Shown: one piece after another, positions 1 to 64,000 of the stretch
Layout of the letters: the number at the start of each line of letters is the position of its first letter
Numbering within the stretch: the stretch's first letter is position 1
From: Alphaproteobacteria bacterium
GTDB lineage: Bacteria; Pseudomonadota; Alphaproteobacteria; Rs-D84; CASDRH01
Direction: 5' to 3'
Assembly (NCBI GenBank): GCA_025210155.1
Contig: JAOASE010000012.1
Location: 1-64,000, forward strand
DNA: 64,000 bases
The notes under the pieces: generated by a model
The model's input: the letters and a program-made list of their open reading frames with translations, nothing else
Told to the model about the DNA's origin: nothing
Database searches by the model: none
Program-made: the position numbers and the translations under genes

Positions 1-975
<975 letters not shown>

Positions 976-1131
976 GCACATTAATTAAATTGATTAGTGT
1001 TGCTTTTATAGCAAAATAATTAACCTTATCTCTTTTGAGATAGTGTGTTCAATTAAAACTAGTTACTGATAAAGAAATTATTATAAATGTTAAATTATGT
1101 TTCATTAGAAAGGCTTTATGTTTTTTAATGA

Positions 1132-1246
1132 TCCAGCGATTATAGCGAGAGTGCTACACTTCATTCCATCCCGAACTGAACCGTGCCCCCTCTTTGCGCC
1201 GATGGTACTTGATCTTATTGGTCTGGGAGAGTAGGTCGTTGCTGGA
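1132..1246 (+). rRNA. rrf: 5S ribosomal RNA
   Basis: A segment of about 115 nt closed by a terminal stem TCCAGC (1132-1137) with GCTGGA (1241-1246). It carries the conserved 5S stretch CCATCCCGAACTGAACCGTG and the loop E/helix IV region GGTCTGGGAGAGTAGGTC. It lies downstream of the 23S gene on the same strand and completes the rRNA operon. The exact ends come from the closing stem. Confidence 0.95.
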
Positions 1247-1313
1247 TTTTTAAAGAATATAAAGTCTTTTTTTATTTAAAATTCTCTTTTAAAGTTTTAA
1301 TTAAAAGAAAAAA

Positions 1314-1348
1314 GCCTCAAATAATGAGGCGTTTTTTGTTTTTTTAAA
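1314..1348. terminator. Bidirectional rho-independent terminator (rRNA operon / folA)
   Basis: The stem GCCTCA (1314-1319) / TGAGGC (1325-1330) is followed on the + strand by a T-rich tract and preceded by an A-rich tract. It can therefore stop both the rRNA operon and the convergent folA transcript. Confidence 0.85.
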
Positions 1349-1355
1349 TAGATTT

Positions 1356-1931
1356 TTAATTGGTGATTCTTGTCCATCTGAATAGTTCCCAGTTTTCACC
1401 TTTAATTCCTTTAAGCTCTTCAACAAGGAAGTCTTTTTTGCTTAATTGGGGAAAAAATGTTATAACTTCTGGAGAAGCTATATTTATATCTACTTCCGTT
1501 ATGAGAGCTGTGTCAAAGGTTTTTTCTTTGATGGCTTGTTCATAAACTTTCCCTCCACCAGCTATAAAAATGTTTTTTGCATTTTTTAATTTAGCGATGT
1601 GAATCGCTTCTTCAAAGGAATTTGCAATACTGTGATTTTCTGAAAATGGTTTATATTCCCTGTTAGTTGTTAGAATTATCATCTGCCTTCCTGGCATTTC
1701 TCGATGTTCTATAGGGATATCTTCATAACTAGACCTTCCCATTATAACAGCACTATCTTGTGTAACATATTTAAAATATGTTTGTTCTCCTCTGACTTCT
1801 TTTTTAGTCCAGGCCATAGTCTTGCCTACTCCAATGATATTTTTTTGATTTTTAGCAACTATTAAAGTTATTGTTGCCTTTTCTGATAGGACATTAGCTA
1901 ATATTTCGCTAGCATCTTTTATTTCACCCAT
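1356..1931 (-). CDS. folA: Dihydrofolate reductase
   Basis: 191-residue DHFR-family protein that reduces dihydrofolate to tetrahydrofolate with NADPH. Seen: the first strand ITLIVAKNQ (res 21-29), then IIGVGKTMAW, where other DHFRs have a xxLPW turn. Glu49 in GEQTYFK fits the catalytic acid position. The cofactor motif VIMGRSSYE is at 62-70, GRQMIILT at 81-88, and the Gly-rich IFIAGGGKVY at 121-130. The protein is longer than the usual 160-170 residues because of an N-terminal extension of about 18 residues before the core fold; a later start is possible but no better site is obvious. No thyA lies beside it, although folA often neighbours thyA. The gene faces the rRNA operon and shares its terminator. 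Confidence 0.9.
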   Translation of the reverse strand: MGEIKDASEILANVLSEKATITLIVAKNQKNIIGVGKTMAWTKKEVRGEQTYFKYVTQDSAVIMGRSSYEDIPIEHREMPGRQMIILTTNREYKPFSENHSIANSFEEAIHIAKLKNAKNIFIAGGGKVYEQAIKEKTFDTALITEVDINIASPEVITFFPQLSKKDFLVEELKGIKGENWELFRWTRITN

Positions 1932-2014
1932 AATTTTTAAAATTTAAGATTTATATTAGATTAATAGTATTAATTTTATTTATTAAATTTCCTTAAGTTA
2001 ATATATATTTTAGG

Positions 2015-2043
2015 TTGTTTGGAAGCTTCTTTTTTGATATACT
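2015..2043 (+). promoter_or_regulatory. Promoter of first prepilin cassette
   Basis: -35 TTGTTT (2015-2020) and -10 TATACT (2038-2043) with a 17-base spacer, 22 bases upstream of the prepilin start. The spacing is ideal for a sigma70-type promoter. Confidence 0.6.
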
Positions 2044-2064
2044 TTCCTGTGAAAGGATGAAGTA

Positions 2065-2490
2065 ATGTTATTGAGAAAAGGACAATATGGTCGATCTATG
2101 ATCGAAATGCTTGGAGTTTTAGGTATTATGGCAGTTATTACTGTTTTAGGTATTACGGCATATACTATGGCTACTAAGAATATTAAGGTTAATAATGCAA
2201 AGGCTGAAATAGCTACAATAGCTCAACGAGTTAGGAGTATTTCTTCTTCAGGAGGATATTCTGATTGGGGTGGTAGTAGAACTTTTAAGTCAGCTTTTGT
2301 TGATACTGGTTTAATGAAATCTTATAATGCTTTTGGAGCAACAGGATCTTCTGGGGTAGGATATGAAATTGTTTCTGCTAATGGAGGAAATTCTTTTACA
2401 GTTAATGTTTTGGGCCTAGAGGATGAAGATTGTAACTTATTAGCAGCTCAAGATTGGGCTGGTAGTACTTTAGTACCTTGTTCAAATTAG
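2065..2490 (+). CDS. Type IV prepilin-like protein (cassette 1)
   Basis: 141-residue prepilin. A short basic leader ends at Gly9, followed by the processing motif G|RSMIE with Glu14 at mature position +5. A hydrophobic helix of about 20 residues (LGVLGIMAVITVLGITAY) comes next. This is the class III signal used by prepilin peptidase for type IV pilins, pseudopilins and minor pilins. Two cysteines near the C-terminus (EDCNLL and VPCSN) bracket a short loop like the disulfide-bonded D-region of type IV pilins. Position +1 is Arg rather than the usual Phe or Met. The RBS GAAAGGA lies just upstream. A near-copy lies at 3368 after smpB, with the same leader and C-terminal cysteine pair. No pilus assembly ATPase, platform protein or peptidase is in the window, so the machine it serves is unknown. 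Confidence 0.85.
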   Translation: MLLRKGQYGRSMIEMLGVLGIMAVITVLGITAYTMATKNIKVNNAKAEIATIAQRVRSISSSGGYSDWGGSRTFKSAFVDTGLMKSYNAFGATGSSGVGYEIVSANGGNSFTVNVLGLEDEDCNLLAAQDWAGSTLVPCSN

Positions 2491-2513
2491 TTTTATAAAA
2501 GGAGGATTTTAAT

Positions 2514-2735
2514 ATGAAACTTACAAAATTATTTATTTGTTTATTGCTATTTGTATCTACTAATGTAGGTGTTTCAAATTCTATGGTAGCTCCGGATCCT
2601 GGATATGGATTGCCGGATGTTGATAGTCCTGCTTATGAGGGTCCATCAGAACAGCCTTTTGAATTTGAAGAAAATCCGTTTGTTGATGGGGGATCAGAAG
2701 GTGATACTTATAAAATGGGTATAACTTTTGATTAA
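2514..2735 (+). CDS. Small secreted acidic protein (cassette 1)
   Basis: 73-residue protein with a typical Sec signal peptide (MKLTKLFICLLLFVSTNVGV, probable cleavage after about res 20-23). The mature part is short, rich in Pro, Gly, Asp and Glu, and has no cysteine. It lies 23 bases after the prepilin and has a strong RBS AAGGAGG (2500-2506), so it is probably cotranscribed. A terminator follows directly. I recognise no family. The same position after the second prepilin is held by another small acidic exported protein (3809-4003), which suggests the pair works together, perhaps as pilus-associated or surface proteins; that role is inference only. Confidence 0.7.
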   Translation: MKLTKLFICLLLFVSTNVGVSNSMVAPDPGYGLPDVDSPAYEGPSEQPFEFEENPFVDGGSEGDTYKMGITFD

Positions 2736-2742
2736 ATTGTTT

Positions 2743-2768
2743 AAGGTTGGTTAATCCCAACCTTTTTT
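2743..2768 (+). terminator. Rho-independent terminator of cassette 1
   Basis: AAGGTTGG (2743-2750) pairs with CCAACCTT (2757-2764) and is followed by a T run. The tail runs straight into the -35 region of the smpB promoter. Confidence 0.85.
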
Positions 2769-2769
2769 A

Positions 2770-2798
2770 TTGCAAAAATCTCTTTAATTGGTTATATT
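2770..2798 (+). promoter_or_regulatory. smpB promoter, placed for a leaderless transcript
   Basis: -35 TTGCAA (2770-2775) and -10 TATATT (2793-2798), spacer 17. The smpB ATG begins only 9 bases after the -10, so transcription should start at or within 3 bases of the start codon. No Shine-Dalgarno sequence is visible between the -10 and the ATG. Confidence 0.55.
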
Positions 2799-2807
2799 TT
2801 CTTCATT

Positions 2808-3305
2808 ATGACAAAGGTTAAAGATAAAAATAAGAATAAAAAGAATTATATTTCTCATGGAGTGGTTTCGGAAAATAGGAAGGCACGTTTTAATTATGAG
2901 ATTTTGGAAACTTTAGAAGCGGGTGTGGTTCTGACAGGGACGGAGGTTAAATCTTTAAGGTTAGGAAAGTGTAATATTAAAGATGCCTATGCTGTGCCTG
3001 AGAATATGGAGTTGTTTTTATATAATTCTGTTATACATGCCTATTTGCAGGGTGCTAATAATAAGTCTCATGATCCTGGTAGAAAAAGGAAACTTCTATT
3101 ACATAAAAAACAAATTCATAAATTAAACGCTGTATTTAATGATAAAAATTCTACTATAGTTCCATTGAAAATGTATTTTAATGATAAAGGTAGGGCTAAG
3201 ATTTTACTTGGTATTGGAAAAGGTAAAAAGTTGTATGATAAGAGAGAAACTATCAAGAAGCGAGATGCTGATAGAGAAACTCGTAGAATTATGAAAAATT
3301 CATAA
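2808..3305 (+). CDS. smpB: SsrA (tmRNA)-binding protein SmpB
   Basis: 165-residue SmpB, which binds tmRNA and delivers it to stalled ribosomes for trans-translation. Family motifs: an N-terminal basic segment, then SENRKARFNYEILETLEAG, the conserved LTGTEVKSLR, CNIKDAYA and HDPGRKRKLLLHK. The basic C-terminal tail KKRDADRETRRIMK enters the decoding centre. Length is normal. The start is fixed by family alignment and by the position of the promoter; there is no RBS and the mRNA looks leaderless. The gene sits between two prepilin cassettes with its own promoter, so functional linkage to them is doubtful. Confidence 0.95.
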   Translation: MTKVKDKNKNKKNYISHGVVSENRKARFNYEILETLEAGVVLTGTEVKSLRLGKCNIKDAYAVPENMELFLYNSVIHAYLQGANNKSHDPGRKRKLLLHKKQIHKLNAVFNDKNSTIVPLKMYFNDKGRAKILLGIGKGKKLYDKRETIKKRDADRETRRIMKNS

Positions 3306-3312
3306 AATTATG

Positions 3313-3341
3313 TTGTATAACTTCTAAAAATTTGCTATTTT
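3313..3341 (+). promoter_or_regulatory. Promoter of second prepilin cassette
   Basis: -35 TTGTAT (3313-3318), -10 TATTTT (3336-3341), spacer 17, 26 bases upstream of the prepilin start at 3368. Confidence 0.5.
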
Positions 3342-3367
3342 AATTTCAAATTATGAAAGGATATAGC

Positions 3368-3790
3368 ATGTTATTAAGACAAAATCAAAAAGGTAGATCT
3401 ATGATCGAAATGCTTGGTGTGCTAGGTATTATGGCTGTTATTACAGTTTTAGGTATTACTGCTTACACTATGGCTACTAAAAATGTAAAAGTTAATAATG
3501 TTAAAGCTGAAATGGCAACTATAGCTCAGCAGGTTAGAAGTGTTTCTGCATCTGGTGATTATTTGGAATGGGGTAATACAAAGGATTATGAATCAGCGTT
3601 TGTTGATACTGGTTTAATGAAAGAGTATAATGGCTTTGGTAAAGTTGGAGCTTCTGGCTTTGGATACGAAGTTGTTTCTGCTGATGGTGGAGAATCTTTT
3701 GGAATTGTTGTTTTAGGTTTAACCGAAGAAGAGTGTAATTTACTTAGATCTCAAGATTGGAGTAATGGAGAAGGCTCATTTTGTAATTAA
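3368..3790 (+). CDS. Type IV prepilin-like protein (cassette 2)
   Basis: 140-residue paralogue of the 2065-2490 protein. The start at 3368 is chosen over an in-frame ATG at 3353 because the RBS AAAGGA (3356-3361) overlaps the earlier start and because MLLR then matches the first copy. The leader MLLRQNQKG is followed by RSMIEMLGVLGIMAVITVLG, which is identical to copy 1 through the transmembrane helix. The two proteins stay similar through KAEMATIAQQVRS and FVDTGLMK and then diverge in the globular part. Two C-terminal cysteines (EEECNLL and GSFCN) are conserved. This points to recent duplication with divergence of the exposed domain. Likely a minor pilin or pseudopilin. Confidence 0.85.
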   Translation: MLLRQNQKGRSMIEMLGVLGIMAVITVLGITAYTMATKNVKVNNVKAEMATIAQQVRSVSASGDYLEWGNTKDYESAFVDTGLMKEYNGFGKVGASGFGYEVVSADGGESFGIVVLGLTEEECNLLRSQDWSNGEGSFCN

Positions 3791-3808
3791 TAATGAAAGG
3801 AAATTGTT

Positions 3809-4003
3809 ATGAAAAATAAATTGTTTTTATCTATGTTTGTATTATTTTCATTTACTTTTGTAGAAAATGCTTTTTCTATACCAGCACCTGAGGATGAGGC
3901 GCCATCAAAAGGTGGATTTAGCTTGGGTGACTTGGATCATCGTGTTAGTTTGGCTGGAGATGGAGAAGATGCAGATTCTGCTTTTTTAGTTAAGTTTAAA
4001 TAG
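3809..4003 (+). CDS. Small secreted acidic protein (cassette 2)
   Basis: 64-residue protein with a signal peptide (MKNKLFLSMFVLFSFTFVEN, probable cleavage after AFS near res 23). The short mature chain is rich in Asp, Glu, Gly and Ser. The RBS AAAGGA lies upstream, and the gene is 18 bases after prepilin 2 with a terminator immediately after. It resembles the 2514-2735 protein in position, export signal and composition, with little sequence identity visible by eye. No known family recognised. Confidence 0.65.
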   Translation: MKNKLFLSMFVLFSFTFVENAFSIPAPEDEAPSKGGFSLGDLDHRVSLAGDGEDADSAFLVKFK

Positions 4004-4010
4004 ACATATT

Positions 4011-4037
4011 AGGTTGCTAATTGGCAACCTTTTTTTA
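4011..4037 (+). terminator. Rho-independent terminator of cassette 2
   Basis: AGGTTGC (4011-4017) / GCAACCT (4024-4030) followed by seven T. Layout and stem resemble the terminator of cassette 1, consistent with whole-cassette duplication. Confidence 0.85.
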
Positions 4038-4072
4038 TATTTACTTATATAAGTTAATTTTCCCTAAAGTTC

Positions 4073-4100
4073 TTGTGTTTTAATTTTTAATCATTATACT
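4073..4100 (+). promoter_or_regulatory. Promoter upstream of flavin oxidoreductase / sec operon
   Basis: -35 TTGTGT (4073-4078), -10 TATACT (4095-4100), spacer 16. The next gene starts at 4147 with RBS AGGAAAG. Confidence 0.5.
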
Positions 4101-4146
4101 TATTTCCAGATAAAATATTAAAAAATTAGGAAAGATATTTATTAAA

Positions 4147-5622
4147 ATGGGTATAAATTTAAAGAAAATTAAATTAGCTGGTAGAATGGTTTGGCCTTTA
4201 ATAGAAGGCGGAAAAGGAATTGCTTTAACAACAGGAAAAACTTCTGGGGCTTGGGCTGCAGAAGATTGTATAGGTACTTTTTCAGCTGCTTCTCCAGATA
4301 TGTTAGATAAAGATGGTAAAGTATTACCTTATAAGTTTCATGGAAAGACTCGTCAAGAAAGACAAAAAGAAATAGTTGAACAATCTATTAAAGGTGGAAT
4401 AGCTCAAGCTAAGCTTGCTAGAGAGATTTCAGGTGATAAAGGTGCTGTTTTTATGAATGTACTTTGGGAGATGGGTGCTTGTGAAGAAATTTTGGAAGGC
4501 ATTCTAGATGGTTGTGATGGGTCTATTGACGCAGTTTCATCTGGGGCTGGTATGCCATTTAAATTAGCAGAAATTTGTGCTAAAAGAGGTGTTTATTATA
4601 ATCCTATCGTTTCTTCAGTTAGAGCTTTTAAGCTTCTTTGGAAAAGAGGGTTTAAAGAATACGGTGATTATTTTGGTGGTGTAATCTATGAAGATCCTTG
4701 GAAAGCTGGTGGTCATAATGGATTGTCTAACTCTGAAGATCCTCAAATTCACCAAGATCCTTATGATAGAATAGTTGAGATTAGAAAATATATGAATGAA
4801 ATTGGTTTAAATAATAATCCTATTATTATAGCTGGTGGAGTTTGGAATTTAACTGATTGGGAAAAATATATAGATAATCCTGAAGTTGGTCCTGTTGCTT
4901 TTCAATTTGGTACTAGGCCATTATTAACTCAAGAGTCTCCTTTGGCTGATGAAATAAAGAGAAAATTCTTTACTTTGAAAAAGGGTGATATTAGATTGCA
5001 AAAATATTCTCCCACTGGTTTTTGGTCTTCAGCTGTTAATAATGCATTTATGCAAGAATTAGAACTTCAGTCTAAGATAGTGTTGCCTTTTTCTAAAGAA
5101 ATTGATGAAGAAAAGGGGTTTGTTGTTCCTGTTCCTTCTATTGGTGGCTTAGTTGGAAAGCTTCTTCATAAAGCTGTGGATAAAGTTGAAGGTAAATTAG
5201 GTGAAAACGTTGAAAAAATTAAAGGTGTTGTTTTCTTAACAGAAAAGGATGCTGAAGTTTATGATAAGTTTATAGAAGAGGGATTTGATCATATTGTTAC
5301 ATTACCAGATTCTCAACTTATGTTCGTTAAGCAAGATACTTTTAAGAGAATTAGGCAAGATCAAAAAGATTGTGTTGGGTGTTTGTCTGGTTGTATGTTC
5401 TCAGGTTGGTCTCAAAGAGAAGGTTTGTTGATTAAACCGGATGCTAGATCTTTTTGTATTAGAAAATCATTGAGTGCGGTAGCTCATGAATCAAATCCAA
5501 ATGATTGGTTACTATTTAGTGGTCATTCTGGATATAGATTTGCTCAAGATGAGTTCTATCAAGGTGGTAATTTCATACCAACTACAAAGGAGCTTATAGA
5601 GCAGATAAAAAAGGGAAAATAA
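4147..5622 (+). CDS. Nitronate monooxygenase-like FMN oxidoreductase with C-terminal Cys cluster
   Basis: 491-residue protein. The first ~330 residues match the 2-nitropropane dioxygenase / nitronate monooxygenase TIM-barrel family, which uses FMN. The phosphate-binding motif AGGVW is at 229-233, followed by FQFGTRPLL from res 252, and GGHNG is in the mid barrel. The family is normally 320-380 residues. Here about 150 extra residues follow, containing four cysteines at 409, 412, 416 and 437 (CVGCLSGC, then SFC). This CX2CX3CX20C spacing resembles 4Fe-4S sites of other flavin oxidoreductases. Substrate unknown; an FMN/FeS reductase is as plausible as a true nitronate monooxygenase. It is followed 15 bases later by the YajC-like gene and may be cotranscribed with secDF. 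Confidence 0.75.
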   Translation: MGINLKKIKLAGRMVWPLIEGGKGIALTTGKTSGAWAAEDCIGTFSAASPDMLDKDGKVLPYKFHGKTRQERQKEIVEQSIKGGIAQAKLAREISGDKGAVFMNVLWEMGACEEILEGILDGCDGSIDAVSSGAGMPFKLAEICAKRGVYYNPIVSSVRAFKLLWKRGFKEYGDYFGGVIYEDPWKAGGHNGLSNSEDPQIHQDPYDRIVEIRKYMNEIGLNNNPIIIAGGVWNLTDWEKYIDNPEVGPVAFQFGTRPLLTQESPLADEIKRKFFTLKKGDIRLQKYSPTGFWSSAVNNAFMQELELQSKIVLPFSKEIDEEKGFVVPVPSIGGLVGKLLHKAVDKVEGKLGENVEKIKGVVFLTEKDAEVYDKFIEEGFDHIVTLPDSQLMFVKQDTFKRIRQDQKDCVGCLSGCMFSGWSQREGLLIKPDARSFCIRKSLSAVAHESNPNDWLLFSGHSGYRFAQDEFYQGGNFIPTTKELIEQIKKGK

Positions 5623-5637
5623 AAGAGGAGAAATAAA

Positions 5638-6003
5638 ATGAAAAAATTGGTTAATAATTCTTTGGATTCCGTGAATAGATTTTTTTCTTATGAATCTATT
5701 CATATGTTATTCTTTTTAATGGCTGTTGTTTTAGTTTTTTGGGCTGCGTTTACTTGGTCTGATCACTATGTTGAATATATGATGGCTAGTTTCTTGGTAT
5801 TTTTACCATTTGCTATGGTTTCAATGATTTGTTTTAGAAGATCATTAATTGATAGCGTGAAAAAAGGTGATAATATTGTTTTAAAGAATGGTTTTAAAGT
5901 AAAAGTTGTTAGAGTTAATAAAGAAACTTTTATTGTTAAAAGCAAGGATGCTGAGTTTGAAGTTGTTAAAGGTATTATATTTGACAACTTAGATAGAAAA
6001 TAA
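5638..6003 (+). CDS. YajC-like protein upstream of secD (Sec translocase accessory)
   Basis: 121 residues. Two hydrophobic segments (about res 21-42 and 47-64) are followed by a basic link and a compact domain, VKKGDNIVLKNGFKVKVVRV...FIVKS...FEVVKGII. This domain matches the C-terminal domain of YajC (normally GDxVxTxGGxxGxVxxV...v..GvxxxvxxxxI). Position directly before secD is the usual yajC locus. Ordinary YajC has one membrane span; this one has two and lacks the double-Gly turn, so it is a divergent YajC or a replacement. RBS GAGGAG is just upstream, 15 bases after the previous stop. Confidence 0.6.
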   Translation: MKKLVNNSLDSVNRFFSYESIHMLFFLMAVVLVFWAAFTWSDHYVEYMMASFLVFLPFAMVSMICFRRSLIDSVKKGDNIVLKNGFKVKVVRVNKETFIVKSKDAEFEVVKGIIFDNLDRK

Positions 6004-6022
6004 TTCTTAGGAAAGGACAGTT

Positions 6023-7603
6023 ATGAAAAATAAAAAAAATCTTTCAATTGTATTTTTAATACTTCTATCTCTATTATTTGTTTCTGTGAATTTTGTTCCA
6101 GAATCTAAGAGAGATTCTTTGCCGAACTTTTTGTCTGATAAGGCTTTGTCTTTAGGGCTTGATTTGAAGGGTGGAGCATATATATCTTTGGAGCTTGATA
6201 CTGAAGTTATAATGAAAGAGAAGTATTTGCAGTTGAAAGATACTGTCCGTACTGTTTTAGTAAGAGATGAAAATCTTTCAAGAGAAGATAAAATACGTTA
6301 TAAAAATTTAAGATCTAGTAAAGATATGGTTTCTTTAAATATAAAAGAAGCTGATAAGTTGGAAGAAGCTAGAGATAGAATTTTAAATACAGATTATTTA
6401 AATTTAGACATAGATGTTTCAGGTAATAAATTAATAGTTAGATATTCTGAAAAAGGTAAAGAATTAATAGTTAAAGATGCTATTGATAGATCTATGGAAA
6501 TTGTTAGACGAAGAATTGATAGTGTTGGAACAAAGGAAAGTTCTATTCAAAGACAAGGTGATGATAGAATTGTTGTTCAGTTGCCAGGTGTTAGTGATCC
6601 TGAAGATATTAAGTCTTTGATAGGTAAAACTGCTAAAATGACTTTCCAAAAAGTTAATGATAAGGTTAGTCCTTATGAAATTTTAGATGGTTCAGTTGCT
6701 TTGCCAGCTGATAGTGAACTGCTTAATATGGCAGATGGTGCTGGAGCAATAGTTGTTTATAAAGATATTGCTATTTCTGGAGAAAATCTTTCGGATTCTA
6801 GAGTTGGTTATAATCAAAACCAAATGCCAGTTGTTGAGATGGAATTTGACTTGGTTGGAACGAGAGCATCTCTTAAATTTACTTCTGAAAATATTGGAAA
6901 TAGAATGGCCATAGTACTTGATGGTAAGGTTTTAAGTGATCCTACTATTCAAAGTGAAATTGGTTCAAGAGGTCAAATTACAGGTAATTTTAATGCTAAA
7001 GAAGCTAAAGAATTGGCAGCTATGTTAAAGTCTGGTGCTTTACCAGCTCCTTTAAACGTTGTTGAAGAAAGAACTGTTGGTGCTGGATTGGGAGCGGATT
7101 CTATTGCTGCTGGTAAGTTTGCCTCTGTTTTAGGCCTGGTATTGGTTGCTGTATTTATGGTGCTTTCTTATGGTATGTTTGGGTTGTTTGCAGATATAGT
7201 TCTTATTTGTAATATGTTGTTTATATTCGCATTGTTGGGAATTTTTGGTTCAACTTTAACTCTGCCTGGTATTGCAGGTATAGTTTTAACTATTGGTATG
7301 GCGGTTGATGCTAATGTTCTTATATTTGAGAGAATTAGAGAAGAAAGTGCAAATGGATTATCTTCTTTAAGAGCAATAGAAGAAGCTTTTTCAAGAGCTG
7401 TTGGAACTATATTGGATTCAAATATTACAACATTTGTAGCTTCAATAGTTTTGTTTCAATTTGGAACAGGTCCTATTAAAGGTTTTGCAGTTACTCTTGC
7501 AATAGGTATTTTAACAACACTGTTCTCATCTATAATTATTGGAAAGATTTTATTAGAAGGTTGGGGACATAAGAATAAGAATATAAAAATTCCATTTGTA
7601 TAA
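6023..7603 (+). CDS. secD: Protein translocase subunit SecD
   Basis: 526-residue SecD. With SecF it uses the proton motive force to help pull exported proteins through SecYEG. Seen: an N-terminal membrane anchor, the LGLDLKGGAYISLELD motif, a large periplasmic P1 region with RRRIDSVGTKESSIQRQG and RIVVQLPGV, then five C-terminal membrane segments including IGMAVDANVLIFERIREE, the SecD/RND signature. Length is normal for alphaproteobacteria. RBS AGGAAAGGA lies upstream. The stop codon abuts a large palindromic repeat that separates it from secF by 174 bases, whereas these genes are usually close together. Confidence 0.95.
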   Translation: MKNKKNLSIVFLILLSLLFVSVNFVPESKRDSLPNFLSDKALSLGLDLKGGAYISLELDTEVIMKEKYLQLKDTVRTVLVRDENLSREDKIRYKNLRSSKDMVSLNIKEADKLEEARDRILNTDYLNLDIDVSGNKLIVRYSEKGKELIVKDAIDRSMEIVRRRIDSVGTKESSIQRQGDDRIVVQLPGVSDPEDIKSLIGKTAKMTFQKVNDKVSPYEILDGSVALPADSELLNMADGAGAIVVYKDIAISGENLSDSRVGYNQNQMPVVEMEFDLVGTRASLKFTSENIGNRMAIVLDGKVLSDPTIQSEIGSRGQITGNFNAKEAKELAAMLKSGALPAPLNVVEERTVGAGLGADSIAAGKFASVLGLVLVAVFMVLSYGMFGLFADIVLICNMLFIFALLGIFGSTLTLPGIAGIVLTIGMAVDANVLIFERIREESANGLSSLRAIEEAFSRAVGTILDSNITTFVASIVLFQFGTGPIKGFAVTLAIGILTTLFSSIIIGKILLEGWGHKNKNIKIPFV

Positions 7604-7730
7604 TAAACTTCGTTTTTTATCCGAATTTAAGGCATAATATCGATTATAAAATTTTGATCATGTATTATTTATACACTCACAAAATTTAAAATCTATTTTA
7701 CCTTTCTTTGAATAAAATACTTGTTTATTT
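7601..7730. repeat. Palindromic intergenic repeat, copy 1 (secD-secF)
   Basis: Imperfect palindrome of about 130 bp. Outer arms AATAAAC (7602-7608) and GTTTATT (7723-7729), middle arms GGCATAATATCGATT / matching complement near 7680-7703, inner arms AAATTTTG / CAAAATTT, and apical core GTATTATTTATACAC (7662-7676). The outer arm begins within the secD stop codon TAA. Same family as the copies near 11.2, 21.8, 34.8, 52.9, 56.0 and 62.9 kb. Confidence 0.85.
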
Positions 7731-7777
7731 AAATATAAAAATATTTTGATTTTGGAAAAATAAAAAAAGGAAAAGAT

Positions 7778-8692
7778 ATGAATATTAAAGATATGAAATT
7801 AATTCGTTTGATACCAGCTAGAACTAAATTTAACTTTTTAAAGTTAAGAAAGTTAGGTTATGTACTTTCTGTTGGTTTAGTATTATTTAGTACTTCACTA
7901 TTAGTTTCTAAAGGATTTAATTTTGGTATAGACTTCTCTGGTGGAGTGGCTATGGATGTTAAAAAAATAAATTCTGAAATTAATATATCTTATTTGAGAT
8001 CTGAATTATCTTCATTAAATCCTGAAATACAAGAAATTGGACATTCTGGAGAGATTTTTGATATTAGAATTGCTGTTAAGGAAGATCAAAATCCAAGTGA
8101 TTTCGTAAATGAAGTTAAATCTATTTTGGGTGAAGGTGTTGAATATAGAAACACTGAAGTTGTAGGTCCTAAAGTAGGTGGTGAGCTTATTAGAAAGGGT
8201 GTTTGGGCAGTAGTTTTGTCTTTGCTTGCTATATCTTTTTATATTTGGATTAGATTTGATATTGCATTCTCTATTGGAGCATTGACTGCTTTGGCTCATG
8301 ATATTATTTTAACACTTGGTATGTTTTCTTTATTGCAATTAGAGTTTTCTTTAGCGACAGTTGCTGCTATACTTACTATAGCGGGTTATTCAATAAATGA
8401 TACGGTTGTTTCTTATGATAAGTTGAGAGAAAATATTAAAAAGCATAAAAAGAAATCTCCTTTTGAACTAATTAACTGGAGTTTGAATGAAACTTTTTCT
8501 AGAACAATCATGACTTCATTGACTACATTAATTGCTGTTTTATGTATATTTGTGTTTGGTGGTGAAGTATTAAAAGGATTTTCTTCGGCTATGTTGTTTG
8601 GTGTGGTTGTTGGTACTTATTCTTCTATATTTATTGCAATGCCTTTGTTGTTAAATATGGATATCAAGCAGGAAGTTCTTGATAATGAATAA
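7778..8692 (+). CDS. secF: Protein translocase subunit SecF
   Basis: 304-residue SecF, partner of SecD. Motifs: GIDFSGGVAMDVK after the first membrane segment, the AVVLSLLAISFYIWIRFD segment, AHDIILTLG, and GYSINDTVVSYDKLREN, the SecF signature containing the conserved Asp. It ends with the usual final pair of membrane helices. RBS AAAAGGAAAAG lies just upstream. Transcription presumably reads through the palindrome from secD, as no independent promoter stands out. Confidence 0.95.
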   Translation: MNIKDMKLIRLIPARTKFNFLKLRKLGYVLSVGLVLFSTSLLVSKGFNFGIDFSGGVAMDVKKINSEINISYLRSELSSLNPEIQEIGHSGEIFDIRIAVKEDQNPSDFVNEVKSILGEGVEYRNTEVVGPKVGGELIRKGVWAVVLSLLAISFYIWIRFDIAFSIGALTALAHDIILTLGMFSLLQLEFSLATVAAILTIAGYSINDTVVSYDKLRENIKKHKKKSPFELINWSLNETFSRTIMTSLTTLIAVLCIFVFGGEVLKGFSSAMLFGVVVGTYSSIFIAMPLLLNMDIKQEVLDNE

Positions 8693-8716
8693 ATAGTTTT
8701 TATGAGGAGGGGAGCT

Positions 8717-10369
8717 ATGAAAAAAATATTGTCTGCATTATCTTTAATTGCATTTTTAGGTAGTTCTTCTGATTCTTTTGCTAATTTTGATAATTATGTT
8801 TCTAATAAAGTTAAACAAAATTTTGAAAAGGCTTGGGATGATAATAAATCTTTAGATTCGTATGGTTATAATAAAGCTTCTTTTGCTAAATTTATTGGAG
8901 AGGCTTATAAGGGTATTCATGATAATTATATTCCTGGAACTTCTTATGATGAATTGTTTTTAGCATCATTGGAGTCTATGCAAAAATTTGTTCCTGATTT
9001 AACTTTAGATAAGACTAAGAGTAGAATGCTTATTTATAAGGGGTATGATTTGTTAGGAACTTTTCCTTTGCCAGATGTCTTATCTGAAAAGGATATTTCT
9101 TTAGGTTATGCTAAAATTTTTGCAACGGCAGTTGATTATGCTAAAAAATATTCTAAAGATCTTAAGAGGGCTGGGAATGATGAGCTTTCTTATATTGTTT
9201 TAAATTATGTTTTAAAAACTTTAGATAGAAATGCTTTGTATAAGACTGAGTTTGATGTTTCTACATCTAAAGATCGTAAGGATAAAAATTACAGAAAGTC
9301 AGCTTATAGTTTCGGATTTAACTATAGGATGGTTGATGCTGGAATACAATTGGTTAATATTTCTATGAATCCTAATATGGTTGCTCAAGGAGTTGCAGAG
9401 GGGGATTTAATAGTTTCTATAAATGATATTCCATTAAAGGGTATGTCTCAGCAGAAAGTTGAAAAACTACTTTCTTTGGATGAAATGAAAACTTATAAGT
9501 TATCTTATTACTCTTATTCTACTAGAGAGCCTAGGGATATTTATATTACTAATTATAAAGTTAATTTGAGTTTATTGCAGGCTGATTTTACAGATGGAAT
9601 TTTAACTCTTCATTTAAATTCTTTTGTTAAAGGTGTTTCTGATGATTTTTATGAAACGGTTAATTCTTATTTATCTAGAGATGATATTAAGGGTATGATA
9701 GTTGATTTAAGAGGTAGTGTCTTTGGGAATAAAGATGAAGCTCTTAAGCTTATAGATATGTTTTATAGTGAAGGTGTTATAGCTGTATTGGAAAATAAGA
9801 AAAATAATGGTGATTTTGAAGTCATAGAAAATGATATAATTACTGATAAAAATTTAAATATGGGAGATCTTCCTTTTGTTATAATTTCAGATAGAAGTGT
9901 TTCCGGAGCTGGGGAGATGTTTGCTCAGTCTATGCAAATTGGAATGAAGGCTTTTATAGTTGGGGAAGCTTCGGATGGAGAAGGTAGAATTTATAATGAA
10001 TTTGAGCTTTCAAATAAATCGGTATTATCTTTGCCTGATACGGCCTTTTATTCAAATGATAATGTTTTAAATGGAGTCGGTGTTTTTCCTTTAATTTGCA
10101 GTTATGATATAATTTCTGATGATGATATTGAGAAGTTGTTTAATTCTATTAAGGGAGGTATGTATGAACCTTATCCAGGAGATATTTGGTTTAGTAAATA
10201 TGATGATTTAGCTTTAAATAGAGCGGATGCTTTAAGAGAAGGTTGTCCTTATAAAACAAATGTATCTTATGAGCTTGATGCTAGGTTGGCTAGAAAAATT
10301 GTTTCTGATACGGATGTTTATGATTTCTTGATGGGAGTTATGCTTAGTAAGTTTAATAAAGAGGATTAA
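8717..10369 (+). CDS. S41 (CtpA-like) protease-family protein with PDZ domain; catalytic Lys apparently replaced
   Basis: 550 residues from ATG 8717, chosen because the strong RBS GGAGGGG (8707-8713) lies just before it; an upstream ATG at 8702 would overlap that RBS. Signal peptide MKKILSALSLIAFLGSSSDS. A PDZ-like domain lies about res 210-280 (GVAEGDLIVSINDIPLKG). The S41 core follows, with GMIVDLRG and a nucleophile loop SDRSVSGAGEMFA (Ser394/Ser396). In CtpA-type enzymes the general base is Lys in a GKG motif about 25 residues after the Ser; the corresponding motif here is GEG with Glu422. The fold looks intact but catalysis may be lost or different. Exported to the periplasm. Ten bases after secF and probably in the same transcript. 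Confidence 0.75.
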   Translation: MKKILSALSLIAFLGSSSDSFANFDNYVSNKVKQNFEKAWDDNKSLDSYGYNKASFAKFIGEAYKGIHDNYIPGTSYDELFLASLESMQKFVPDLTLDKTKSRMLIYKGYDLLGTFPLPDVLSEKDISLGYAKIFATAVDYAKKYSKDLKRAGNDELSYIVLNYVLKTLDRNALYKTEFDVSTSKDRKDKNYRKSAYSFGFNYRMVDAGIQLVNISMNPNMVAQGVAEGDLIVSINDIPLKGMSQQKVEKLLSLDEMKTYKLSYYSYSTREPRDIYITNYKVNLSLLQADFTDGILTLHLNSFVKGVSDDFYETVNSYLSRDDIKGMIVDLRGSVFGNKDEALKLIDMFYSEGVIAVLENKKNNGDFEVIENDIITDKNLNMGDLPFVIISDRSVSGAGEMFAQSMQIGMKAFIVGEASDGEGRIYNEFELSNKSVLSLPDTAFYSNDNVLNGVGVFPLICSYDIISDDDIEKLFNSIKGGMYEPYPGDIWFSKYDDLALNRADALREGCPYKTNVSYELDARLARKIVSDTDVYDFLMGVMLSKFNKED

Positions 10370-10436
10370 AATTCTTGTATTCTATGCTTATATTAATATA
10401 ATCTCTTGATATGAAACGTTAATTAAGAGGTATGTT

Positions 10437-11123
10437 GTGAAAAATCTTGTTACTAATTTTTATGGAAGAACTAAAGGTAAGGCTTTATCTGCTTATAAAG
10501 AAGGTTTGATAGAGGATCTTTTGCCAGTATTAAAATATGATTTAGATAAATTTAATGCTTTAAAAGGTAAATATAAAAAGTTTGTTTTGGATATAGGATT
10601 TGGACAAGGAGAAAGTACCTTTTTTGGAGCTAGAGATAATAAAGATACCCTTTATGTTGGTATAGAGCTTTTTGTTAATGGTTATGCTAATTTATTAGGT
10701 CTTATAGATGGTCATAGAAAAGAAACTGGTGAATTATTAGAAAATATATTGATAGTTCCTAGTGATGCAGTTAGATTTATTGAGGGACTGGATAGTGATT
10801 TATTTGATAGAGTTCAATTGTTGTTCCCAGATCCTTGGCATAAAAAGAGACATAATAAGAGAAGATTTGTTTCGGAAGTTAATTTGAAGCAGATCAAAAG
10901 AGTTTTAAAGCAAAACGGTGTTTTTAGGTTTGTGTCTGATATAGATGACTATAACTTTTGGACTTTGATGATGGTTTCAAAGGTTGATGGTTATTCTATA
11001 GGTTATAAAAATTTACAGAGTTATGAAAAAGAACCTTTAGGATGGGCTAAGACTAAATATCAGAAGAAGGCTGTTAGAGAAGGTCGTAGGCCTTTGTTCT
11101 TTGATTTTAATGTTGTAAAATAG
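10437..11123 (+). CDS. trmB: tRNA (guanine-N7-)-methyltransferase
   Basis: 228-residue TrmB, which makes m7G46 in the tRNA variable loop. The SAM motif LDIGFGQGESTFFGA, the acidic strand YVGIEL, and the family signature LLFPDPWHKKRHNKRRF are all present, followed by VFRFVSDIDDY. Length is typical. It starts with GTG, supported by RBS AAGAGG (10425-10430); the nearby ATG at 10432 is out of frame. It ends just before a hairpin-rich intergenic region. Confidence 0.93.
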   Translation: MKNLVTNFYGRTKGKALSAYKEGLIEDLLPVLKYDLDKFNALKGKYKKFVLDIGFGQGESTFFGARDNKDTLYVGIELFVNGYANLLGLIDGHRKETGELLENILIVPSDAVRFIEGLDSDLFDRVQLLFPDPWHKKRHNKRRFVSEVNLKQIKRVLKQNGVFRFVSDIDDYNFWTLMMVSKVDGYSIGYKNLQSYEKEPLGWAKTKYQKKAVREGRRPLFFDFNVVK

Positions 11124-11155
11124 TCCAATTTTATTGGATTTGTGAATTTTGAATA

Positions 11156-11220
11156 TTTATTCCTGAGAAATGATTTCTTTATGTATTATTTATACACTTC
11201 AGAATCATTTTCAGAAAAAT
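11156..11220. repeat. Palindromic intergenic repeat, copy 2 (shortened; trmB-HIT)
   Basis: Inner part of the repeat family only. Core GTATTATTTATACAC (11183-11197) is flanked by arms TTCCTGAGAAATGATTTC and GAATCATTTTCAGAAAAAT, which pair with a few bulges. The outer TAATTAAACA-type arms of the longer copies are not visible. It lies between convergent genes. Confidence 0.7.
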
Positions 11221-11291
11221 CCACCACTTAGGATTGAAATCCTTGTTTGTGGTAAAACATAAACGATTTCAATTTACTTCATTTTGAAATC
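11221..11291. other. Two further hairpins in the trmB-HIT intergenic region
   Basis: Hairpin 1: CCAC (11221) with GTGG (11249-11252), enclosing GGATT/AATCC. Hairpin 2: GATTTCAA (11265-11272) with TTGAAATC (11284-11291). Together with repeat copy 2 and the terminator they fill the 262-base gap. No ORF or known RNA family recognised. Confidence 0.5.
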
Positions 11292-11358
11292 TACTTATTT
11301 TCTAAATCAAAAGTAAACAAATCTCCAAGATTAAATTTTTTATTAGGATGATAGAAAG

Positions 11359-11384
11359 AAGCCTCAATAATGAGGCTTTTTAAT
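11359..11384. terminator. Terminator after HIT gene (bidirectional)
   Basis: AAGCCTCA (11359-11366) / TGAGGCTT (11371-11378) with A- and T-rich flanks. The same GCCTCA stem closes the rRNA/folA pair at 1314. Confidence 0.8.
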
Positions 11385-11385
11385 T

Positions 11386-11745
11386 TTAAGTCTTACTTGT
11401 ATCTATGTTCCCGTGTAATACATGGAAATGCACATGAGGTATCATTGCAACTTGTTTTCCAACGTTGCTTAATATTTTATATCCTTTATTTTTAATTTCT
11501 AATTTTTTGGCAACTTGATTTATTGCATCAAATAGGTCCATTTTTTCCTCTATACTAGCTTCTGCTTGGAAAGAATTAAAATTAGTGTATTTCCCTTTTG
11601 GAACTACTAGAGCGTGAATATCTGCGGCAGGACTGATGCTGTAAAATGATATGCAATGCTTGGTTTCAAGAATCTTTTCACAGGGAATCGTTCCATTTAT
11701 TATTTTTAAGAATACATTCTTATCATCGTATATCTCTTTGTGCAT
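11386..11745 (-). CDS. HIT-family nucleotide hydrolase/transferase
   Basis: 119-residue histidine triad protein. Conserved FLKIINGTIPCEKILET at the N-terminus, ISPAADIHALVVPKG in the middle, and the triad HVHFHVLHG near the C-terminus. The family hydrolyses dinucleoside polyphosphates or nucleoside phosphoramidates; the cellular substrate cannot be told from sequence. Full length. Divergent from the XRE regulator, whose promoter lies in the shared 88-base gap. Confidence 0.88.
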   Translation of the reverse strand: MHKEIYDDKNVFLKIINGTIPCEKILETKHCISFYSISPAADIHALVVPKGKYTNFNSFQAEASIEEKMDLFDAINQVAKKLEIKNKGYKILSNVGKQVAMIPHVHFHVLHGNIDTSKT

Positions 11746-11765
11746 AATATTTTCCTATTTCTTTA

Positions 11766-11794
11766 TTGACAAGGTTTGTTATATAAGCTAGATT
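11766..11794 (+). promoter_or_regulatory. Promoter of XRE regulator
   Basis: Consensus -35 TTGACA (11766-11771), 17-base spacer, -10 TAGATT (11789-11794). RBS AGGGAG precedes the ATG at 11834. Confidence 0.7.
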
Positions 11795-11833
11795 AAACTT
11801 ATAATTGGATATATAAAATATAGGGAGATTTTA

Positions 11834-12280
11834 ATGCCAAAAGAGTTAAAAGTCAAGTCGGTTAGTGATGTTGATAAATATATAGGACAGAGACTTAGAG
11901 TTAGACGAATGATGTTGAAATTTAGTCAAAGTGATTTGGCTGAGAAGGTTGGTATAACTTTTCAACAGCTACAAAAGTATGAGAATGGCTCTAATAGAAT
12001 ATCTGCAAGTAGACTTTTTTCATTTTCAAAGTTTTTAAATGTTCCTGTTTCTTATTTCTTCGATGGGTATGAAGGAGAGGATGCAGCTACTGGAATGGTT
12101 ATGGAAGAAGCTGAAGAATTTGGTTCTTCAAAATCTGCAGATCCTTTTATGGATAAGGATTGTAATAAGCTTGTAATGGCTTACACTAGAATAAATGATG
12201 ATTCTTTGAAGCAAAAGGTTATGGAGCTTGTAATGTCTTTAGCATCGCTAGGAAAAAATAAATCTATTAAAGACGACTAA
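11834..12280 (+). CDS. XRE-family helix-turn-helix transcriptional regulator
   Basis: 148 residues. The HTH domain (about res 16-72) contains IGQRLRVRRMMLKFSQSDLA, VGITFQQLQKYENGSNRIS and FLNVPVSYFFDG. The C-terminal part is helical and acidic, without a recognisable ligand domain. This architecture is common in alphaproteobacteria (SinR/Cro-like repressors), often several per genome. Target genes unknown; the divergent HIT gene is one possibility. A strong own promoter lies upstream and a bidirectional terminator follows. Confidence 0.85.
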   Translation: MPKELKVKSVSDVDKYIGQRLRVRRMMLKFSQSDLAEKVGITFQQLQKYENGSNRISASRLFSFSKFLNVPVSYFFDGYEGEDAATGMVMEEAEEFGSSKSADPFMDKDCNKLVMAYTRINDDSLKQKVMELVMSLASLGKNKSIKDD

Positions 12281-12302
12281 TGTTTTTATGGATATAAATA
12301 AA

Positions 12303-12440
12303 AAAAGGTGGGATTTTATCCCACTTTTATTTTTTACTTATTGTGTTGCGACTTAAAAGTTTTTCAAACCCACTTTTTTCAGCCGCTGGCGAATGCTTTG
12401 CATTCTTGCTTGCTGGCCAGTCGTAAACGGTTTGTTGCGA
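12303..12440 (-). ncRNA. ssrS: Structured RNA downstream of zapA, possible 6S RNA
   Basis: A stretch much richer in G+C than its surroundings follows the zapA stop on the minus strand and ends in an intrinsic terminator. As read on the minus strand it folds into a long broken hairpin: CAAACC with GGTTTG, an interior bubble, CTGGC with GCCAG, and apical GAATGC-AAA-GCATTC. A 3' segment TTTTAAGTCGCAACAC resembles part of enterobacterial 6S RNA. In many proteobacteria ssrS lies immediately downstream of zapA, which is the main reason for the name. At about 140 nt it is short for 6S, and a competing local hairpin GTTTG/CAAAC exists. Could be another small RNA. Confidence 0.4.
12308..12331. terminator. 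Bidirectional terminator between XRE gene and the zapA-side RNA
   Basis: GTGGGAT (12308-12314) / ATCCCAC (12318-12324) with A-rich left and T-rich right flanks. It can end the XRE transcript on + and the zapA/RNA transcript on -. Confidence 0.85.
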
Positions 12441-12445
12441 TCAAA

Positions 12446-12799
12446 CTACTTCTTTTCTAGTAGATTGTTGGCTGTTTTTAGTTTACTTAGAACTATGCTC
12501 AAAAATCTTGCAGTTTTTTCTCTATCTTCTTTAAGATTTTCTATTTCTTTTTTATCGCCAAGGTTTAATTCTTTTTGTTTAGAAATTATTTCTTTTTGCA
12601 TACCTATATTGTTATATGTTTTGTAAAGTTCATCAGCTAGATTTATTAATGTCATTAGAGCTTTAGTTGAAAAATCTTCGCTTCCAGTAAATGATTTTTC
12701 ATTAATGAATTCTGAAAGCATTTGAAGATGTTCTTCTTCACTTTCATTTGCAGATATTATAAAGCTTTTGCCTAATATTTTTAGTTCAATATTTTTCAT
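12446..12799 (-). CDS. zapA: Cell division protein ZapA
   Basis: 117-residue ZapA-like protein that bundles FtsZ at the division ring. N-terminal strand-rich head (MKNIELKILGKSFIISANES, then EEEHLQMLSEFINEK), a helix with LMTLINLADELYKTYNNI, and a C-terminal coiled coil (KEIENLKEDREKTARFLSIV). Its ATG overlaps the stop of the upstream coiled-coil gene (TAATG), so translation is probably coupled. Confidence 0.85.
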   Translation of the reverse strand: MKNIELKILGKSFIISANESEEEHLQMLSEFINEKSFTGSEDFSTKALMTLINLADELYKTYNNIGMQKEIISKQKELNLGDKKEIENLKEDREKTARFLSIVLSKLKTANNLLEKK

Positions 12800-13074
12800 T
12801 ATTTTATTTTTTCCAGAGATTTTTTAAGGGTTTTGATTTTAAGTTTGATTTGCTCTTTATTTTCTAGGAGTTTTTGATTTTCTTCTTCAGATTTTTTAAG
12901 AGCTTCTTCTATCCTTTTAATCTTGTGAGTATCGACATTAGAAGTGTTGCTTCCGAACTTTTCTAGGAAGCTTTCTTTGTTTTTCTTACTGTTGTTAGTT
13001 GGTTTTAGAGCTAACTCATGAGTTCTTCTAGCTTCTTTCCCCAACGCCTCTATTATTTGAAATAAATTCTCCAT
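12799..13074 (-). CDS. Small coiled-coil protein upstream of zapA
   Basis: 91 residues from ATG 13074; a GTG at 13077 directly before it is less likely. The C-terminal half is a near-continuous charged coiled coil (IEEALKKSEEENQKLLENKEQ...LKKSLEKIK). The N-terminus has MENLFQIIEALGKEARR. Alphaproteobacteria often carry a small coiled-coil (DUF4164/ZapB-like) gene just before zapA, and the TAATG overlap supports cotranslation. Probably a division-site protein; exact family not certain. Confidence 0.65.
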   Translation of the reverse strand: MENLFQIIEALGKEARRTHELALKPTNNSKKNKESFLEKFGSNTSNVDTHKIKRIEEALKKSEEENQKLLENKEQIKLKIKTLKKSLEKIK

Positions 13075-13163
13075 CACATTTCTCTTGCTAAAGCTTATTT
13101 TTCTTATATAATCAAATTAAAACAAAAATGCAATTAAGTCAATTGAAATGTTAGGAGTTTTTT

Positions 13164-13880
13164 ATGAGACCATCAGGAAGGAAGTTGGCCGAACTTAGAA
13201 ATGTATCTATAGAAACAGGGTTTAATAAGCAAGCGGAAGGCTCTTGTTTGATATCTTTTGGAGATACTAAAGTTATTTGTAATGCCACTGTTCAAGAAAA
13301 GGTGCCACCTTTTTTAAGAGGGCAAAGAGTTGGTTGGGTTACCGCAGAATATGGTATGTTACCTAGATCTACTAATGACAGAATGGATAGAGAAGCTGTT
13401 AAAGGTAGAGGTGGAAGAACTTATGAAATTCAAAGATTAATTGGTAGATCTCTTAGAGGTGTTGTAAATCTTAGAGAGCTGGGTGAAAGACAAATTATAG
13501 TTGATTGCGATGTTATACAAGCTGATGGTGGAACTAGAACTGCTTCTATTACAGGTGGTTTTGTTGCAATGTATTTGGCTTTGCAAAAATTAGTTAAAGA
13601 TGGTAAACTAGATAGAGTTCCTGTTACTAACTTTTTAGCAGCTGTTTCATGTGGAATATATAAAGGAAGTTGTTGTTTAGATTTAGATTATGATGAAGAT
13701 TCTAATGCTGAAGCAGATTCTAATTTTGTTATGGATGATAAGGGTAGAATTATTGAAATTCAAGGTACAGCAGAAGAAAAACCATTTACTAAGGAAGAAT
13801 TTCTTAGGTTAACAGAGCTGGCTGAAAAAGGTATAGAAGAGCTTATTGAGTTACAAAGAGAAGCTTTAAAAGTTAATTAA
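13164..13880 (+). CDS. rph: Ribonuclease PH
   Basis: 238-residue phosphorolytic 3'-5' exoribonuclease that trims tRNA 3' ends. N-terminal [20 protein letters not shown], then [17 protein letters not shown], the motif [33 protein letters not shown], and the phosphate-site region [19 protein letters not shown]. Full length, with RBS TAGGAG. It begins a co-directional run through miaA. In many alphaproteobacteria rph is followed by rdgB and hemW; here it is followed by a yfgM-like gene. Confidence 0.97.
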
Positions 13881-13910
13881 TATTAATAAAAATTAAAAAG
13901 GATAGATACA

Positions 13911-14639
13911 ATGGCTAAAAAAGAAACAAAGAAAAACGTTAAAAAAACTTCAAGAGAAATTAGAGAAGAAGGTTTTGAAAATTCATTTATTAGAGAAGTG
14001 AATGAAGATGTTCAACAAGATAATTTACAACAATTCCTAAAAAAATATGGTGCTAAAGTAGCGGCTATATGTACAGCTATAATAATGGTTGTTGTTATAA
14101 AAACAGTTTATAATAATATTCATGAAAAAAGTGTTATGAGAGAAGCAGGTGTATTTCAAACAGTAGTTTCAAATGTAGATACATTACTAGCTGAAAAGAA
14201 GGTTTTGGAAGCAAAAGACATTATTAGAGAGTTTTTAGATGAAGCAAAATATGATTATAAAGATATAGCATATACTATGCTGTTTGAACTTTCTATAAAT
14301 TCAAATATTGATGAATTAATGGAACTTTTAGGAGAAATGAAAGAAGAAGCTAATACTGATAAAGTTAGAGATTTTGCTACTTTTAATTATTCTATTTTAG
14401 CCTATGAAAGAGATGTTAATTTAGAAGGTTTAATTGAAAACTTATCTCCTTTAATGAAAGATAGAAGATCTAATTTTAGAAATAATTCTTATATTTTAAT
14501 TATTTCAGCTGCTTTAAATTCAGGAAATAATGATGTTGCTAATAAATTTATAGCTGATTTAGAAAGAGATAAAAAATTACCAATTGATATTAAAACTCAA
14601 TTAGATGGTTTAAAAAAATTAGTTGAAGCTAAATCTTAA
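13911..14639 (+). CDS. YfgM-like membrane-anchored tetratricopeptide protein
   Basis: 242 residues. A basic cytoplasmic N-terminus of about 45 residues, one membrane helix (VAAICTAIIMVVVIKTVY, about res 48-65), then an all-helical periplasmic domain of TPR-like character. It sits immediately upstream of bamB, as yfgM does in E. coli, where YfgM binds the SecYEG translocon and periplasmic chaperones. Domain layout and synteny support the name; sequence motifs are weak in this family. RBS AAAAAGGA upstream. Confidence 0.7.
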   Translation: MAKKETKKNVKKTSREIREEGFENSFIREVNEDVQQDNLQQFLKKYGAKVAAICTAIIMVVVIKTVYNNIHEKSVMREAGVFQTVVSNVDTLLAEKKVLEAKDIIREFLDEAKYDYKDIAYTMLFELSINSNIDELMELLGEMKEEANTDKVRDFATFNYSILAYERDVNLEGLIENLSPLMKDRRSNFRNNSYILIISAALNSGNNDVANKFIADLERDKKLPIDIKTQLDGLKKLVEAKS

Positions 14640-14653
14640 TTTGGGGATTGTTT

Positions 14654-15925
14654 ATGAGAGAGACTTTTAAATTTAGTTCGGTTTTATGTTTATTATTTCT
14701 AACTGCTTGTTCATCTGGTGATGAAATTATTGCAGAAGGTAATAGGGAAAATATTTTTTCATATGATTCTTGTAAAGAGTGTTATTCAACATCTTTAGAG
14801 AATAAAGATATATATCTTAAAAAGATTAAATTTGAAAATGAGAAGTTGTTTAATTCTGAATTTGATTTTAAAGAGGTTTCCGATTTTGATATAGAAAATA
14901 TATCATCTCGTAGAACTGGTAAAAATTTTATTATATCTCCAATAATTAAAAAAGATCTTATTTATACGTTAGATTCTAAATTTACTATTAAGAGTTTTTC
15001 TTTAGAGGAAGATGGTTTTGTTTTAGATAAAAGGTTATTAAAGCAAAGTGATTTGATGGAAGAAGAAATTCCTGTTGGATTTACTATAGAAGATGATATG
15101 GCTTTTATAGCCTCTTCAAATGGCAGGGTTTTGGCAGTTAATTTGAAAGATGGTTCTGTTTTATGGAATAAGATTTTGGATAAGAAAGTTTTGAAATCAG
15201 CACCTGCAGTTTCAAAAAAATATGTTTTTGTTTTGACATCTGATAATGTTTTACATTCTTTTAGACGAGTTGGTGGGTCTGAAGATTTTAAACATAAAGG
15301 TTTGCCTGTTTTAACTTCTTTTGAAAAAGGTGCTAAGGTTGTTGTTGATAGAAATCAAAATATAGTAGTTCCATTTTCTAATGGTGAAATTCATTATTTA
15401 ACATCTAGAGGTAGATTTTTATTTGCTTCAAATGTTAAGAATTATAGAGGTGTTAAAGAGGCTAATTTATTGAAAGATATAGTTGGTGAGCCAGTTGTTG
15501 ATGGAGATAAGGTTGTTGTAGCTGGTATGGCTAATTCATTGAAAGTTATTAATTTGAGAAATGCTAAAGTTCTTTGGGAAAAGGATTTAAAAGTAGTTTC
15601 TAAGCCTGTTGTTGCATATGGTTATGTTTTTGTTCAAGATGAAAATGGAAATATTTTTGCTTTTGGAGAAGATTCTGCGAAAGTTTATTGGAAAAATAAA
15701 TTGCCTAAGTTAGAAGGTGGTGCTGTTTGGTTTGGTCCGGTTGAAAATAGTGGTAAATTGTTGTTTTCATCTTCAGATGGAAGATTATTAGTTTTGGATA
15801 TGAAAAGTGGCGAAGAACTATTTATTAAAAAACTTTATGATGATGGTTTTGCACAAGAAGTTATAGTTTCAGGAGAGAATATTATTTTAACTATGGAAGA
15901 TGGTGAAATTAAAATCCTGAGGTAA
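14654..15925 (+). CDS. bamB: Outer membrane assembly lipoprotein BamB (PQQ-type beta-propeller)
   Basis: 423 residues from ATG 14654, supported by GGGGA at 14643-14647; an in-frame TTG at 14648 is less likely. Lipoprotein signal with lipobox LTAC followed by SS. Repeated propeller blades show PQQ-type turns such as VLAVNLKDGSVLWNK, LKVINLRNAKVLWEK and LLVLDMKSGEEL. BamB is the scaffold lipoprotein of the BAM complex inserting outer-membrane beta-barrels. Cotranscribed with the yfgM-like gene (14 bases apart). Confidence 0.9.
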   Translation: MRETFKFSSVLCLLFLTACSSGDEIIAEGNRENIFSYDSCKECYSTSLENKDIYLKKIKFENEKLFNSEFDFKEVSDFDIENISSRRTGKNFIISPIIKKDLIYTLDSKFTIKSFSLEEDGFVLDKRLLKQSDLMEEEIPVGFTIEDDMAFIASSNGRVLAVNLKDGSVLWNKILDKKVLKSAPAVSKKYVFVLTSDNVLHSFRRVGGSEDFKHKGLPVLTSFEKGAKVVVDRNQNIVVPFSNGEIHYLTSRGRFLFASNVKNYRGVKEANLLKDIVGEPVVDGDKVVVAGMANSLKVINLRNAKVLWEKDLKVVSKPVVAYGYVFVQDENGNIFAFGEDSAKVYWKNKLPKLEGGAVWFGPVENSGKLLFSSSDGRLLVLDMKSGEELFIKKLYDDGFAQEVIVSGENIILTMEDGEIKILR

Positions 15926-15930
15926 TTATC

Positions 15931-16542
15931 ATGGAAAAAATTGTTTTAGATAATGAAATTAAAAAAGCTGTAGATGTTATTCTGAATGGTGGAGTTGTTG
16001 CTTTTCCTACGGATACTGTTTGGGGCTTTTTTTGTTCTCCTTTTGAAAAGGGTGCAGTTGAAAAGCTTATAGATTTAAAAGGTGAAAGACCAGGTAAATT
16101 CTTTGTTCTTAATTCAACAAAGGCTGTTGCTGAAAAATATGCAGATTTTTCTGAATTAGAAAATAAATATGTTGATAAGTGGCCAGCTCCCTTTACAATG
16201 ATTGTTAAATCTCAAAGATGGTGTGAGAGAGACTTTGTTTCAGGGGTTTTAAACAATGATCAAAAATTTTCTATTAGAGTTCCTAATTATGATATTCTTT
16301 TGGAGTTTTTAGATAAGGCTGGTATTCCGCTGATTTCAACAAGTGCAAATGTTACAGGTGAAGATATTTGTGTATCATCAGAAGATGTTAAAAAGAAATT
16401 TTCTAAAAATTCTAATTTAGCTTATGTATTTACAGAGGATAATGAAAAAGCGGTTGGTGAAAGTTCTACTCTGTTTGAAGTTTTACCTGATGGTAATGTT
16501 AAAATATATAGACAGGGGGCTTTTGTTTTAGATGAAAAATAA
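15931..16542 (+). CDS. tsaC: L-threonylcarbamoyladenylate synthase (YrdC/Sua5 domain)
   Basis: 203 residues covering a single YrdC domain. GGVVAFPTDTVWGFFC near res 20, LKGERPGKFF where most family members have KxRP, VDKWPAPFTMIVK, and the nucleotide-site motif GIPLISTSANVTGE. It makes threonylcarbamoyl-AMP for t6A37 in tRNA. It lies 6 bases after bamB and its end overlaps miaA by 11 bases. This pairs two enzymes that modify position 37 of tRNA next to a tRNA gene. Confidence 0.9.
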   Translation: MEKIVLDNEIKKAVDVILNGGVVAFPTDTVWGFFCSPFEKGAVEKLIDLKGERPGKFFVLNSTKAVAEKYADFSELENKYVDKWPAPFTMIVKSQRWCERDFVSGVLNNDQKFSIRVPNYDILLEFLDKAGIPLISTSANVTGEDICVSSEDVKKKFSKNSNLAYVFTEDNEKAVGESSTLFEVLPDGNVKIYRQGAFVLDEK

Positions 16543-17443
16543 GCAAAGAAAAATAGTTGTTTTTTGTGGTGCGACAGCTTCTGGGAAGTCTTCTTTAGCT
16601 ATGGCTTATGCTTTGGAAAATAATGGTGTAATTATAAATTTTGATAGTCAGCAAGTTTATAAGGATTTGAGAGTTTTAAATGCTAGGCCTTCTGAAGAAG
16701 ATGAGAAAATTGTTGAACATAGATTGTATGGCTTCTTAACAGGGAAAGATGCTTTTAAAAACTTTTCTGTTACTGATTGGTGTGAATTGGCTAAAGAAGA
16801 ATGTGAGAAATGTTTTTCTGAAGGTAAAATTCCAGTTTTAGTTGGAGGGACAGGTTTTTATTTACAAGCTTTTATGGAAGGATTATCTCCAGTCCCTGAG
16901 CTTCCTGGTAAGAAAAGGGAGGCTGTTTATAAAAGGTTAGATGAATTATCAAATGAGGAATTGTTTGATAAATTAAAGATGAATGATCCTATTTTAGCTG
17001 ATAAATTAGAAGTTGCAGATAGATATAGAGTTTGTAGAGCATTGGAAGTTTTTGAAATTTGTGGAAAGCCTTTATCTTATTATCAATCTTTGCTAAAGAT
17101 ATCTGTTATGGACGATGTTGAATTTGAGGTTAATTTTATTTTTAGAGAAAGAAAAGTTCTTCATGATAGGATTAAGGATAGATTTCATCAAATGTTGAAA
17201 CTTGGAGCTATGGATGAAGTTAAAACTCTTTCTTCTATGGATGGATTTATTTTAGATAAAGGGGTTTCAAGAAGTATTGGAGTTTCAGAGTTTTACTTAT
17301 TTTCTAATGGCAAAATTTCTTGGAAAGAAGCTGTTGAAAGATCTATTCAAGCTACTAAAAAATATGCTAAAAGACAAAATACATGGTTTAAAAGACAAGT
17401 GCAAAATTTACCCGATAATGCAAAGTTAAATGTTTTGAAATAA
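16532..17443 (+). CDS. miaA: tRNA dimethylallyltransferase
   Basis: 303-residue MiaA, which adds a dimethylallyl group to A37 of tRNAs reading codons that begin with U. The P-loop is GATASGKSSLA near res 13, followed by INFDSQQVYKDLRVLNARPS, PVLVGGTGFYLQAFMEG and DRYRVCRALEV. The C-terminal basic region AKRQNTWFKRQ is typical. The ATG overlaps the end of tsaC. The second P-loop residue is Ala where most members have Pro. Confidence 0.95.
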   Translation: MKNKQRKIVVFCGATASGKSSLAMAYALENNGVIINFDSQQVYKDLRVLNARPSEEDEKIVEHRLYGFLTGKDAFKNFSVTDWCELAKEECEKCFSEGKIPVLVGGTGFYLQAFMEGLSPVPELPGKKREAVYKRLDELSNEELFDKLKMNDPILADKLEVADRYRVCRALEVFEICGKPLSYYQSLLKISVMDDVEFEVNFIFRERKVLHDRIKDRFHQMLKLGAMDEVKTLSSMDGFILDKGVSRSIGVSEFYLFSNGKISWKEAVERSIQATKKYAKRQNTWFKRQVQNLPDNAKLNVLK

Positions 17444-17447
17444 ATTA

Positions 17448-17476
17448 TTGACTTTCTGTATGGCATGTATTATTAT
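17448..17476 (+). promoter_or_regulatory. tRNA-Tyr promoter
   Basis: -35 TTGACT (17448-17453), 17-base spacer, -10 TATTAT (17471-17476); the tRNA begins 22 bases downstream. TTGACT is the -35 form seen at most strong promoters in this window. Confidence 0.75.
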
Positions 17477-17498
17477 TCTAGCAATTCGTTAATATGAT

Positions 17499-17584
17499 GG
17501 AGGAATGGCTGAGCGGTCAAAAGCATCAGACTGTAAATCTGACGAGGTTACTCTACGTAGGTTCGAATCCTGCTTCCTCCACCA
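17499..17584 (+). tRNA. tRNA-Tyr (anticodon GTA)
   Basis: 86 nt with encoded CCA. Acceptor stem GGAGGAA / TTCCTCC, anticodon stem CAGAC-TGTAAATC-type loop with GTA at 17533-17535, a long variable arm as expected for Tyr, and T-loop GGTTCGAATCC. Discriminator A, then CCA. Confidence 0.97.
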
Positions 17585-17603
17585 TTTATTTTTGGGAGTT
17601 ATT

Positions 17604-19253
17604 ATGTTACATCCTGAAGTTTTTATGTTTTTAATTATATTTTTACTTATAGAGATTATGAACTTTTGTTCTTCTATTTCTTTTAAGAATATCTTTGTTA
17701 AAGAAGGTTTAATTCCTTTTTTTAGATTGCTATTATCATCATTCTTTATATATATAATTGAAAGTAATTTTCTTATGGAAGAATTTAAATTATTTTTTCC
17801 TATATTTTTGTTTTTAATTCTTACATCTGGTTTTGATTTTTACTTTAGAATGAAAGGTTTGGGTAAGATAAATTTATTTAAAGAATTTTTTTTGAAAAAT
17901 AAATTTTTATTCTATATTTTATTATTGTTTTTATTGATATCGTTTTTGTTTTTAATCAAATATTCCTTTATTACCATAGATTTTTTTGTTCTTGCTGGAT
18001 GTTTGTATTTGTTAGTTAATGTGAAATTTAATTTTGTTAAGATTATATCTTTTTTATTAATTTTATTAATTATTTATTTTAATTTTACCATAGTTTCATC
18101 TTATATGTTTTTGGGAAAATTATATTCAAAAGAAGTTATTCAGATTAGTAAAATTGATATTTTAAATGGTTTGTTTACAGGTTATAAATGGTTATTGTAT
18201 GTGATTTTATTTTATGCAATATATGTTATATCTTTTTTAAAGAAACTCTTTTTACAGAAGGTAAAATTCAACAATAGAAAAAAATTAAATTCTCTGCTTG
18301 TTTTTTGTTTTGTTGTTTTTTCAATTTTCTTTACAAGAGCTTTCGCTTCGTTATTATCAACGACAGATTTAGATTCTAAATCCAGAGATGACGCTCTTAG
18401 TTTGTCGAAGGTGGATTTATCAGTTTTTAATGATGTTAAGTTCGATAAAAATTTAGTCATGATTTATTTGGAAAGTTTTAGTACTGACTTTGTGTTGAAA
18501 TATAAGAATTCAACACCGTTTTTGAATTCTCTATTGGACAATAAAAATTCAATTTTTTATAAAAATTATTTGCAAAAGGAAAGTGCTACTAGAAGAGGGA
18601 TAAAATCATCATCTTGTGGTTATAATTCTTCTAATGGTGTTTATTGTTTGGGGGATTTTTTGAATGAAAAGGGTTATGAACAAACATTTTTGGGTGGCGC
18701 TAAATTATCTTATTCTCAGAAGGGTAAGTTATTTAAAAGGCATAAGTTTGATAATCTTTTAGGGAAAAATAAATTAGAAAATTTATATGGAAAAAAATCA
18801 TTATTATCTTCCGGTTGGGGAGTTTCTGATGAATATTTATTTAAACATACATTGGATATTATTAATTCTGCTGATGAGAATGGAGAATTATTTAATATTA
18901 CTGCTTTAACACTAGATACTCATGATGAGAATATTTATTCAAGTGTTTGTGATAGGGAAATTGAATTGGTTGAAAGTGGTAAAAATACTTTTCTTAAAAA
19001 TATTAGATGTACAGATTACTTGTTAAGTAGATTTTTTGTAGATATTAAAAGTAAAAAGTTTTTTGAAAATACTGTTTTTGTTTTGATAGGAGATCATCCT
19101 TTTAGGCGTTCTGATAAATTAGATATTCCTTTGGATGATAATAGAACCTTTTTTATGATTTTAAATGCGAAGCCTGTTGAGGACAGAATTAATTCAGAAA
19201 TTATTTATCCTAAGGACGTAATGCCTATTATATTAAATAATTTGTCTAATTAG
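17604..19253 (+). CDS. Membrane sulfatase-fold transferase (LTA synthase / phosphoglycerol transferase type)
   Basis: 549 residues from ATG 17604 with RBS GGGAG; upstream in-frame sequence runs back into the tRNA gene and is not coding. About seven N-terminal membrane segments (res 1-240) are followed by a periplasmic alkaline-phosphatase-superfamily domain. This contains VMIYLESFSTDF, the probable nucleophile region ESATRRGIKSS, GVSDEYLF, LDTHDEN and the metal motif GDHPF. This layout is that of LtaS, OpgB/MdoB and EptA-like enzymes that move phosphoglycerol or phosphoethanolamine from lipids to glycans. Substrate unknown. No glucan synthesis genes adjoin it. The gene is notably rich in Phe, Leu and Ile. 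Confidence 0.8.
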   Translation: MLHPEVFMFLIIFLLIEIMNFCSSISFKNIFVKEGLIPFFRLLLSSFFIYIIESNFLMEEFKLFFPIFLFLILTSGFDFYFRMKGLGKINLFKEFFLKNKFLFYILLLFLLISFLFLIKYSFITIDFFVLAGCLYLLVNVKFNFVKIISFLLILLIIYFNFTIVSSYMFLGKLYSKEVIQISKIDILNGLFTGYKWLLYVILFYAIYVISFLKKLFLQKVKFNNRKKLNSLLVFCFVVFSIFFTRAFASLLSTTDLDSKSRDDALSLSKVDLSVFNDVKFDKNLVMIYLESFSTDFVLKYKNSTPFLNSLLDNKNSIFYKNYLQKESATRRGIKSSSCGYNSSNGVYCLGDFLNEKGYEQTFLGGAKLSYSQKGKLFKRHKFDNLLGKNKLENLYGKKSLLSSGWGVSDEYLFKHTLDIINSADENGELFNITALTLDTHDENIYSSVCDREIELVESGKNTFLKNIRCTDYLLSRFFVDIKSKKFFENTVFVLIGDHPFRRSDKLDIPLDDNRTFFMILNAKPVEDRINSEIIYPKDVMPIILNNLSN

Positions 19254-19271
19254 CAAAATCATACTATTTCT

Positions 19272-19301
19272 TTGACTTTTACTCTTTCACTACTATATAA
19301 T
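19272..19301 (+). promoter_or_regulatory. lon promoter
   Basis: -35 TTGACT (19272-19277), 18-base spacer, -10 TATAAT (19296-19301). No sigma32-type element was recognised. Confidence 0.6.
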
Positions 19302-19330
19302 TATTGTATAAAAATGAAAGGTATTTGATA

Positions 19331-21745
19331 GTGTTTAAGAAGAATAAAACTCAAACTGACATCACTGATTTTTTAGATGAAGAAGATGAAGTTTTTGAAA
19401 ATGATGAAAAAGCTAAAATGAAATCCTTAGAAAAGGGTGTTTATGTTGTACCTCTTAAGGATGTTGTTTTATTTCCAAAGGTGGTTTCTCCACTTTTTAT
19501 TTCTAGAGAAAATTCTATTGCTACTTTGGAAGAAGCTATAAAAAGAAAAGCAAAAGTAGTTTTTGTTGCTCAAAAAGATAAATCAGTTGTATTTCCACTT
19601 TCTAAAGATTTATTTAGGGTTGGTGTAGTTGCTAATGTACTTCAGTTTATGAAGTTACCTGATGGTGCTGTTAAAGTTCTTGTTGAAGGTGAGTCAATTG
19701 TTAATGTTACGAAGTATAGTGCTTTAAAAGGTCCTTTTATTAGAGCAGATGTGTCTCCTATTGAAGACATTGAGGAATATGACCAAAAAGAAAAGGACTT
19801 CTTGATAGATTCAGTTGTTAGATCTTTTTCTAAATTATCTAAATCTCGTCCTGAAATAACGGAAGATTCAATAAATTCTATTTCTTCTATAAAAGAAGAT
19901 TCATTGTTTATAAATGCAGTTATGTTGCATTTGAATTTATCTATTAAAGATAAGCAAGCTATTCTAGAGCAAAAGAATAATGTCGATAGAATGGAAAAGC
20001 TTCTTATGTTCTTAGAAAGAGAAATTTATTTACAAGATATTGATGTTAAAATTAAAGATAGAGTTAAAAGTCAGATAGATAAAAACCAAAAAGAATTTTA
20101 TTTAAATGAGCAAATTAAGGCTATTCAAAAAGAGCTTGGTGCTGATGAAGATGAAATTGATGAATATGAAAAAACCTTAGTTGGGCTTAAGTTAGATGAG
20201 CATTTGGAAAAGAATGTTAAGAAGGAAATTCATAAGTTGAGAAAGATTCCTCCTATGTCTGCTGAGTCGACAGTTGTTAGAAATTATTTGGATTGGATTT
20301 TTTCTTTACCTTGGAAAAAGAAGTCTGATTTGAAAAATAGTTTGAAAGAAGCTAAGGAAATTCTTGATAGAGAACATTATTCTTTAGATAAGATTAAAGA
20401 TAGAATTCTTGAACATCTTGCTGTTCAAAATAGAACAGGAAAGGTTAAGGGAAATATACTTTGTTTTGTTGGTCCTCCAGGTGTTGGTAAGACATCTTTG
20501 GGTAAGGTTATTGCAGAAGCTACAGGTAGAGATTTTGCTAGAGTTGCTCTTGGCGGAGTTAAAGATGAATCTGAAATTAGAGGGCATAGAAGAACTTATA
20601 TAGGAGCTATGCCTGGTAGAATTATTCAATCTATGAAAAGAGCAGGAAGCAGAAATCCTTTAATGCTTTTAGATGAAATTGATAAGATGGGTAATGATTA
20701 TAGAGGGGATCCTTCTTCTGCATTGTTAGAAGTTTTAGATCCTGAGCAAAATAATACTTTCCATGATCATTATTTAGATATGGATTATGATTTATCTGAT
20801 GTAATGTTTATTACTACAGCTAATTCATATGATATTCCTCATGCTTTGAGAGATAGAATGGAAATAATTAACTTGTCTGGTTATACTGAAGATGAGAAAT
20901 TGAACATTGTTAAAAATCATTTATTACCAAAAAAATTAGCAGATAACGGACTGAAAGATTCTGAATTTGTTATGGGTGATAAAGCTATAAGGTCTATAAT
21001 TAGATATTATACTAGAGAGGCTGGTGTTAGAAATCTTGCTAGAGAGATTGATAATATTATGAGAAAAGTTGTTAAAGAATTGGATTCTTATGTTGCAAGC
21101 AATATAGGAGATATGTTCTGTCCAACTTTTGTTGAAATTACAGAGCATAATTTAGATAAATACTTAGGTGTTAAGAAGTTCTCTTATAAATCTAAAGAAG
21201 ACGATGATCTAATTGGTGTTGTTAATGGTTTGGCTTGGACATCTGTGGGTGGAGATATGCTTTCTATAGAGGCTATTTCTATGGCAGGTAAGGGTAATTG
21301 CATTCTTACAGGTAAGCTTGGAGATGTTATGAAGGAGTCTATACAAGCAGCTTATTCTTATGTTAAGGCTAATGCTAAATCACTTGGTTTGGATGAGAAG
21401 AAGTTTGAAAAGATGGATGTTCATGTTCACGTTCCTGAAGGGGCAACTCCAAAGGATGGTCCTTCGGCAGGTATTACTATGTTTACGGCTATAGTTTCAT
21501 TATTGACTGGTAAGGCAGTAAAAAGTGATGTTGCTATGACTGGTGAGATTACATTGAGAGGAAGAGTTCTTCCTATTGGTGGATTGAAAGAGAAGTTGTT
21601 GGCGGCTTTAAGGGGTGGAATTAAGACAGTTATTATTCCTAAGGAGAATGAAAAAGATCTTGCTGAAATTCCTGAGAATGTGAAAAGAGATTTGAACATT
21701 ATTCCAATTTCATCAGTGGGTGAGATATCGGAGGTAGCTTTTTAA
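19331..21745 (+). CDS. lon: ATP-dependent protease Lon
   Basis: About 804 residues from GTG 19331, chosen because GAAAGG (19316-19321) precedes it at good distance; earlier in-frame TTG codons at 19304 and 19325 do not fit. N-terminal substrate domain with YVVPLKDVVLFPKVVSPLF, AAA+ module with Walker A GPPGVGKTSLGK and MLLDEIDKMG, then the Ser-Lys protease domain with PKDGPSAGITM and the downstream Lys in GLKEKLLAALRGG. Lon degrades misfolded and regulatory proteins in the cytoplasm. The acidic N-terminal tail of about 30 residues is an extension before the usual start. Full length and intact. Confidence 0.97.
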   Translation: MFKKNKTQTDITDFLDEEDEVFENDEKAKMKSLEKGVYVVPLKDVVLFPKVVSPLFISRENSIATLEEAIKRKAKVVFVAQKDKSVVFPLSKDLFRVGVVANVLQFMKLPDGAVKVLVEGESIVNVTKYSALKGPFIRADVSPIEDIEEYDQKEKDFLIDSVVRSFSKLSKSRPEITEDSINSISSIKEDSLFINAVMLHLNLSIKDKQAILEQKNNVDRMEKLLMFLEREIYLQDIDVKIKDRVKSQIDKNQKEFYLNEQIKAIQKELGADEDEIDEYEKTLVGLKLDEHLEKNVKKEIHKLRKIPPMSAESTVVRNYLDWIFSLPWKKKSDLKNSLKEAKEILDREHYSLDKIKDRILEHLAVQNRTGKVKGNILCFVGPPGVGKTSLGKVIAEATGRDFARVALGGVKDESEIRGHRRTYIGAMPGRIIQSMKRAGSRNPLMLLDEIDKMGNDYRGDPSSALLEVLDPEQNNTFHDHYLDMDYDLSDVMFITTANSYDIPHALRDRMEIINLSGYTEDEKLNIVKNHLLPKKLADNGLKDSEFVMGDKAIRSIIRYYTREAGVRNLAREIDNIMRKVVKELDSYVASNIGDMFCPTFVEITEHNLDKYLGVKKFSYKSKEDDDLIGVVNGLAWTSVGGDMLSIEAISMAGKGNCILTGKLGDVMKESIQAAYSYVKANAKSLGLDEKKFEKMDVHVHVPEGATPKDGPSAGITMFTAIVSLLTGKAVKSDVAMTGEITLRGRVLPIGGLKEKLLAALRGGIKTVIIPKENEKDLAEIPENVKRDLNIIPISSVGEISEVAF

Positions 21746-21747
21746 AA

Positions 21748-21884
21748 TTAAACTGCGTCTTTTGCACGAATTTTAAGCAAATCATCAATTATTAAATTTA
21801 AGTCATTTATTTCTTATAAACTCCTTAAATTTAAAATTTGATTTACTTATCTTCGCACAAAATATAAAAAGTCCTTGCAGTTTT
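21748..21884. repeat. Palindromic intergenic repeat, copy 3 (lon-adh, diverged)
   Basis: Outer arms AAACTGC (21750-21756) / GCAGTTT (21877-21883), then TTTTGCACGA / TCGCACAAAA, CAAATCATC / GATTTAC-type middle arms, and inner arms AAATTTAAG / CTTAAATTT. The apical core CATTTATTTCTTATAAAC is a degenerate form of the family core. It lies between convergent lon and the Fe-dehydrogenase gene. Confidence 0.8.
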
Positions 21885-21906
21885 GTGAGGGGTATTTTAA
21901 AAATAA

Positions 21907-21936
21907 AAAAGGAGTTGTGATTAACTCCTTTTTTGA
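21907..21936. terminator. Bidirectional terminator between lon and Fe-ADH genes
   Basis: AAAAGGAGTT (21907-21916) / AACTCCTTTT (21923-21932) flanked by A and T runs. Confidence 0.85.
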
Positions 21937-21952
21937 TTCTTTGTTTTATTGA

Positions 21953-23155
21953 TTATCTCATTTTAGTCATAGACTCAGTGAAGATTTTTTCAACAGTCTT
22001 TTTAGTGGCTTTAGTTGGAGCCATACTTAAAAGTAATCCTAGAGATGGAGTTTCGAACGCAAGACTTACTAATTGTTTAATGTCGTCTTTTGTGAAACCT
22101 TCATCTTTTAATTTAGATTTAACACCTACAGAGAAAATCCAGTTTTCAAGAGCTTTGGCAACTTGGTTTCCAGTTTTTTCTTTTCCAGTTAGGATTGGTG
22201 ATAAAATTTCTTTTAGAACTTCTGATTTAGCAGGGTATATTTCTTTAACTACAGAAGGAACTAACATTGCTAGGCCTAATCCGTGAGGTAGTTTTGGATG
22301 CATACCACTTAGAGGGTGTTCTAATGCATGAGTATAATGTAATAATCCATGGTCAAAAGAAACTCCTGCTATTGTTGCAGCATATGCTAAGTAATATCTA
22401 GCTTCTAAATCTTTTGGATTTTTAATTACTGTAGGAAGATGTTCAGCTACTAGTCTGATAACTTCTTTTGCAAGAGTTATAGAATATGGAGATGCCATTT
22501 TAGTAGTTGCTGCTTCGATAACGTGATTAACTGCGTCTATAGAAACGTATTTAGTTTGGTTTTCTGATAGAGTTGTCATTAATGCAGGGTCAACGATTGA
22601 AACCATTGGGTAAATACAGTCGTATGCTAATGCAGGTTTCCATCCGCTTTCTTCAATAGTAGCAACGGCAAATCTATTTCCTTCTGTACCAGTTCCGTGA
22701 GTTAGATTGATTGCTACAACTGGAGCGGCTTTTGTTGGAGTGAATTCAAATCCGTAAAGTTGTCTTGCATTTTTTCTTTTGTTTTCTAGCAAGATAGCTG
22801 TTGATTTACCAGCGTCTATTGCAGAGCCACCACCAATTGCGATAACTGCTTTGGCACCAAACTTTTTACCTAATTTAGCTGCGATATCTACATGGTCAAC
22901 AGTTGGGTTTGGAGTAACTTCATTGAATGAAACAAACTTAATTCCATTTTCAATTAGAGCTGCTTCAACATGTTTCCAAGCGCCTGTTGCTTTATATGCA
23001 TTTCTTCCAGTCATAACTAGAACCTTATTTATTTTTTTTGATTTTAAATCTTTAGCTATATCATTTATTTTTTTGATAGCTCCGATTCCGAAGTAAACAG
23101 GATTTTTAAATCTGAATTCTCTTACTTCTTTTATGTTTACTTGATATTGTGTCAT
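21953..23155 (-). CDS. Iron-containing alcohol dehydrogenase family protein
   Basis: 400 residues. N-terminal Rossmann-like domain with the NAD(P)-phosphate motif AIGGGSAIDAGKS and LTHGTGTEGNRFA. The C-terminal helical domain carries the metal ligands in the order DAVNHVIEA (Asp, His), THALEHPLSG and HPKLPHGLG (His). Group III Fe-ADHs include butanol/1,3-propanediol-type and lactaldehyde reductases; the substrate here cannot be read. In an anaerobic or host-associated organism it would fit fermentative NADH reoxidation, which is inference. RBS AGGAGAGG (minus strand) precedes the ATG at 23155. Confidence 0.9.
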   Translation of the reverse strand: MTQYQVNIKEVREFRFKNPVYFGIGAIKKINDIAKDLKSKKINKVLVMTGRNAYKATGAWKHVEAALIENGIKFVSFNEVTPNPTVDHVDIAAKLGKKFGAKAVIAIGGGSAIDAGKSTAILLENKRKNARQLYGFEFTPTKAAPVVAINLTHGTGTEGNRFAVATIEESGWKPALAYDCIYPMVSIVDPALMTTLSENQTKYVSIDAVNHVIEAATTKMASPYSITLAKEVIRLVAEHLPTVIKNPKDLEARYYLAYAATIAGVSFDHGLLHYTHALEHPLSGMHPKLPHGLGLAMLVPSVVKEIYPAKSEVLKEILSPILTGKEKTGNQVAKALENWIFSVGVKSKLKDEGFTKDDIKQLVSLAFETPSLGLLLSMAPTKATKKTVEKIFTESMTKMR

Positions 23156-23269
23156 AGTAACCTCTCCTTTGAATAATATAAGAAATTGTTGTATCTATAA
23201 TACCTTATTTTTTGTAGTTTTTCAACAGGTGATTGAAATATATTTTTATTTCTTTTTCTTTTAATTTTC

Positions 23270-23298
23270 TTGAAGTGAAGTTGTTTTTAAACTATAAT
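23270..23298 (+). promoter_or_regulatory. trxB promoter
   Basis: -35 TTGAAG (23270-23275), 17-base spacer, -10 TATAAT (23293-23298). RBS AGGAGG precedes the ATG at 23327. Confidence 0.65.
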
Positions 23299-23326
23299 TT
23301 TTCTAAATTTATTTTAGGAGGTTTCG

Positions 23327-24301
23327 ATGGAAATTAAAAAGCGTGAAGAAATTGTTATTGTTGGATCTGGTATAGCAGGATTAACTGCAGGTATTTATAC
23401 TTCTAGAGCTGGTTATGAACCTTTAATTATTTCAGGTAATTCTAGAGGTGGACAAACTGCTGAAACTCATGATATAGAAAATTATCCAGGATTTAAAGAT
23501 GCTATTTCTGGATTTGAATTGATGGGAAATACGGAAGCTCAAGCTGTTAAGTATGGATCGAGAATGTTGAGTGGTGAAGTAGTTGATTTTGATCTTTCAG
23601 ATGAGGATAATAAAAAAGTTATTTTGAGGGATGGAACAGAAATAGTTGCTGATTCAATTATTTTTGCTACTGGTGCATCACCAAGAAAAACAGGCTTACA
23701 AAGTGAGTTAGATTTTGCTGGTAGGGGTGTTTCTTATTGTGCAGTTTGTGATGGTAATTTTTATAGAGGTAAAAAAGTTGCTGTTTTAGGTGGTGGAAAT
23801 TCTGCTGTTGGAGAAGCTCTTTATTTATCTAATATTGCTAGTGAAGTTTATTTAATTCACAGAGGTGAGGAATTCAACAGAGCTGAAAAAGTTTTTGTGG
23901 ATCAGCTTTATGAAACTAAGAATATAAAGATTATTAAAAATTCTGGTATCAAAGAAGTTTTAGGTGATGCTATGGGTGTTAATGCTGTAGTAGTTGGTCA
24001 TGAAGATTCAAATGATGCTGAGAAAATAGAAGTTGATGGTCTTTTTGTTGCTATAGGTAAAGTTCCTAATACAAGTTCGTTAGAAGGTAAGGTGGATTTA
24101 AAGCCAGGTGGTTATGTTAAAACAGAAGGTCAATCTACAGAGACGAATGTGGAAGGCTTTTTTGTTGCAGGTGATATAGCTTCTCCTTTTCAACAGATAG
24201 TTATTGCTGCCGGTCAGGCTGCTGTTGCTGCGATTGAATGTCAGGAATATTTATCTAAAAAAGGTGTTGCACCGGTTAAGGAATCAACAGGAGCATATTA
24301 A
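23327..24301 (+). CDS. trxB: Thioredoxin-disulfide reductase
   Basis: 324-residue FAD/NADPH flavoprotein that reduces thioredoxin. FAD-binding GSGIAGLTAGIYTSRAG at the N-terminus, the redox-active CAVC followed by DG around res 140, NADPH-binding GGGNSAVGEALYLSN, HRGEEFNRAEK, and the C-terminal FAD motif FFVAGDIASPFQQIVIAAGQ. Full length. No thioredoxin gene nearby. Confidence 0.95.
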   Translation: MEIKKREEIVIVGSGIAGLTAGIYTSRAGYEPLIISGNSRGGQTAETHDIENYPGFKDAISGFELMGNTEAQAVKYGSRMLSGEVVDFDLSDEDNKKVILRDGTEIVADSIIFATGASPRKTGLQSELDFAGRGVSYCAVCDGNFYRGKKVAVLGGGNSAVGEALYLSNIASEVYLIHRGEEFNRAEKVFVDQLYETKNIKIIKNSGIKEVLGDAMGVNAVVVGHEDSNDAEKIEVDGLFVAIGKVPNTSSLEGKVDLKPGGYVKTEGQSTETNVEGFFVAGDIASPFQQIVIAAGQAAVAAIECQEYLSKKGVAPVKESTGAY

Positions 24302-24338
24302 ATTTTTTGAAATAATATATTGGAAATTTTGAATAAAA

Positions 24339-24365
24339 AACCTCTCAATTGAGAGGTTTATTTTT
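24339..24365. terminator. Bidirectional terminator between trxB and the repressor gene
   Basis: AACCTCTC (24339-24346) / GAGAGGTT (24351-24358) with A-rich and T-rich flanks. Confidence 0.85.
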
Positions 24366-24367
24366 TA

Positions 24368-25348
24368 TTAAGCTAGTTTTATTAAGCTAATTTTATCTAG
24401 TGTTTTAACTTCACTGTTGTCGAAAATTATTTTTTCTTCAGGGTTGTGAGTTAGTCCAGTAGCCTTATTATCAGAAATGTCGACTTTGATTATTACTATT
24501 TCTGTAACACCGTCATTTCTTTTTCTTTTTAATATAGCCAGGTCACCGTCTTTAACATCTTCAGATTTATCTGCGAATATTATGCTTCCGTTAGGAATTA
24601 AAGAGCCTAGTTTTTCATTGCTGATTTGAACAGCGTAAGTATCATGCCAGTCTTTTTCTAGATAGATAGGGCATTCAATAAGGTTACTTTCATTTTTAGC
24701 TATAATTAAGTTTCCTTCAGAATCATGTTCTTTATAAAAAGGAACTTTATATTTACCAGAGTTTTTAGCACCTCTGTTTGCTATATCGCTGAAATGAGTA
24801 AGTTTGAATTCACCTTGATTTTTTCTAAGATGTTTATTTAATTCACCCTTAACAGATCTTTCTTTGATTCTAGTAACCATATCTTCAATTTCCATGCCTA
24901 AAGCACCTGCTATTGAAGCTAGTTCGTTTTTGTATATTTCTCTTTGACCCATTTCAACTCTGTGATAAACAGAAACAGTCATTAGAGCTTGTTTAGCAAA
25001 ATCGGCTAGGTTGATTTTTCTTTCTTTTCTTAATTCTCTTAGGCCAGCACCAAAAACTTTAAGACCTGAGTTTTCGTTTGCAGAAATTCTTTTTTCAGCT
25101 TCTTTTTTCCATTCTTCTAGTATGGCTTGGTCTTCATCTTTTTCTTTAGAGATGAAAATATCGTCTGTCGTACAATTAAGAAACTCAATGATTTTTATCA
25201 TTTGTTCTTGGCTGATTCTTCTATATCCTCTTTCTATTTTAGATATAGCAGAAAGAGAAACGCCCAGTAAATCTGCGATTTCTTGCATCCCAACGCCTTT
25301 TGCTTTTCTTGCGCTTCTTAGCTTATTTGGGAAAATAATTTCTTCCAT
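24368..25348 (-). CDS. Double-HTH XRE regulator with S24/LexA-like C-terminal domain lacking the catalytic Ser
   Basis: 326 residues. First HTH about res 6-64 (LRSARKAKGVGMQEIADLLG, SLSAISKIERGYR), second HTH about 100-158 (LRELRKERKINLADFAK, SVYHRVEMGQREI), then a C-terminal domain (about 200-326) with YAVQISNEKLGSLIPNGSIIFAD and DVKDGDLAILKRK. That order matches the S24 peptidase fold of LexA and cI repressors, where the active serine lies in a GDSMxP motif. Here the aligned residues are NEKLGS, with Lys246 at the Ser position, so self-cleavage seems lost. Probably a dimerising repressor with a sensor-like domain. It is divergent from rpmJ. No phage genes are nearby. Confidence 0.75.
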   Translation of the reverse strand: MEEIIFPNKLRSARKAKGVGMQEIADLLGVSLSAISKIERGYRRISQEQMIKIIEFLNCTTDDIFISKEKDEDQAILEEWKKEAEKRISANENSGLKVFGAGLRELRKERKINLADFAKQALMTVSVYHRVEMGQREIYKNELASIAGALGMEIEDMVTRIKERSVKGELNKHLRKNQGEFKLTHFSDIANRGAKNSGKYKVPFYKEHDSEGNLIIAKNESNLIECPIYLEKDWHDTYAVQISNEKLGSLIPNGSIIFADKSEDVKDGDLAILKRKRNDGVTEIVIIKVDISDNKATGLTHNPEEKIIFDNSEVKTLDKISLIKLA

Positions 25349-25465
25349 TTGTTCGTTTCCTTATTCTTTGTAGTCATTATTTTCTTATAAAATATTTTTT
25401 TTTGTCATAAATGTCAAGTTTTTATTTAAAAAAAATTTTGTCTAAAGTTGATTTGAAGAATTGAG

Positions 25466-25493
25466 TTGACTTTCTTATTTTAATGTGTAATAT
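25466..25493 (+). promoter_or_regulatory. rpmJ promoter
   Basis: -35 TTGACT (25466-25471), -10 TAATAT (25488-25493), spacer 16, with TGTG just before the -10 as a partial extended element. Confidence 0.65.
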
Positions 25494-25534
25494 ACCCAAC
25501 ATATTGAAAAAAGAACAATTTTATGAGGTTTGTT

Positions 25535-25660
25535 ATGAAAATTAGATCATCTTTAAAATCTTTTATGAAAAAGGGTAAGTTAATAAAAAGAGGTAAAACA
25601 CTAATAGTTATTGACCCTAAAAACCCTAGGATTAAAGTTAAACAAGGTAGAAAAAAATAA
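25535..25660 (+). CDS. rpmJ: Ribosomal protein bL36 (cysteine-free form)
   Basis: 41 residues, too short to stand out but clear: MKIRSSLKSFMKKGKLIKRG then LIVIDPKNPRIKVKQGRKK. The usual zinc ligands of bL36 (CxxC...C....H) are absent; this is the C-minus form common in alphaproteobacteria and useful under zinc shortage. GAGG RBS and its own promoter lie upstream. It is monocistronic, as in many alphaproteobacteria. Confidence 0.93.
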   Translation: MKIRSSLKSFMKKGKLIKRGKTLIVIDPKNPRIKVKQGRKK

Positions 25661-25674
25661 ATTGGTTTTGTTTT

Positions 25675-25704
25675 TTGACTTGATTTAGATTGAGTTAAGA
25701 TACT
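25675..25704 (+). promoter_or_regulatory. Promoter-like site directly after rpmJ
   Basis: TTGACT (25675-25680), 18-base spacer, GATACT (25699-25704). A terminator hairpin begins only 23 bases downstream, so transcription from here would yield an RNA of roughly 40 nt. Confidence 0.4.
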
Positions 25705-25726
25705 TGTTTTATTATTGATATAGGAG

Positions 25727-25752
25727 CTCTCTGGAATTCTGGGGAGTTTTTT
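25727..25752 (+). terminator. Rho-independent terminator after rpmJ
   Basis: CTCTCTGG (25727-25734) pairs, with G-U pairs, to CTGGGGAG (25739-25746), followed by six T. Confidence 0.75.
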
Positions 25753-25793
25753 ATTTCATATGATTGTTTTCACAACCGTAGTGCGTTTAATAA

Positions 25794-25822
25794 TTAACTT
25801 GCCTTTTTTTTGCTATTATAAT
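25794..25822 (+). promoter_or_regulatory. rne promoter
   Basis: -35 TTAACT (25794-25799), 17-base spacer, perfect -10 TATAAT (25817-25822). Transcription from here would give rne a 5' leader of about 315 nt. Confidence 0.6.
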
Positions 25823-25828
25823 AATATA

Positions 25829-26143
25829 GGTCTATTAAACGAAAGAAATTTTTTAAAACGATAACAGAGGTATAGATGTTTTTAGATGTTAGGCAAATAT
25901 TAAGACCTGATTTTCAATGTTTTTTTACATTGTCTATTCTGTTATTGATTTTTTCAAATAAAAGTGAAAAAGAAAGATATGCTTTTGGCAATTTTTCTTC
26001 TTTTTTAGTCGCTTTGGCTACAAATAACTTAATAAATAAATTTGGTGCTAAGAAAATTTATGCAAGAAATAATCTCATAAATAATAGTGCTGATTATATA
26101 GGAAATGGAGCTTTAATGGGAAGCTCGAAAGGATTGATTAAAA
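25829..26143 (+). promoter_or_regulatory. Long 5' leader of rne
   Basis: About 315 bases between the predicted start of transcription and the rne ATG. It contains a small hairpin around 25915-25932 (CAATGT/ACATTG). It also holds an open frame from ATG 25876 with RBS AGAGG that would run into rne in another frame (to 26247). That frame shows no recognisable protein. Long structured leaders are the autoregulatory target of RNase E in gamma-proteobacteria; a similar role here is inference. Confidence 0.45.
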
Positions 26144-27970
26144 ATGACAAAACAAATGATGATAGATTATACTCATCCGGAGGAAACTCGTGTAGCCTTA
26201 ACGGAAAATGGGTATCTTCAAGACTTCGAAATAGAAACAACTACTAAAAAAGAGTTGAAATCTAATGTGTATTTGGCGAAAGTTGCAAGGGTAGAACCTT
26301 CTTTGCAAGTTGCTTTTGTTGAATATGGTGGTGGTAGACATGGTTTTCTGCCGTTCTCAGAAATACATCCAGATTATTATCAAATACCTGCAAAAGATAA
26401 AGAGGTATTCCTTAGTTCTATGAAAGGGGATACTGACTTTGTTGATTCTGATATGGAAGAATTAGATGGTGATGATGATAGAGAATTTGTAAAAAATAAA
26501 GAAAATAGACATGTTGTAGAGACTTTTTCTGAAGATGATGATGATCATGAAAAATCTTTTGAAGATTTAAAGAAAAGTCTTTTGGCTAAATATAAAATAC
26601 AAGATGTTATTAAACCGAGACAATTACTTCTTATTCAAGTTGAAAAGGAAGAAAGAGGTAATAAAGGAGCTGCAGTTACAACCTATCTTTCTTTAGCTGG
26701 TAGATTCTGTGTGTTTATGCCAAATTCTGGAAAGAAATTAAAATATGGTGTTAGTAGAAAAATTTCTTATAGACCAGAAAGAAGAAGAATTAAAGATATT
26801 CTTTCTAAATTTAAAATTGCTGATGGTCAAACTGTTATAGTTAGAACTGCTGGTGAAGATAAATCTAAGAGAGAATTGAAAAAAGATTATGATTTCTTAA
26901 TGTCTGTTTGGGAAGAAATTAAAGAAAAAACAGTTCATTCTGAAGCGCCGGCATTAATTCATGATGATGGAAATCTTTTGAAAAGAGCATTTAGAGATAT
27001 GCTTAAGGAAGATATTGATGAAGTTATTATTGATGGAGATAAAGGTTTTGAAAAGGCTAAAGAGTTAGTAAAAGGTTTAGGTATTAAATCTAAAATTATA
27101 ACTAATCATAAAGGTAAGGTTCCTTTATTCTTGGATGCTGGTATAGAAAGACAGATTGAAGCTATGCATTCTCCAATAGTTCAATTGAAATCAGGAGCTT
27201 ATTTAGTAATAGATCAAACAGAGGCTTTAGTTTCTATAGATGTTAATTCAGGTAGATCTACTAAAGAAAGAGATATAGATTCTACAGTGTTGAAGACTAA
27301 TATTGAAGCTGCTAAAGGTGTTGCAAGACAATTGAAGATGAGAGATATGTCTGGTTTGATAGTTATTGATTTTATTGATATGTCTAATCCTGAAGATAAT
27401 TATAAGCTTGAACAAGAAATGAGAAAAGCTCTTAAAGATGATAGATCTCGTGTTCAAATGGGTAGAATTAATAATTTTGGTTTGATGATTCTTTCAAGAC
27501 AAAGATTAAAACCATCATTTATTGAAAGTAGTTATAATGTTTGTCCTCATTGTGAAGGAACAGGATTGGTACCTTCTGTACAAACTGCATCAGTTATGAC
27601 TATTAGACACATTGAAGAAGCTTTATTAGATAAACATTCTGATAGAATGGTTGTTAATGTTCCTTCAGAAGTTGGTTTGTATATATTAAATCAAAAGAGA
27701 TATGATATTTCTAATTTAGAAGAAAAATATAATACTTCTATTATAATCATGGGAGATGATACTCTTATGAATTATAGAGAGTATAAAGTTGAAAGATTTT
27801 CTTTAAATAAAAATTTAGATGGTTTTATGAAAGAAAAAGAAAGTGTTGGTTCTAGAAAAAATTATAATAAAAAATCTAAACAAGATAGAGAAACTATAAA
27901 GGGCACTAGAATTAATAAAAGAAATAAATCTTCTAATAAAAAATCTAAGAAGGGCATTTTTAATGGTTAA
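26144..27970 (+). CDS. rne: Ribonuclease E/G
   Basis: 608-residue endoribonuclease. The start is set by the family N-terminus MMIDYTHPEETRVALTENGY and by GAAAGG upstream. An S1 domain begins at about res 35 and is interrupted by an acidic insert (about 90-140; SDMEELDGDDD, SEDDDD) typical of alphaproteobacterial RNase E. Sensor/catalytic part: VSIDVNSGRST and IVIDFIDMSN carry the metal-binding aspartates. The Zn-link is CPHC followed by EGTG. After about res 560 only a short basic tail remains, so the long degradosome scaffold of E. coli RNase E is missing. Roles: mRNA decay, rRNA and tRNA processing. It overlaps rluC by 8 bases. Confidence 0.95.
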   Translation: MTKQMMIDYTHPEETRVALTENGYLQDFEIETTTKKELKSNVYLAKVARVEPSLQVAFVEYGGGRHGFLPFSEIHPDYYQIPAKDKEVFLSSMKGDTDFVDSDMEELDGDDDREFVKNKENRHVVETFSEDDDDHEKSFEDLKKSLLAKYKIQDVIKPRQLLLIQVEKEERGNKGAAVTTYLSLAGRFCVFMPNSGKKLKYGVSRKISYRPERRRIKDILSKFKIADGQTVIVRTAGEDKSKRELKKDYDFLMSVWEEIKEKTVHSEAPALIHDDGNLLKRAFRDMLKEDIDEVIIDGDKGFEKAKELVKGLGIKSKIITNHKGKVPLFLDAGIERQIEAMHSPIVQLKSGAYLVIDQTEALVSIDVNSGRSTKERDIDSTVLKTNIEAAKGVARQLKMRDMSGLIVIDFIDMSNPEDNYKLEQEMRKALKDDRSRVQMGRINNFGLMILSRQRLKPSFIESSYNVCPHCEGTGLVPSVQTASVMTIRHIEEALLDKHSDRMVVNVPSEVGLYILNQKRYDISNLEEKYNTSIIIMGDDTLMNYREYKVERFSLNKNLDGFMKEKESVGSRKNYNKKSKQDRETIKGTRINKRNKSSNKKSKKGIFNG

Positions 27971-28931
27971 GATTATAAACATTGGTGAGAAGTATGATGG
28001 AGCAAGGTTAAATAGATTTTTCTTAAAGGAATTTCCAGGTTTAACTAAATCTAATTTAGAAAAGCTTCTTAGAAAAGGTCAAATAAGAGTAAACAAAGGG
28101 AGAGTTAAATCTTCCTTTGAGCTTTCTTCAGGTGATGAAGTTAAGGGGCCTGAGTTTTTAAATGATTTTGTCGAAGCAAGAGAGAATAAAATTTCTTTTG
28201 ATGAAAAGACAATGAAAGAATTTAAAGATTCTATCATTTATCAAGATGAGAGTTTGTTGGTTGTTAATAAACCCTCAGGTTTAGCATCTCAAAAGAGTAA
28301 GTTTGCCAAGGTTGCTTTGGATGAAATAGCTAAAGCTCATGATGAGAATTTAAAATTATTACATAGGCTTGATAAAGAAACATCAGGTTTGGTTATGTTT
28401 GCGAGAAACTTAAAGGCTGCTAAGAAGTTTTCAGAATTCTTTAGAGAAAGCTCTATTCACAAGACTTATGTTGCTTGTGTTAGTGGTACTATGCCTCAAG
28501 AAAGTGGTCAGATAAAATCTTTTCTTTATGAGGATGAGAAAACTGGTAAACAAGCTAGTAAATCTGATATATCTGGAATTAGAAGAGAGGATAGACCTAA
28601 ATATAAGAGATCTTTAACTGAGTTTGAAGTTAAGGATGTTGTTGCTGGTAAATTGGCTTTTGTTGAATTACATCCTTTGACGGGAAGAAAGCATCAATTG
28701 AGAGTTCATATGTCAGATTTGGAATGTCCTATTTTAGGTGATAAAAAGTATTCAGATATTAATGTAAAAGATTTTTCTGAAGAACTTAGATTCAATATTC
28801 CTGAAAATATGTTTTTACATGCTTGGAAGGTTGAGTTTTTCCATCCTATTTTGAGAAAGAATGTAAAATTAAAAGCTGATTTTCCATCTCACTTTAAAAA
28901 GTTAATGAAGCATTTTGATACTAGCTTTTAA
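27963..28931 (+). CDS. rluC: 23S rRNA pseudouridine synthase RluC-type
   Basis: 322 residues. N-terminal S4 RNA-binding domain (LNRFFLKEFPGLTKSNLEKL, GQIRVNKGRVK), then the RluA-family catalytic domain with HRLDKETSGLVMFARN (catalytic Asp), IHKTYVACVSG and PLTGRKHQLRVHM. RluC (sites 955, 2504, 2580) and RluD share this layout; the tight rne-rluC pairing, with RluC following RNase E as in many proteobacteria, favours RluC. Confidence 0.88.
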   Translation: MVKIINIGEKYDGARLNRFFLKEFPGLTKSNLEKLLRKGQIRVNKGRVKSSFELSSGDEVKGPEFLNDFVEARENKISFDEKTMKEFKDSIIYQDESLLVVNKPSGLASQKSKFAKVALDEIAKAHDENLKLLHRLDKETSGLVMFARNLKAAKKFSEFFRESSIHKTYVACVSGTMPQESGQIKSFLYEDEKTGKQASKSDISGIRREDRPKYKRSLTEFEVKDVVAGKLAFVELHPLTGRKHQLRVHMSDLECPILGDKKYSDINVKDFSEELRFNIPENMFLHAWKVEFFHPILRKNVKLKADFPSHFKKLMKHFDTSF

Positions 28932-28948
28932 ATTTTGAGGGCTTAAAA

Positions 28949-31384
28949 ATGAAGAAGAAAAATAAAAGAAAATTTTTTAATAAGGTTGCTTGGAAAAAGC
29001 GATTAAAAAAGTTTAAGAAGAAAATATATTCTTTTAAAACCTATGTTACTTTGTTGCATAAAATTTTTAATTTTCTTTTACTTTCTTTTAAAACAATATT
29101 TATATTATTAATAATTTTATTAATATCTTCTAAGTTTATTTTATCTTTTATTGATAGTTCTGATTATAGAGATGATATTTCAAATTACGTTAATGAAAGT
29201 TTGGGTGTGGAACTTCTTATTAATGGTGATTTGGAATTGGATCTTATGTCTCCAAATCCGAAGCTAGTTTTTAATGATGTTGTTTTTAAAGATGAAATAG
29301 AGTTTTTAAAAGCTAGAGAAATAAAGATTGAGATTTCTCTTTGGGAACTTTTCTTTAATAAATTATCTTTTTCTAATTTAGAAGTTTTTGATGGGACTTT
29401 AATTATTAATAAAGAGGTTATCAAAAATATTGCTGAAGAAGTGGATGAAGAAGATTCGGCTTTTAAAACGATTGATAATAATACTTTATTGTTAGATAAC
29501 AGTGAGAAAGTTGAAAAAGACGATTCGACAGGCTTTATATCTAGATATATTGATAGATTGAAGTTTTCTTTTGATAGTATTTTTATTCAAAATTTTCATA
29601 TTATAGCTAATAAAAAGGATATAAAAGTAGATGCTTTGAAATTAAATAATGATAAATTTCAAAGTAATTTTAGAGGTATTGTAGATTACAATAAGAAAAA
29701 AATTAAAATTGATTTTGATACAAATGAGATCGAAAAATTAGTTGATAATTTGATAAATGATGGAGAAATTTTCTTAGATGGAGAAGTTATTTTAAATGGA
29801 GCTAAGTTAAAGACTTTAATGAAAGTTGGAAACTTTTCTTCTGACTTTAAAATTGTTGGAAGGTTGGATTTCGTTTCTGAAGATTTGTTTTCTAACTTAA
29901 AAAGTTTTGATATAGAGGCAATTTCTTTACCTACTTTAAAAGCTAAATCTAACTTTATTTTTTCTAAAAATTATTTAATGTTTTCTGATATGAAATTAGA
30001 TTTGGGAAAATCTAATTTAAGAGGAAGTGTTGAAGGTGAGTTTAATTCTAAGAGACCTAATTTTAAAATTTTACTTGAATCTGATTACATAGATTTAGAT
30101 GAGGTTTTACAATATGAAGAATATGCATCAGAGGAATTAGATGAAATTATAAAAAAAGATAAAGAGCTAAATGCCTTTAAGGATATTCCACTTTTTGCAG
30201 ATACTTTTAATTCTTTCAATGTGAATGTTAATTTAGACTTTAAATATTTTGTTGCTTATCGAAATTTAAATCTTTCAAATACTAAATTTGATTTTGTTTT
30301 GAATGATGGTATTGGAATATTAAAATCGTTTAAAACAAATATAGCAGATGGATTTGTTGACATGCTTGTTTTAGCAGATGTTTCGGATGGTAAAAATTTA
30401 GTATCTTCTTTAAAGCTTAATGCTGATAATGTTGTTGTTGCAAAAATATTATCTCAAGTTGGTTATGAAGATTTTGCTAAAGGTGGAGCATCTATGCTTA
30501 GAATTGCTTTAGATTCAAAGGGAACTGATTTAGAGGAGTTGATGGCGAATTTAAATGGTTCCGTAAAGGCAAGGACTATAGAGGAAATGAAGGTTGATGA
30601 TTTAGGATTTGAATCTTTAAGTTCTGATTTATTAACGACTACATTAAAGGCAGGGACCAATGCAATAAAGACAGTTGGTGATACTGTTAAAGATGTTTTT
30701 GTTAAAAAGAAAAAAAGAAATAAAAAGAAAAGAAAAATTAGCTGTATATCTACCAACTTAAATATTAAAGATGGAAAAACTAAAAGTGATAGAGGTATTG
30801 CTATGGAAAGTTCTAAGTTTAATATGGTTATTGATGGATATGTAGATTTTAAGAAAGAGGAAATGGACGTTTCAATTCTACCAGTTAGAAAAGAAGGATT
30901 TAAATTAGGTCTGAATGTAACTCCTTTAGATCTGATAGCTATTAAAGGATCTTTGGCTGAACCTAAGATAGTTATTGATGAAAACTCTTTGACTAGAGAG
31001 GCTAGTGAGTTGGCATTTATATCTCTTGTTTTGGCTCCAGTAACAGGCGCTACTAGCTTAGCAGCTACTGGTTTAACAACGGTGTTTACTAGGTCCTTGT
31101 TGGATGAAGTTAATAAAGATGAGCATCCTTGTAGAACAGCTTGGTTGGGTAAAAACAATGATAATAAAGATGTTAAGTTTAAAGAAGAAGATAGTTTGTT
31201 GGCTGATAAAAGATTTGGAGAGGTTTCTTATAGGGCTGAATTTTTGAAAAAGAATATAGATGCTGAACTTAGAAAATCTAAGTTTTCAATAAAAAAGAAG
31301 TTGGAAGTTAATGAGGATAAATCTTTAAACTTAAAAAATGAAGTAGATAATATTACAGATAAAAAAGAAAACCTTCAAAATTAA
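28949..31384 (+). CDS. AsmA-family protein
   Basis: 811 residues. A strongly basic cytoplasmic N-terminus, one membrane anchor (about res 47-68, LLLSFKTIFILLIILLISS), then a long periplasmic chain of amphipathic beta segments with AsmA features. These include YRDDISNYVNESLGVELLINGDLELDLM near the start and GSVKARTIEEMKVDDLGFESL late. AsmA proteins are bridge-like lipid-transport proteins spanning from inner to outer membrane. A C-terminal lysine-rich coil (after about 740) is added. 17 bases after rluC. A frame of 231 codons on the opposite strand is a shadow. Confidence 0.85.
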   Translation: MKKKNKRKFFNKVAWKKRLKKFKKKIYSFKTYVTLLHKIFNFLLLSFKTIFILLIILLISSKFILSFIDSSDYRDDISNYVNESLGVELLINGDLELDLMSPNPKLVFNDVVFKDEIEFLKAREIKIEISLWELFFNKLSFSNLEVFDGTLIINKEVIKNIAEEVDEEDSAFKTIDNNTLLLDNSEKVEKDDSTGFISRYIDRLKFSFDSIFIQNFHIIANKKDIKVDALKLNNDKFQSNFRGIVDYNKKKIKIDFDTNEIEKLVDNLINDGEIFLDGEVILNGAKLKTLMKVGNFSSDFKIVGRLDFVSEDLFSNLKSFDIEAISLPTLKAKSNFIFSKNYLMFSDMKLDLGKSNLRGSVEGEFNSKRPNFKILLESDYIDLDEVLQYEEYASEELDEIIKKDKELNAFKDIPLFADTFNSFNVNVNLDFKYFVAYRNLNLSNTKFDFVLNDGIGILKSFKTNIADGFVDMLVLADVSDGKNLVSSLKLNADNVVVAKILSQVGYEDFAKGGASMLRIALDSKGTDLEELMANLNGSVKARTIEEMKVDDLGFESLSSDLLTTTLKAGTNAIKTVGDTVKDVFVKKKKRNKKKRKISCISTNLNIKDGKTKSDRGIAMESSKFNMVIDGYVDFKKEEMDVSILPVRKEGFKLGLNVTPLDLIAIKGSLAEPKIVIDENSLTREASELAFISLVLAPVTGATSLAATGLTTVFTRSLLDEVNKDEHPCRTAWLGKNNDNKDVKFKEEDSLLADKRFGEVSYRAEFLKKNIDAELRKSKFSIKKKLEVNEDKSLNLKNEVDNITDKKENLQN

Positions 31385-31400
31385 TTTGAAGGTTTTTTGT
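31370..31400. terminator. Bidirectional terminator overlapping the asmA stop
   Basis: AACCTTCAAA (31370-31379) / TTTGAAGGTT (31385-31394) then T run; A run upstream. The left arm encodes the last AsmA residues. Confidence 0.85.
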
Positions 31401-31407
31401 TTTCTTA

Positions 31408-32205
31408 TTAGTTTAGTTCTTGATTACAAGATGGACATTTCTTAAATCCAAATCCAGTAACTCCTTTTATGCAATTAAATATATAATATACATTTGTGAA
31501 CATTATTATGCCTAGACCAATATTAGTTGCGAATGGATATACTAATAATCCGATTAATGATAGTGAAAGAGTTGTCATCCAGAAAATGCTTATGTTTGAT
31601 AGTAGTGCACATTCTTTTTCTGAAAGGGCTTTTTTCATTGTAAATCTAATGATACTAGCGGCTATAAGTAATATTACAGAGATAACTGAAAATACAGGTA
31701 TCATCAGAGCTAGTTTCATATATTTTAAGAATTCATTGTTTGATAACTTTTCTTTTATTTTTGTTATAATAGGATGAGATTTTTGTTTTGCAATTTCATC
31801 TTTAACGTTTATGTCTAATTTGAAATTAGCTTTTGCTTTTGATTTAACTTTCTTTTCTATGTTTTTAAACTCTTTAGGAGTTTCTTTTTTGAAAAGAGAT
31901 GATGCAATAGATATTGCATTTTTACTGCTAATTTCTTTTTTTACTATATCTTTTGTTTCATCTTCAGTTGTGTCGAAAGATTTTTTTATTTGTTTTTCTT
32001 TTTCTTTAACAACATCGTCGAAACCTTCGTATAGTTGATATGCTTTATAGGCATCATCAGCTTTTTCAACATATTGTATTGTTTTTTGATTTATTTCTTC
32101 TATTTTTGGTAGGTGTTTTGTTACAAAAATATAGCTTGTTAGATATGGTAATAAAAGAACTATGAAAAGTAATTTTATAAAATATTTTTTTAAGAATTTC
32201 ATCAT
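31408..32205 (-). CDS. Membrane protein with coiled-coil domain and C-terminal zinc-ribbon-like motif
   Basis: 265 residues, no family recognised. One N-terminal membrane segment (about res 8-27, FIKLLFIVLLLPYLTSYIFV) precedes a Lys/Glu-rich, probably periplasmic helical region (28-160). Three membrane segments follow at about 165-255 (MIPVFSVISVILLIAASII, TTLSLSLIGLLVYPFA, LGIIMFTNVYYIFN). It ends in CPSCNQELN, which looks like half a zinc ribbon. GGAG RBS before the first of two adjacent ATGs. Last gene of a minus-strand run behind grpE and tolB; possible role in envelope stress or protein quality control by association only. Confidence 0.65.
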   Translation of the reverse strand: MMKFLKKYFIKLLFIVLLLPYLTSYIFVTKHLPKIEEINQKTIQYVEKADDAYKAYQLYEGFDDVVKEKEKQIKKSFDTTEDETKDIVKKEISSKNAISIASSLFKKETPKEFKNIEKKVKSKAKANFKLDINVKDEIAKQKSHPIITKIKEKLSNNEFLKYMKLALMIPVFSVISVILLIAASIIRFTMKKALSEKECALLSNISIFWMTTLSLSLIGLLVYPFATNIGLGIIMFTNVYYIFNCIKGVTGFGFKKCPSCNQELN

Positions 32206-32220
32206 TGTTTTTCTCCGTTT

Positions 32221-32781
32221 TTATTTAGCTACAACAACCATAGCTTCTTTTATTATTTTTCCGTTTAAAGTGTAACCTGTTTGTATTTCAGAAATTATAG
32301 TTCCGCTTTTTTCACCAGTATTTTCTAATTGTTGAATTGCAGAGTGTTTTTCTGGATCGAATGCTTTACCTATGCTTTCTATTGCTTTAATACCTTGTTC
32401 AGAAAGAGATGATTTGAAAGTTTCTTGAACTAGCTTTAAGCCCGATATAAGATTTTTGATATCGTTGTTTAAAGCTTCTTTTTTATGCGCTTCTTCGAAA
32501 GAAAATATAGTTCTGTTTAAATTATCAAGAACGGGTATTATTGAGTTTGCAAAAGATGATTTCGCACTATCTGTTCTTAATTTTATTTCGTTTAAACTTC
32601 TTTTTTTTGTGTTTTCTAGTTCTGCGTAAGATCTAAGAAGTTCATCTTTTAAAGTTTTAATTTCTTCTGTTTTTGAACATGCTTTATTTTCTTTATTCTT
32701 GCAACATTTTTTTCCTTTGTTACATTCTTTGTTTTCACAGTTCTTTTTATTTTGACAACATTCTTTATGTTTATCAGTCAT
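32221..32781 (-). CDS. grpE: Nucleotide exchange factor GrpE with Cys-rich N-terminal extension
   Basis: 186 residues. The GrpE core starts at about res 38: long coiled coil (LKDELLRSYAELENTKKRSL), then DNLNRTIF, LVQETFKSSLSEQGIKAIE, the conserved FDPEKHSAIQQLE and GYTLNGKIIKEAMVVVAK. It releases ADP from DnaK. The N-terminal 35 residues are odd: seven cysteines (8, 9, 15, 20, 26, 27, 35) among Lys and Asn, including two CC pairs. Ordinary GrpE N-termini are acidic and cysteine-free. The extension is in frame, has RBS AAAGGA before its ATG, and matches the codon use of the rest. It could bind metal or form disulfides. dnaK and dnaJ are not in the window. Confidence 0.93.
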   Translation of the reverse strand: MTDKHKECCQNKKNCENKECNKGKKCCKNKENKACSKTEEIKTLKDELLRSYAELENTKKRSLNEIKLRTDSAKSSFANSIIPVLDNLNRTIFSFEEAHKKEALNNDIKNLISGLKLVQETFKSSLSEQGIKAIESIGKAFDPEKHSAIQQLENTGEKSGTIISEIQTGYTLNGKIIKEAMVVVAK

Positions 32782-32806
32782 TTTTTTTTCCTTTCAGATT
32801 TTGTTT

Positions 32807-34123
32807 CTATTGAAGTAATGGAGACCATGATGGGTCAGATGCTTCAGTAGGTGTGTAAAGTTCTCTCTCGTTATAACCTGTAATGTCTATAGAATAAACT
32901 CTAGTTTCATCAGTGTTTCCGATTAATTCTTGTTTGTAATATATAAGCCTTCTTCCATTTGGAGACCAAGATGGAGATTCTAAATTAAATGCTTTTGTTA
33001 AAAGTCTTTCTCCAGATCCATCTGTATACATAACTCCTAAATAGAATTCACCTCTTAATATTTTTATGAATGCGATGTAATCACCTCTTGGTGACCACAT
33101 AGGATCTCCATATCTACCTTCTCCGAAGCTGATTCTCCTTGCATTAGATCCGTCTCTATCCATTGTGTATATTTGAGGCCTTCCACTTCTGTCAGAAACG
33201 AATGCCACTTGTTCTCCATCAGGGGAGAAGCTTGGAGATGTATCTATTCCAGAATTTCTTGTAAGTCTTTCTAATTCTCTTGTCATTAAATCCATTTCGT
33301 AAATGTCTGTATTTCCTTTTCTTGCTATACTCATAATTAATTGGTTCCCGTCAGGAGAGAAGACAGGTGCAAATGACATTCCTGGGAAATTTCCAATTAT
33401 AGATTGTTGACCTGTTTCTAGATTGAAAAGGTAAACTTGTGGTTTGTTGTTGAAGAAAGTCATATAAGTTATTTCTTGTGATGCAGGTGAGAAGTTCGGA
33501 GTGAATACAGGAACTCTTCCGCTAGTAAGGTATTTTAAATTTGCACCGTCTTGATCTATGATTGCCATTCTTCTTTTTTTATTTAGTGCAGATCCAGTTT
33601 CTGAAATGTAAACAATTCTTGTGTCAAAGTAACCTTCTTCTCCAGTCATTCTTTTGTAAATTAAATCGGCTATTATGTGAGAAATTCTTCTCCAGTTATC
33701 TTTTGTTGTTTTTAGAGATTGTCCTTCTAATCTTTGTTGAGATGCTATATCCCAAAGGTGAAAATTAACTTTTATTTTATTTCCGCTATCTTCAGTAACG
33801 CTTCCTTTGATAAGAGCTTTTACATTTATAACATCCCAATCATTGAAAGTTGGAGCGTCATCTGTGTTGTCTTCATCGTTTATAAATTGTTTTTTATCAA
33901 CAGGTAAAAATAATCCAGAAGACTTTAAATCATTGGAAATTACTTTTGCTATTTTTTGACCTATTGTTTTAAGTTCTTTATCTTGTCCTTTTAAATCAGG
34001 TATTGCTATTTGAATAGGTTCAAATTTACCTTCTGTGATATCTATTTTTAGTGCGGCAAAACTTTTACTTGGTAAAATGCTTATAATACTTGCCAGAAAT
34101 ATATTTCTAAATATTTTTTTCAT
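32807..34123 (-). CDS. tolB: Tol-Pal system beta-propeller protein TolB
   Basis: 438 residues from ATG 34123, chosen because GAAGGAA precedes it and a signal peptide follows ([23 protein letters not shown]). The N-terminal domain has FEPIQIAIP and [11 protein letters not shown]. The C-terminal propeller carries repeated Asp-box-like blades such as [41 protein letters not shown] and [11 protein letters not shown]. Periplasmic partner of Pal in outer-membrane constriction at division. The usual neighbours tolQRA, pal and cpoB are absent here, so the tol locus is split in this genome. Confidence 0.95.
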
Positions 34124-34199
34124 ACTTATTCCTTCTTTTTTTGATAGTAATATTATGCAATTTACCGTTATTATTTTCAAGTGTTTTTTCAAAGAAAAA

Positions 34200-34226
34200 C
34201 CTCCATTTATATAGGAGGCTTTTTTG
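34200..34226. terminator. Terminator after ndk
   Basis: CCTCC (34200-34204) / GGAGG (34214-34218), AT-rich loop, with A/T runs on either side. Placed to end ndk on the minus strand, upstream of tolB. Confidence 0.75.
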
Positions 34227-34248
34227 TAATATTAATATGATTCGACTG

Positions 34249-34779
34249 TTAATTGAACCAAAGATTGATTTCATGTTCAGCTTCTTCTTTATTTCCAGAT
34301 GCGTGAACAAGGTTTTTTATAGCTCTTAATTCTTTGTTTGCAAGGTCAGGGCTGTCTGAAGAAAATCTTCCTCTAATGCTTCCAGCATCTGCGTCACAAG
34401 GGATTGTGAATCCAACAATGTGTCTAACGTTTTTGATGGCATTATTACCTTCTAAAACCATAGCAACTACTTTAGATGACATCATATAATCTACAAGCCA
34501 TTTTTTCACTTGCTTTCCAATTTCTGCAGGATTTTCTGTTCCTAGATCTGACATGATATCAAAGCCTAATTCTTTATATGAATTTAATGTTTTTTCTCCA
34601 AGTCCATTAATCCATTCAGGTGTTGATTGATAATGGTTATCTAGAAGTTCTTCATTCGCTTGAACCATTTTGATGTCTGCAACTCTTATTTGAGCTCTTT
34701 CAAATGTTGCGATAATTTCTCCGATTAAATTTCTTTCAACTCCGTCTGGTTTTACTAGTACTAGTGTTTTCTCTATCAT
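34249..34779 (-). CDS. ndk: Nucleoside diphosphate kinase, long form
   Basis: 176 residues. N-terminal KTLVLVKPDGVERNLIGEII and the active-site region with His159 in NLVHASGN, plus RHIVGFT and SIRGRFSSDSPD. It transfers phosphate from ATP to NDPs through a phosphohistidine. The common bacterial enzyme is about 140 residues; here about 35 extra residues lie between roughly 50 and 88 (STPEWINGLGEKTLNSYKEL and beyond), as in the longer NDPK subgroup. The usual NxxHxSD ends in Gly-Asn instead of Asp-Ser. Single gene with its own terminator. Confidence 0.9.
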   Translation of the reverse strand: MIEKTLVLVKPDGVERNLIGEIIATFERAQIRVADIKMVQANEELLDNHYQSTPEWINGLGEKTLNSYKELGFDIMSDLGTENPAEIGKQVKKWLVDYMMSSKVVAMVLEGNNAIKNVRHIVGFTIPCDADAGSIRGRFSSDSPDLANKELRAIKNLVHASGNKEEAEHEINLWFN

Positions 34780-34793
34780 GATGATTCCTTTCT

Positions 34794-34909
34794 AAATCTT
34801 TTGCACGAGCTAATCGTAATAAATAATTTTTATTTAAAGCGATCGAGTATTACTTATACACGATACTTTATCTAAAAATCATTTTTACTTCTATTCGCAC
34901 AAAATCTTT
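34794..34909. repeat. Palindromic intergenic repeat, copy 4 (ndk-holB)
   Basis: Outer arms CTTTTGCACGA / TCGCACAAAA, middle arms around AATAATTTTTATTTAAAG and CTTTATCTAAAAATCATT, inner arms ATCGAGTAT / ATACACGAT, core GTATTACTTATACAC (34847-34861, one base from the family form). It lies between divergent genes, so it is in the 5' region of both. Confidence 0.85.
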
Positions 34910-35002
34910 GAAAGATATAAGTGCGATGCCTGTGATAATTTCTTTGTTATATTATATCATTTTGGATTTGTTTTTCATAGGAGAAAATGTTTTTTTATTA
35001 TC

Positions 35003-35031
35003 TTGAAAGATTGTTTTTTACTATATATAAT
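35003..35031 (+). promoter_or_regulatory. holB-tatD promoter
   Basis: -35 TTGAAA (35003-35008), 17-base spacer, -10 TATAAT (35026-35031). Confidence 0.65.
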
Positions 35032-35055
35032 AAGTAAAATTATTAAGGTGTTTTA

Positions 35056-36069
35056 ATGGCAAATATTAATTCTAGAAATAATCCAAATTTATTAGGGCAT
35101 TCAAAAAATGAAGAGCTTTTTTTGAAGTTATTTAATAGTGGGAGAATGCCTCATTCTATAATTTTATCCGGTCAAAAAGGTGTTGGTAAAGAGACTTTTG
35201 CTTTTAGGGTTGCTAGATTTCTTTTTGCTTCTCAAAATAATTGGGTTAAAGATTTTTCAACAATGAGTTTGGAGGAGGGTAACCCTGTTTTTGAAAAGAT
35301 GGAAGTTGGTGGTTTTACTGATTTAAAGCTTGTGGAAAGAGAAGTTAATGCAAAAACTGGTAAGAGAGCTAATGTTATAAAGGTTGAGCAGGTTAGAGAA
35401 ATTGTAGAATTTTTTCAAACATCATCTTCAGAAGGTGGTTGGAGAGTTGTTATTATAGATGAAATGGAAGCAATGAATCAGAATGCGGCAAATGCTTTGT
35501 TGAAAACGTTGGAAGAGCCGCCTGTTAAAACTTTGTTCTTATTAGTATGTAATAATATTGATGCAGTTATGGATACTATTAAGTCTCGTTGTAGAATTAT
35601 GAATTTTTCTGATTTGGATGATGATATTGTTTTTGATGTTGTTAAACAGTTAAAGCCATTGATTGATGATGAAAGTATTAGAGATTCTATTTATTTTAAT
35701 AAGGGATCTGTTGGAAAAGCCATTGAATTTATAGAGTGTGGTGGTATTGAAATTTTAGAAGAGATGAAGTCTATTTTTTCTGCGTTATCTATTGGGAGAA
35801 GAGATTCTTTAATTTCTTTTGCTGGTAAAGTTGCTAGAAAAGCTGATGATTTTGATGTTTTTAAAAATTTATACTTTGCATTGCTCTACGATCTTATTAG
35901 ATTTGGTGAAAGCAAGAAATTTACATTGAGTGTTTCTTGTGAATTAGAAAATGTTTTTGAATTAAAAGATAGATTTGAGAAGTTTTTTGTTTTAGAAAAG
36001 TCAGTTAACTTGGAAGCTCAGTCTATTATTATTATGGCTCTTGAGGAGGTTTTTGATGTTTGTAGATAG
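35056..36069 (+). CDS. holB: DNA polymerase III subunit delta'
   Basis: 337 residues. The clamp-loader AAA+ domain starts PNLLGHSKNEELFLKLFNSG then MPHSIILSGQKGVGKETFA (Walker A), VIIDEMEAMNQNAANALLKT (Walker B and sensor region) and LEEPP, SRC-type KSRCRIMNF. Delta' opens and loads the beta clamp together with tau and delta. Length is typical. No zinc-binding CxxC cluster is seen in the first domain. It overlaps tatD by 14 bases; tmk, often adjacent, is absent. Confidence 0.9.
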   Translation: MANINSRNNPNLLGHSKNEELFLKLFNSGRMPHSIILSGQKGVGKETFAFRVARFLFASQNNWVKDFSTMSLEEGNPVFEKMEVGGFTDLKLVEREVNAKTGKRANVIKVEQVREIVEFFQTSSSEGGWRVVIIDEMEAMNQNAANALLKTLEEPPVKTLFLLVCNNIDAVMDTIKSRCRIMNFSDLDDDIVFDVVKQLKPLIDDESIRDSIYFNKGSVGKAIEFIECGGIEILEEMKSIFSALSIGRRDSLISFAGKVARKADDFDVFKNLYFALLYDLIRFGESKKFTLSVSCELENVFELKDRFEKFFVLEKSVNLEAQSIIIMALEEVFDVCR

Positions 36070-36865
36070 TCATTTTCATTTTTTTACTGAGAGTGAAGAG
36101 GATAAATATGAAACTATAGGTAAAGATAATAGGCAGATTGTTGAAGATGCTTTAGAGGCTGGAGTTTCTAAAATGTTAGCAGTTTCTGCTTCTTATGATG
36201 ATTGGAAAACTATTAGACATTTTATAGAAGGTTTTAAAGGTAAAGTTTTTGGTAGTTTTGGTTTTCATCCTCATGAAGCTTCTGAAATTGATTTCGATTC
36301 TGAAGAAATGCAGTTAGAGAATTTGATTAAGCATTTTGAGATGTTGGGCGATGGTTTTGTTGCTATTGGGGAGTGTGGTTTAGATTATGCTTTTCCTGAT
36401 ACTGATAAAGAGGCTCAAAAAAGGTTGTTTGACTTGCAAGTTGAGATGGCTTTGAGATTGAAAAAGCCTTTGATTATTCATACTAGAGAGGCTGATGAAG
36501 ATGTTTATCCTATTTTAAAGAAGTTTGCTGAAAAAGGTGGTATGGCAGTGATTCACTGTTGGACTGGTGATGAGGAGTATGTTAAAAAGTATTTGGATTT
36601 AGGATTTTATGTTTCTTGTTCTGGGATAACTACGTTTAAGAAATCTTTGGATTTGCAAAATCAATTTAAAAATATAGTTCCTATGGATAGGTTGTTGGTT
36701 GAGACTGACGCTCCTTATTTGGCTCCTGTTCCTGTTAGAGGAAAGGTTAACGTTCCTTTTAATGTTAAGTATGTTGCTGAGTTTGTGGCTAATATGAAGG
36801 AAATTGGTCAGGAAGAATTCAACAAACAGGTTGAAAATAACTTTAATAATTTGTTTTTGAAATAA
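36056..36865 (+). CDS. tatD: TatD-family metal-dependent deoxyribonuclease
   Basis: 269 residues from ATG 36056, which has GAGGAGG (36043-36049) upstream; an in-frame ATG at 36041 precedes the RBS. TIM-barrel hydrolase with DSHFHFF (metal HxH), FGFHPHE, AIGECGLDY, PLIIHTREA, AVIHCWTGD and LVETDAPYLAP. TatD/YcfH proteins are 3'-5' DNases linked to DNA repair and fragmentation. The holB-tatD order is widely conserved. Confidence 0.92.
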   Translation: MFVDSHFHFFTESEEDKYETIGKDNRQIVEDALEAGVSKMLAVSASYDDWKTIRHFIEGFKGKVFGSFGFHPHEASEIDFDSEEMQLENLIKHFEMLGDGFVAIGECGLDYAFPDTDKEAQKRLFDLQVEMALRLKKPLIIHTREADEDVYPILKKFAEKGGMAVIHCWTGDEEYVKKYLDLGFYVSCSGITTFKKSLDLQNQFKNIVPMDRLLVETDAPYLAPVPVRGKVNVPFNVKYVAEFVANMKEIGQEEFNKQVENNFNNLFLK

Positions 36866-36888
36866 AAAAGAGCCGAAATGGCTCTTTT
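36866..36888. terminator. Bidirectional terminator between tatD and mraZ
   Basis: AAAAGAGCC (36866-36874) / GGCTCTTTT (36880-36888). Confidence 0.85.
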
Positions 36889-36890
36889 GT

Positions 36891-37343
36891 TTAGTCTTCT
36901 TTCCTTCTTTTTAGGGTTGGGCGATTCTCTTTTGCTTTTATCAATGCCTCATTTTGAGCTTTAGCAAATTTTTCTTTATCCCATATTTGAAATGTTTTTC
37001 CTCGTCCAACGAAGCAGGCTTCTCCTTTGATGCCAGCAAATTCTACTAAGTCAGCAGGAATAACTACTCTGCCAACGCTGTCAAATTGAAGTTGTCTTGA
37101 ATCTGCGAATATTAATGATGATAGTTCATCTTGTTCTTCTGAAAATGTGTCTAGGTTGTCTACGGCATTAGATAAATCTTCCATTCTAGAAATTGAACAA
37201 CCTTCTATGCAGTCATTTGTGAACGACTTATATAATATGATTCCTTGGAAGTTTTCTTTAGATATAGCGGAGCGAAAAGTAGCAGGAACAGATACTCTTC
37301 CTGTTTTATCTATTTTGTTTATGAATGTAGATAAAAAAATCAT
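36891..37343 (-). CDS. mraZ: Transcriptional regulator MraZ
   Basis: 150 residues with two SpoVT/AbrB-like halves: FINKIDKTGRVSVPATFR in the first and LQFDSVGRVVIPADLVEFAG in the second, then VGRGKTFQIWDKEKF. MraZ is normally the first gene of the dcw division and cell-wall cluster and represses it. Here no rsmH, ftsL or mur genes follow; the gene ends against tatD. Either it acts from a distance or the cluster has been broken up. RBS AAGGAAATG on the minus strand. Confidence 0.92.
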   Translation of the reverse strand: MIFLSTFINKIDKTGRVSVPATFRSAISKENFQGIILYKSFTNDCIEGCSISRMEDLSNAVDNLDTFSEEQDELSSLIFADSRQLQFDSVGRVVIPADLVEFAGIKGEACFVGRGKTFQIWDKEKFAKAQNEALIKAKENRPTLKRRKED

Positions 37344-37520
37344 ATTTCATTTCCTTTATATAAAGACTTTTAAAACAATTTTCGAATCGTTTTTTGTCTT
37401 TATAATTTATTTTTAGCATAACATTTTTTGACAGTCAATGACAAAATGATGTTATCTTTTGCCAAAAGTATAGTTATTACAGTGTTTTAAAATACAGATT
37501 AATAAAAAAAATTTTTTTAC

Positions 37521-37549
37521 TTGACTTTTGTCTAAAATCTTTCTTAGAT
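37521..37549 (+). promoter_or_regulatory. Promoter of the 37601 gene
   Basis: -35 TTGACT (37521-37526), 17-base spacer, -10 TTAGAT (37544-37549). The rest of the 257-base gap back to mraZ is AT-rich with no gene seen. Confidence 0.6.
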
Positions 37550-37600
37550 AGAACTATACAAGGTTGATGTGGATCTTGTATAAAATAGAGGGAGTGTGTT

Positions 37601-37915
37601 ATGTCAAATAATTCTAAAAGTGCTGTTATCAAAAATTTGTTGGACGTCTCTTTAAGTGGAGTTTTTTGGGTTGATGCTCAAGGGAGTGTAGTAACTTTAA
37701 AAGAAGTTGTTGGAAGAAGAGGTTCTTTAGACGGCTTAACAATTGAAGAACTACAAGGCGCGTTTACAGCTTTACAGATTAAACATCAAGATTTCTCAAA
37801 ATCATTCGAAGAAAAAAGTGAACTTTTAGCTGAAGTTAAAAAAATGGTATTTGCTTCTGTTAAAAATATGGTTGCTGTTCTTGAAGAAGGTCAAAGAAGA
37901 GAAAATATAGTTTAA
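37601..37915 (+). CDS. Small protein of unknown function
   Basis: 104 residues, cytoplasmic by composition. No signal, membrane helix or cysteine. N-terminal half has strand-like VFWVDAQGSVVTLKEVVGRRG; C-terminal half is helical with charged residues (KHQDFSKSFEEKSELLAEVK). Strong promoter, RBS GGGAG, and a terminator after a structured 3' region, so it is a stand-alone, probably well expressed gene. No family recognised. Confidence 0.7.
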   Translation: MSNNSKSAVIKNLLDVSLSGVFWVDAQGSVVTLKEVVGRRGSLDGLTIEELQGAFTALQIKHQDFSKSFEEKSELLAEVKKMVFASVKNMVAVLEEGQRRENIV

Positions 37916-37999
37916 TCTATTTTTATTTATGGGATCCCGATGTATATACTTTTATATACTGCTGGTTTAACCCCTCTAAAAAATGGTCGAAATATTTAG
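37916..37999 (+). other. Structured 3' region after the 37601 gene
   Basis: Contains a hairpin GTATATA-CTTT-TATATAC near 37941-37958 inside a longer possible pairing of GGG (from 37931) with CCC before the terminator. It could be a 3' UTR structure or a small RNA. Confidence 0.35.
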
Positions 38000-38024
38000 A
38001 GCCTCCTTTTTGGGGCTTTTTTTT
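38000..38024 (+). terminator. Rho-independent terminator after the 37601 gene
   Basis: AGCCTC (38000-38005) pairs with GGGGCT (38012-38017) using one G-U pair, followed by eight T. Confidence 0.85.
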
Positions 38025-38030
38025 ATTTTC

Positions 38031-38059
38031 TTGAGTTTTTTCAGGTTTGATTCTATAAT
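38031..38059 (+). promoter_or_regulatory. Promoter of ABC exporter gene
   Basis: -35 TTGAGT (38031-38036), 17-base spacer, -10 TATAAT (38054-38059). Confidence 0.65.
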
Positions 38060-38089
38060 TCCTTGAACAAATTATTATAAGGAATGTTT

Positions 38090-39883
38090 ATGTTTGGAAA
38101 GAAAAAGAAAAGAAAAGCTCTTTCTGCTGAAGAAAAAAGCGGATTAATGAAAAGAGTTTATAAAGATTATGGAAAACCTAATTTGAAAGGTTTTGTTTTT
38201 GCCTCATTGATACTTTTATCGGGTTCTTTGATGGAAGCTTATGCTATATCTTTATTGAAGAATATTTTTGACGAAGGGTTTTTGAAAAGTAATATGGATG
38301 TTTTGTATTTCATATCATTTCAAATAACAGCTCTTTATGTGTTTAAGTCTATTATTAATTATTTTGGAGGTCTTTTAATTGCGAAGATATCTTTGGATGC
38401 CGTAAATTCTTTGAGAAAAAGAGTTTGGGCTCATTTATCTAATTTAGATATGTCGTTTTTTGATAAGAATAATTCTTCTATATTTATTACAAGGATTACC
38501 AGTGATTGTAGTGCTATTATTAATATAATAACTTCATCTATAACAACTGTATTTAAGCAAGCTGCAACGGCTTTTGCTATGATTGGTCTTATGGTTTGGT
38601 ATTCATGGAGAATGACTTTGGTTACTTTTGTTTTTATACCTATAGGATTCTTGCTTATTAAGAAAATAGTTGGAAGAACTAAGAAGATTGCAGGTTCTCT
38701 TAAAAAGGAAAGTGAGAAGTTGCTTGGTAGATTAACAGAGTCTCTTCAGGCTATAAAAGTTGTTAAGGCTTATGGTATTGAGAAGACGCAGGCTAAGCAG
38801 GTTATATCTGTTTTGGATGAGCAAAATAGGTTGGCTTATAAATCTGCTAGAGTTTCTAGTAGAGCTACTCCTATAATGGAGTCTTTATCTGGTTTTGCTA
38901 CAGCTGCAATTATAGTTTCAGGTGGTATTTGTATTGCAAAAGGTTATATGACAACAGGTGAGTTTGTTACGTTTTTAACAGCTTGGGTTGCTGCTTATAA
39001 ACCATTAAAAGCAGTTGGTAAATTCTCTGTTAGTATGCAGAATGGATTGGTTTCTGCTGAAAGAGTTTATTCAGTTTTGGATGAAGAACCTCGTATAGTT
39101 GAAGTTAAAAAACCTAAGAAGTTTGCTGGTTTGAAGAGTGATATTTCTTTTGAAGGAGTTGATTTCTCTTATGATGGAAAAAAACAGGTTTTAAATAGTG
39201 TTGATTTGGTTATTCCAAAAGGTAAGACGGTTGCTTTTGTAGGTGCTTCTGGTAGTGGAAAATCTACTATCTTGAGTATGGTTTTAAGATTATATGACCC
39301 TACTAATGGAGCTGTTAAATTTGATGGAGTTGATTTGAAAGAATATTCTATTAATTCTATTAGAAAGCAAATGGCGTTTGTTTCTCAGGATAATTTCTTA
39401 TTTGATGATAGTGTTAAAAATAATATTGCTATTGGTGCTGGAGATCATGATTTTGATAAGGTTTCTTTGAAGAAAGTTAAGGATGCTGCGAAGAGTGCTA
39501 ATGCAGATGAGTTTATTGGCGGTTTTGTTGATGGATATGATTCAGAGGTTGGAGAAGCTGGTGGTAGGCTTTCTGGTGGTCAGAAGCAAAGGCTTTCAAT
39601 CGCTAGGGCTATGGTTAGAAATGCATCGATTCTTCTCTTAGATGAGGCTACTTCGGCATTAGATACTAAGTCGGAAAGAGCTATTCAGGATGCTATAGAA
39701 AAAATGTCTGAGGGTAAGACTGTTTTGGTTGTGGCTCATAGATTATCCACAGTTATGCATGCTGATATTATATATGTTGTGAATGAAGGTCAGATTGTTG
39801 AGTCTGGAGATCATGACAAGTTGCTTAAGAAAGGTGGTTTTTATAAGGCGTTGTATGAAACGCAATTTAAGAAGAAGTCTTAG
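38090..39883 (+). CDS. msbA: ABC exporter, MsbA-type (fused membrane and ATPase domains)
   Basis: 597 residues from ATG 38090 (AAGGA at 38079-38083); ATG 38084 is too close to the RBS. Six membrane helices in res 30-310, then an ATPase domain. This carries ISFEGVDFSYDGKKQVLNSV, Walker A GASGSGKSTI, Q-loop FVSQDNFLFDDSV, signature LSGGQKQRLSIARAM, Walker B ILLLDEATSALD and the switch His in VVAHRLSTV. This half-transporter layout is that of MsbA, the lipid A-core flippase; drug or other lipid exporters look the same. Promoter and terminator make it a single-gene unit. No lpxK is adjacent, so the name is tentative. Confidence 0.8.
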   Translation: MFGKKKKRKALSAEEKSGLMKRVYKDYGKPNLKGFVFASLILLSGSLMEAYAISLLKNIFDEGFLKSNMDVLYFISFQITALYVFKSIINYFGGLLIAKISLDAVNSLRKRVWAHLSNLDMSFFDKNNSSIFITRITSDCSAIINIITSSITTVFKQAATAFAMIGLMVWYSWRMTLVTFVFIPIGFLLIKKIVGRTKKIAGSLKKESEKLLGRLTESLQAIKVVKAYGIEKTQAKQVISVLDEQNRLAYKSARVSSRATPIMESLSGFATAAIIVSGGICIAKGYMTTGEFVTFLTAWVAAYKPLKAVGKFSVSMQNGLVSAERVYSVLDEEPRIVEVKKPKKFAGLKSDISFEGVDFSYDGKKQVLNSVDLVIPKGKTVAFVGASGSGKSTILSMVLRLYDPTNGAVKFDGVDLKEYSINSIRKQMAFVSQDNFLFDDSVKNNIAIGAGDHDFDKVSLKKVKDAAKSANADEFIGGFVDGYDSEVGEAGGRLSGGQKQRLSIARAMVRNASILLLDEATSALDTKSERAIQDAIEKMSEGKTVLVVAHRLSTVMHADIIYVVNEGQIVESGDHDKLLKKGGFYKALYETQFKKKS

Positions 39884-39896
39884 TAATTAAAAAGAA

Positions 39897-39932
39897 AAAG
39901 AGCTTGTGATTAAATCACAGGCTCTTTTTTAA
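39897..39932. terminator. Terminator after ABC exporter
   Basis: AAGAGC-T-TGTGA pairs with TCACA-G-GCTCTT across a short loop, followed by a T run. It may also serve the minus-strand gene that ends at 39948. Confidence 0.85.
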
Positions 39933-39947
39933 TGGTTTTAAATGTTT

Positions 39948-40334
39948 TTATGAGGCAATGAGTATTATTTCCTCGTTGCCACTTTTGATTTCTAAATTTT
40001 TTCCTTCGGCTTCTGCGATAAATATTTTCCCATTCAACTTTATAAAAAAGTTTTTGGGACATAAGTTTCTTTTAGTTCTCCAGTGTGAGCTACCTATCAC
40101 TTTTCCGTTTTGTTCGTGGGAAATTGATTTTAGTTCTTTTACTTTTGCTGTTTTACATTCACAAATGCATAGAATTCGGTTTTCTTCTATTCCTGTTATA
40201 AAAAAATCTAGGACTTTTTTATCTTCGCTTTTTGAAAATTTTACCATTAATTCTGTTATGGCTTCATTTGAAACTTGTGAGAATTTTACAGGTGACTCGT
40301 TTTCGTTGCCGCTGATTTCGATTTGACTATTCAT
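39948..40334 (-). CDS. Hypothetical protein
   Basis: 128 residues, no signal or membrane segment. The middle has VLDFFITGIEENRILCICEC and HWRTKRNLCPKNFF; the C-terminus is strand-rich (FIKLNGKIFIAEAEGKNLEI). Four cysteines. No family recognised. RBS is weak. The ORF ends next to the exporter terminator and has an AT-rich upstream region, consistent with a real gene. Confidence 0.55.
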   Translation of the reverse strand: MNSQIEISGNENESPVKFSQVSNEAITELMVKFSKSEDKKVLDFFITGIEENRILCICECKTAKVKELKSISHEQNGKVIGSSHWRTKRNLCPKNFFIKLNGKIFIAEAEGKNLEIKSGNEEIILIAS

Positions 40335-40552
40335 ATTAGGTCTAAAATTATGGGTTGATACCCGGTTTAACGAATTAATTAGTATATTTTTTATAGCTAT
40401 ATTTGTGTTAAGTCAATAAAAAAAAAGATTTTTTTCTCTTTTTTGCAACTTTTTGTTGCCTAATTTCACGCCTTCTAAATTGTTTTTTGTGAGGTTGAAA
40501 TAATTTGTTTTGAAGGTGATAATTTATATTGCTTTTATGTCCTTCTTTTTGC
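40335..40552. other. AT-rich intergenic region without gene
   Basis: 218 bases between the divergent hypothetical gene and the tRNA-Trp promoter. It contains A and T runs and one GCAACTTTTTGTTGC hairpin (about 40445-40459). No ORF or RNA family recognised. Confidence 0.5.
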
Positions 40553-40581
40553 TTGACTTTTGGCTTTTTGAGTTGTAATAT
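40553..40581 (+). promoter_or_regulatory. Promoter of the tRNA-Trp-secE-nusG operon
   Basis: -35 TTGACT (40553-40558), 17-base spacer, -10 TAATAT (40576-40581). Confidence 0.75.
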
Positions 40582-40587
40582 GCGTTA

Positions 40588-40693
40588 ACTAATTAGTTTT
40601 AAATAGAAATTTCGACGGGTATTATTTGCTATGTTTATGGCTGTATTCTAATATAAAAACCGTTGAAGCCCATCGAAGTTGTCTGTTTATGAT
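40588..40693 (+). promoter_or_regulatory. Leader before tRNA-Trp with two competing pairings
   Basis: TTCGACGG (40611-40618) can pair fully, with one G-U, to CCGTTGAA (40660-40667). The same strand, as TTCGACGGG, can instead pair to CCCATCGAA (40669-40677) with one mismatch. Two mutually exclusive stems precede the tRNA. It may guide 5' processing of the tRNA or be an antitermination-type leader. Confidence 0.4.
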
Positions 40694-40769
40694 AGGGGTA
40701 TAGCTCAGTTGGTAGAGCATTGGTCTCCAAAACCAAGTGTCGAGGGTTCGAATCCTTCTGCCCCTGCCA
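40694..40769 (+). tRNA. tRNA-Trp (anticodon CCA)
   Basis: 76 nt with encoded CCA. Acceptor AGGGGTA / TGCCCCT, D-loop AGCTCAGTTGGTAGAGC, anticodon CCA at 40727-40729, T-arm GAGGGTTCGAATCCTTC, discriminator G. It lies directly upstream of secE, a conserved alphaproteobacterial order. Confidence 0.97.
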
Positions 40770-40795
40770 AATTAACTTTAAGATATAGGTGAAGC

Positions 40796-40972
40796 ATGAA
40801 AGTTAAGCAATTTTCAAGAGAAGTTAGAGATGAATTAAATAAAGTGACGTGGCCTGAAAGAAAGGTTGCTGTGCAAACTACTATTATGGTGGTTATTCTT
40901 ACTATTTTAATAGCTTTGTTTTTCTTGGCTGTCGATAGCTTTTTAGCTTTTCTTGTTAACATAATTTTTTAA
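40796..40972 (+). CDS. secE: Preprotein translocase subunit SecE
   Basis: 58 residues, a single-span SecE. N-terminal amphipathic KQFSREVRDELNKVTWPERK with the conserved WP motif, then one membrane helix (TTIMVVILTILIALFFLAV). It stabilises SecY in the SecYEG channel. RBS AGGTGAAG lies at 40787-40794. It stands between tRNA-Trp and nusG as in most proteobacteria. Confidence 0.95.
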   Translation: MKVKQFSREVRDELNKVTWPERKVAVQTTIMVVILTILIALFFLAVDSFLAFLVNIIF

Positions 40973-40989
40973 TAGAATAAGGGTGGATC

Positions 40990-41601
40990 ATGTCAGATAT
41001 TAAAAACAAAGATGCAGAAGTTATTAAACCTTTAGAAGAAAAAGCAGAAGTTAAACCTGTTGTTAAGAATTCTTCAGCAAGATGGTATGTTGTTCAAGTT
41101 CACTCTGGATGTGAAAATTCAGTTGTAGCTTCTATTAAAGAAAAGGCTGAAAAAGCTGGTATGATGGGTAGTTTTGAAGATATGCTTGTTCCAACTCATA
41201 CTGTTTCTGAGATTAAAAAAGGTAAGAAGGTTGAAAGTGAAAGAAAATTCTTCCCTCGTTACGTTTTAGTTAAAATGGTTATGAACAATGATACATGGTC
41301 ATTGGTTAGAAATATTAATAGAGTTTTAGGTTTCTTGGGTACAAGAACTAAACCAATTCCAGTTTCAGAAAAAGAAGCTATGGAATTAATCGGAAGATTG
41401 GAAAATCCTGAAGAAGCAGTAGCAGCTACTGTTACTTATGAAGTTGGTGAGCAAGTTAAAGTATGTGATGGTCCTTTTGCTTCATTCAATGGTTCTGTTG
41501 AAGAGGTTGACTTGGAAAGAAGTAGATTGAAAGTGTCTGTTTCTATATTTGGTAGACCAACTGAAGTTGAACTTGAATTTAGACAAGTTGAAAAAATTTA
41601 A
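40990..41601 (+). CDS. nusG: Transcription termination/antitermination protein NusG
   Basis: 203 residues. The NGN domain begins with [20 protein letters not shown], continues with [14 protein letters not shown] and RVLGFLGT, and a KOW domain ends the protein ([20 protein letters not shown]). An acidic lead of about 30 residues precedes the core. It couples RNA polymerase with Rho or with ribosomes. Confidence 0.97.
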
Positions 41602-41729
41602 GAAAGTTTGAAGCCTTCGGGTTTCGTGTTGAGGCTGTTTTGAAAAATAGGCAGTTTCATAAAATGTGGTAGGAATATGCCGTTTTCCACACCACAAACT
41701 CAATAATAATAAATATAAGGAGTAATAAA
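41602..41729 (+). promoter_or_regulatory. rplK leader, probable L1 autoregulatory region
   Basis: 128 bases with a hairpin-forming GTGGTAGG...CCACACCAC segment (about 41669-41696) and a GAAGCC/GGTTTC stem near 41610-41627. In bacteria the rplKA mRNA leader carries the L1-binding site that mimics the 23S L1 stalk. The match here is by position and stem layout only. Confidence 0.45.
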
Positions 41730-42164
41730 ATGGCAAAAAAAGAATTAGCTTCACAAGTGAAGTTACAAGTGCCTGCGGGTGCTGCTAATCCATCTCCTCC
41801 AGTAGGTCCTGCATTAGGTCAAGCTGGTGTGAACATTATGGATTTCTGTAAAGCATTTAACGATAAAACTAAAGATATTGAAAAGAATGCACCTATTCCA
41901 GTTGTGATTAACGTGTATAAGGATAGATCTTTTGATTTTGAAACAAAACTACCTCCAGTAAGTTTTTACTTGAAAAAAGCTTGTAACCTTAAAAAAGGTT
42001 CTGGTGCTGTTGGTAAAGAAGCTCCAGTTGCTTCTATTTCTATGGATAAGATTAAAGAAGTTGCAGAAACTAAAATGCAAGATATGAACTGTCACTCAAT
42101 AGACTCTGCTGTTAACATGGTTAAAGGTCAATGTATGTCTATGGGCATCAAAGTGGAGGAATAA
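41730..42164 (+). CDS. rplK: Ribosomal protein uL11
   Basis: 144 residues. [35 protein letters not shown] is represented by [16 protein letters not shown] and [10 protein letters not shown], with [18 protein letters not shown] in the middle and [16 protein letters not shown] near the end. It forms the base of the ribosomal GTPase-associated stalk. Strong RBS AAGGAG. Confidence 0.98.
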
Positions 42165-42167
42165 TAG

Positions 42168-42860
42168 ATGGTTAAGATTTCTAAAAGAATGGTTAAAGTA
42201 AACGAAGGTGTTAATAAAGAAGAACTTTACACTATCGCTGATGCTGTTAAAACTTTAAAAGAAGCTTCTGCTGTTAAATTTGATGAAACTCTAGAAGTTG
42301 CTCTTAGATTAAATGTTGATCCTAGACAGGCTGATCAAAACCTTAGAGGTATGATTTCTTTACCTCATGGTACAGGTAAAACTGTAAAAGTTGCTGTATT
42401 CTGTGACGAAGATAAGGTTGCTGATGCAAAAGCTGCTGGTGCTGATAAAGCTGGTGCGGAAGAATTAATCGCTGAAATTAAAAAAGGCACAGTTGATTTT
42501 GATGTGGCTATTGCTACTCCAGATATGATGCCTAAAATGGGTCAAGTTGCTAGAGTTTTAGGTCCTAAAGGCTTAATGCCAAACCCTAAATTAGGTACTG
42601 TTACACCAAACTTTGCTGAAGCTGTTAAAAAAGCTAAAGCAGGTCAAGTGGAATACAGAGTTGAAAAACTTGGTATCGTTCACGCAGGTGTTGGTAAATT
42701 AAGTTTTGGTGAAGAAAAACTTATGGAAAATTTAAAAGCATTTTTAGACGTTGTTACTAAAGCTAGACCAAAATCTGTTAAAGGTGCGTTTGTTAAAGGA
42801 TTATCTTTATCAACTACTATGGGTGTTGGTTTAAAAATTGATTTAGCTGAAGTTAAATAG
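42168..42860 (+). CDS. rplA: Ribosomal protein uL1
   Basis: 230 residues. FDETLEVALRLNVDPRQADQ, LRGMISLPHGTGK, the signature region MPKMGQVARVLGPKGLMPNPK followed by GTVTP, and VEYRVEKLGIVHAGVGK. Builds the L1 stalk at the E site and represses its own operon. It starts 4 bases after rplK. Confidence 0.98.
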   Translation: MVKISKRMVKVNEGVNKEELYTIADAVKTLKEASAVKFDETLEVALRLNVDPRQADQNLRGMISLPHGTGKTVKVAVFCDEDKVADAKAAGADKAGAEELIAEIKKGTVDFDVAIATPDMMPKMGQVARVLGPKGLMPNPKLGTVTPNFAEAVKKAKAGQVEYRVEKLGIVHAGVGKLSFGEEKLMENLKAFLDVVTKARPKSVKGAFVKGLSLSTTMGVGLKIDLAEVK

Positions 42861-43124
42861 TTTAAAATTGTAAAAAAGATTCGACTGGCATTATTTTTGT
42901 GGTGTCAGTCCTGAAATAACTTGTCTAAGACTGTCGGTTCTTAATCGCTGAAAGTGAGAGAGTTTAATGATCGAAAGATCGCCTATACAGATGAGAGGAA
43001 TTTAAAGTCATTTTAGACTTTGACTTTCTGGGCAAGTAATGAATGGAGAACTCTTAGAGGTCTCTTAATATACTAACCAGAATTTGCTCTGCGTATGTGG
43101 AGTGAATGAAATAAGGAAGATGAT
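42861..43124 (+). promoter_or_regulatory. rplJ leader, probable L10(L12) autoregulatory RNA
   Basis: 264 bases richer in G+C than nearby gaps, with several stems. GACTG (42884) / CAGTC (42906-42910); a GATC-GAAA-GATC tetraloop hairpin (about 42972-42983); AAAGTC/GACTTT near 43006-43022; GAGA/TCTC near 43048-43066. The segment around GTCTAAGACTG and CGGTTCTTAATCG resembles alphaproteobacterial L10 leaders. Such leaders bind the L10-L12 complex and control rplJL and rpoBC. The L1 gene end and L10 start fit this. Confidence 0.6.
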
Positions 43125-43643
43125 ATGAATCGTAATGATAAAAAACCTTGGATTGAAGGTCTAGCGAAGAGCGTTGAAGGTGCTCAAACTCTTGTTGTTG
43201 CTGATTATAGAGGTTTATCTGTGTCAGATATGACAGAATTGAGATCAAAAGCTCGTGAAGCTGGTGTTTCAGTTAAGGTTATTAAAAACAGACTTGCTCG
43301 TCTTGCTTTTAAAGGTACTGATTTTGAAGGTGTATCACCTTTGTTAGAAGGAACTACATTAATCGCTTTTGGTGATGATATAGTTGCTCCTGCAAAAGTT
43401 CTTCAAGGTTTCGCTAAGGGTAATGATAAATTATCTCTTAAGGGTGGTGTTATGAATGCCGAATTCCTTGATGAAGCTGGTGTTAAAAATCTTGCTTCTA
43501 TGCTATCTATTGATGAACTTAGAGGTAAATTGGCTGGTCTTGTTAAAGCTAATGCTGGAAAACTTGCATATGTTCTTAACGTTCCTGCTGATTCAACAGC
43601 TGCTACAGTTGCTGAACACTATCAGGCTCAAAAAGCTGCTTAA
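43125..43643 (+). CDS. rplJ: Ribosomal protein uL10
   Basis: 172 residues. Family motifs TLVVADYRGLSVSDMTELR, VKVIKNRLARLAFKGT and LLEGTTLIAFGDD. The C-terminal helices bind L7/L12 dimers. Full length, RBS AAGGAAG. Confidence 0.97.
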   Translation: MNRNDKKPWIEGLAKSVEGAQTLVVADYRGLSVSDMTELRSKAREAGVSVKVIKNRLARLAFKGTDFEGVSPLLEGTTLIAFGDDIVAPAKVLQGFAKGNDKLSLKGGVMNAEFLDEAGVKNLASMLSIDELRGKLAGLVKANAGKLAYVLNVPADSTAATVAEHYQAQKAA

Positions 43644-43774
43644 TATAGAGCAAAGATTGAAACCTTGTTTGGTTTCGTAAAAAAATAAATCCTTATGGAT
43701 AAAAATAATAAAGATTGTTGAGATGAAATGTCTCAGTAATTAATTTAAAAGTCAAAAATAAAAGGAATACAAAA

Positions 43775-44143
43775 ATGGCTGATATTAAAAAATTATTTGA
43801 TGAATTATCTGCATTAACTATTATGGAAGCTACTGAGCTTTCTAAAATGATGGAAGAAGAGTGGGGCGTTTCTGCTGCTGCTCCTGTAGCTGCTGCTGGT
43901 GCTGCTGCTGGTGGCGAAGCTGCTGAAGAAAAATCTGACTTTGAAGTTGTTCTAGCTTCAGCTGGTGGTAACAAAATCGCCGTGATTAAAGAAGTTAGAG
44001 GTATCACTGGTTTAGGTCTTAAAGAAGCTAAAGATATGGTTGACGGAGCTCCTAAAACATTAAAAGAAGGTGTTGCTAAAGAAGAAGCTGAAGAAATGAA
44101 AGCTAAATTAGAAGCAGCTGGTGCTACTGTAGAACTAAAATAA
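43775..44143 (+). CDS. rplL: Ribosomal protein bL12 (L7/L12)
   Basis: 122 residues. N-terminal dimer domain ([20 protein letters not shown]), Ala/Gly-rich hinge (about res 37-50), and C-terminal factor-binding domain with [36 protein letters not shown] and [13 protein letters not shown]. Four to six copies sit on L10. Confidence 0.98.
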
Positions 44144-44163
44144 GTTTAGATTCTAAAATGTAA

Positions 44164-44213
44164 TTTTGGGCAGAGTTAAAGGGGAAATTTCTTCTTTAAC
44201 TTTTGCCACAAAA
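44164..44213 (+). promoter_or_regulatory. rplL-rpoB intergenic hairpin (attenuator or RNase III-type site)
   Basis: TTTTGGGCAGAGTTAAAG pairs with CTTTAACT...TTGCC...AAAA over about 14 base pairs. No T run follows, so it is not a simple terminator. E. coli has an attenuator and RNase III site in the same interval that sets rpoBC relative to ribosomal protein expression. The remaining bases up to 44398 are AT-rich leader. Confidence 0.55.
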
Positions 44214-44398
44214 TGAAGTTTATTAAATTTTTATTTTTAATTTATCTTTTTGTAGGTGAATTTAGAATGAAAATTGTGTTGTGGATCACATGAAAAAATC
44301 CTATCTATACTTTTAAATTTTGGATTGAGGTACTTATCCAACAGTAATCGCGATTTAGTCGCTTAAATAAAAACTAAATAGTTTATAATGGAGGCCTT

Positions 44399-47300
44399 AT
44401 GGTACAACAAAATACTGTTAGAAGAATTAGAAAATCCTTTGGTAAAATCAAGTCGCCAATCGAAATACCTAATTTGATAGAACTACAATTAAACTCTTAT
44501 AAAGACTTTTTGCAAAGAGATGTTAATCCTGAAGAAAGAGAAGACATTGGTTTGCAAGGTGTATTTAAATCAGTTTTTCCAATTGAAACTAATAACGTTA
44601 CTTTAGAGTTTGTTAAGTATGAATTAGAAAGTCCAAAATATAATATTAAAGAATGTGTTAAGAAAGATTTAACTTACGAAGCATCTATGAGATTAACTCT
44701 TAGAATGATCGTTTGGGAAGTTGATGAAAAAACTAAAGAAAGAACAATTTCTGACATTAAAGAGCAAGAAGTATTCATGGGAGAAATTCCTTTGATGACT
44801 GAGAAAGCTACTTTCATTTTCAATGGTACAGAAAGAGTTGTTGTATCTCAAGTTCAAAGAGCTCCAGGTGTGTTCTTCTCTCATGATTCTGGTAAGAGTC
44901 ATGCGTCAGGTAAAGTATTGTTTGCTGCAAAAATCATACCTTACAGAGGTTCTTGGTTAGATTTTGAATTTGATCACAAAGATGTTCTTTATATCAGAAT
45001 TGATAAAAGAAGAAAAATTCCTGCAACAGTATTATTAAAAGCACTGGAAGAAGGCGAAATGAATCTAGATGAAAAAGTTCTAGAAAGATTTTACTGTGTT
45101 CAAAAAGCTAAAAAGACTAAAGATGGTTGGGTTAAAGAATTTGATCCTTCATTAATCGTTAGACCTATTAAAGCAAGATTTGATTATGTTAATGCTGATA
45201 CTGGCAAAATTGAAGTTGCAGCTGGTGAAAAGATTTCTGCTAGAAAAGCTAAGAAAATGGCTGAGTCTGGATTTAATTCTATGTTAATTAATGAAGAAAA
45301 TCTAGTTGGTATGTCTTTAGCGAAAACTATTATTGATGAAGAAAATAAAGACTTGATCGCTAGAGCTGGTGAAGAAATTACTGAAGAAATGTTAGAAAGA
45401 TTTAATCAAATTGGTTTAAAAGAACTTTCTATTCCATTTATTGATAATGTTAACTCAGGTCACCATATTCAAAAAACTATGGAAGTTGATAAAACATTAA
45501 CTAAAGAAGATGCATTGTTCTCAATCTACAATGTTGTTAGACCAGGTGATTTAGCAAATAGAGAATCTGCAGAAGCTTTATTAGAAAATCTTTTCTTTAA
45601 TTCAGATAGATATGACTTATCAAAAGTTGGTAGATATAAAATGAACTTAAAGTTCGGTGTTGCTGATGTCGATAATGTAGAAAGCAGATGTTTATCTAAA
45701 GATGATATCGTTAACACTGTTAAAGAATTGTTGAAAATTAAAGACGGTAAATCAACAGTTGATGATATCGATAACTTGGCTAACAGAAGAATTAGAGCTA
45801 TTGGTGAGTTAATGGAAAATCAATATAGAATTGGTTTAGTTGCTTTAGATAGAACTGTTAGAGAAAAAATTAACGTATCTCAAATAGATACTTTGATGCC
45901 TCAAGATTTAATCAATTCTAGACCTATGTCAGCGTCTATTAAAGAATTCTTGGGATCATCTCAATTGTCTCAATTCATGGATCAAAATAACCCATTGTCA
46001 GAAGTTTCTCACAAAAGAAGAGTTTCAGCTTTAGGTAATGGTGGTCTTTCAAGAGATAGAGCTGGTTTCGAAGTTCGTGACGTACACACTACTCACTATG
46101 GTAGAATTTGTCCGATTGAAACTCCAGAGGGTCCATCTATTGGTTTGATTAACAACTTGGCATCTTATGCAAAAGTTAATAAATATGGTTTCTTAGAAAC
46201 TCCATATAAAAAAGTTGTAGATAGTAAAGTTACTGATGAAGTTGTTTATATGTCTCCAATTCAAGAAAAAGGTTTGAGAATTGCACAAACAGATTCTAAT
46301 TTAGATAAAGATGGCAAATTCACTGATGAATATGTTGTTTGTAGAGAAAATGGAGAATATGTTTCTGTTCCAGCTGGTGAAGTAGAATATATTGATATTT
46401 CTCCTCAACAGGTTGTTTCAGTTACATCTGCATTGATTCCTTTCTTAGAAAACGACGACGCGAACAGAGCGTTGATGGGATCAAACATGCAACGACAAGC
46501 TGTTCCACTAATTCAAAACCAAGTTCCTGTAGTTGGTACTGGTATGGAATCAAAAGTTGCTGTAGATTCTAAGTCGGTAGTTGTTGCTAATAATGATGGT
46601 TTTGTTAAATATGTAGATGCTTCAAGAATTGTTGTACAATGTTCTGCTGAAGATGCTGATAGTAATTCAGGTGTTGATATTTACAGATTAGATAAATATG
46701 AAAGATCTAACCAAAATACTTGTATTAACCAATCTCCATTAGTTAAATGTGGTGATAAAGTTGTTAAAGGTGATGTTCTTGCTGATGGTCCTTGTACGGA
46801 ACTTGGTGAATTAGCATTAGGTAGAAACGTTAAAGTTGCCTTCATGACTTGGAATGGTTATAACTTTGAGGATTCTATTATTATTTCTGAAAAACTAGTT
46901 AGAGATGATGCATTTACTTCTGTTCACATTGAAGAATTTGAAGTTTCTGCAAGAGATACTAAGCTAGGTGCCGAAGAAATCACAAGAGATATTCCAAATA
47001 CTGGTGAAGAAGCATTAAAGAATTTAGACGAAGCTGGTATTGTTCACGTTGGTGCTAGAGTTAAAGCTGGTGACATATTAGTTGGTAAAGTTACTCCTAA
47101 GGGTGAGTCAGTAATTACTCCAGAAGAAAAACTTTTAAGAGCTATCTTTGGTGAAAAAGCTATGGAAGTTAGAGATACTTCATTAAGAATGCATTCTGGT
47201 TCAGAAGGTACAGTTATTGATGTACAAGTTCTTAATAGAAAAGGTGTTGAAAAAGACGAAAGATCTTTAGCTATTGAGCAAGTTGAAATTGATAAAATCA

Positions 47301-48550
47301 ACAAAGATATGGCTGATGAAAAACAAATTCTTTTCGGTGGATTTAAAAACAAACTTTCTAACATCATTATAAATGCTATTGTTAAAGATGGTATTACTGG
47401 TGTAATCAAAAAAGGTGAAAAATTAACTTCAGAAATCTTTGAAAAATTAGGTGTTTCTGAACTTAAAAAATTATCTTTTGAAAAAGAAAGTGTTCAAAAA
47501 TCTTTTGATAAAGCTTATGAAGGTTTCAACATAAGTGTTCAAGAATTAGAAGAAGAATTTGAAGCTAAAAAAGTTAAAGTTCAAGAAGGTAACGTTCTTG
47601 CAGCTGGTGTATTAAAAACAGTTAAAGTATTCGTTGCTATTAAAAGAAAATTAAAACCTGGTGATAAACTTGCGGGTAGACACGGAAACAAAGGTATTGT
47701 TTCAAGAATCGTTCCTGTTGAAGATATGCCGTTTATGGAAAATGGTGAGCCTGTGGATATTATCTTATCTCCACTTGGATTACCTTCTCGTATGAACATC
47801 GGTCAAATCTTAGAAACTCACTTAGGTTGGGCAGCTAAAGGATTAGGTCAACAAATTGGTGATTTAGCAGTAGAGTATAAAAAATCTCAAGATGATGCTA
47901 AGTTGAAGTCTAAGTTGAAAGAAATATACGAAGGCGAAGATATGAAGAGAATTGATAATCTTTCTGGTAAAGAATTATTAGATATGTCTGAAAATCTTGC
48001 TAAAGGTGTTACTTTCGCAACTCCTGTGTTTGACGGTGCTACAGATAAAGATATTTCTGGTATGTTAGAAAAAGCAGGTGCTGCAACAACAGGTCAACAA
48101 AATCTTTGGGATGGTAGAACAGGTGAAATGTTCGATAGACAAATTACTGTTGGATATATTTACATGTTGAAACTTCACCACTTAGTTGATGAAAAGATGC
48201 ACGCTAGGTCTATAGGTCCATACTCACTAGTAACTCAACAACCTCTTGGAGGTAAAGCTCAGTTCGGTGGACAAAGATTTGGTGAAATGGAAGTTTGGGC
48301 ACTAGAAGCTTATGGTGCTGCATATACACTTCAAGAAATGTTAACAGTTAAGTCCGATGACGTTGCTGGTAGAACTAAAGTTTATGAATCTATCATTAGA
48401 GGAAATCATAACTTTGAATCAGGTACTCCAGAATCGTTTAACGTTTTAACTAATGAATTGAAAGCGTTAGGTATCAATGTTGAATTAAAATATTCTACAG
48501 ATGAAGATGAAAATAACGCTGATGAAGAAGAAGTTAAACAAATAGCTTAG
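44399..48550 (+). CDS. rpoB: RNA polymerase subunit beta
   Basis: 1383 residues. Full set of beta motifs: RIRKSFGKI near the start, the rifampicin region [20 protein letters not shown] and [20 protein letters not shown] (sensitive-type residues D, H and S present), [46 protein letters not shown] and [20 protein letters not shown]. The C-terminus is acidic. Intact and of usual alphaproteobacterial length. RBS GGAGG at 44390-44394. Confidence 0.99.
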
Positions 48551-48693
48551 TTCTTAAATGGGTTTGGTAGTTGATTTAATATTGATTACCAAACTCAGAA
48601 AAAATTTATTGTTAGTTAGAAAATAACTGAAAACGGACAAAAATATTTTTCTTAATGGAAAATAAAAAGAAAAAATAAAAGAGGTAATAAAAA

Positions 48694-51600
48694 ATGGCAT
48701 TACAAAAATACTTCGGTCAAATGGAAAAAACAGATAACTTTAACAAGATTAAAGTATCTATTGCTTCTCCAGAACAAATTAGATCTTGGTCTTATGGTGA
48801 AGTAACTAAACCAGAAACTGTTAACTATAGAACTTTTAAGCCAGAAAAGAATGGTTTATTCTGTGCTAAAATTTTTGGTCCTACAAAAGATTACGAATGT
48901 CTTTGTGGTAAATATAAAAGAATTAAATACAAAGGTGTTATCTGTGAAAGATGTGGTGTAGAAGTTACAGCGCAAAAAGTTAGAAGAGAAAGAATGGGTC
49001 ATATTGAATTGGCTTGTCCAGTTGCTCATATCTGGTTCTTGAAATCTCTTCCATCTAAGATTTCAACACTAATTGATATTCCAGTTAAAAAATTAGAAAA
49101 AGTTTTATATTTCGATTCTTATATCGTTATTGAACCAGGTCTAACTTCTTTGAAACAATATGATTTGATTTCTGAAGAAGAATATATTATGGCTCAAGAA
49201 CAATATGGTGAAGAAGCGTTTAGAGCTGGTATTGGTGCGGTTGCATTAAAAGAAATGTTAAGCTTAATTGATTTAGAAAGTGAAAGAGATGCTTTGAGAG
49301 AAACTCTTGCAACTACTAAATCTGAAACTATTAGAAAGAAAGTTATTAAAAGATTAAAAATCGTTGAAGCTTTCGTAGATTCTGGTGCTAATCCAGAGTG
49401 GATGATTATGGATGTTCTTCCAGTTCTTCCTCCTGAATTAAGACCTCTTGTACCATTAGATGGTGGAAGATTTGCTTCATCAGATTTGAATGATCTTTAT
49501 AGAAGAGTTATTAATAGAAATAACAGATTGAAAAGATTAATGGAACTTAAAGCTCCAGAAATTATCGTTAGAAACGAAAAAAGAATGTTACAAGAAGCTG
49601 TAGATTCTCTATTCGATAATTCTAGAAAAGCTACTCCAGTTATGGCTAATAACAAAAGAGCTTATAAATCTTTATCTGATATGTTAAAAGGTAAACAAGG
49701 TCGTTTCAGACAAAACTTGTTAGGTAAACGTGTGGATTATTCTGGTAGATCAGTTATCGTTGCTGGTTCTGAATTAAAACTTCACCAATGTGGTTTACCT
49801 AAGAAAATGGCTCTTGAATTATTCAAACCTTTCGTATTCTCTAAATTAGAATCTTTAGGTTATGCTAATACAATTAAATCAGCTAAGAAATTAGTTGAAA
49901 GAGAAGAAGCTGTTGTTTGGGATATCTTAGAGGATGTTATTAAAGAACACCCTGTATTGCTAAACAGAGCACCAACTCTTCACAGATTAGGTATCCAAGC
50001 ATTTGAACCTAAATTGATTGAAGGTAAAGCAATTCAACTTCATCCGTTAGTTTGTGGTGGTTTCAACGCCGACTTTGACGGTGACCAAATGGCTGTTCAC
50101 GTACCTTTATCTTTAGAAGCTCAATTGGAAGCAAGAGTATTGATGATGTCTACAAATAACATCTTACAACCGTCTTCTGGTAAACCAATTATTACACCTT
50201 CTCAAGACATCGTGTTAGGTATTTATTACTTAACTACTGCAAGAGAAGAAGCTAAAGGTAATGGATTGGCGTTTGCTTCAATAGATGAAATTCAAATCGC
50301 TTTAAATGAGCAAAAAGTTGAATTAAATACTAAGATTAAAGCTAGATATATTCATAAAGATGAAAATGGTGTTGAAACTTCTAAAGTTTATGATACTACA
50401 GTTGGTAGAATGTTAATGTCTGAAATCTTACCTAATCATAAGGATATTACTTTTGATCTTGTTAATAAACAAATGGGTAAAAAAGATATTTCTAAATTAG
50501 TTGCCATGACTTATCATAAATTAGGTCAAAAAGAAACAGTACTTTTCTCTGATAGATTGATGGCAATTGGTTTTAAATTCTCAACTAAGGCTGGTGTATC
50601 TTTTGGTAAGTCAGACTTGATTATTCCAGATGAAAAATGGGATGTTGTTGGTCAAACAGAAGCTCAAATTTCAGAATTTGAATCTCAATATCAAGAAGGT
50701 TTGATTACTAGACAAGAAAAATATAATAAAGTTATTGACGCTTGGACTCAATGTTCAGAAGCAGTTAAAGATAAACTTATGGCTAGAATTTCACAACCAG
50801 AAGCAAATGGTTTTGAAAACTCTATTTATATGATGGCTAATTCTGGTGCCAGAGGTTCTGTTTCTCAGATTAGACAGTTAACTGGTATGAGAGGCTTGAT
50901 GGCAAAACCATCTGGTGAAATTATTGAAACACCAATTAAGTCAAACTTTAAAGAAGGTCTATCAGTATCTGAATACTTTAACTCTACTCACGGATCTAGA
51001 AAAGGTCTTGCCGATACAGCCTTAAAAACTGGTGAAGCAGGTTACTTAACTAGAAGACTTGTTGACGTTGCTCAAGATGCTATCGTTAAAGCTGAAGATT
51101 GTGGTACTGAAAAAGGTATCGTTACTACAGCTATCGTTAATGGTGCGTCAGTTGTTGAAGCTATGGAAGAAAGAGTTGTAGGTAGAACTGCTGCTGAAGA
51201 TATCTTAAATCCAGAAACTGAAGAAGTTATCGTTAAGAAAAATGAATTAATTCATGATGAAGATATTAAGAAGATCGTTGACTGTGGTATTGAATCAGTA
51301 AAAATTAGATCTATCTTGACTTGTGAATGTAAAGATGGTGTTTGTGCTAAATGTTATGGTAAAGACTTATCAACAGGTAATATTGTTAATGTTGGTGAAG
51401 CTGTTGGTGTTATCGCAGCTCAATCAATTGGTGAACCTGGTACGCAGCTTACAATGAGAACGTTCCACTTAGGTGGTACAGCTCAAAAGGGTGCCGATAG
51501 ATCTACAATTGATTCAGCATTTAATGCAAAGGTTGTTCTTTCTGATATTAGAACAGTTACTAATTCAAGTAACGAAGAAATCGTTATGTCTAGAGCATCT

Positions 51601-52869
51601 GAAATTGCTTTAGTTGATGCTTCTGGTAAAGAACTTTCTAAAGAAAGAATCCCTTATGGTTCTAAAATCTTTGTTAAAGATGGTTCTGAAGTTGAAAAAG
51701 GTACTAAACTAGTAGAATGGAACCCATATATTAGACCAATTATTACAGAAGTTTCTGGTAAGATCCAACACGTTGACTTATTAGATAACGTTTCTGTTAA
51801 AGAAAGTGTCGACGAAACAACAGGTATTGCATCTAAAATCGTTGTGGATTGGAGATCTCATACTAAGAGAACTGATATTAAACCACAAATCGTTATTACA
51901 GATGAAAATGATGAAATCGTTAAATTATCTTCTGGTAATGCAGCGAAATATATTGTTTCAATTGGTTCAATTATCGTTGTTAATTCAGGTGATGAAGTAC
52001 AAGCTGGTGATATTATAGCTTACTCAACAGTTGAAGATTCTAAAACAAAAGACATCACTGGTGGTCTTCCAAGAGTGGTTGAATTGTTCGAAGCTAGAAA
52101 TCCTTCAAATATGGCTGTGATTGCTGCTGAAGACGGTACAATTGAATTCAAAGATGACGTTAGAAATAAACATAAATTTGTTCTACATGCTGAAAATGGA
52201 GAAGAAATAGATTACTCTATTACTAAGGGTGTTCACATCAACGTACAAGATGGTGACTTTGTAAGAAAAGGTGACAAAATTACAGATGGTGAACTTTCTC
52301 CTCATGACATTTTAAGAGTGTTAGGAATTGAAGAACTTGCTAAATATCTTGTTAAAGAAGTACAAGAAGTTTATAGATTGCAAGGTGTGGAAATCAATGA
52401 CAAACACATTGAATGTATCATCAGACAAATGTTGAAGAAGAAAGAAGTTGTTAACCCAGGTGCTACTACATTCTTAACAGGTGAAGTAGTAGACGTTAAG
52501 AGTCTTATTATTGAAAATGAAAAAGCTATTGCAGCTGGTGGAGAACCTGCAAAGGTTAAAGATGTATTACTTGGTATTACTAAATCTGCTGGTCAATCTG
52601 GTTCATTCATTTCAGCGGCTTCATTCCAAGAAACAACTAGAGTAATTACAGAAGCAGCTATCGCAGGTAAAGAGGATTACTTAAATGCTCTTAAAGAAAA
52701 TGTGATTGTTGGTAGATTGATACCAGCTGGTACAGGTGCTTATGTAAATGAAGTTAAGAAACTTGCTAAGAAGAAAGATATGGAACTTGCAAATAAAAAA
52801 TCTGAAGGTTCTGTAGAAGCTGAAATGCAAGAAGGTAATCTAGATATGGCATTACCTGGCTTAGAATAA
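48694..52869 (+). CDS. rpoC: RNA polymerase subunit beta'
   Basis: 1391 residues. N-terminal zinc site CLCGKY...CERCGVE, the [17 protein letters not shown] region, the catalytic [16 protein letters not shown] with three Asp, second zinc site [13 protein letters not shown], and [20 protein letters not shown]. Complete. The stop lies at the edge of repeat copy 5, and a terminator follows it. Confidence 0.99.
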
Positions 52870-52998
52870 ATTAAACATCGTTTTTGCATGATTGATTGCG
52901 AGAAATATTTTTAATCTTTGGTAATTGAGTATTATTTATACACGATGCCAAATCTGAAAAACATTTTCGCTTCTAATCGAACAAAATACTCGTTTAAT
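52869..52998. repeat. Palindromic intergenic repeat, copy 5 (after rpoC)
   Basis: About 130 bp, close in sequence to copy 6. ATTAAACATCG / CGTTTAAT outer arms, TTTTTGCATGA / TCGAACAAAA, GCGAGAAATATTTTTAATC / matching complement, core GTATTATTTATACAC (52929-52943). It lies between the rpoC stop and the operon terminator. Confidence 0.9.
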
Positions 52999-53007
52999 GA
53001 TAAGAAA

Positions 53008-53040
53008 AAAAATCCTCGATTATTTCGGGGATTTTTATTT
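53008..53040 (+). terminator. Terminator of the rpoBC operon
   Basis: AAAAATCCTCGA (53008-53019) / TCGGGGATTTTT (53025-53036) with one G-U pair; T-rich tail. Confidence 0.85.
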
Positions 53041-53117
53041 TATATATAAATAGTTTTTTAGTCTTTACAAAGTTTATATTTTTATTATCATTATTTTATG
53101 TTTTGAAGGGATATATT

Positions 53118-54416
53118 ATGAAAGAAAATGTGTTATTATTTACTAATAAGTTTATTAATTTTTTACTTATTTTATCATTTTTATTTATTTCAACTTTTTA
53201 TTGTAAGGATTGTTTAGGTTTGGTAAAAAATTTTCCTTTATTATCAATTGTTTTATTTTCTATTTTTTCTTGTATAGTTATTTCTAGAGCTTCAGATTCA
53301 TTTGAGATTGGAGCTGATTATGTTGGTGAAAAACTAGGAATGTCTGGAGGTGTTAAAGGTGCTACCTTAGATGCTGTAGCAGGTTCATTTCCAGAGATGA
53401 TTACGACCTTGATATTTTTACTTTTGATGAGAGATGCTAATGGGTTTGCTGGAGGTATAGCTACTACGGCTGGATCTGGTATATTTAATGCTATTGTTAT
53501 TCCTATGGCTATAATTTTTTCTGTAAAGTTTGTTTTCAATCATAAGAAGAAAATTTCAATAAATAAAAAGATAGTTGTTAGGGATGGTTTTTCTCTGCTT
53601 TTAACTACTTATATTTTTATAAGGTTAGCCAATTCTGATGCCCTTTATTGGTATCATGGTCTGGCTATGGTTGTGCTTTATTTATTTTATTTAATCTTAC
53701 TTAAATTTTGGAAAATAGATTCTGAGACTGATAATAATGAAATATTTGATAATCACCTTAAAGAGAGAGATGAAAAAATTGGTAAAAATGGAGTTCTTTC
53801 TAAGGAGAGTAGATTGTTAGAAATATTTAAGTTGAATTTTGAAACAGCTATTTCTGGTAATAAAAATATGAGTTGGGGAAGAGCTTTAAGATTAATTTTT
53901 ATATCTATGACTATTATGGGAGTTGCTTGTCATATACTTGTGGAAGCATGTAATATGTTAGGTCATTATATTGCAGTTCCTAGTTATGTTGTTGCTATAG
54001 TTCTTGTTGCTGCTGCGACTTCAATTCCAGATACGGTATTGTCTATTAAATCTTCTAAAAAGGGTAAATATGAGGATGCATTAACAAATGCTTTGGGTAG
54101 TAATATTTTTGATATTTCTTTCGCAATTGGTTTGCCTTTGCTTTTATATACAGCATTCTTTGGTAGTATTAATATGGTTGGAGAACAGGGATCTTTATTT
54201 ATTGCAGAATTTCAAAGTATATTATTTTTGATTACCTTGGTATTAATAATAATGTTTTTGGTTAGTAAATTTATGGATAAATTGCAGTTGTTTATAATGT
54301 TGGGAATGTATTTATTATTTTTATTTTATGTTTACTGTTTTTCGTATAATTGTGATTGTTTAATATATCAATATATGAGAAGTGTTGTGTTGTTTGTTAA
54401 GTCGATTCTTTTATAG
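53118..54416 (+). CDS. Calcium:cation antiporter family membrane protein
   Basis: 432 residues from ATG 53118 with RBS AAGGG. About eleven membrane segments in two inverted halves. The alpha-repeats are SGGVKGATLDAVAGSFPEM in the first half and VAAATSIPDTVLSIKSS followed by ALTNALGSNIFDISFAIGLP in the second. These are the ion-binding repeats of the CaCA (Na+/Ca2+ exchanger, YrbG/CAX-like) superfamily. A cytoplasmic loop of about 60 residues (around 215-275) joins them. Ion specificity cannot be read. The first repeat has FPEM where many have SxPE. Confidence 0.85.
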   Translation: MKENVLLFTNKFINFLLILSFLFISTFYCKDCLGLVKNFPLLSIVLFSIFSCIVISRASDSFEIGADYVGEKLGMSGGVKGATLDAVAGSFPEMITTLIFLLLMRDANGFAGGIATTAGSGIFNAIVIPMAIIFSVKFVFNHKKKISINKKIVVRDGFSLLLTTYIFIRLANSDALYWYHGLAMVVLYLFYLILLKFWKIDSETDNNEIFDNHLKERDEKIGKNGVLSKESRLLEIFKLNFETAISGNKNMSWGRALRLIFISMTIMGVACHILVEACNMLGHYIAVPSYVVAIVLVAAATSIPDTVLSIKSSKKGKYEDALTNALGSNIFDISFAIGLPLLLYTAFFGSINMVGEQGSLFIAEFQSILFLITLVLIIMFLVSKFMDKLQLFIMLGMYLLFLFYVYCFSYNCDCLIYQYMRSVVLFVKSILL

Positions 54417-54517
54417 GCATTGCCGATTCTATTAAACATTTGTAGCATTTTTTTGAAATATTGTTTGATGATAATTTTTATTGATAAATAGATTTGTTTT
54501 TGATACTCTCCATTATT

Positions 54518-55978
54518 ATGGAAAATTTAGTTAATAAAAAAGCTGTGGATGCAGCTAAAAAAGTATCAGATAACTATAAAGCAGGTTTTTATAGTGATGT
54601 TGAGAATGAAGAAGCTCCTAAAGGTTTGTCGAAGGAAGTTATAGAATTTATTTCTAAGCGTAAGGGTGAACCAGAAGAATTGCTTAAATGGCGTCTAGAT
54701 GCTTATGAAAAATGGTTGAAAATGAAGGAACCTCATTGGGCTTCGTTTGATTATGATGCTATAGATTATCAATCATTATCTTATTATATTTCTCCAAAGT
54801 CATTAAAGGAAAATGCTCCTAAATCTTTGGATGAAGTAGATCCGGAAATTTTAAAGACTTATCAAAAATTAGGGTTGCCTATTAAAGAGCAAGAGCAATT
54901 AGCTGGCGTAGTTGCCGTTGATATGGTTTTTGATAGTACTTCTGTTGGAACTACTTATCAGGGTAAGTTAAAAGAGCATGGAGTTATTTTTTGTTCTATG
55001 CAAGAGGCGGTTAGAAATCATTGGCCATTAGTCAAAAAATATATTGGAAGTGTTGTTCCTAAGTTAGATAATTTTTATGCAGCTTTAAATTCTGCAGTGT
55101 TTTCAGATGGTACTTTTGTTTATGTTCCTAAGGGAGTTAAGTGTCCTATAGAACTAGGTTCATATTTTAGAATGAATGCTAAAGAGGCAGGCCAATTTGA
55201 GAGAACTTTGATTGTTGCGGATGAGGGGGCGGAAGTATCTTATTTAGAAGGTTGTTCGGCTCCACAACATGATACTGAGTCATTGCATGGTGGTGTTGTT
55301 GAGGTAGTTGCATTAAAAGATTCTGTAGTTAAATATTCTACTGTTCAGAATTGGTATTCTGGTGATAAAGATGGTAAGGGTGGAATTTTAAACTTTGTTA
55401 CTAAGAGAGCGATTGTTAATGAGAATGCTAAGGTGTCTTGGACACAGTTAGAAGTCGGTGCTAGTAAGACTTGGAAATATCCATCTTGTATTTTGAGAGG
55501 TGATAATTCTATAGGTGAATTTTATTCGGTTGCTTTGACTAATAATAAGCAGATGGCTGATACTGGTACTAAGATGATTCATATTGGAAAAAATACAAAA
55601 TCTACTATTATTTCTAAAGGTATTGCTTTGGAAGATTCTGAAAATACTTATAGAGGCTTAGTTAAGGTTTCTAGAAATGCTGAAGGAGCAAGGAATTTTA
55701 CTGCTTGTGATAGTTTGGTTGTAGGTGATAAAGCTAGTTCGCATACTTTTCCTGTTATTGAAGATAGAAATTCTAAAGCTGTTATTGAACATGAGGCTTC
55801 TACTTCTAGGATAAATGAAGATCAATTACTCTTCTTAAGAAATAGAGGGTTATCTGAAGAGTTGGCAGTTAGTATGGTTGTTAATGGATTTGTTGGAGAT
55901 ATTGTGAAAAAATTACCTGATGAATTTGCTATGGAAGCGAAAGCGCTTATAAATATAAAGATAGAAGGACAAGGATAA
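54518..55978 (+). CDS. sufB: Fe-S cluster assembly protein SufB
   Basis: 486 residues from ATG 54518; the earlier in-frame TTG at 54494 lies in a promoter-like stretch and is not likely. SufB motifs: EPEELLKWRLDAYEKWLKM, GTTYQGKLKEHGVIFCSM, FVYVPKGVKCPIELGSYFR, EGCSAPQHDTESLHGGVVE, WTQLEVGASKTWKYPSCILR, and HEASTSRINEDQLLFLRNRG. It is the scaffold subunit of SufBC2D. No Shine-Dalgarno sequence precedes the ATG; GATACT ends 10 bases upstream, so a very short or absent leader is possible. The stop TAA forms the start of repeat copy 6. Confidence 0.96.
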   Translation: MENLVNKKAVDAAKKVSDNYKAGFYSDVENEEAPKGLSKEVIEFISKRKGEPEELLKWRLDAYEKWLKMKEPHWASFDYDAIDYQSLSYYISPKSLKENAPKSLDEVDPEILKTYQKLGLPIKEQEQLAGVVAVDMVFDSTSVGTTYQGKLKEHGVIFCSMQEAVRNHWPLVKKYIGSVVPKLDNFYAALNSAVFSDGTFVYVPKGVKCPIELGSYFRMNAKEAGQFERTLIVADEGAEVSYLEGCSAPQHDTESLHGGVVEVVALKDSVVKYSTVQNWYSGDKDGKGGILNFVTKRAIVNENAKVSWTQLEVGASKTWKYPSCILRGDNSIGEFYSVALTNNKQMADTGTKMIHIGKNTKSTIISKGIALEDSENTYRGLVKVSRNAEGARNFTACDSLVVGDKASSHTFPVIEDRNSKAVIEHEASTSRINEDQLLFLRNRGLSEELAVSMVVNGFVGDIVKKLPDEFAMEAKALINIKIEGQG

Positions 55979-56110
55979 TTAAACATCGTCTTTTGCACGA
56001 TTGATTGCGAGAAATATTTTTAATCTTTGGCGATCGAGTATTATTTATACACGATACCAAATCTGAAAAACATCTTCGCTTCCACTCGAACAAAAATACT
56101 TGTTTAATTA
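55976..56110. repeat. Palindromic intergenic repeat, copy 6 (sufB-sufC), best-preserved
   Basis: About 135 bp. TAATTAAACA (55976-55985) and TGTTTAATTA (56101-56110) are a perfect inverted pair. Then CTTTTGCACGA / TCGAACAAAAA, GCGAGAAATATTTTTAATCTTTGG / CCAAATCTGAAAAACATCTTCGC, ATCGAGTAT / ATACACGAT, and core GTATTATTTATACAC (56038-56052). The first three bases are the sufB stop codon. Confidence 0.93.
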
Positions 56111-56249
56111 GTTTTGGAAAATAAATTAAAATAATCAAATCTTCAAGATTTAAATTTTAAGAGATGTTTGAACTAAAATACTTGTTTAATTTAAAAAAAA
56201 TGGAAATTTTAGAAAAATATTTTGAGTTGAAAAATAAAAAGGAAATGAA
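56111..56249 (+). repeat. AT-rich spacer with an extra repeat end and a CAAATCTTCAAGA motif
   Basis: AAAATACTTGTTTAATT recurs at about 56174-56190, a second copy of the right end of repeat copy 6. Ahead of it lies CAAATCTTCAAGATTTA (from about 56137), a motif also present after copy 7 (about 62983) and in altered form near 11319. It may be the remnant of another repeat copy. sufC RBS AAAAGGA is at the end. Confidence 0.5.
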
Positions 56250-56987
56250 ATGTTTGAAGTTAAAGACTTAAAAGTTATTATAAAAGAAAATGATGAAGAA
56301 ATTGTTAAAGGTATAGATTTTCAAGTGGAAAAATCTAGCATAAACTTTTTATTAGGAAAAAATGGTTCTGGAAAAAGTTCTTTTCTTATGTCTTTATTTG
56401 GATCAGAAAATTATGAAGTTTCTGAGGGGGGCGCATTTTTAGATGGGCAAGATGTTTTAGAATTGGATATAGAAGAAAAAATATTTAAAGGAATGTTTTT
56501 GTCTTTTCAAAGTCCTGTTGGAATCCCTGGTTTAACAGTTTCTAACTTTTTAAAACACTCTATTAATTCTGTTAAAAGAGGTAGGGGTGAAAAGCCTTTA
56601 TCAGCACCTCAATTCTTTAGACAATTGAGAGAGGCTATGGAAGTAGTTGGGATTGATGATGAATGGTTAAAGAAAGATATTAATGTTGGATTTTCTGGTG
56701 GAGAAAAGAAAAAATTAGAAATGTTGCAAATGATTCTTTTGGAACCAAAAATTGCATTTTTAGATGAGCCAGATTCTGGTGTGGATGTTAATGCTGTTGA
56801 GCTTATTGCTTCTTGTATAAAATATATGAAAGAAAGATTTGGAACTGCGTTTGTTGTTGTTTCTCACTATGAAAAGCTTTTAAGAATTCTTGATGTTGAT
56901 AGGGTTTCTATTATGAAAGATGGTAAAATTGTAGCTTCTGGTGGAAAAGAATTAGCGGAAGAAACTTTAGAAAAGGGTTTTGAATAA
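56250..56987 (+). CDS. sufC: Fe-S assembly ATPase SufC
   Basis: 245-residue ABC-type ATPase. Walker A GKNGSGKSSF, GMFLSFQSPVGIPG (Q-loop), signature GFSGGEKKKLEMLQM, Walker B IAFLDEPDSGVDV, switch VVVSHYEKLL. SufC drives SufB-SufD rearrangement during cluster build-up. Its stop overlaps the sufD start by one base (TAATG). Confidence 0.96.
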   Translation: MFEVKDLKVIIKENDEEIVKGIDFQVEKSSINFLLGKNGSGKSSFLMSLFGSENYEVSEGGAFLDGQDVLELDIEEKIFKGMFLSFQSPVGIPGLTVSNFLKHSINSVKRGRGEKPLSAPQFFRQLREAMEVVGIDDEWLKKDINVGFSGGEKKKLEMLQMILLEPKIAFLDEPDSGVDVNAVELIASCIKYMKERFGTAFVVVSHYEKLLRILDVDRVSIMKDGKIVASGGKELAEETLEKGFE

Positions 56988-57925
56988 TGTTTAATACAAA
57001 TTTCTCATTAGATGAAATAAAAGGATTGCCTCTTTTGAATTTTGAGGCAGAGACTGTTGTGGTTTATAACGGTGTTGTTCAGGATAGATTATCAACAATG
57101 GGCTTTAATGGAATATTAAATATAGATGAAAAAAATTATTCCGGAAAACCTATTCATTTTATCGTGGTTTCTGATGAAGAAAAGGATGATTATTCTATTT
57201 TTATGTTAAATATATTTTCTAATATAAAAGTTAAGTTGATAACAACTTATATTTCTCTAGGAAAGTCTACAATTAAATCAAAGGTTGCTTTAAATATTTC
57301 TAATGGGGCAGAGTTATATCATTCTCATTATTTTAATTTAGAAAGTGAGGCTACTTTAGAAAGAATTGTTGATGTTAATATACAAGAGAATGCTCATTAT
57401 AAAACAGATGCATTTTTAAAAAACGAAGGTAATTTTAAATGTTCTTTTTCAGTTAATATAGTTGGAGAAAATTCAGATTTTATTTTAAAGGGATTTTATA
57501 GTGCTATTGATAAATCTGAAACAGGTATTTTTGCTAAAATTAATCATTTAGCAAGTAATACATTTTCTGATATTTTATTAAAGGGTGTTGTTGAAGATGA
57601 ATCTCAGGTTTTTTGTGATATGTCTTCCTCAGCGGGAAAAGATCTTAAAGGATTGGATATTAACCAATACCATAAGGTTATGTTGCTTTCTGATCAAGCA
57701 AGAGTTAAGTCTAAACCTGGAATGCAAGTTTTTGCAGAGGATGTTGAGGCTAATCATGGTCTCACGATTGCAGATTTAGATGAGAAGGAAATCTTCTTTT
57801 TGAAAAATAGAGGTATTCCATACTCTGATGCTGAAGAGATGTTGAAAGATGCATTTGCTAATGAGATTTTTAATTCTGTTGAAAACGAAAAATTAAGAGA
57901 AGAGTTGATAAAAAATATTTTGTAA
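56987..57925 (+). CDS. sufD: Fe-S cluster assembly protein SufD
   Basis: 312 residues, short for SufD (often 400 or more). The beta-helix core and C-terminal motifs are clear: KVMLLSDQARVKSKPGMQVF, VEANHGLTIADLDEKEIFFL and KNRGIPYSDAEEML, near the shared SufB/SufD C-terminal signature. The N-terminal helical domain is reduced. Translationally coupled to sufC. No sufS, sufE/U, sufA or iscR follows; the desulfurase must lie elsewhere. Confidence 0.9.
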   Translation: MFNTNFSLDEIKGLPLLNFEAETVVVYNGVVQDRLSTMGFNGILNIDEKNYSGKPIHFIVVSDEEKDDYSIFMLNIFSNIKVKLITTYISLGKSTIKSKVALNISNGAELYHSHYFNLESEATLERIVDVNIQENAHYKTDAFLKNEGNFKCSFSVNIVGENSDFILKGFYSAIDKSETGIFAKINHLASNTFSDILLKGVVEDESQVFCDMSSSAGKDLKGLDINQYHKVMLLSDQARVKSKPGMQVFAEDVEANHGLTIADLDEKEIFFLKNRGIPYSDAEEMLKDAFANEIFNSVENEKLREELIKNIL

Positions 57926-57966
57926 CTATAATCTAAGTTATTGAAAAGAGATTTAGGAGTTAAGAA

Positions 57967-58614
57967 ATGTTTGTTTTAAAAAGACTTTTTGTTTTTGTAA
58001 TTTTATTATTTTCTACTGCATCTGCAAATGCAGATTCTATAGCTATTTCTGAAAAGGCTGAAATTGAGAAATTTTCTCAATCTGTTTTGGATGAAGTTCT
58101 TAATGAGTTGGTTAAAGTTGATAGAAAAGAAGATAAGGTTAAAAAGTTTGAAGAGATTTTTGTATCTAGATTCGATATGGAATATGTTTCCCAATTTTTA
58201 TTGGGAAGAACTTATAAAAAATTGTCTAAGGATCAAATTAAAGATTTTGTAATTTCTTTTGAGGAATTTAATGTTTATTCTTGGATAGTTAAGTTTGATT
58301 TGTATGATGGACAAGGTGTTTCTTTGAAATCTGTGACGCAGGCTAAAAAGGATAATCAAGCGTTTGTTAATATACTTGTTCAAGAAAAAGATTCGGATGA
58401 GGCTTTCGATTTGCAGTTTAGACTTAGAAAAGTTGGTAAAGAGTATAAAATTGCTGATATTAAGGTCATAGGTTCATCTATGCTTATAACTTATAAAAAA
58501 GAATTTAAATCGTTGAAACTTAGAGCTAAACAAGAGGGTGAAGATGAATTTGTCTATTTGCTTGATTTTATTAAGAATAAAACTCTTAAAATGAAAGAAG
58601 AGTATTTTAAATAA
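57967..58614 (+). CDS. mlaC: MlaC/Ttg2D-family periplasmic phospholipid-binding protein
   Basis: 215 residues. Signal peptide MFVLKRLFVFVILLFSTASA then NA (cleavage near res 23). The mature part has FEEIFVSRFDMEYVSQFLLG, LSKDQIKDFVISFEEF and the YKIADIKVIGSSMLITYKKE strand typical of MlaC. It shuttles phospholipids between outer membrane and the MlaFEDB transporter. mlaD/E/F and mlaA are not in the window. RBS TAGGAG. Confidence 0.85.
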   Translation: MFVLKRLFVFVILLFSTASANADSIAISEKAEIEKFSQSVLDEVLNELVKVDRKEDKVKKFEEIFVSRFDMEYVSQFLLGRTYKKLSKDQIKDFVISFEEFNVYSWIVKFDLYDGQGVSLKSVTQAKKDNQAFVNILVQEKDSDEAFDLQFRLRKVGKEYKIADIKVIGSSMLITYKKEFKSLKLRAKQEGEDEFVYLLDFIKNKTLKMKEEYFK

Positions 58615-58627
58615 TTTCATTTTTATG

Positions 58628-58656
58628 TTGACTTTTTAGGGCTTTAATTGTATTTT
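58628..58656 (+). promoter_or_regulatory. rplU-rpmA promoter
   Basis: -35 TTGACT (58628-58633), 17-base spacer, -10 TATTTT (58651-58656). Confidence 0.65.
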
Positions 58657-58713
58657 GAGTTCAATTCGAACGAATATAACTGAATTTAGTTAAATTATAA
58701 GGAAAAAATAATA

Positions 58714-59007
58714 ATGTTTGCTATATTTACTACAGGCGGAAAACAATATAAAGTTCAAGAAGGTGATATTCTTGAAATTGAAAAGATTGACGCTGAAAAA
58801 ACAGTTGAATTCGGTGAAGTTTTAATGGTTGACTCTAAGATTGGAACACCTTTCGTTGAAGGCGCTAAGGTTAAGGCTGAAGTTCTAAATCAAAAGAGAG
58901 ATGCTAAAATCATCGTATTCAAAAAGAAAAGAAGACAAAACTATAGAAGAAAGCAAGGTCACAGACAAGACGTTACTGTGATTAAGATTACTAAAATCGC
59001 TGCTTAG
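58714..59007 (+). CDS. rplU: Ribosomal protein bL21
   Basis: 97 residues. [37 protein letters not shown], and the basic [17 protein letters not shown] motif near the end. Paired with rpmA as in nearly all bacteria. Confidence 0.97.
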
Positions 59008-59087
59008 TACTTTGTTTTAAGAAATTGTTGATCGGTTGAGAGATAAGTTGGCTGATTAATTAAACTAATTGAGATTGGAGAAAAGAA

Positions 59088-59339
59088 ATGGCTCATAAAC
59101 TCGCAGGAAGTAGTTCAAAGAACGGTAGAGATTCAGCTGGTAGAAGGCTGGGTGTCAAAAAATTTGGTGGAGAAAGAGTAATTCCTGGTAACATCATAAT
59201 TAGACAAAGAGGTACTAAGTATCACCCTGGTAATGGTGTTATGATTGGTAAAGATCATACTATCTTCGCAGTAATTGAAGGTAATGTTAAATTTGAGAAG
59301 AAAAAAGACAGACAATTTGTTCATGTTGTAGCTTCTTAA
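59088..59339 (+). CDS. rpmA: Ribosomal protein bL27
   Basis: 83 residues. [60 protein letters not shown]. The N-terminus reaches the peptidyl transferase centre; the third residue is His and no cleavable extension is present. obgE, which usually follows, is absent; a terminator ends the unit. Confidence 0.97.
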
Positions 59340-59361
59340 TTGGACATCCAAATATAAAAAG

Positions 59362-59389
59362 AGCTCTGCTTATTTGCAGAGCTTTTTTA
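59362..59389. terminator. Terminator after rpmA
   Basis: AGCTCTGC (59362-59369) / GCAGAGCT (59376-59383) then six T. A-rich on the left, so it may serve the convergent lipoprotein gene too. Confidence 0.88.
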
Positions 59390-59408
59390 TTTCTTTATAA
59401 TAACTCTA

Positions 59409-60176
59409 TTAATTGATTATTTTAATAATGGAAAAGCCTTTTATTGTTTTGCTATCTTCATATTGTTTAAGATATGTATAAAGATCTTCTTCTATCGTTT
59501 TTTGATATGTTTTGCTTGCGTGTCTAAAGATAATGCTATTATCTTTTTTAATTGCGAAACCTAGGTGAGATACGTCGAGATTAGTTCCTATTTTTTCTTT
59601 AAGGTTCCAATTGGGTCTTACTATTAAAATAATACTTTCATGGGGTATGTTTTTAATATTTTCTTTTGTTAGCTCTCTTATGGGCATATATGTTAAAGTA
59701 GATATTTTATCTTCTGCTTGAACTTTGATGTTATGAGTTTTTGAAAACCATTCTTTTTTATTTATTGTGGTGTTTGTTTTTGTGCTTTTACTAAATACTT
59801 TATCGGTTATATTTTCTAAAATATTTTCATTGTTTGGTAGCCAATCTACAGATATGAAGTGATTTCTATTTTCAAATGAAATTTCTCCATCTTTATATCT
59901 AATTTTATTTAGTTCTTTTAGTATTTTATTTTTAGAATTTGATTGTGATTTATTTTTTGAAATTGTAGTTTCAACGAATGTTTGGCAATCGAAAGCATCT
60001 TCTCTGAAAAGAGGGTTTTTATTTATTTTTCCATTTTTTCCTTCCCCTAGAGGTGAGTTTATATACTCTATATTTAGATAGCTTTTAGATACTTCATCGA
60101 TTGAGAAATCTATATCGTTTTTTTGAGAGCAGCTTGTAACGAATACTGCGCTTAATAATATTATAAATTTATTCAT
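59409..60176 (-). CDS. DUF1460-type lipoprotein (NlpC-like amidase fold)
   Basis: 255 residues. Lipoprotein signal MNKFIILLSAVFVTSCSQ with lipid-modified Cys16. SPLGEGKNGKINKNPLF then AFDCQTFVET with Cys64 as the probable nucleophile, FISVDWLPNNENILENITDK, THNIKVQAEDK, and a late DVSHLGFAIKKDNSIIFRHAS where the His of the catalytic pair would lie. These features match the DUF1460 family, whose structures resemble NlpC/P60 peptidoglycan amidases. Likely a cell-wall hydrolase on the inner face of the outer membrane. Confidence 0.75.
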   Translation of the reverse strand: MNKFIILLSAVFVTSCSQKNDIDFSIDEVSKSYLNIEYINSPLGEGKNGKINKNPLFREDAFDCQTFVETTISKNKSQSNSKNKILKELNKIRYKDGEISFENRNHFISVDWLPNNENILENITDKVFSKSTKTNTTINKKEWFSKTHNIKVQAEDKISTLTYMPIRELTKENIKNIPHESIILIVRPNWNLKEKIGTNLDVSHLGFAIKKDNSIIFRHASKTYQKTIEEDLYTYLKQYEDSKTIKGFSIIKIIN

Positions 60177-60333
60177 ATTTTTACCTCTTTTTATTAATAT
60201 AATGATATATTATTGGGGCGTTAAATGCAATGTTAAAAGGCTTGTTTTTGCCCTTATTCTTGTATTTATTCTTTTTATACGATTCGTCTGGGAAATTGTA
60301 TGTTTTTTCTAGTGTTTTTTTATTCTTTTTTCC

Positions 60334-60362
60334 TTGTTTTTGTTTGGTGATTTTGTTATAAT
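60334..60362 (+). promoter_or_regulatory. gyrB promoter
   Basis: -35 TTGTTT (60334-60339), 17-base spacer, -10 TATAAT (60357-60362). The rest of the 290-base gap from 60177 is AT-rich with no gene seen. The leader to the ATG is about 98 bases. Confidence 0.65.
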
Positions 60363-60430
60363 TTCTTATGTAATTTTTAAGGGTTTTTCTTATGTTGTTG
60401 TTAGGACTTTGAGAGATGTCTTGTTTTTGA

Positions 60431-62866
<2,436 letters not shown>

Positions 62867-62883
62867 TTTTTTTTAATAATGGG

Positions 62884-62987
62884 GATTTGGGAATTTTAAA
62901 TATCTATTACCAAGAGACAATTATCTTATATATTATTTATACACTGCGAAATTGTTTTTGGAAATATTTAAATTAAAATAACCAAAT
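62884..62987. repeat. Palindromic intergenic repeat, copy 7 (after gyrB, diverged)
   Basis: Outer arms GATTTGGGAATTTTAAATAT (62884-62903) / complement in 62963-62987, middle arms ATTACCAAGAGACAATTATC / GAAATTGTTTTTGGAAAT, core ATATTATTTATACAC (62930-62944). The outer arm differs from the TAATTAAACA type. Confidence 0.8.
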
Positions 62988-63053
62988 CTTCAAGAGTTTA
63001 GTTTCAATGAATTAGCTTATGTTGAATTAAAATATTTTTTTAATTAGAAAAAT

Positions 63054-63079
63054 AAACTTCCTTTAATTGGGAGTTTTTT
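63054..63079 (+). terminator. Terminator downstream of gyrB
   Basis: AAACTTCC (63054-63061) / GGGAGTTT (63069-63076) with one G-U pair, T run after. It separates gyrB from the next gene. Confidence 0.7.
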
Positions 63080-63102
63080 ATTTGTTGAAAAATTATTTTT
63101 CT

Positions 63103-63468
63103 ATGATAGATTGTGATTCTAACCTAATTTTTAAAATCATGGAAAGAATTGTTAAAGCGGTTGTTAAAATTGGAGATGTGTCTGCTGTTGCTTTATCTCA
63201 TAATTTAGCAGAAAAGAAATTAAAAAATTGTCCATCTAAAAATGTTCAGGATTATTTGAAATCGAGTATTTTTAATAGGCAATTTTCAAAATTTAGAATG
63301 TTTCAAACATCTGAGAACAGAATTATTAATAGGGAAGAAGCTTTATTAATAGTTCAAAAATCTGGCCAAATGAAGTCATTTAAGGAAATGAATTTTATGT
63401 GTAGATTTGCTAGAGTTTTTTATAGAAAATTATTATTTTCTCAGATGATTGTTTTTGGAAATAAGTAA
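63103..63468 (+). CDS. Hypothetical protein
   Basis: 121 residues from ATG 63103; in-frame upstream sequence belongs to the gyrB terminator. Predicted mostly helical and basic, with three cysteines (Cys4 in IDCDSN, LKNCPSKN and NFMCRFARVF). No signal peptide. No family recognised. RBS weak. Codon use is similar to neighbours and a terminator follows, so it is probably real. Confidence 0.5.
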   Translation: MIDCDSNLIFKIMERIVKAVVKIGDVSAVALSHNLAEKKLKNCPSKNVQDYLKSSIFNRQFSKFRMFQTSENRIINREEALLIVQKSGQMKSFKEMNFMCRFARVFYRKLLFSQMIVFGNK

Positions 63469-63470
63469 TA

Positions 63471-63507
63471 AAAAGGGATTAGAAAAAGCATCTAATCCCT
63501 TTTTATT
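63471..63507. terminator. Bidirectional terminator
   Basis: AAAAGGGATTAGA (63471-63483) / TCTAATCCCTTTTT (63491-63504), one of the longest stems in the window; serves both convergent genes. Confidence 0.9.
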
Positions 63508-64000
63508 TTAAGCAGCTATTTTGCACCATAAAATAAATCTTTTTTTAATTTTTTTATCCTTTTTTGTTTGCTCTTTTCCTGGAATTGATAGGAAGTGCCA
63601 ACTAGGATTAAAATTATATTTGTTATAAAAAGATATATTGTCTTCGCAATCAGCTCTCATTCGAACTTTAATTTCATAATCATCTTTTTTTGAAAGATCC
63701 CGTTTTTTCATTTTTTCAGCTCTATTTTCAGGATTTTTTAATAGAGCTATTTTAAATTCATACTTTTTATCCAGTCCATTTTTTTTGAACCATTTGATCA
63801 TTTGGTCAATATATTTTGCTTCATTAACATCATATATTAAGTTTTTACCAATATTGTCAAACACCTCTTTTTCCGTTACACAATAAGCTTTGTAAGCCTC
63901 TCCTTTGTGATTTGGAACAGGAAGATATGTTGCTTTTTTAGCATTTTTAATAGTTTCAAGGTCTGTAAAAAAGTAACTTACGTTATGAACCTCTCCATCT
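63508..64000 (-). CDS. Hypothetical protein, 5' end beyond window
   Basis: The frame stays open from the stop at 63508 to the window edge, so the visible part is about 164 residues of a longer protein. A GTG at 63864 would start a shorter form but the coding signal continues upstream of it (VHNVSYFFTDLETIKNAKK, TYLPVPNHKGEAYKAYCV). The C-terminal part is basic and has EIKVRMRADCEDNISFYNKY and NPSWHFLSIPG. No family recognised; no membrane segment seen. Confidence 0.6.
   Translation of the reverse strand, partial: DGEVHNVSYFFTDLETIKNAKKATYLPVPNHKGEAYKAYCVTEKEVFDNIGKNLIYDVNEAKYIDQMIKWFKKNGLDKKYEFKIALLKNPENRAEKMKKRDLSKKDDYEIKVRMRADCEDNISFYNKYNFNPSWHFLSIPGKEQTKKDKKIKKRFILWCKIAA

Follow-up and report, generated by a model that had tools for sequence, protein, structure and literature searches.

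An alphaproteobacterial GrpE with a cysteine-rich N-terminal tail, found in a few related small-genome bacteria

The 64,000-nucleotide stretch of DNA that we analyzed (the window) encodes GrpE, which recharges the chaperone DnaK, as an otherwise ordinary protein preceded by an N-terminal tail with seven cysteines in its first 35 residues. Within the GrpEs that we sampled, such a cysteine-rich tail is a lineage-restricted trait of a few related small-genome bacteria. GrpE itself is known; its combination with such a tail is not described in the literature that we searched, where we found no account of a cysteine-rich or metallothionein-like GrpE. In our preferred reading, to which we assign a probability of roughly 45%, an ordinary dimeric GrpE has acquired a metallothionein-like, SlyD-like metal-thiolate tail that may alter its action on DnaK clients.

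The GrpE-encoding frame runs on the minus strand from 32781 to 32221, and the plus strand contains no open frame over this interval. The gene, its parts and its surroundings are as follows.

32221..32781, minus strand: grpE with the cysteine-rich N-terminal tail, 186 amino acids (Pfam PF01025, E = 1.6e-39; sole copy in the genome; GrpE fold by Foldseek)
32674..32781, minus strand: cysteine-rich tail, residues 1-36 (C8, C9, C15, C20, C26, C27 and C35)
32704..32781, minus strand: predicted disordered part of the tail, residues 1-26 (AlphaFold2 pLDDT below 50 at residues 1-12 and 14-26)
32656..32707, no strand assigned: imperfect 27-base tandem duplication (1.9 copies, 80% matches) at the junction of tail and stalk, covering C26/C27 and C35
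32782..32794, minus strand: Shine-Dalgarno-like AAAGGA, 5' of the grpE ATG (from sequence)
32807..34192, minus strand: tolB, 5' of grpE across a 25-base gap (Pfam TolB_N, E = 1.3e-31)
31408..32205, minus strand: open reading frame for a putative membrane protein of 265 amino acids, 3' of grpE across a 15-base gap, with the C-terminal sequence CPSCNQELN
31368..31396, minus strand: terminator-like hairpin after the tolB-grpE-ORF265 run (consensus scan only)

The core of the protein leaves little doubt about its family. The Pfam match covers residues 26-186 at 135.6 bits against a cut-off of 25.8, the invariant GrpE residues are present, and the top Foldseek hits consist of GrpE structures throughout, ranging from E. 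coli to human GrpEL1, in line with the original observation that a normal GrpE follows the tail. An AlphaFold2 monomer model (35 GrpEs; mean pLDDT 86.6) places helices at residues 27-98, the stalk, and 106-128, followed by the strands of the usual C-terminal beta domain. Because the predicted stalk helix begins at residue 27, both C27 and C35 would lie on it. The genome has a single dnaK. The dnaK at L104:5757-7688 (minus strand) lies away from grpE and has no adjoining dnaJ in the stretch read. The 265-residue neighbor matched no curated family above the cut-off.

We conclude that the tail is very probably translated. Between the upstream stop and a point well inside the core, the grpE frame contains no ATG, GTG or TTG other than the one ATG behind the AAAGGA motif, so that a tail-free GrpE made from this gene would require processing or a non-standard start. 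The earlier claim that the frame and ribosome-binding site support translation of the tail is thus borne out. A mistranslated or late start was rejected on the same grounds and because the start context is common to the relatives, and an assembly or frame error is unlikely because independently assembled relatives carry similar tails.

The N-terminus reads MTDKHKECCQNKKNCENKECNKGKKCCKNKENKACSK and then passes into the GrpE core, with all seven cysteines at the positions originally given for them. Residues 1-36 include 11 lysines and 6 asparagines and lack I, L, V, F, W and Y altogether; residues 1-37 carry a net charge of +7. The tail has one histidine, and both CxC and CxxC are absent. Against a cysteine background of 1.1-1.2% (1.17% in 419 open reading frames from the genome stretches sampled first), the binomial probability of at least seven cysteines in 35 residues at a fixed place is 1.5e-7 for the 1.17% background. 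As a genome offers many possible places, the rank among stretches is the better measure: the tail is the sole 35-residue stretch with at least seven cysteines among 789 open reading frames of 60 or more amino acids, read from 800 kb, or 78%, of the 1.027-Mb genome. Three stretches in the same 800 kb reach six cysteines per 35 residues, all well within larger proteins. Cysteine-rich proteins as a general feature of this genome were thereby ruled out for the 78% covered. The GrpE tail is also the densest cysteine stretch in the genome samples of three relatives (G001, G007 and G015).

Among the relatives sampled, tails of this kind are confined to two places. In the genomes compared, the window's family has one other member, G001, from another genus, and its GrpE tail (L004) holds 15 cysteines and 8 histidines. 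In one genus, g4, of the sister family f3, five of six species have tails with 6-13 cysteines (L003, L005, L007, L008 and L009); L011, the remaining species, has a single tail cysteine. The cysteine-rich tails of the relatives contain CC, CCC, CxC and HCHC clusters and added histidines. Elsewhere in the order, as sampled, GrpE tails hold 0-3 cysteines: 3 in f4, 0-2 in f6, 0-2 in the rest of f3 and 0-2 in the large family f5 (27 read). Outside the order, the 68 GrpEs taken from the class (the 28 best-matching and 40 further ones) have 0-2, confirming the premise that GrpE N-termini are otherwise poor in cysteine. Beyond the class, the one distant locus (L032) has a single tail cysteine; scanning with the window's GrpE protein returned one distant GrpE from genome contigs and no match from viral contigs. 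Relatives lacking the tail had been named beforehand as evidence against the idea, and most of the order does lack it; the nearest relatives do not.

How might such a tail work? In the metal-thiolate reading, the lineage would have added a thiol-rich segment to the disordered N-terminus of a dimeric GrpE. By analogy with known GrpE dimers, which are parallel, two tails with 14 cysteines between them would emerge together at one end of the stalk, near the substrate-binding domain of DnaK. Their thiolates would hold soft metals (Zn, Cu(I)) in loosely arranged clusters for which exact spacing is immaterial, much as SlyD does with its variable His/Cys tail. Metal loading, or metal loss upon thiol oxidation, would compact or cross-link the tails, and this in turn would alter the effect of GrpE on DnaK clients. 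We infer metal binding from the cysteine density, the CC, CCC, CxC and HCHC clusters of the relatives and the free spacing; an effect on DnaK of loading the tail with metal, or of oxidizing it, is speculative and argued by analogy.

The recurrence of the tails, with 7 and 15 cysteines in both compared genera of the family and 6-13 in g4, speaks for the metal-thiolate reading. So do the clusters and added histidines of the relatives, the 0-2 cysteines of f5 and of the class outside the order, the rank of the tail within its genome, the retention of cysteine codons in two close pairs, the predicted disorder up to residue 26, and the precedents of SlyD (PMC7055735) and of the E. coli GrpE tails that act on the substrate-binding domain of DnaK (PMC12915176). 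Counting against it are the single histidine of the window's tail and its lack of CxC and CxxC, the failure of cysteine positions to be conserved between lineages, the one-cysteine tail of L011, and the fact that the tails match no known metallothionein family. Indeed, a Pfam search with four cysteine-rich tails at E values up to 5 returned no family, metallothioneins included, and a known metallothionein domain was therefore rejected. Across the order, the presence of the tail tracks neither P-type ATPases nor Hsp33.

The same thiols could instead serve as a redox switch. Disulfides within and between the two tails, and at C27 and C35 near the upper end of the stalk, would stiffen or block GrpE, DnaK would hold its clients during oxidative stress, and metals would be incidental. 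A precedent exists in human GRPEL2, where an interprotomer disulfide at Cys87 lowers the affinity for mtHsp70 (PMC12987570), and several cysteine-poor GrpEs of f3 and f6 (genus g8) keep one pre-stalk cysteine in a C-x6-[IL] context (L006, L010, L011 and L012). None of the 24 genomes tested from the order encodes the redox chaperone Hsp33, which is present in 3 of 3 tested from the same class outside it; yet it is missing from members without the tail as well, so there is no correlation, and the tail as a replacement for Hsp33 was rejected for this reason. Moreover, 6-15 cysteines plus histidines exceed what a disulfide switch needs. We regard this explanation as unlikely.

Alternatively, GrpE may simply be an abundant carrier whose tail buffers Zn or Cu and leaves DnaK function untouched. 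The window's own genome (G000) encodes neither an HMA domain nor an E1-E2 (P-type) ATPase, leaving it few known means of metal export, and the relative G007 has Cys/His-rich stretches in unrelated small proteins too. However, the tailed relatives G001, G003 and G007 possess a P-type ATPase, whereas the tail-less f5 genomes mostly do not; given this lack of correlation, the tail as a replacement for P-type metal pumps was ruled out. That it is GrpE in particular to which the tail is joined, and this in separate lineages, further suggests a link, and we consider mere metal storage quite improbable.

Other proteins of the relatives with cysteine-rich stretches were noted in their own right. G007 encodes a 90-residue protein (L137:16169-16441, plus strand) and a 79-residue protein (L142:6805-7044, minus strand) with the Cys/His-rich stretches HHCENHCCCHHH... 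and NCNCGCHCSCHQNECTCECHK; the stretch in the latter follows a possible membrane helix, and its gene adjoins an apparent ffh. Neither protein matched a known family above the cut-off. Two further frames, L181:2025-2546 (plus strand, f5) and L101:9885-10187 (minus strand, genus g9 of f3), combine a Lys/Ala-rich N-terminus with a cysteine-rich patch (CGCDKGCACGGECACAKKKC in L181, CAMSGGACGC in L101) immediately ahead of a likely membrane helix.

The variability of the tails raises the question of whether they are selected at all. Their length and spacing differ even among close species, and individual cysteine positions cannot be aligned across lineages, though most can between close species. 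Conservation of the cysteines in relatives, the check first proposed, thus fails at the level of single residues across lineages. Slippage or duplication could have lengthened an unconstrained disordered tail in an A/T-rich genome, with cysteine codons rising in number by chance, an account that fits the differing tails of close species, the tail-less g4 species and the imperfect 27-base duplication across C26/C27 and C35. This duplication suggests a route by which such tails may grow. We nevertheless hold an origin free of selected function to be very improbable: the family and g4 both show the cysteine enrichment, no other such stretch exists in the 78% of the genome that was read, and close pairs retain cysteine codons more than their neighbors. 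In DNA-level alignments of two close-species pairs, 12 of 14 cysteine codons were kept (the 14 being those of the cysteine-poorer partner) compared with 74 of the 125 remaining codons in the tail (P = 0.045), a weak, alignment-dependent test on two pairs. In a tree of the GrpE core, the cysteine-rich rows do not form one clade and require at least four changes, and the window and G001 rows branch deep with modest support. This count tells against a single origin, but the deep branches are poorly supported. The tail may thus be an old trait lost several times, or one gained repeatedly.

A further aspect of the tail concerns what it lacks. In E. coli, the disordered GrpE tails enter the substrate cleft of DnaK through I17-I18-M19 with acidic flanks (2026 study, PMC12915176). 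The tail of the window's GrpE has no acid-flanked hydrophobic motif, as I, L, V, F, W and Y are all missing from residues 2-37. By a simple pattern, the motif occurs in 21 of 27 f5 tails, none of the 7 cysteine-rich tails, none of 6 other f3 tails and 9 of 26 tails from elsewhere in the class. Because it is also missing from the other f3 tails and present in so few of the class, its absence alone is not peculiar; the motif was proposed recently and is no strict mark of the GrpE family. The positive charge, likewise, is particular to the window's GrpE and not to the trait, since the other cysteine-rich tails, taken together, show no excess of positive charge (mean about -2). The N-termini of f5 GrpEs (for example L017, L029 and L052) share a recurrent sequence close to KEVKVExVSIDDA, which resembles the acid-flanked DnaK-binding motif of E. 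coli.

A bolder idea, which we find rather doubtful, is that the GrpE tails are a metal- and thiol-responsive module that has replaced the hydrophobic pseudo-substrate motif, so that the exchange step itself would sense stress from metals or oxidants in a lineage without Hsp33. Metal or redox state may then control the bacterial Hsp70 cycle at the point of exchange; mitochondrial GrpE homologues are the only precedents for such control that this analysis found. With its basic, thiol-rich tail free of the hydrophobic motif, the window's lineage offers a natural test of what GrpE tails do.

Several known systems bear comparison with the protein. With the GrpE family (E. coli 1DKG, G. kaustophilus 4ANI, M. 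tuberculosis 8GB3) it shares the full core, the invariant residues and the fold. Known GrpE tails, by contrast, are mostly acidic and carry the acid-flanked hydrophobic motif, in place of which the window's protein has its +7 charge and seven cysteines. Human GRPEL2 is likewise an exchange factor of the GrpE type, and oxidation of a cysteine may govern its activity (PMC12987570), but it relies on the single Cys87 inside the stalk, has no cysteine-rich tail and is of separate origin. The unstructured, variable His/Cys tail of SlyD binds several metal ions, and this binding reversibly inhibits SlyD's own isomerase activity (PMC7055735). Both SlyD and the window's GrpE are thus folding helpers with an appended unstructured, lineage-variable, ligand-rich tail, by analogy and not by homology: SlyD belongs to another protein family, its tail is C-terminal and uses His, Asp and Glu besides Cys, and its metal binding is measured where that of the GrpE tail is inferred. 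The mycobacterial GroEL1 offers another chaperone tail, which binds Cu(II) (PMC10170517); it is C-terminal and rich in histidine in place of cysteine, and GroEL1 is a chaperonin, not an exchange factor. Finally, the bacterial metallothioneins SmtA and MymT resemble the window's tail in packing many cysteines into a short stretch (PMC7558416); they are stand-alone small proteins, whereas the tail is part of GrpE and has no Pfam match even at an E value of 5.
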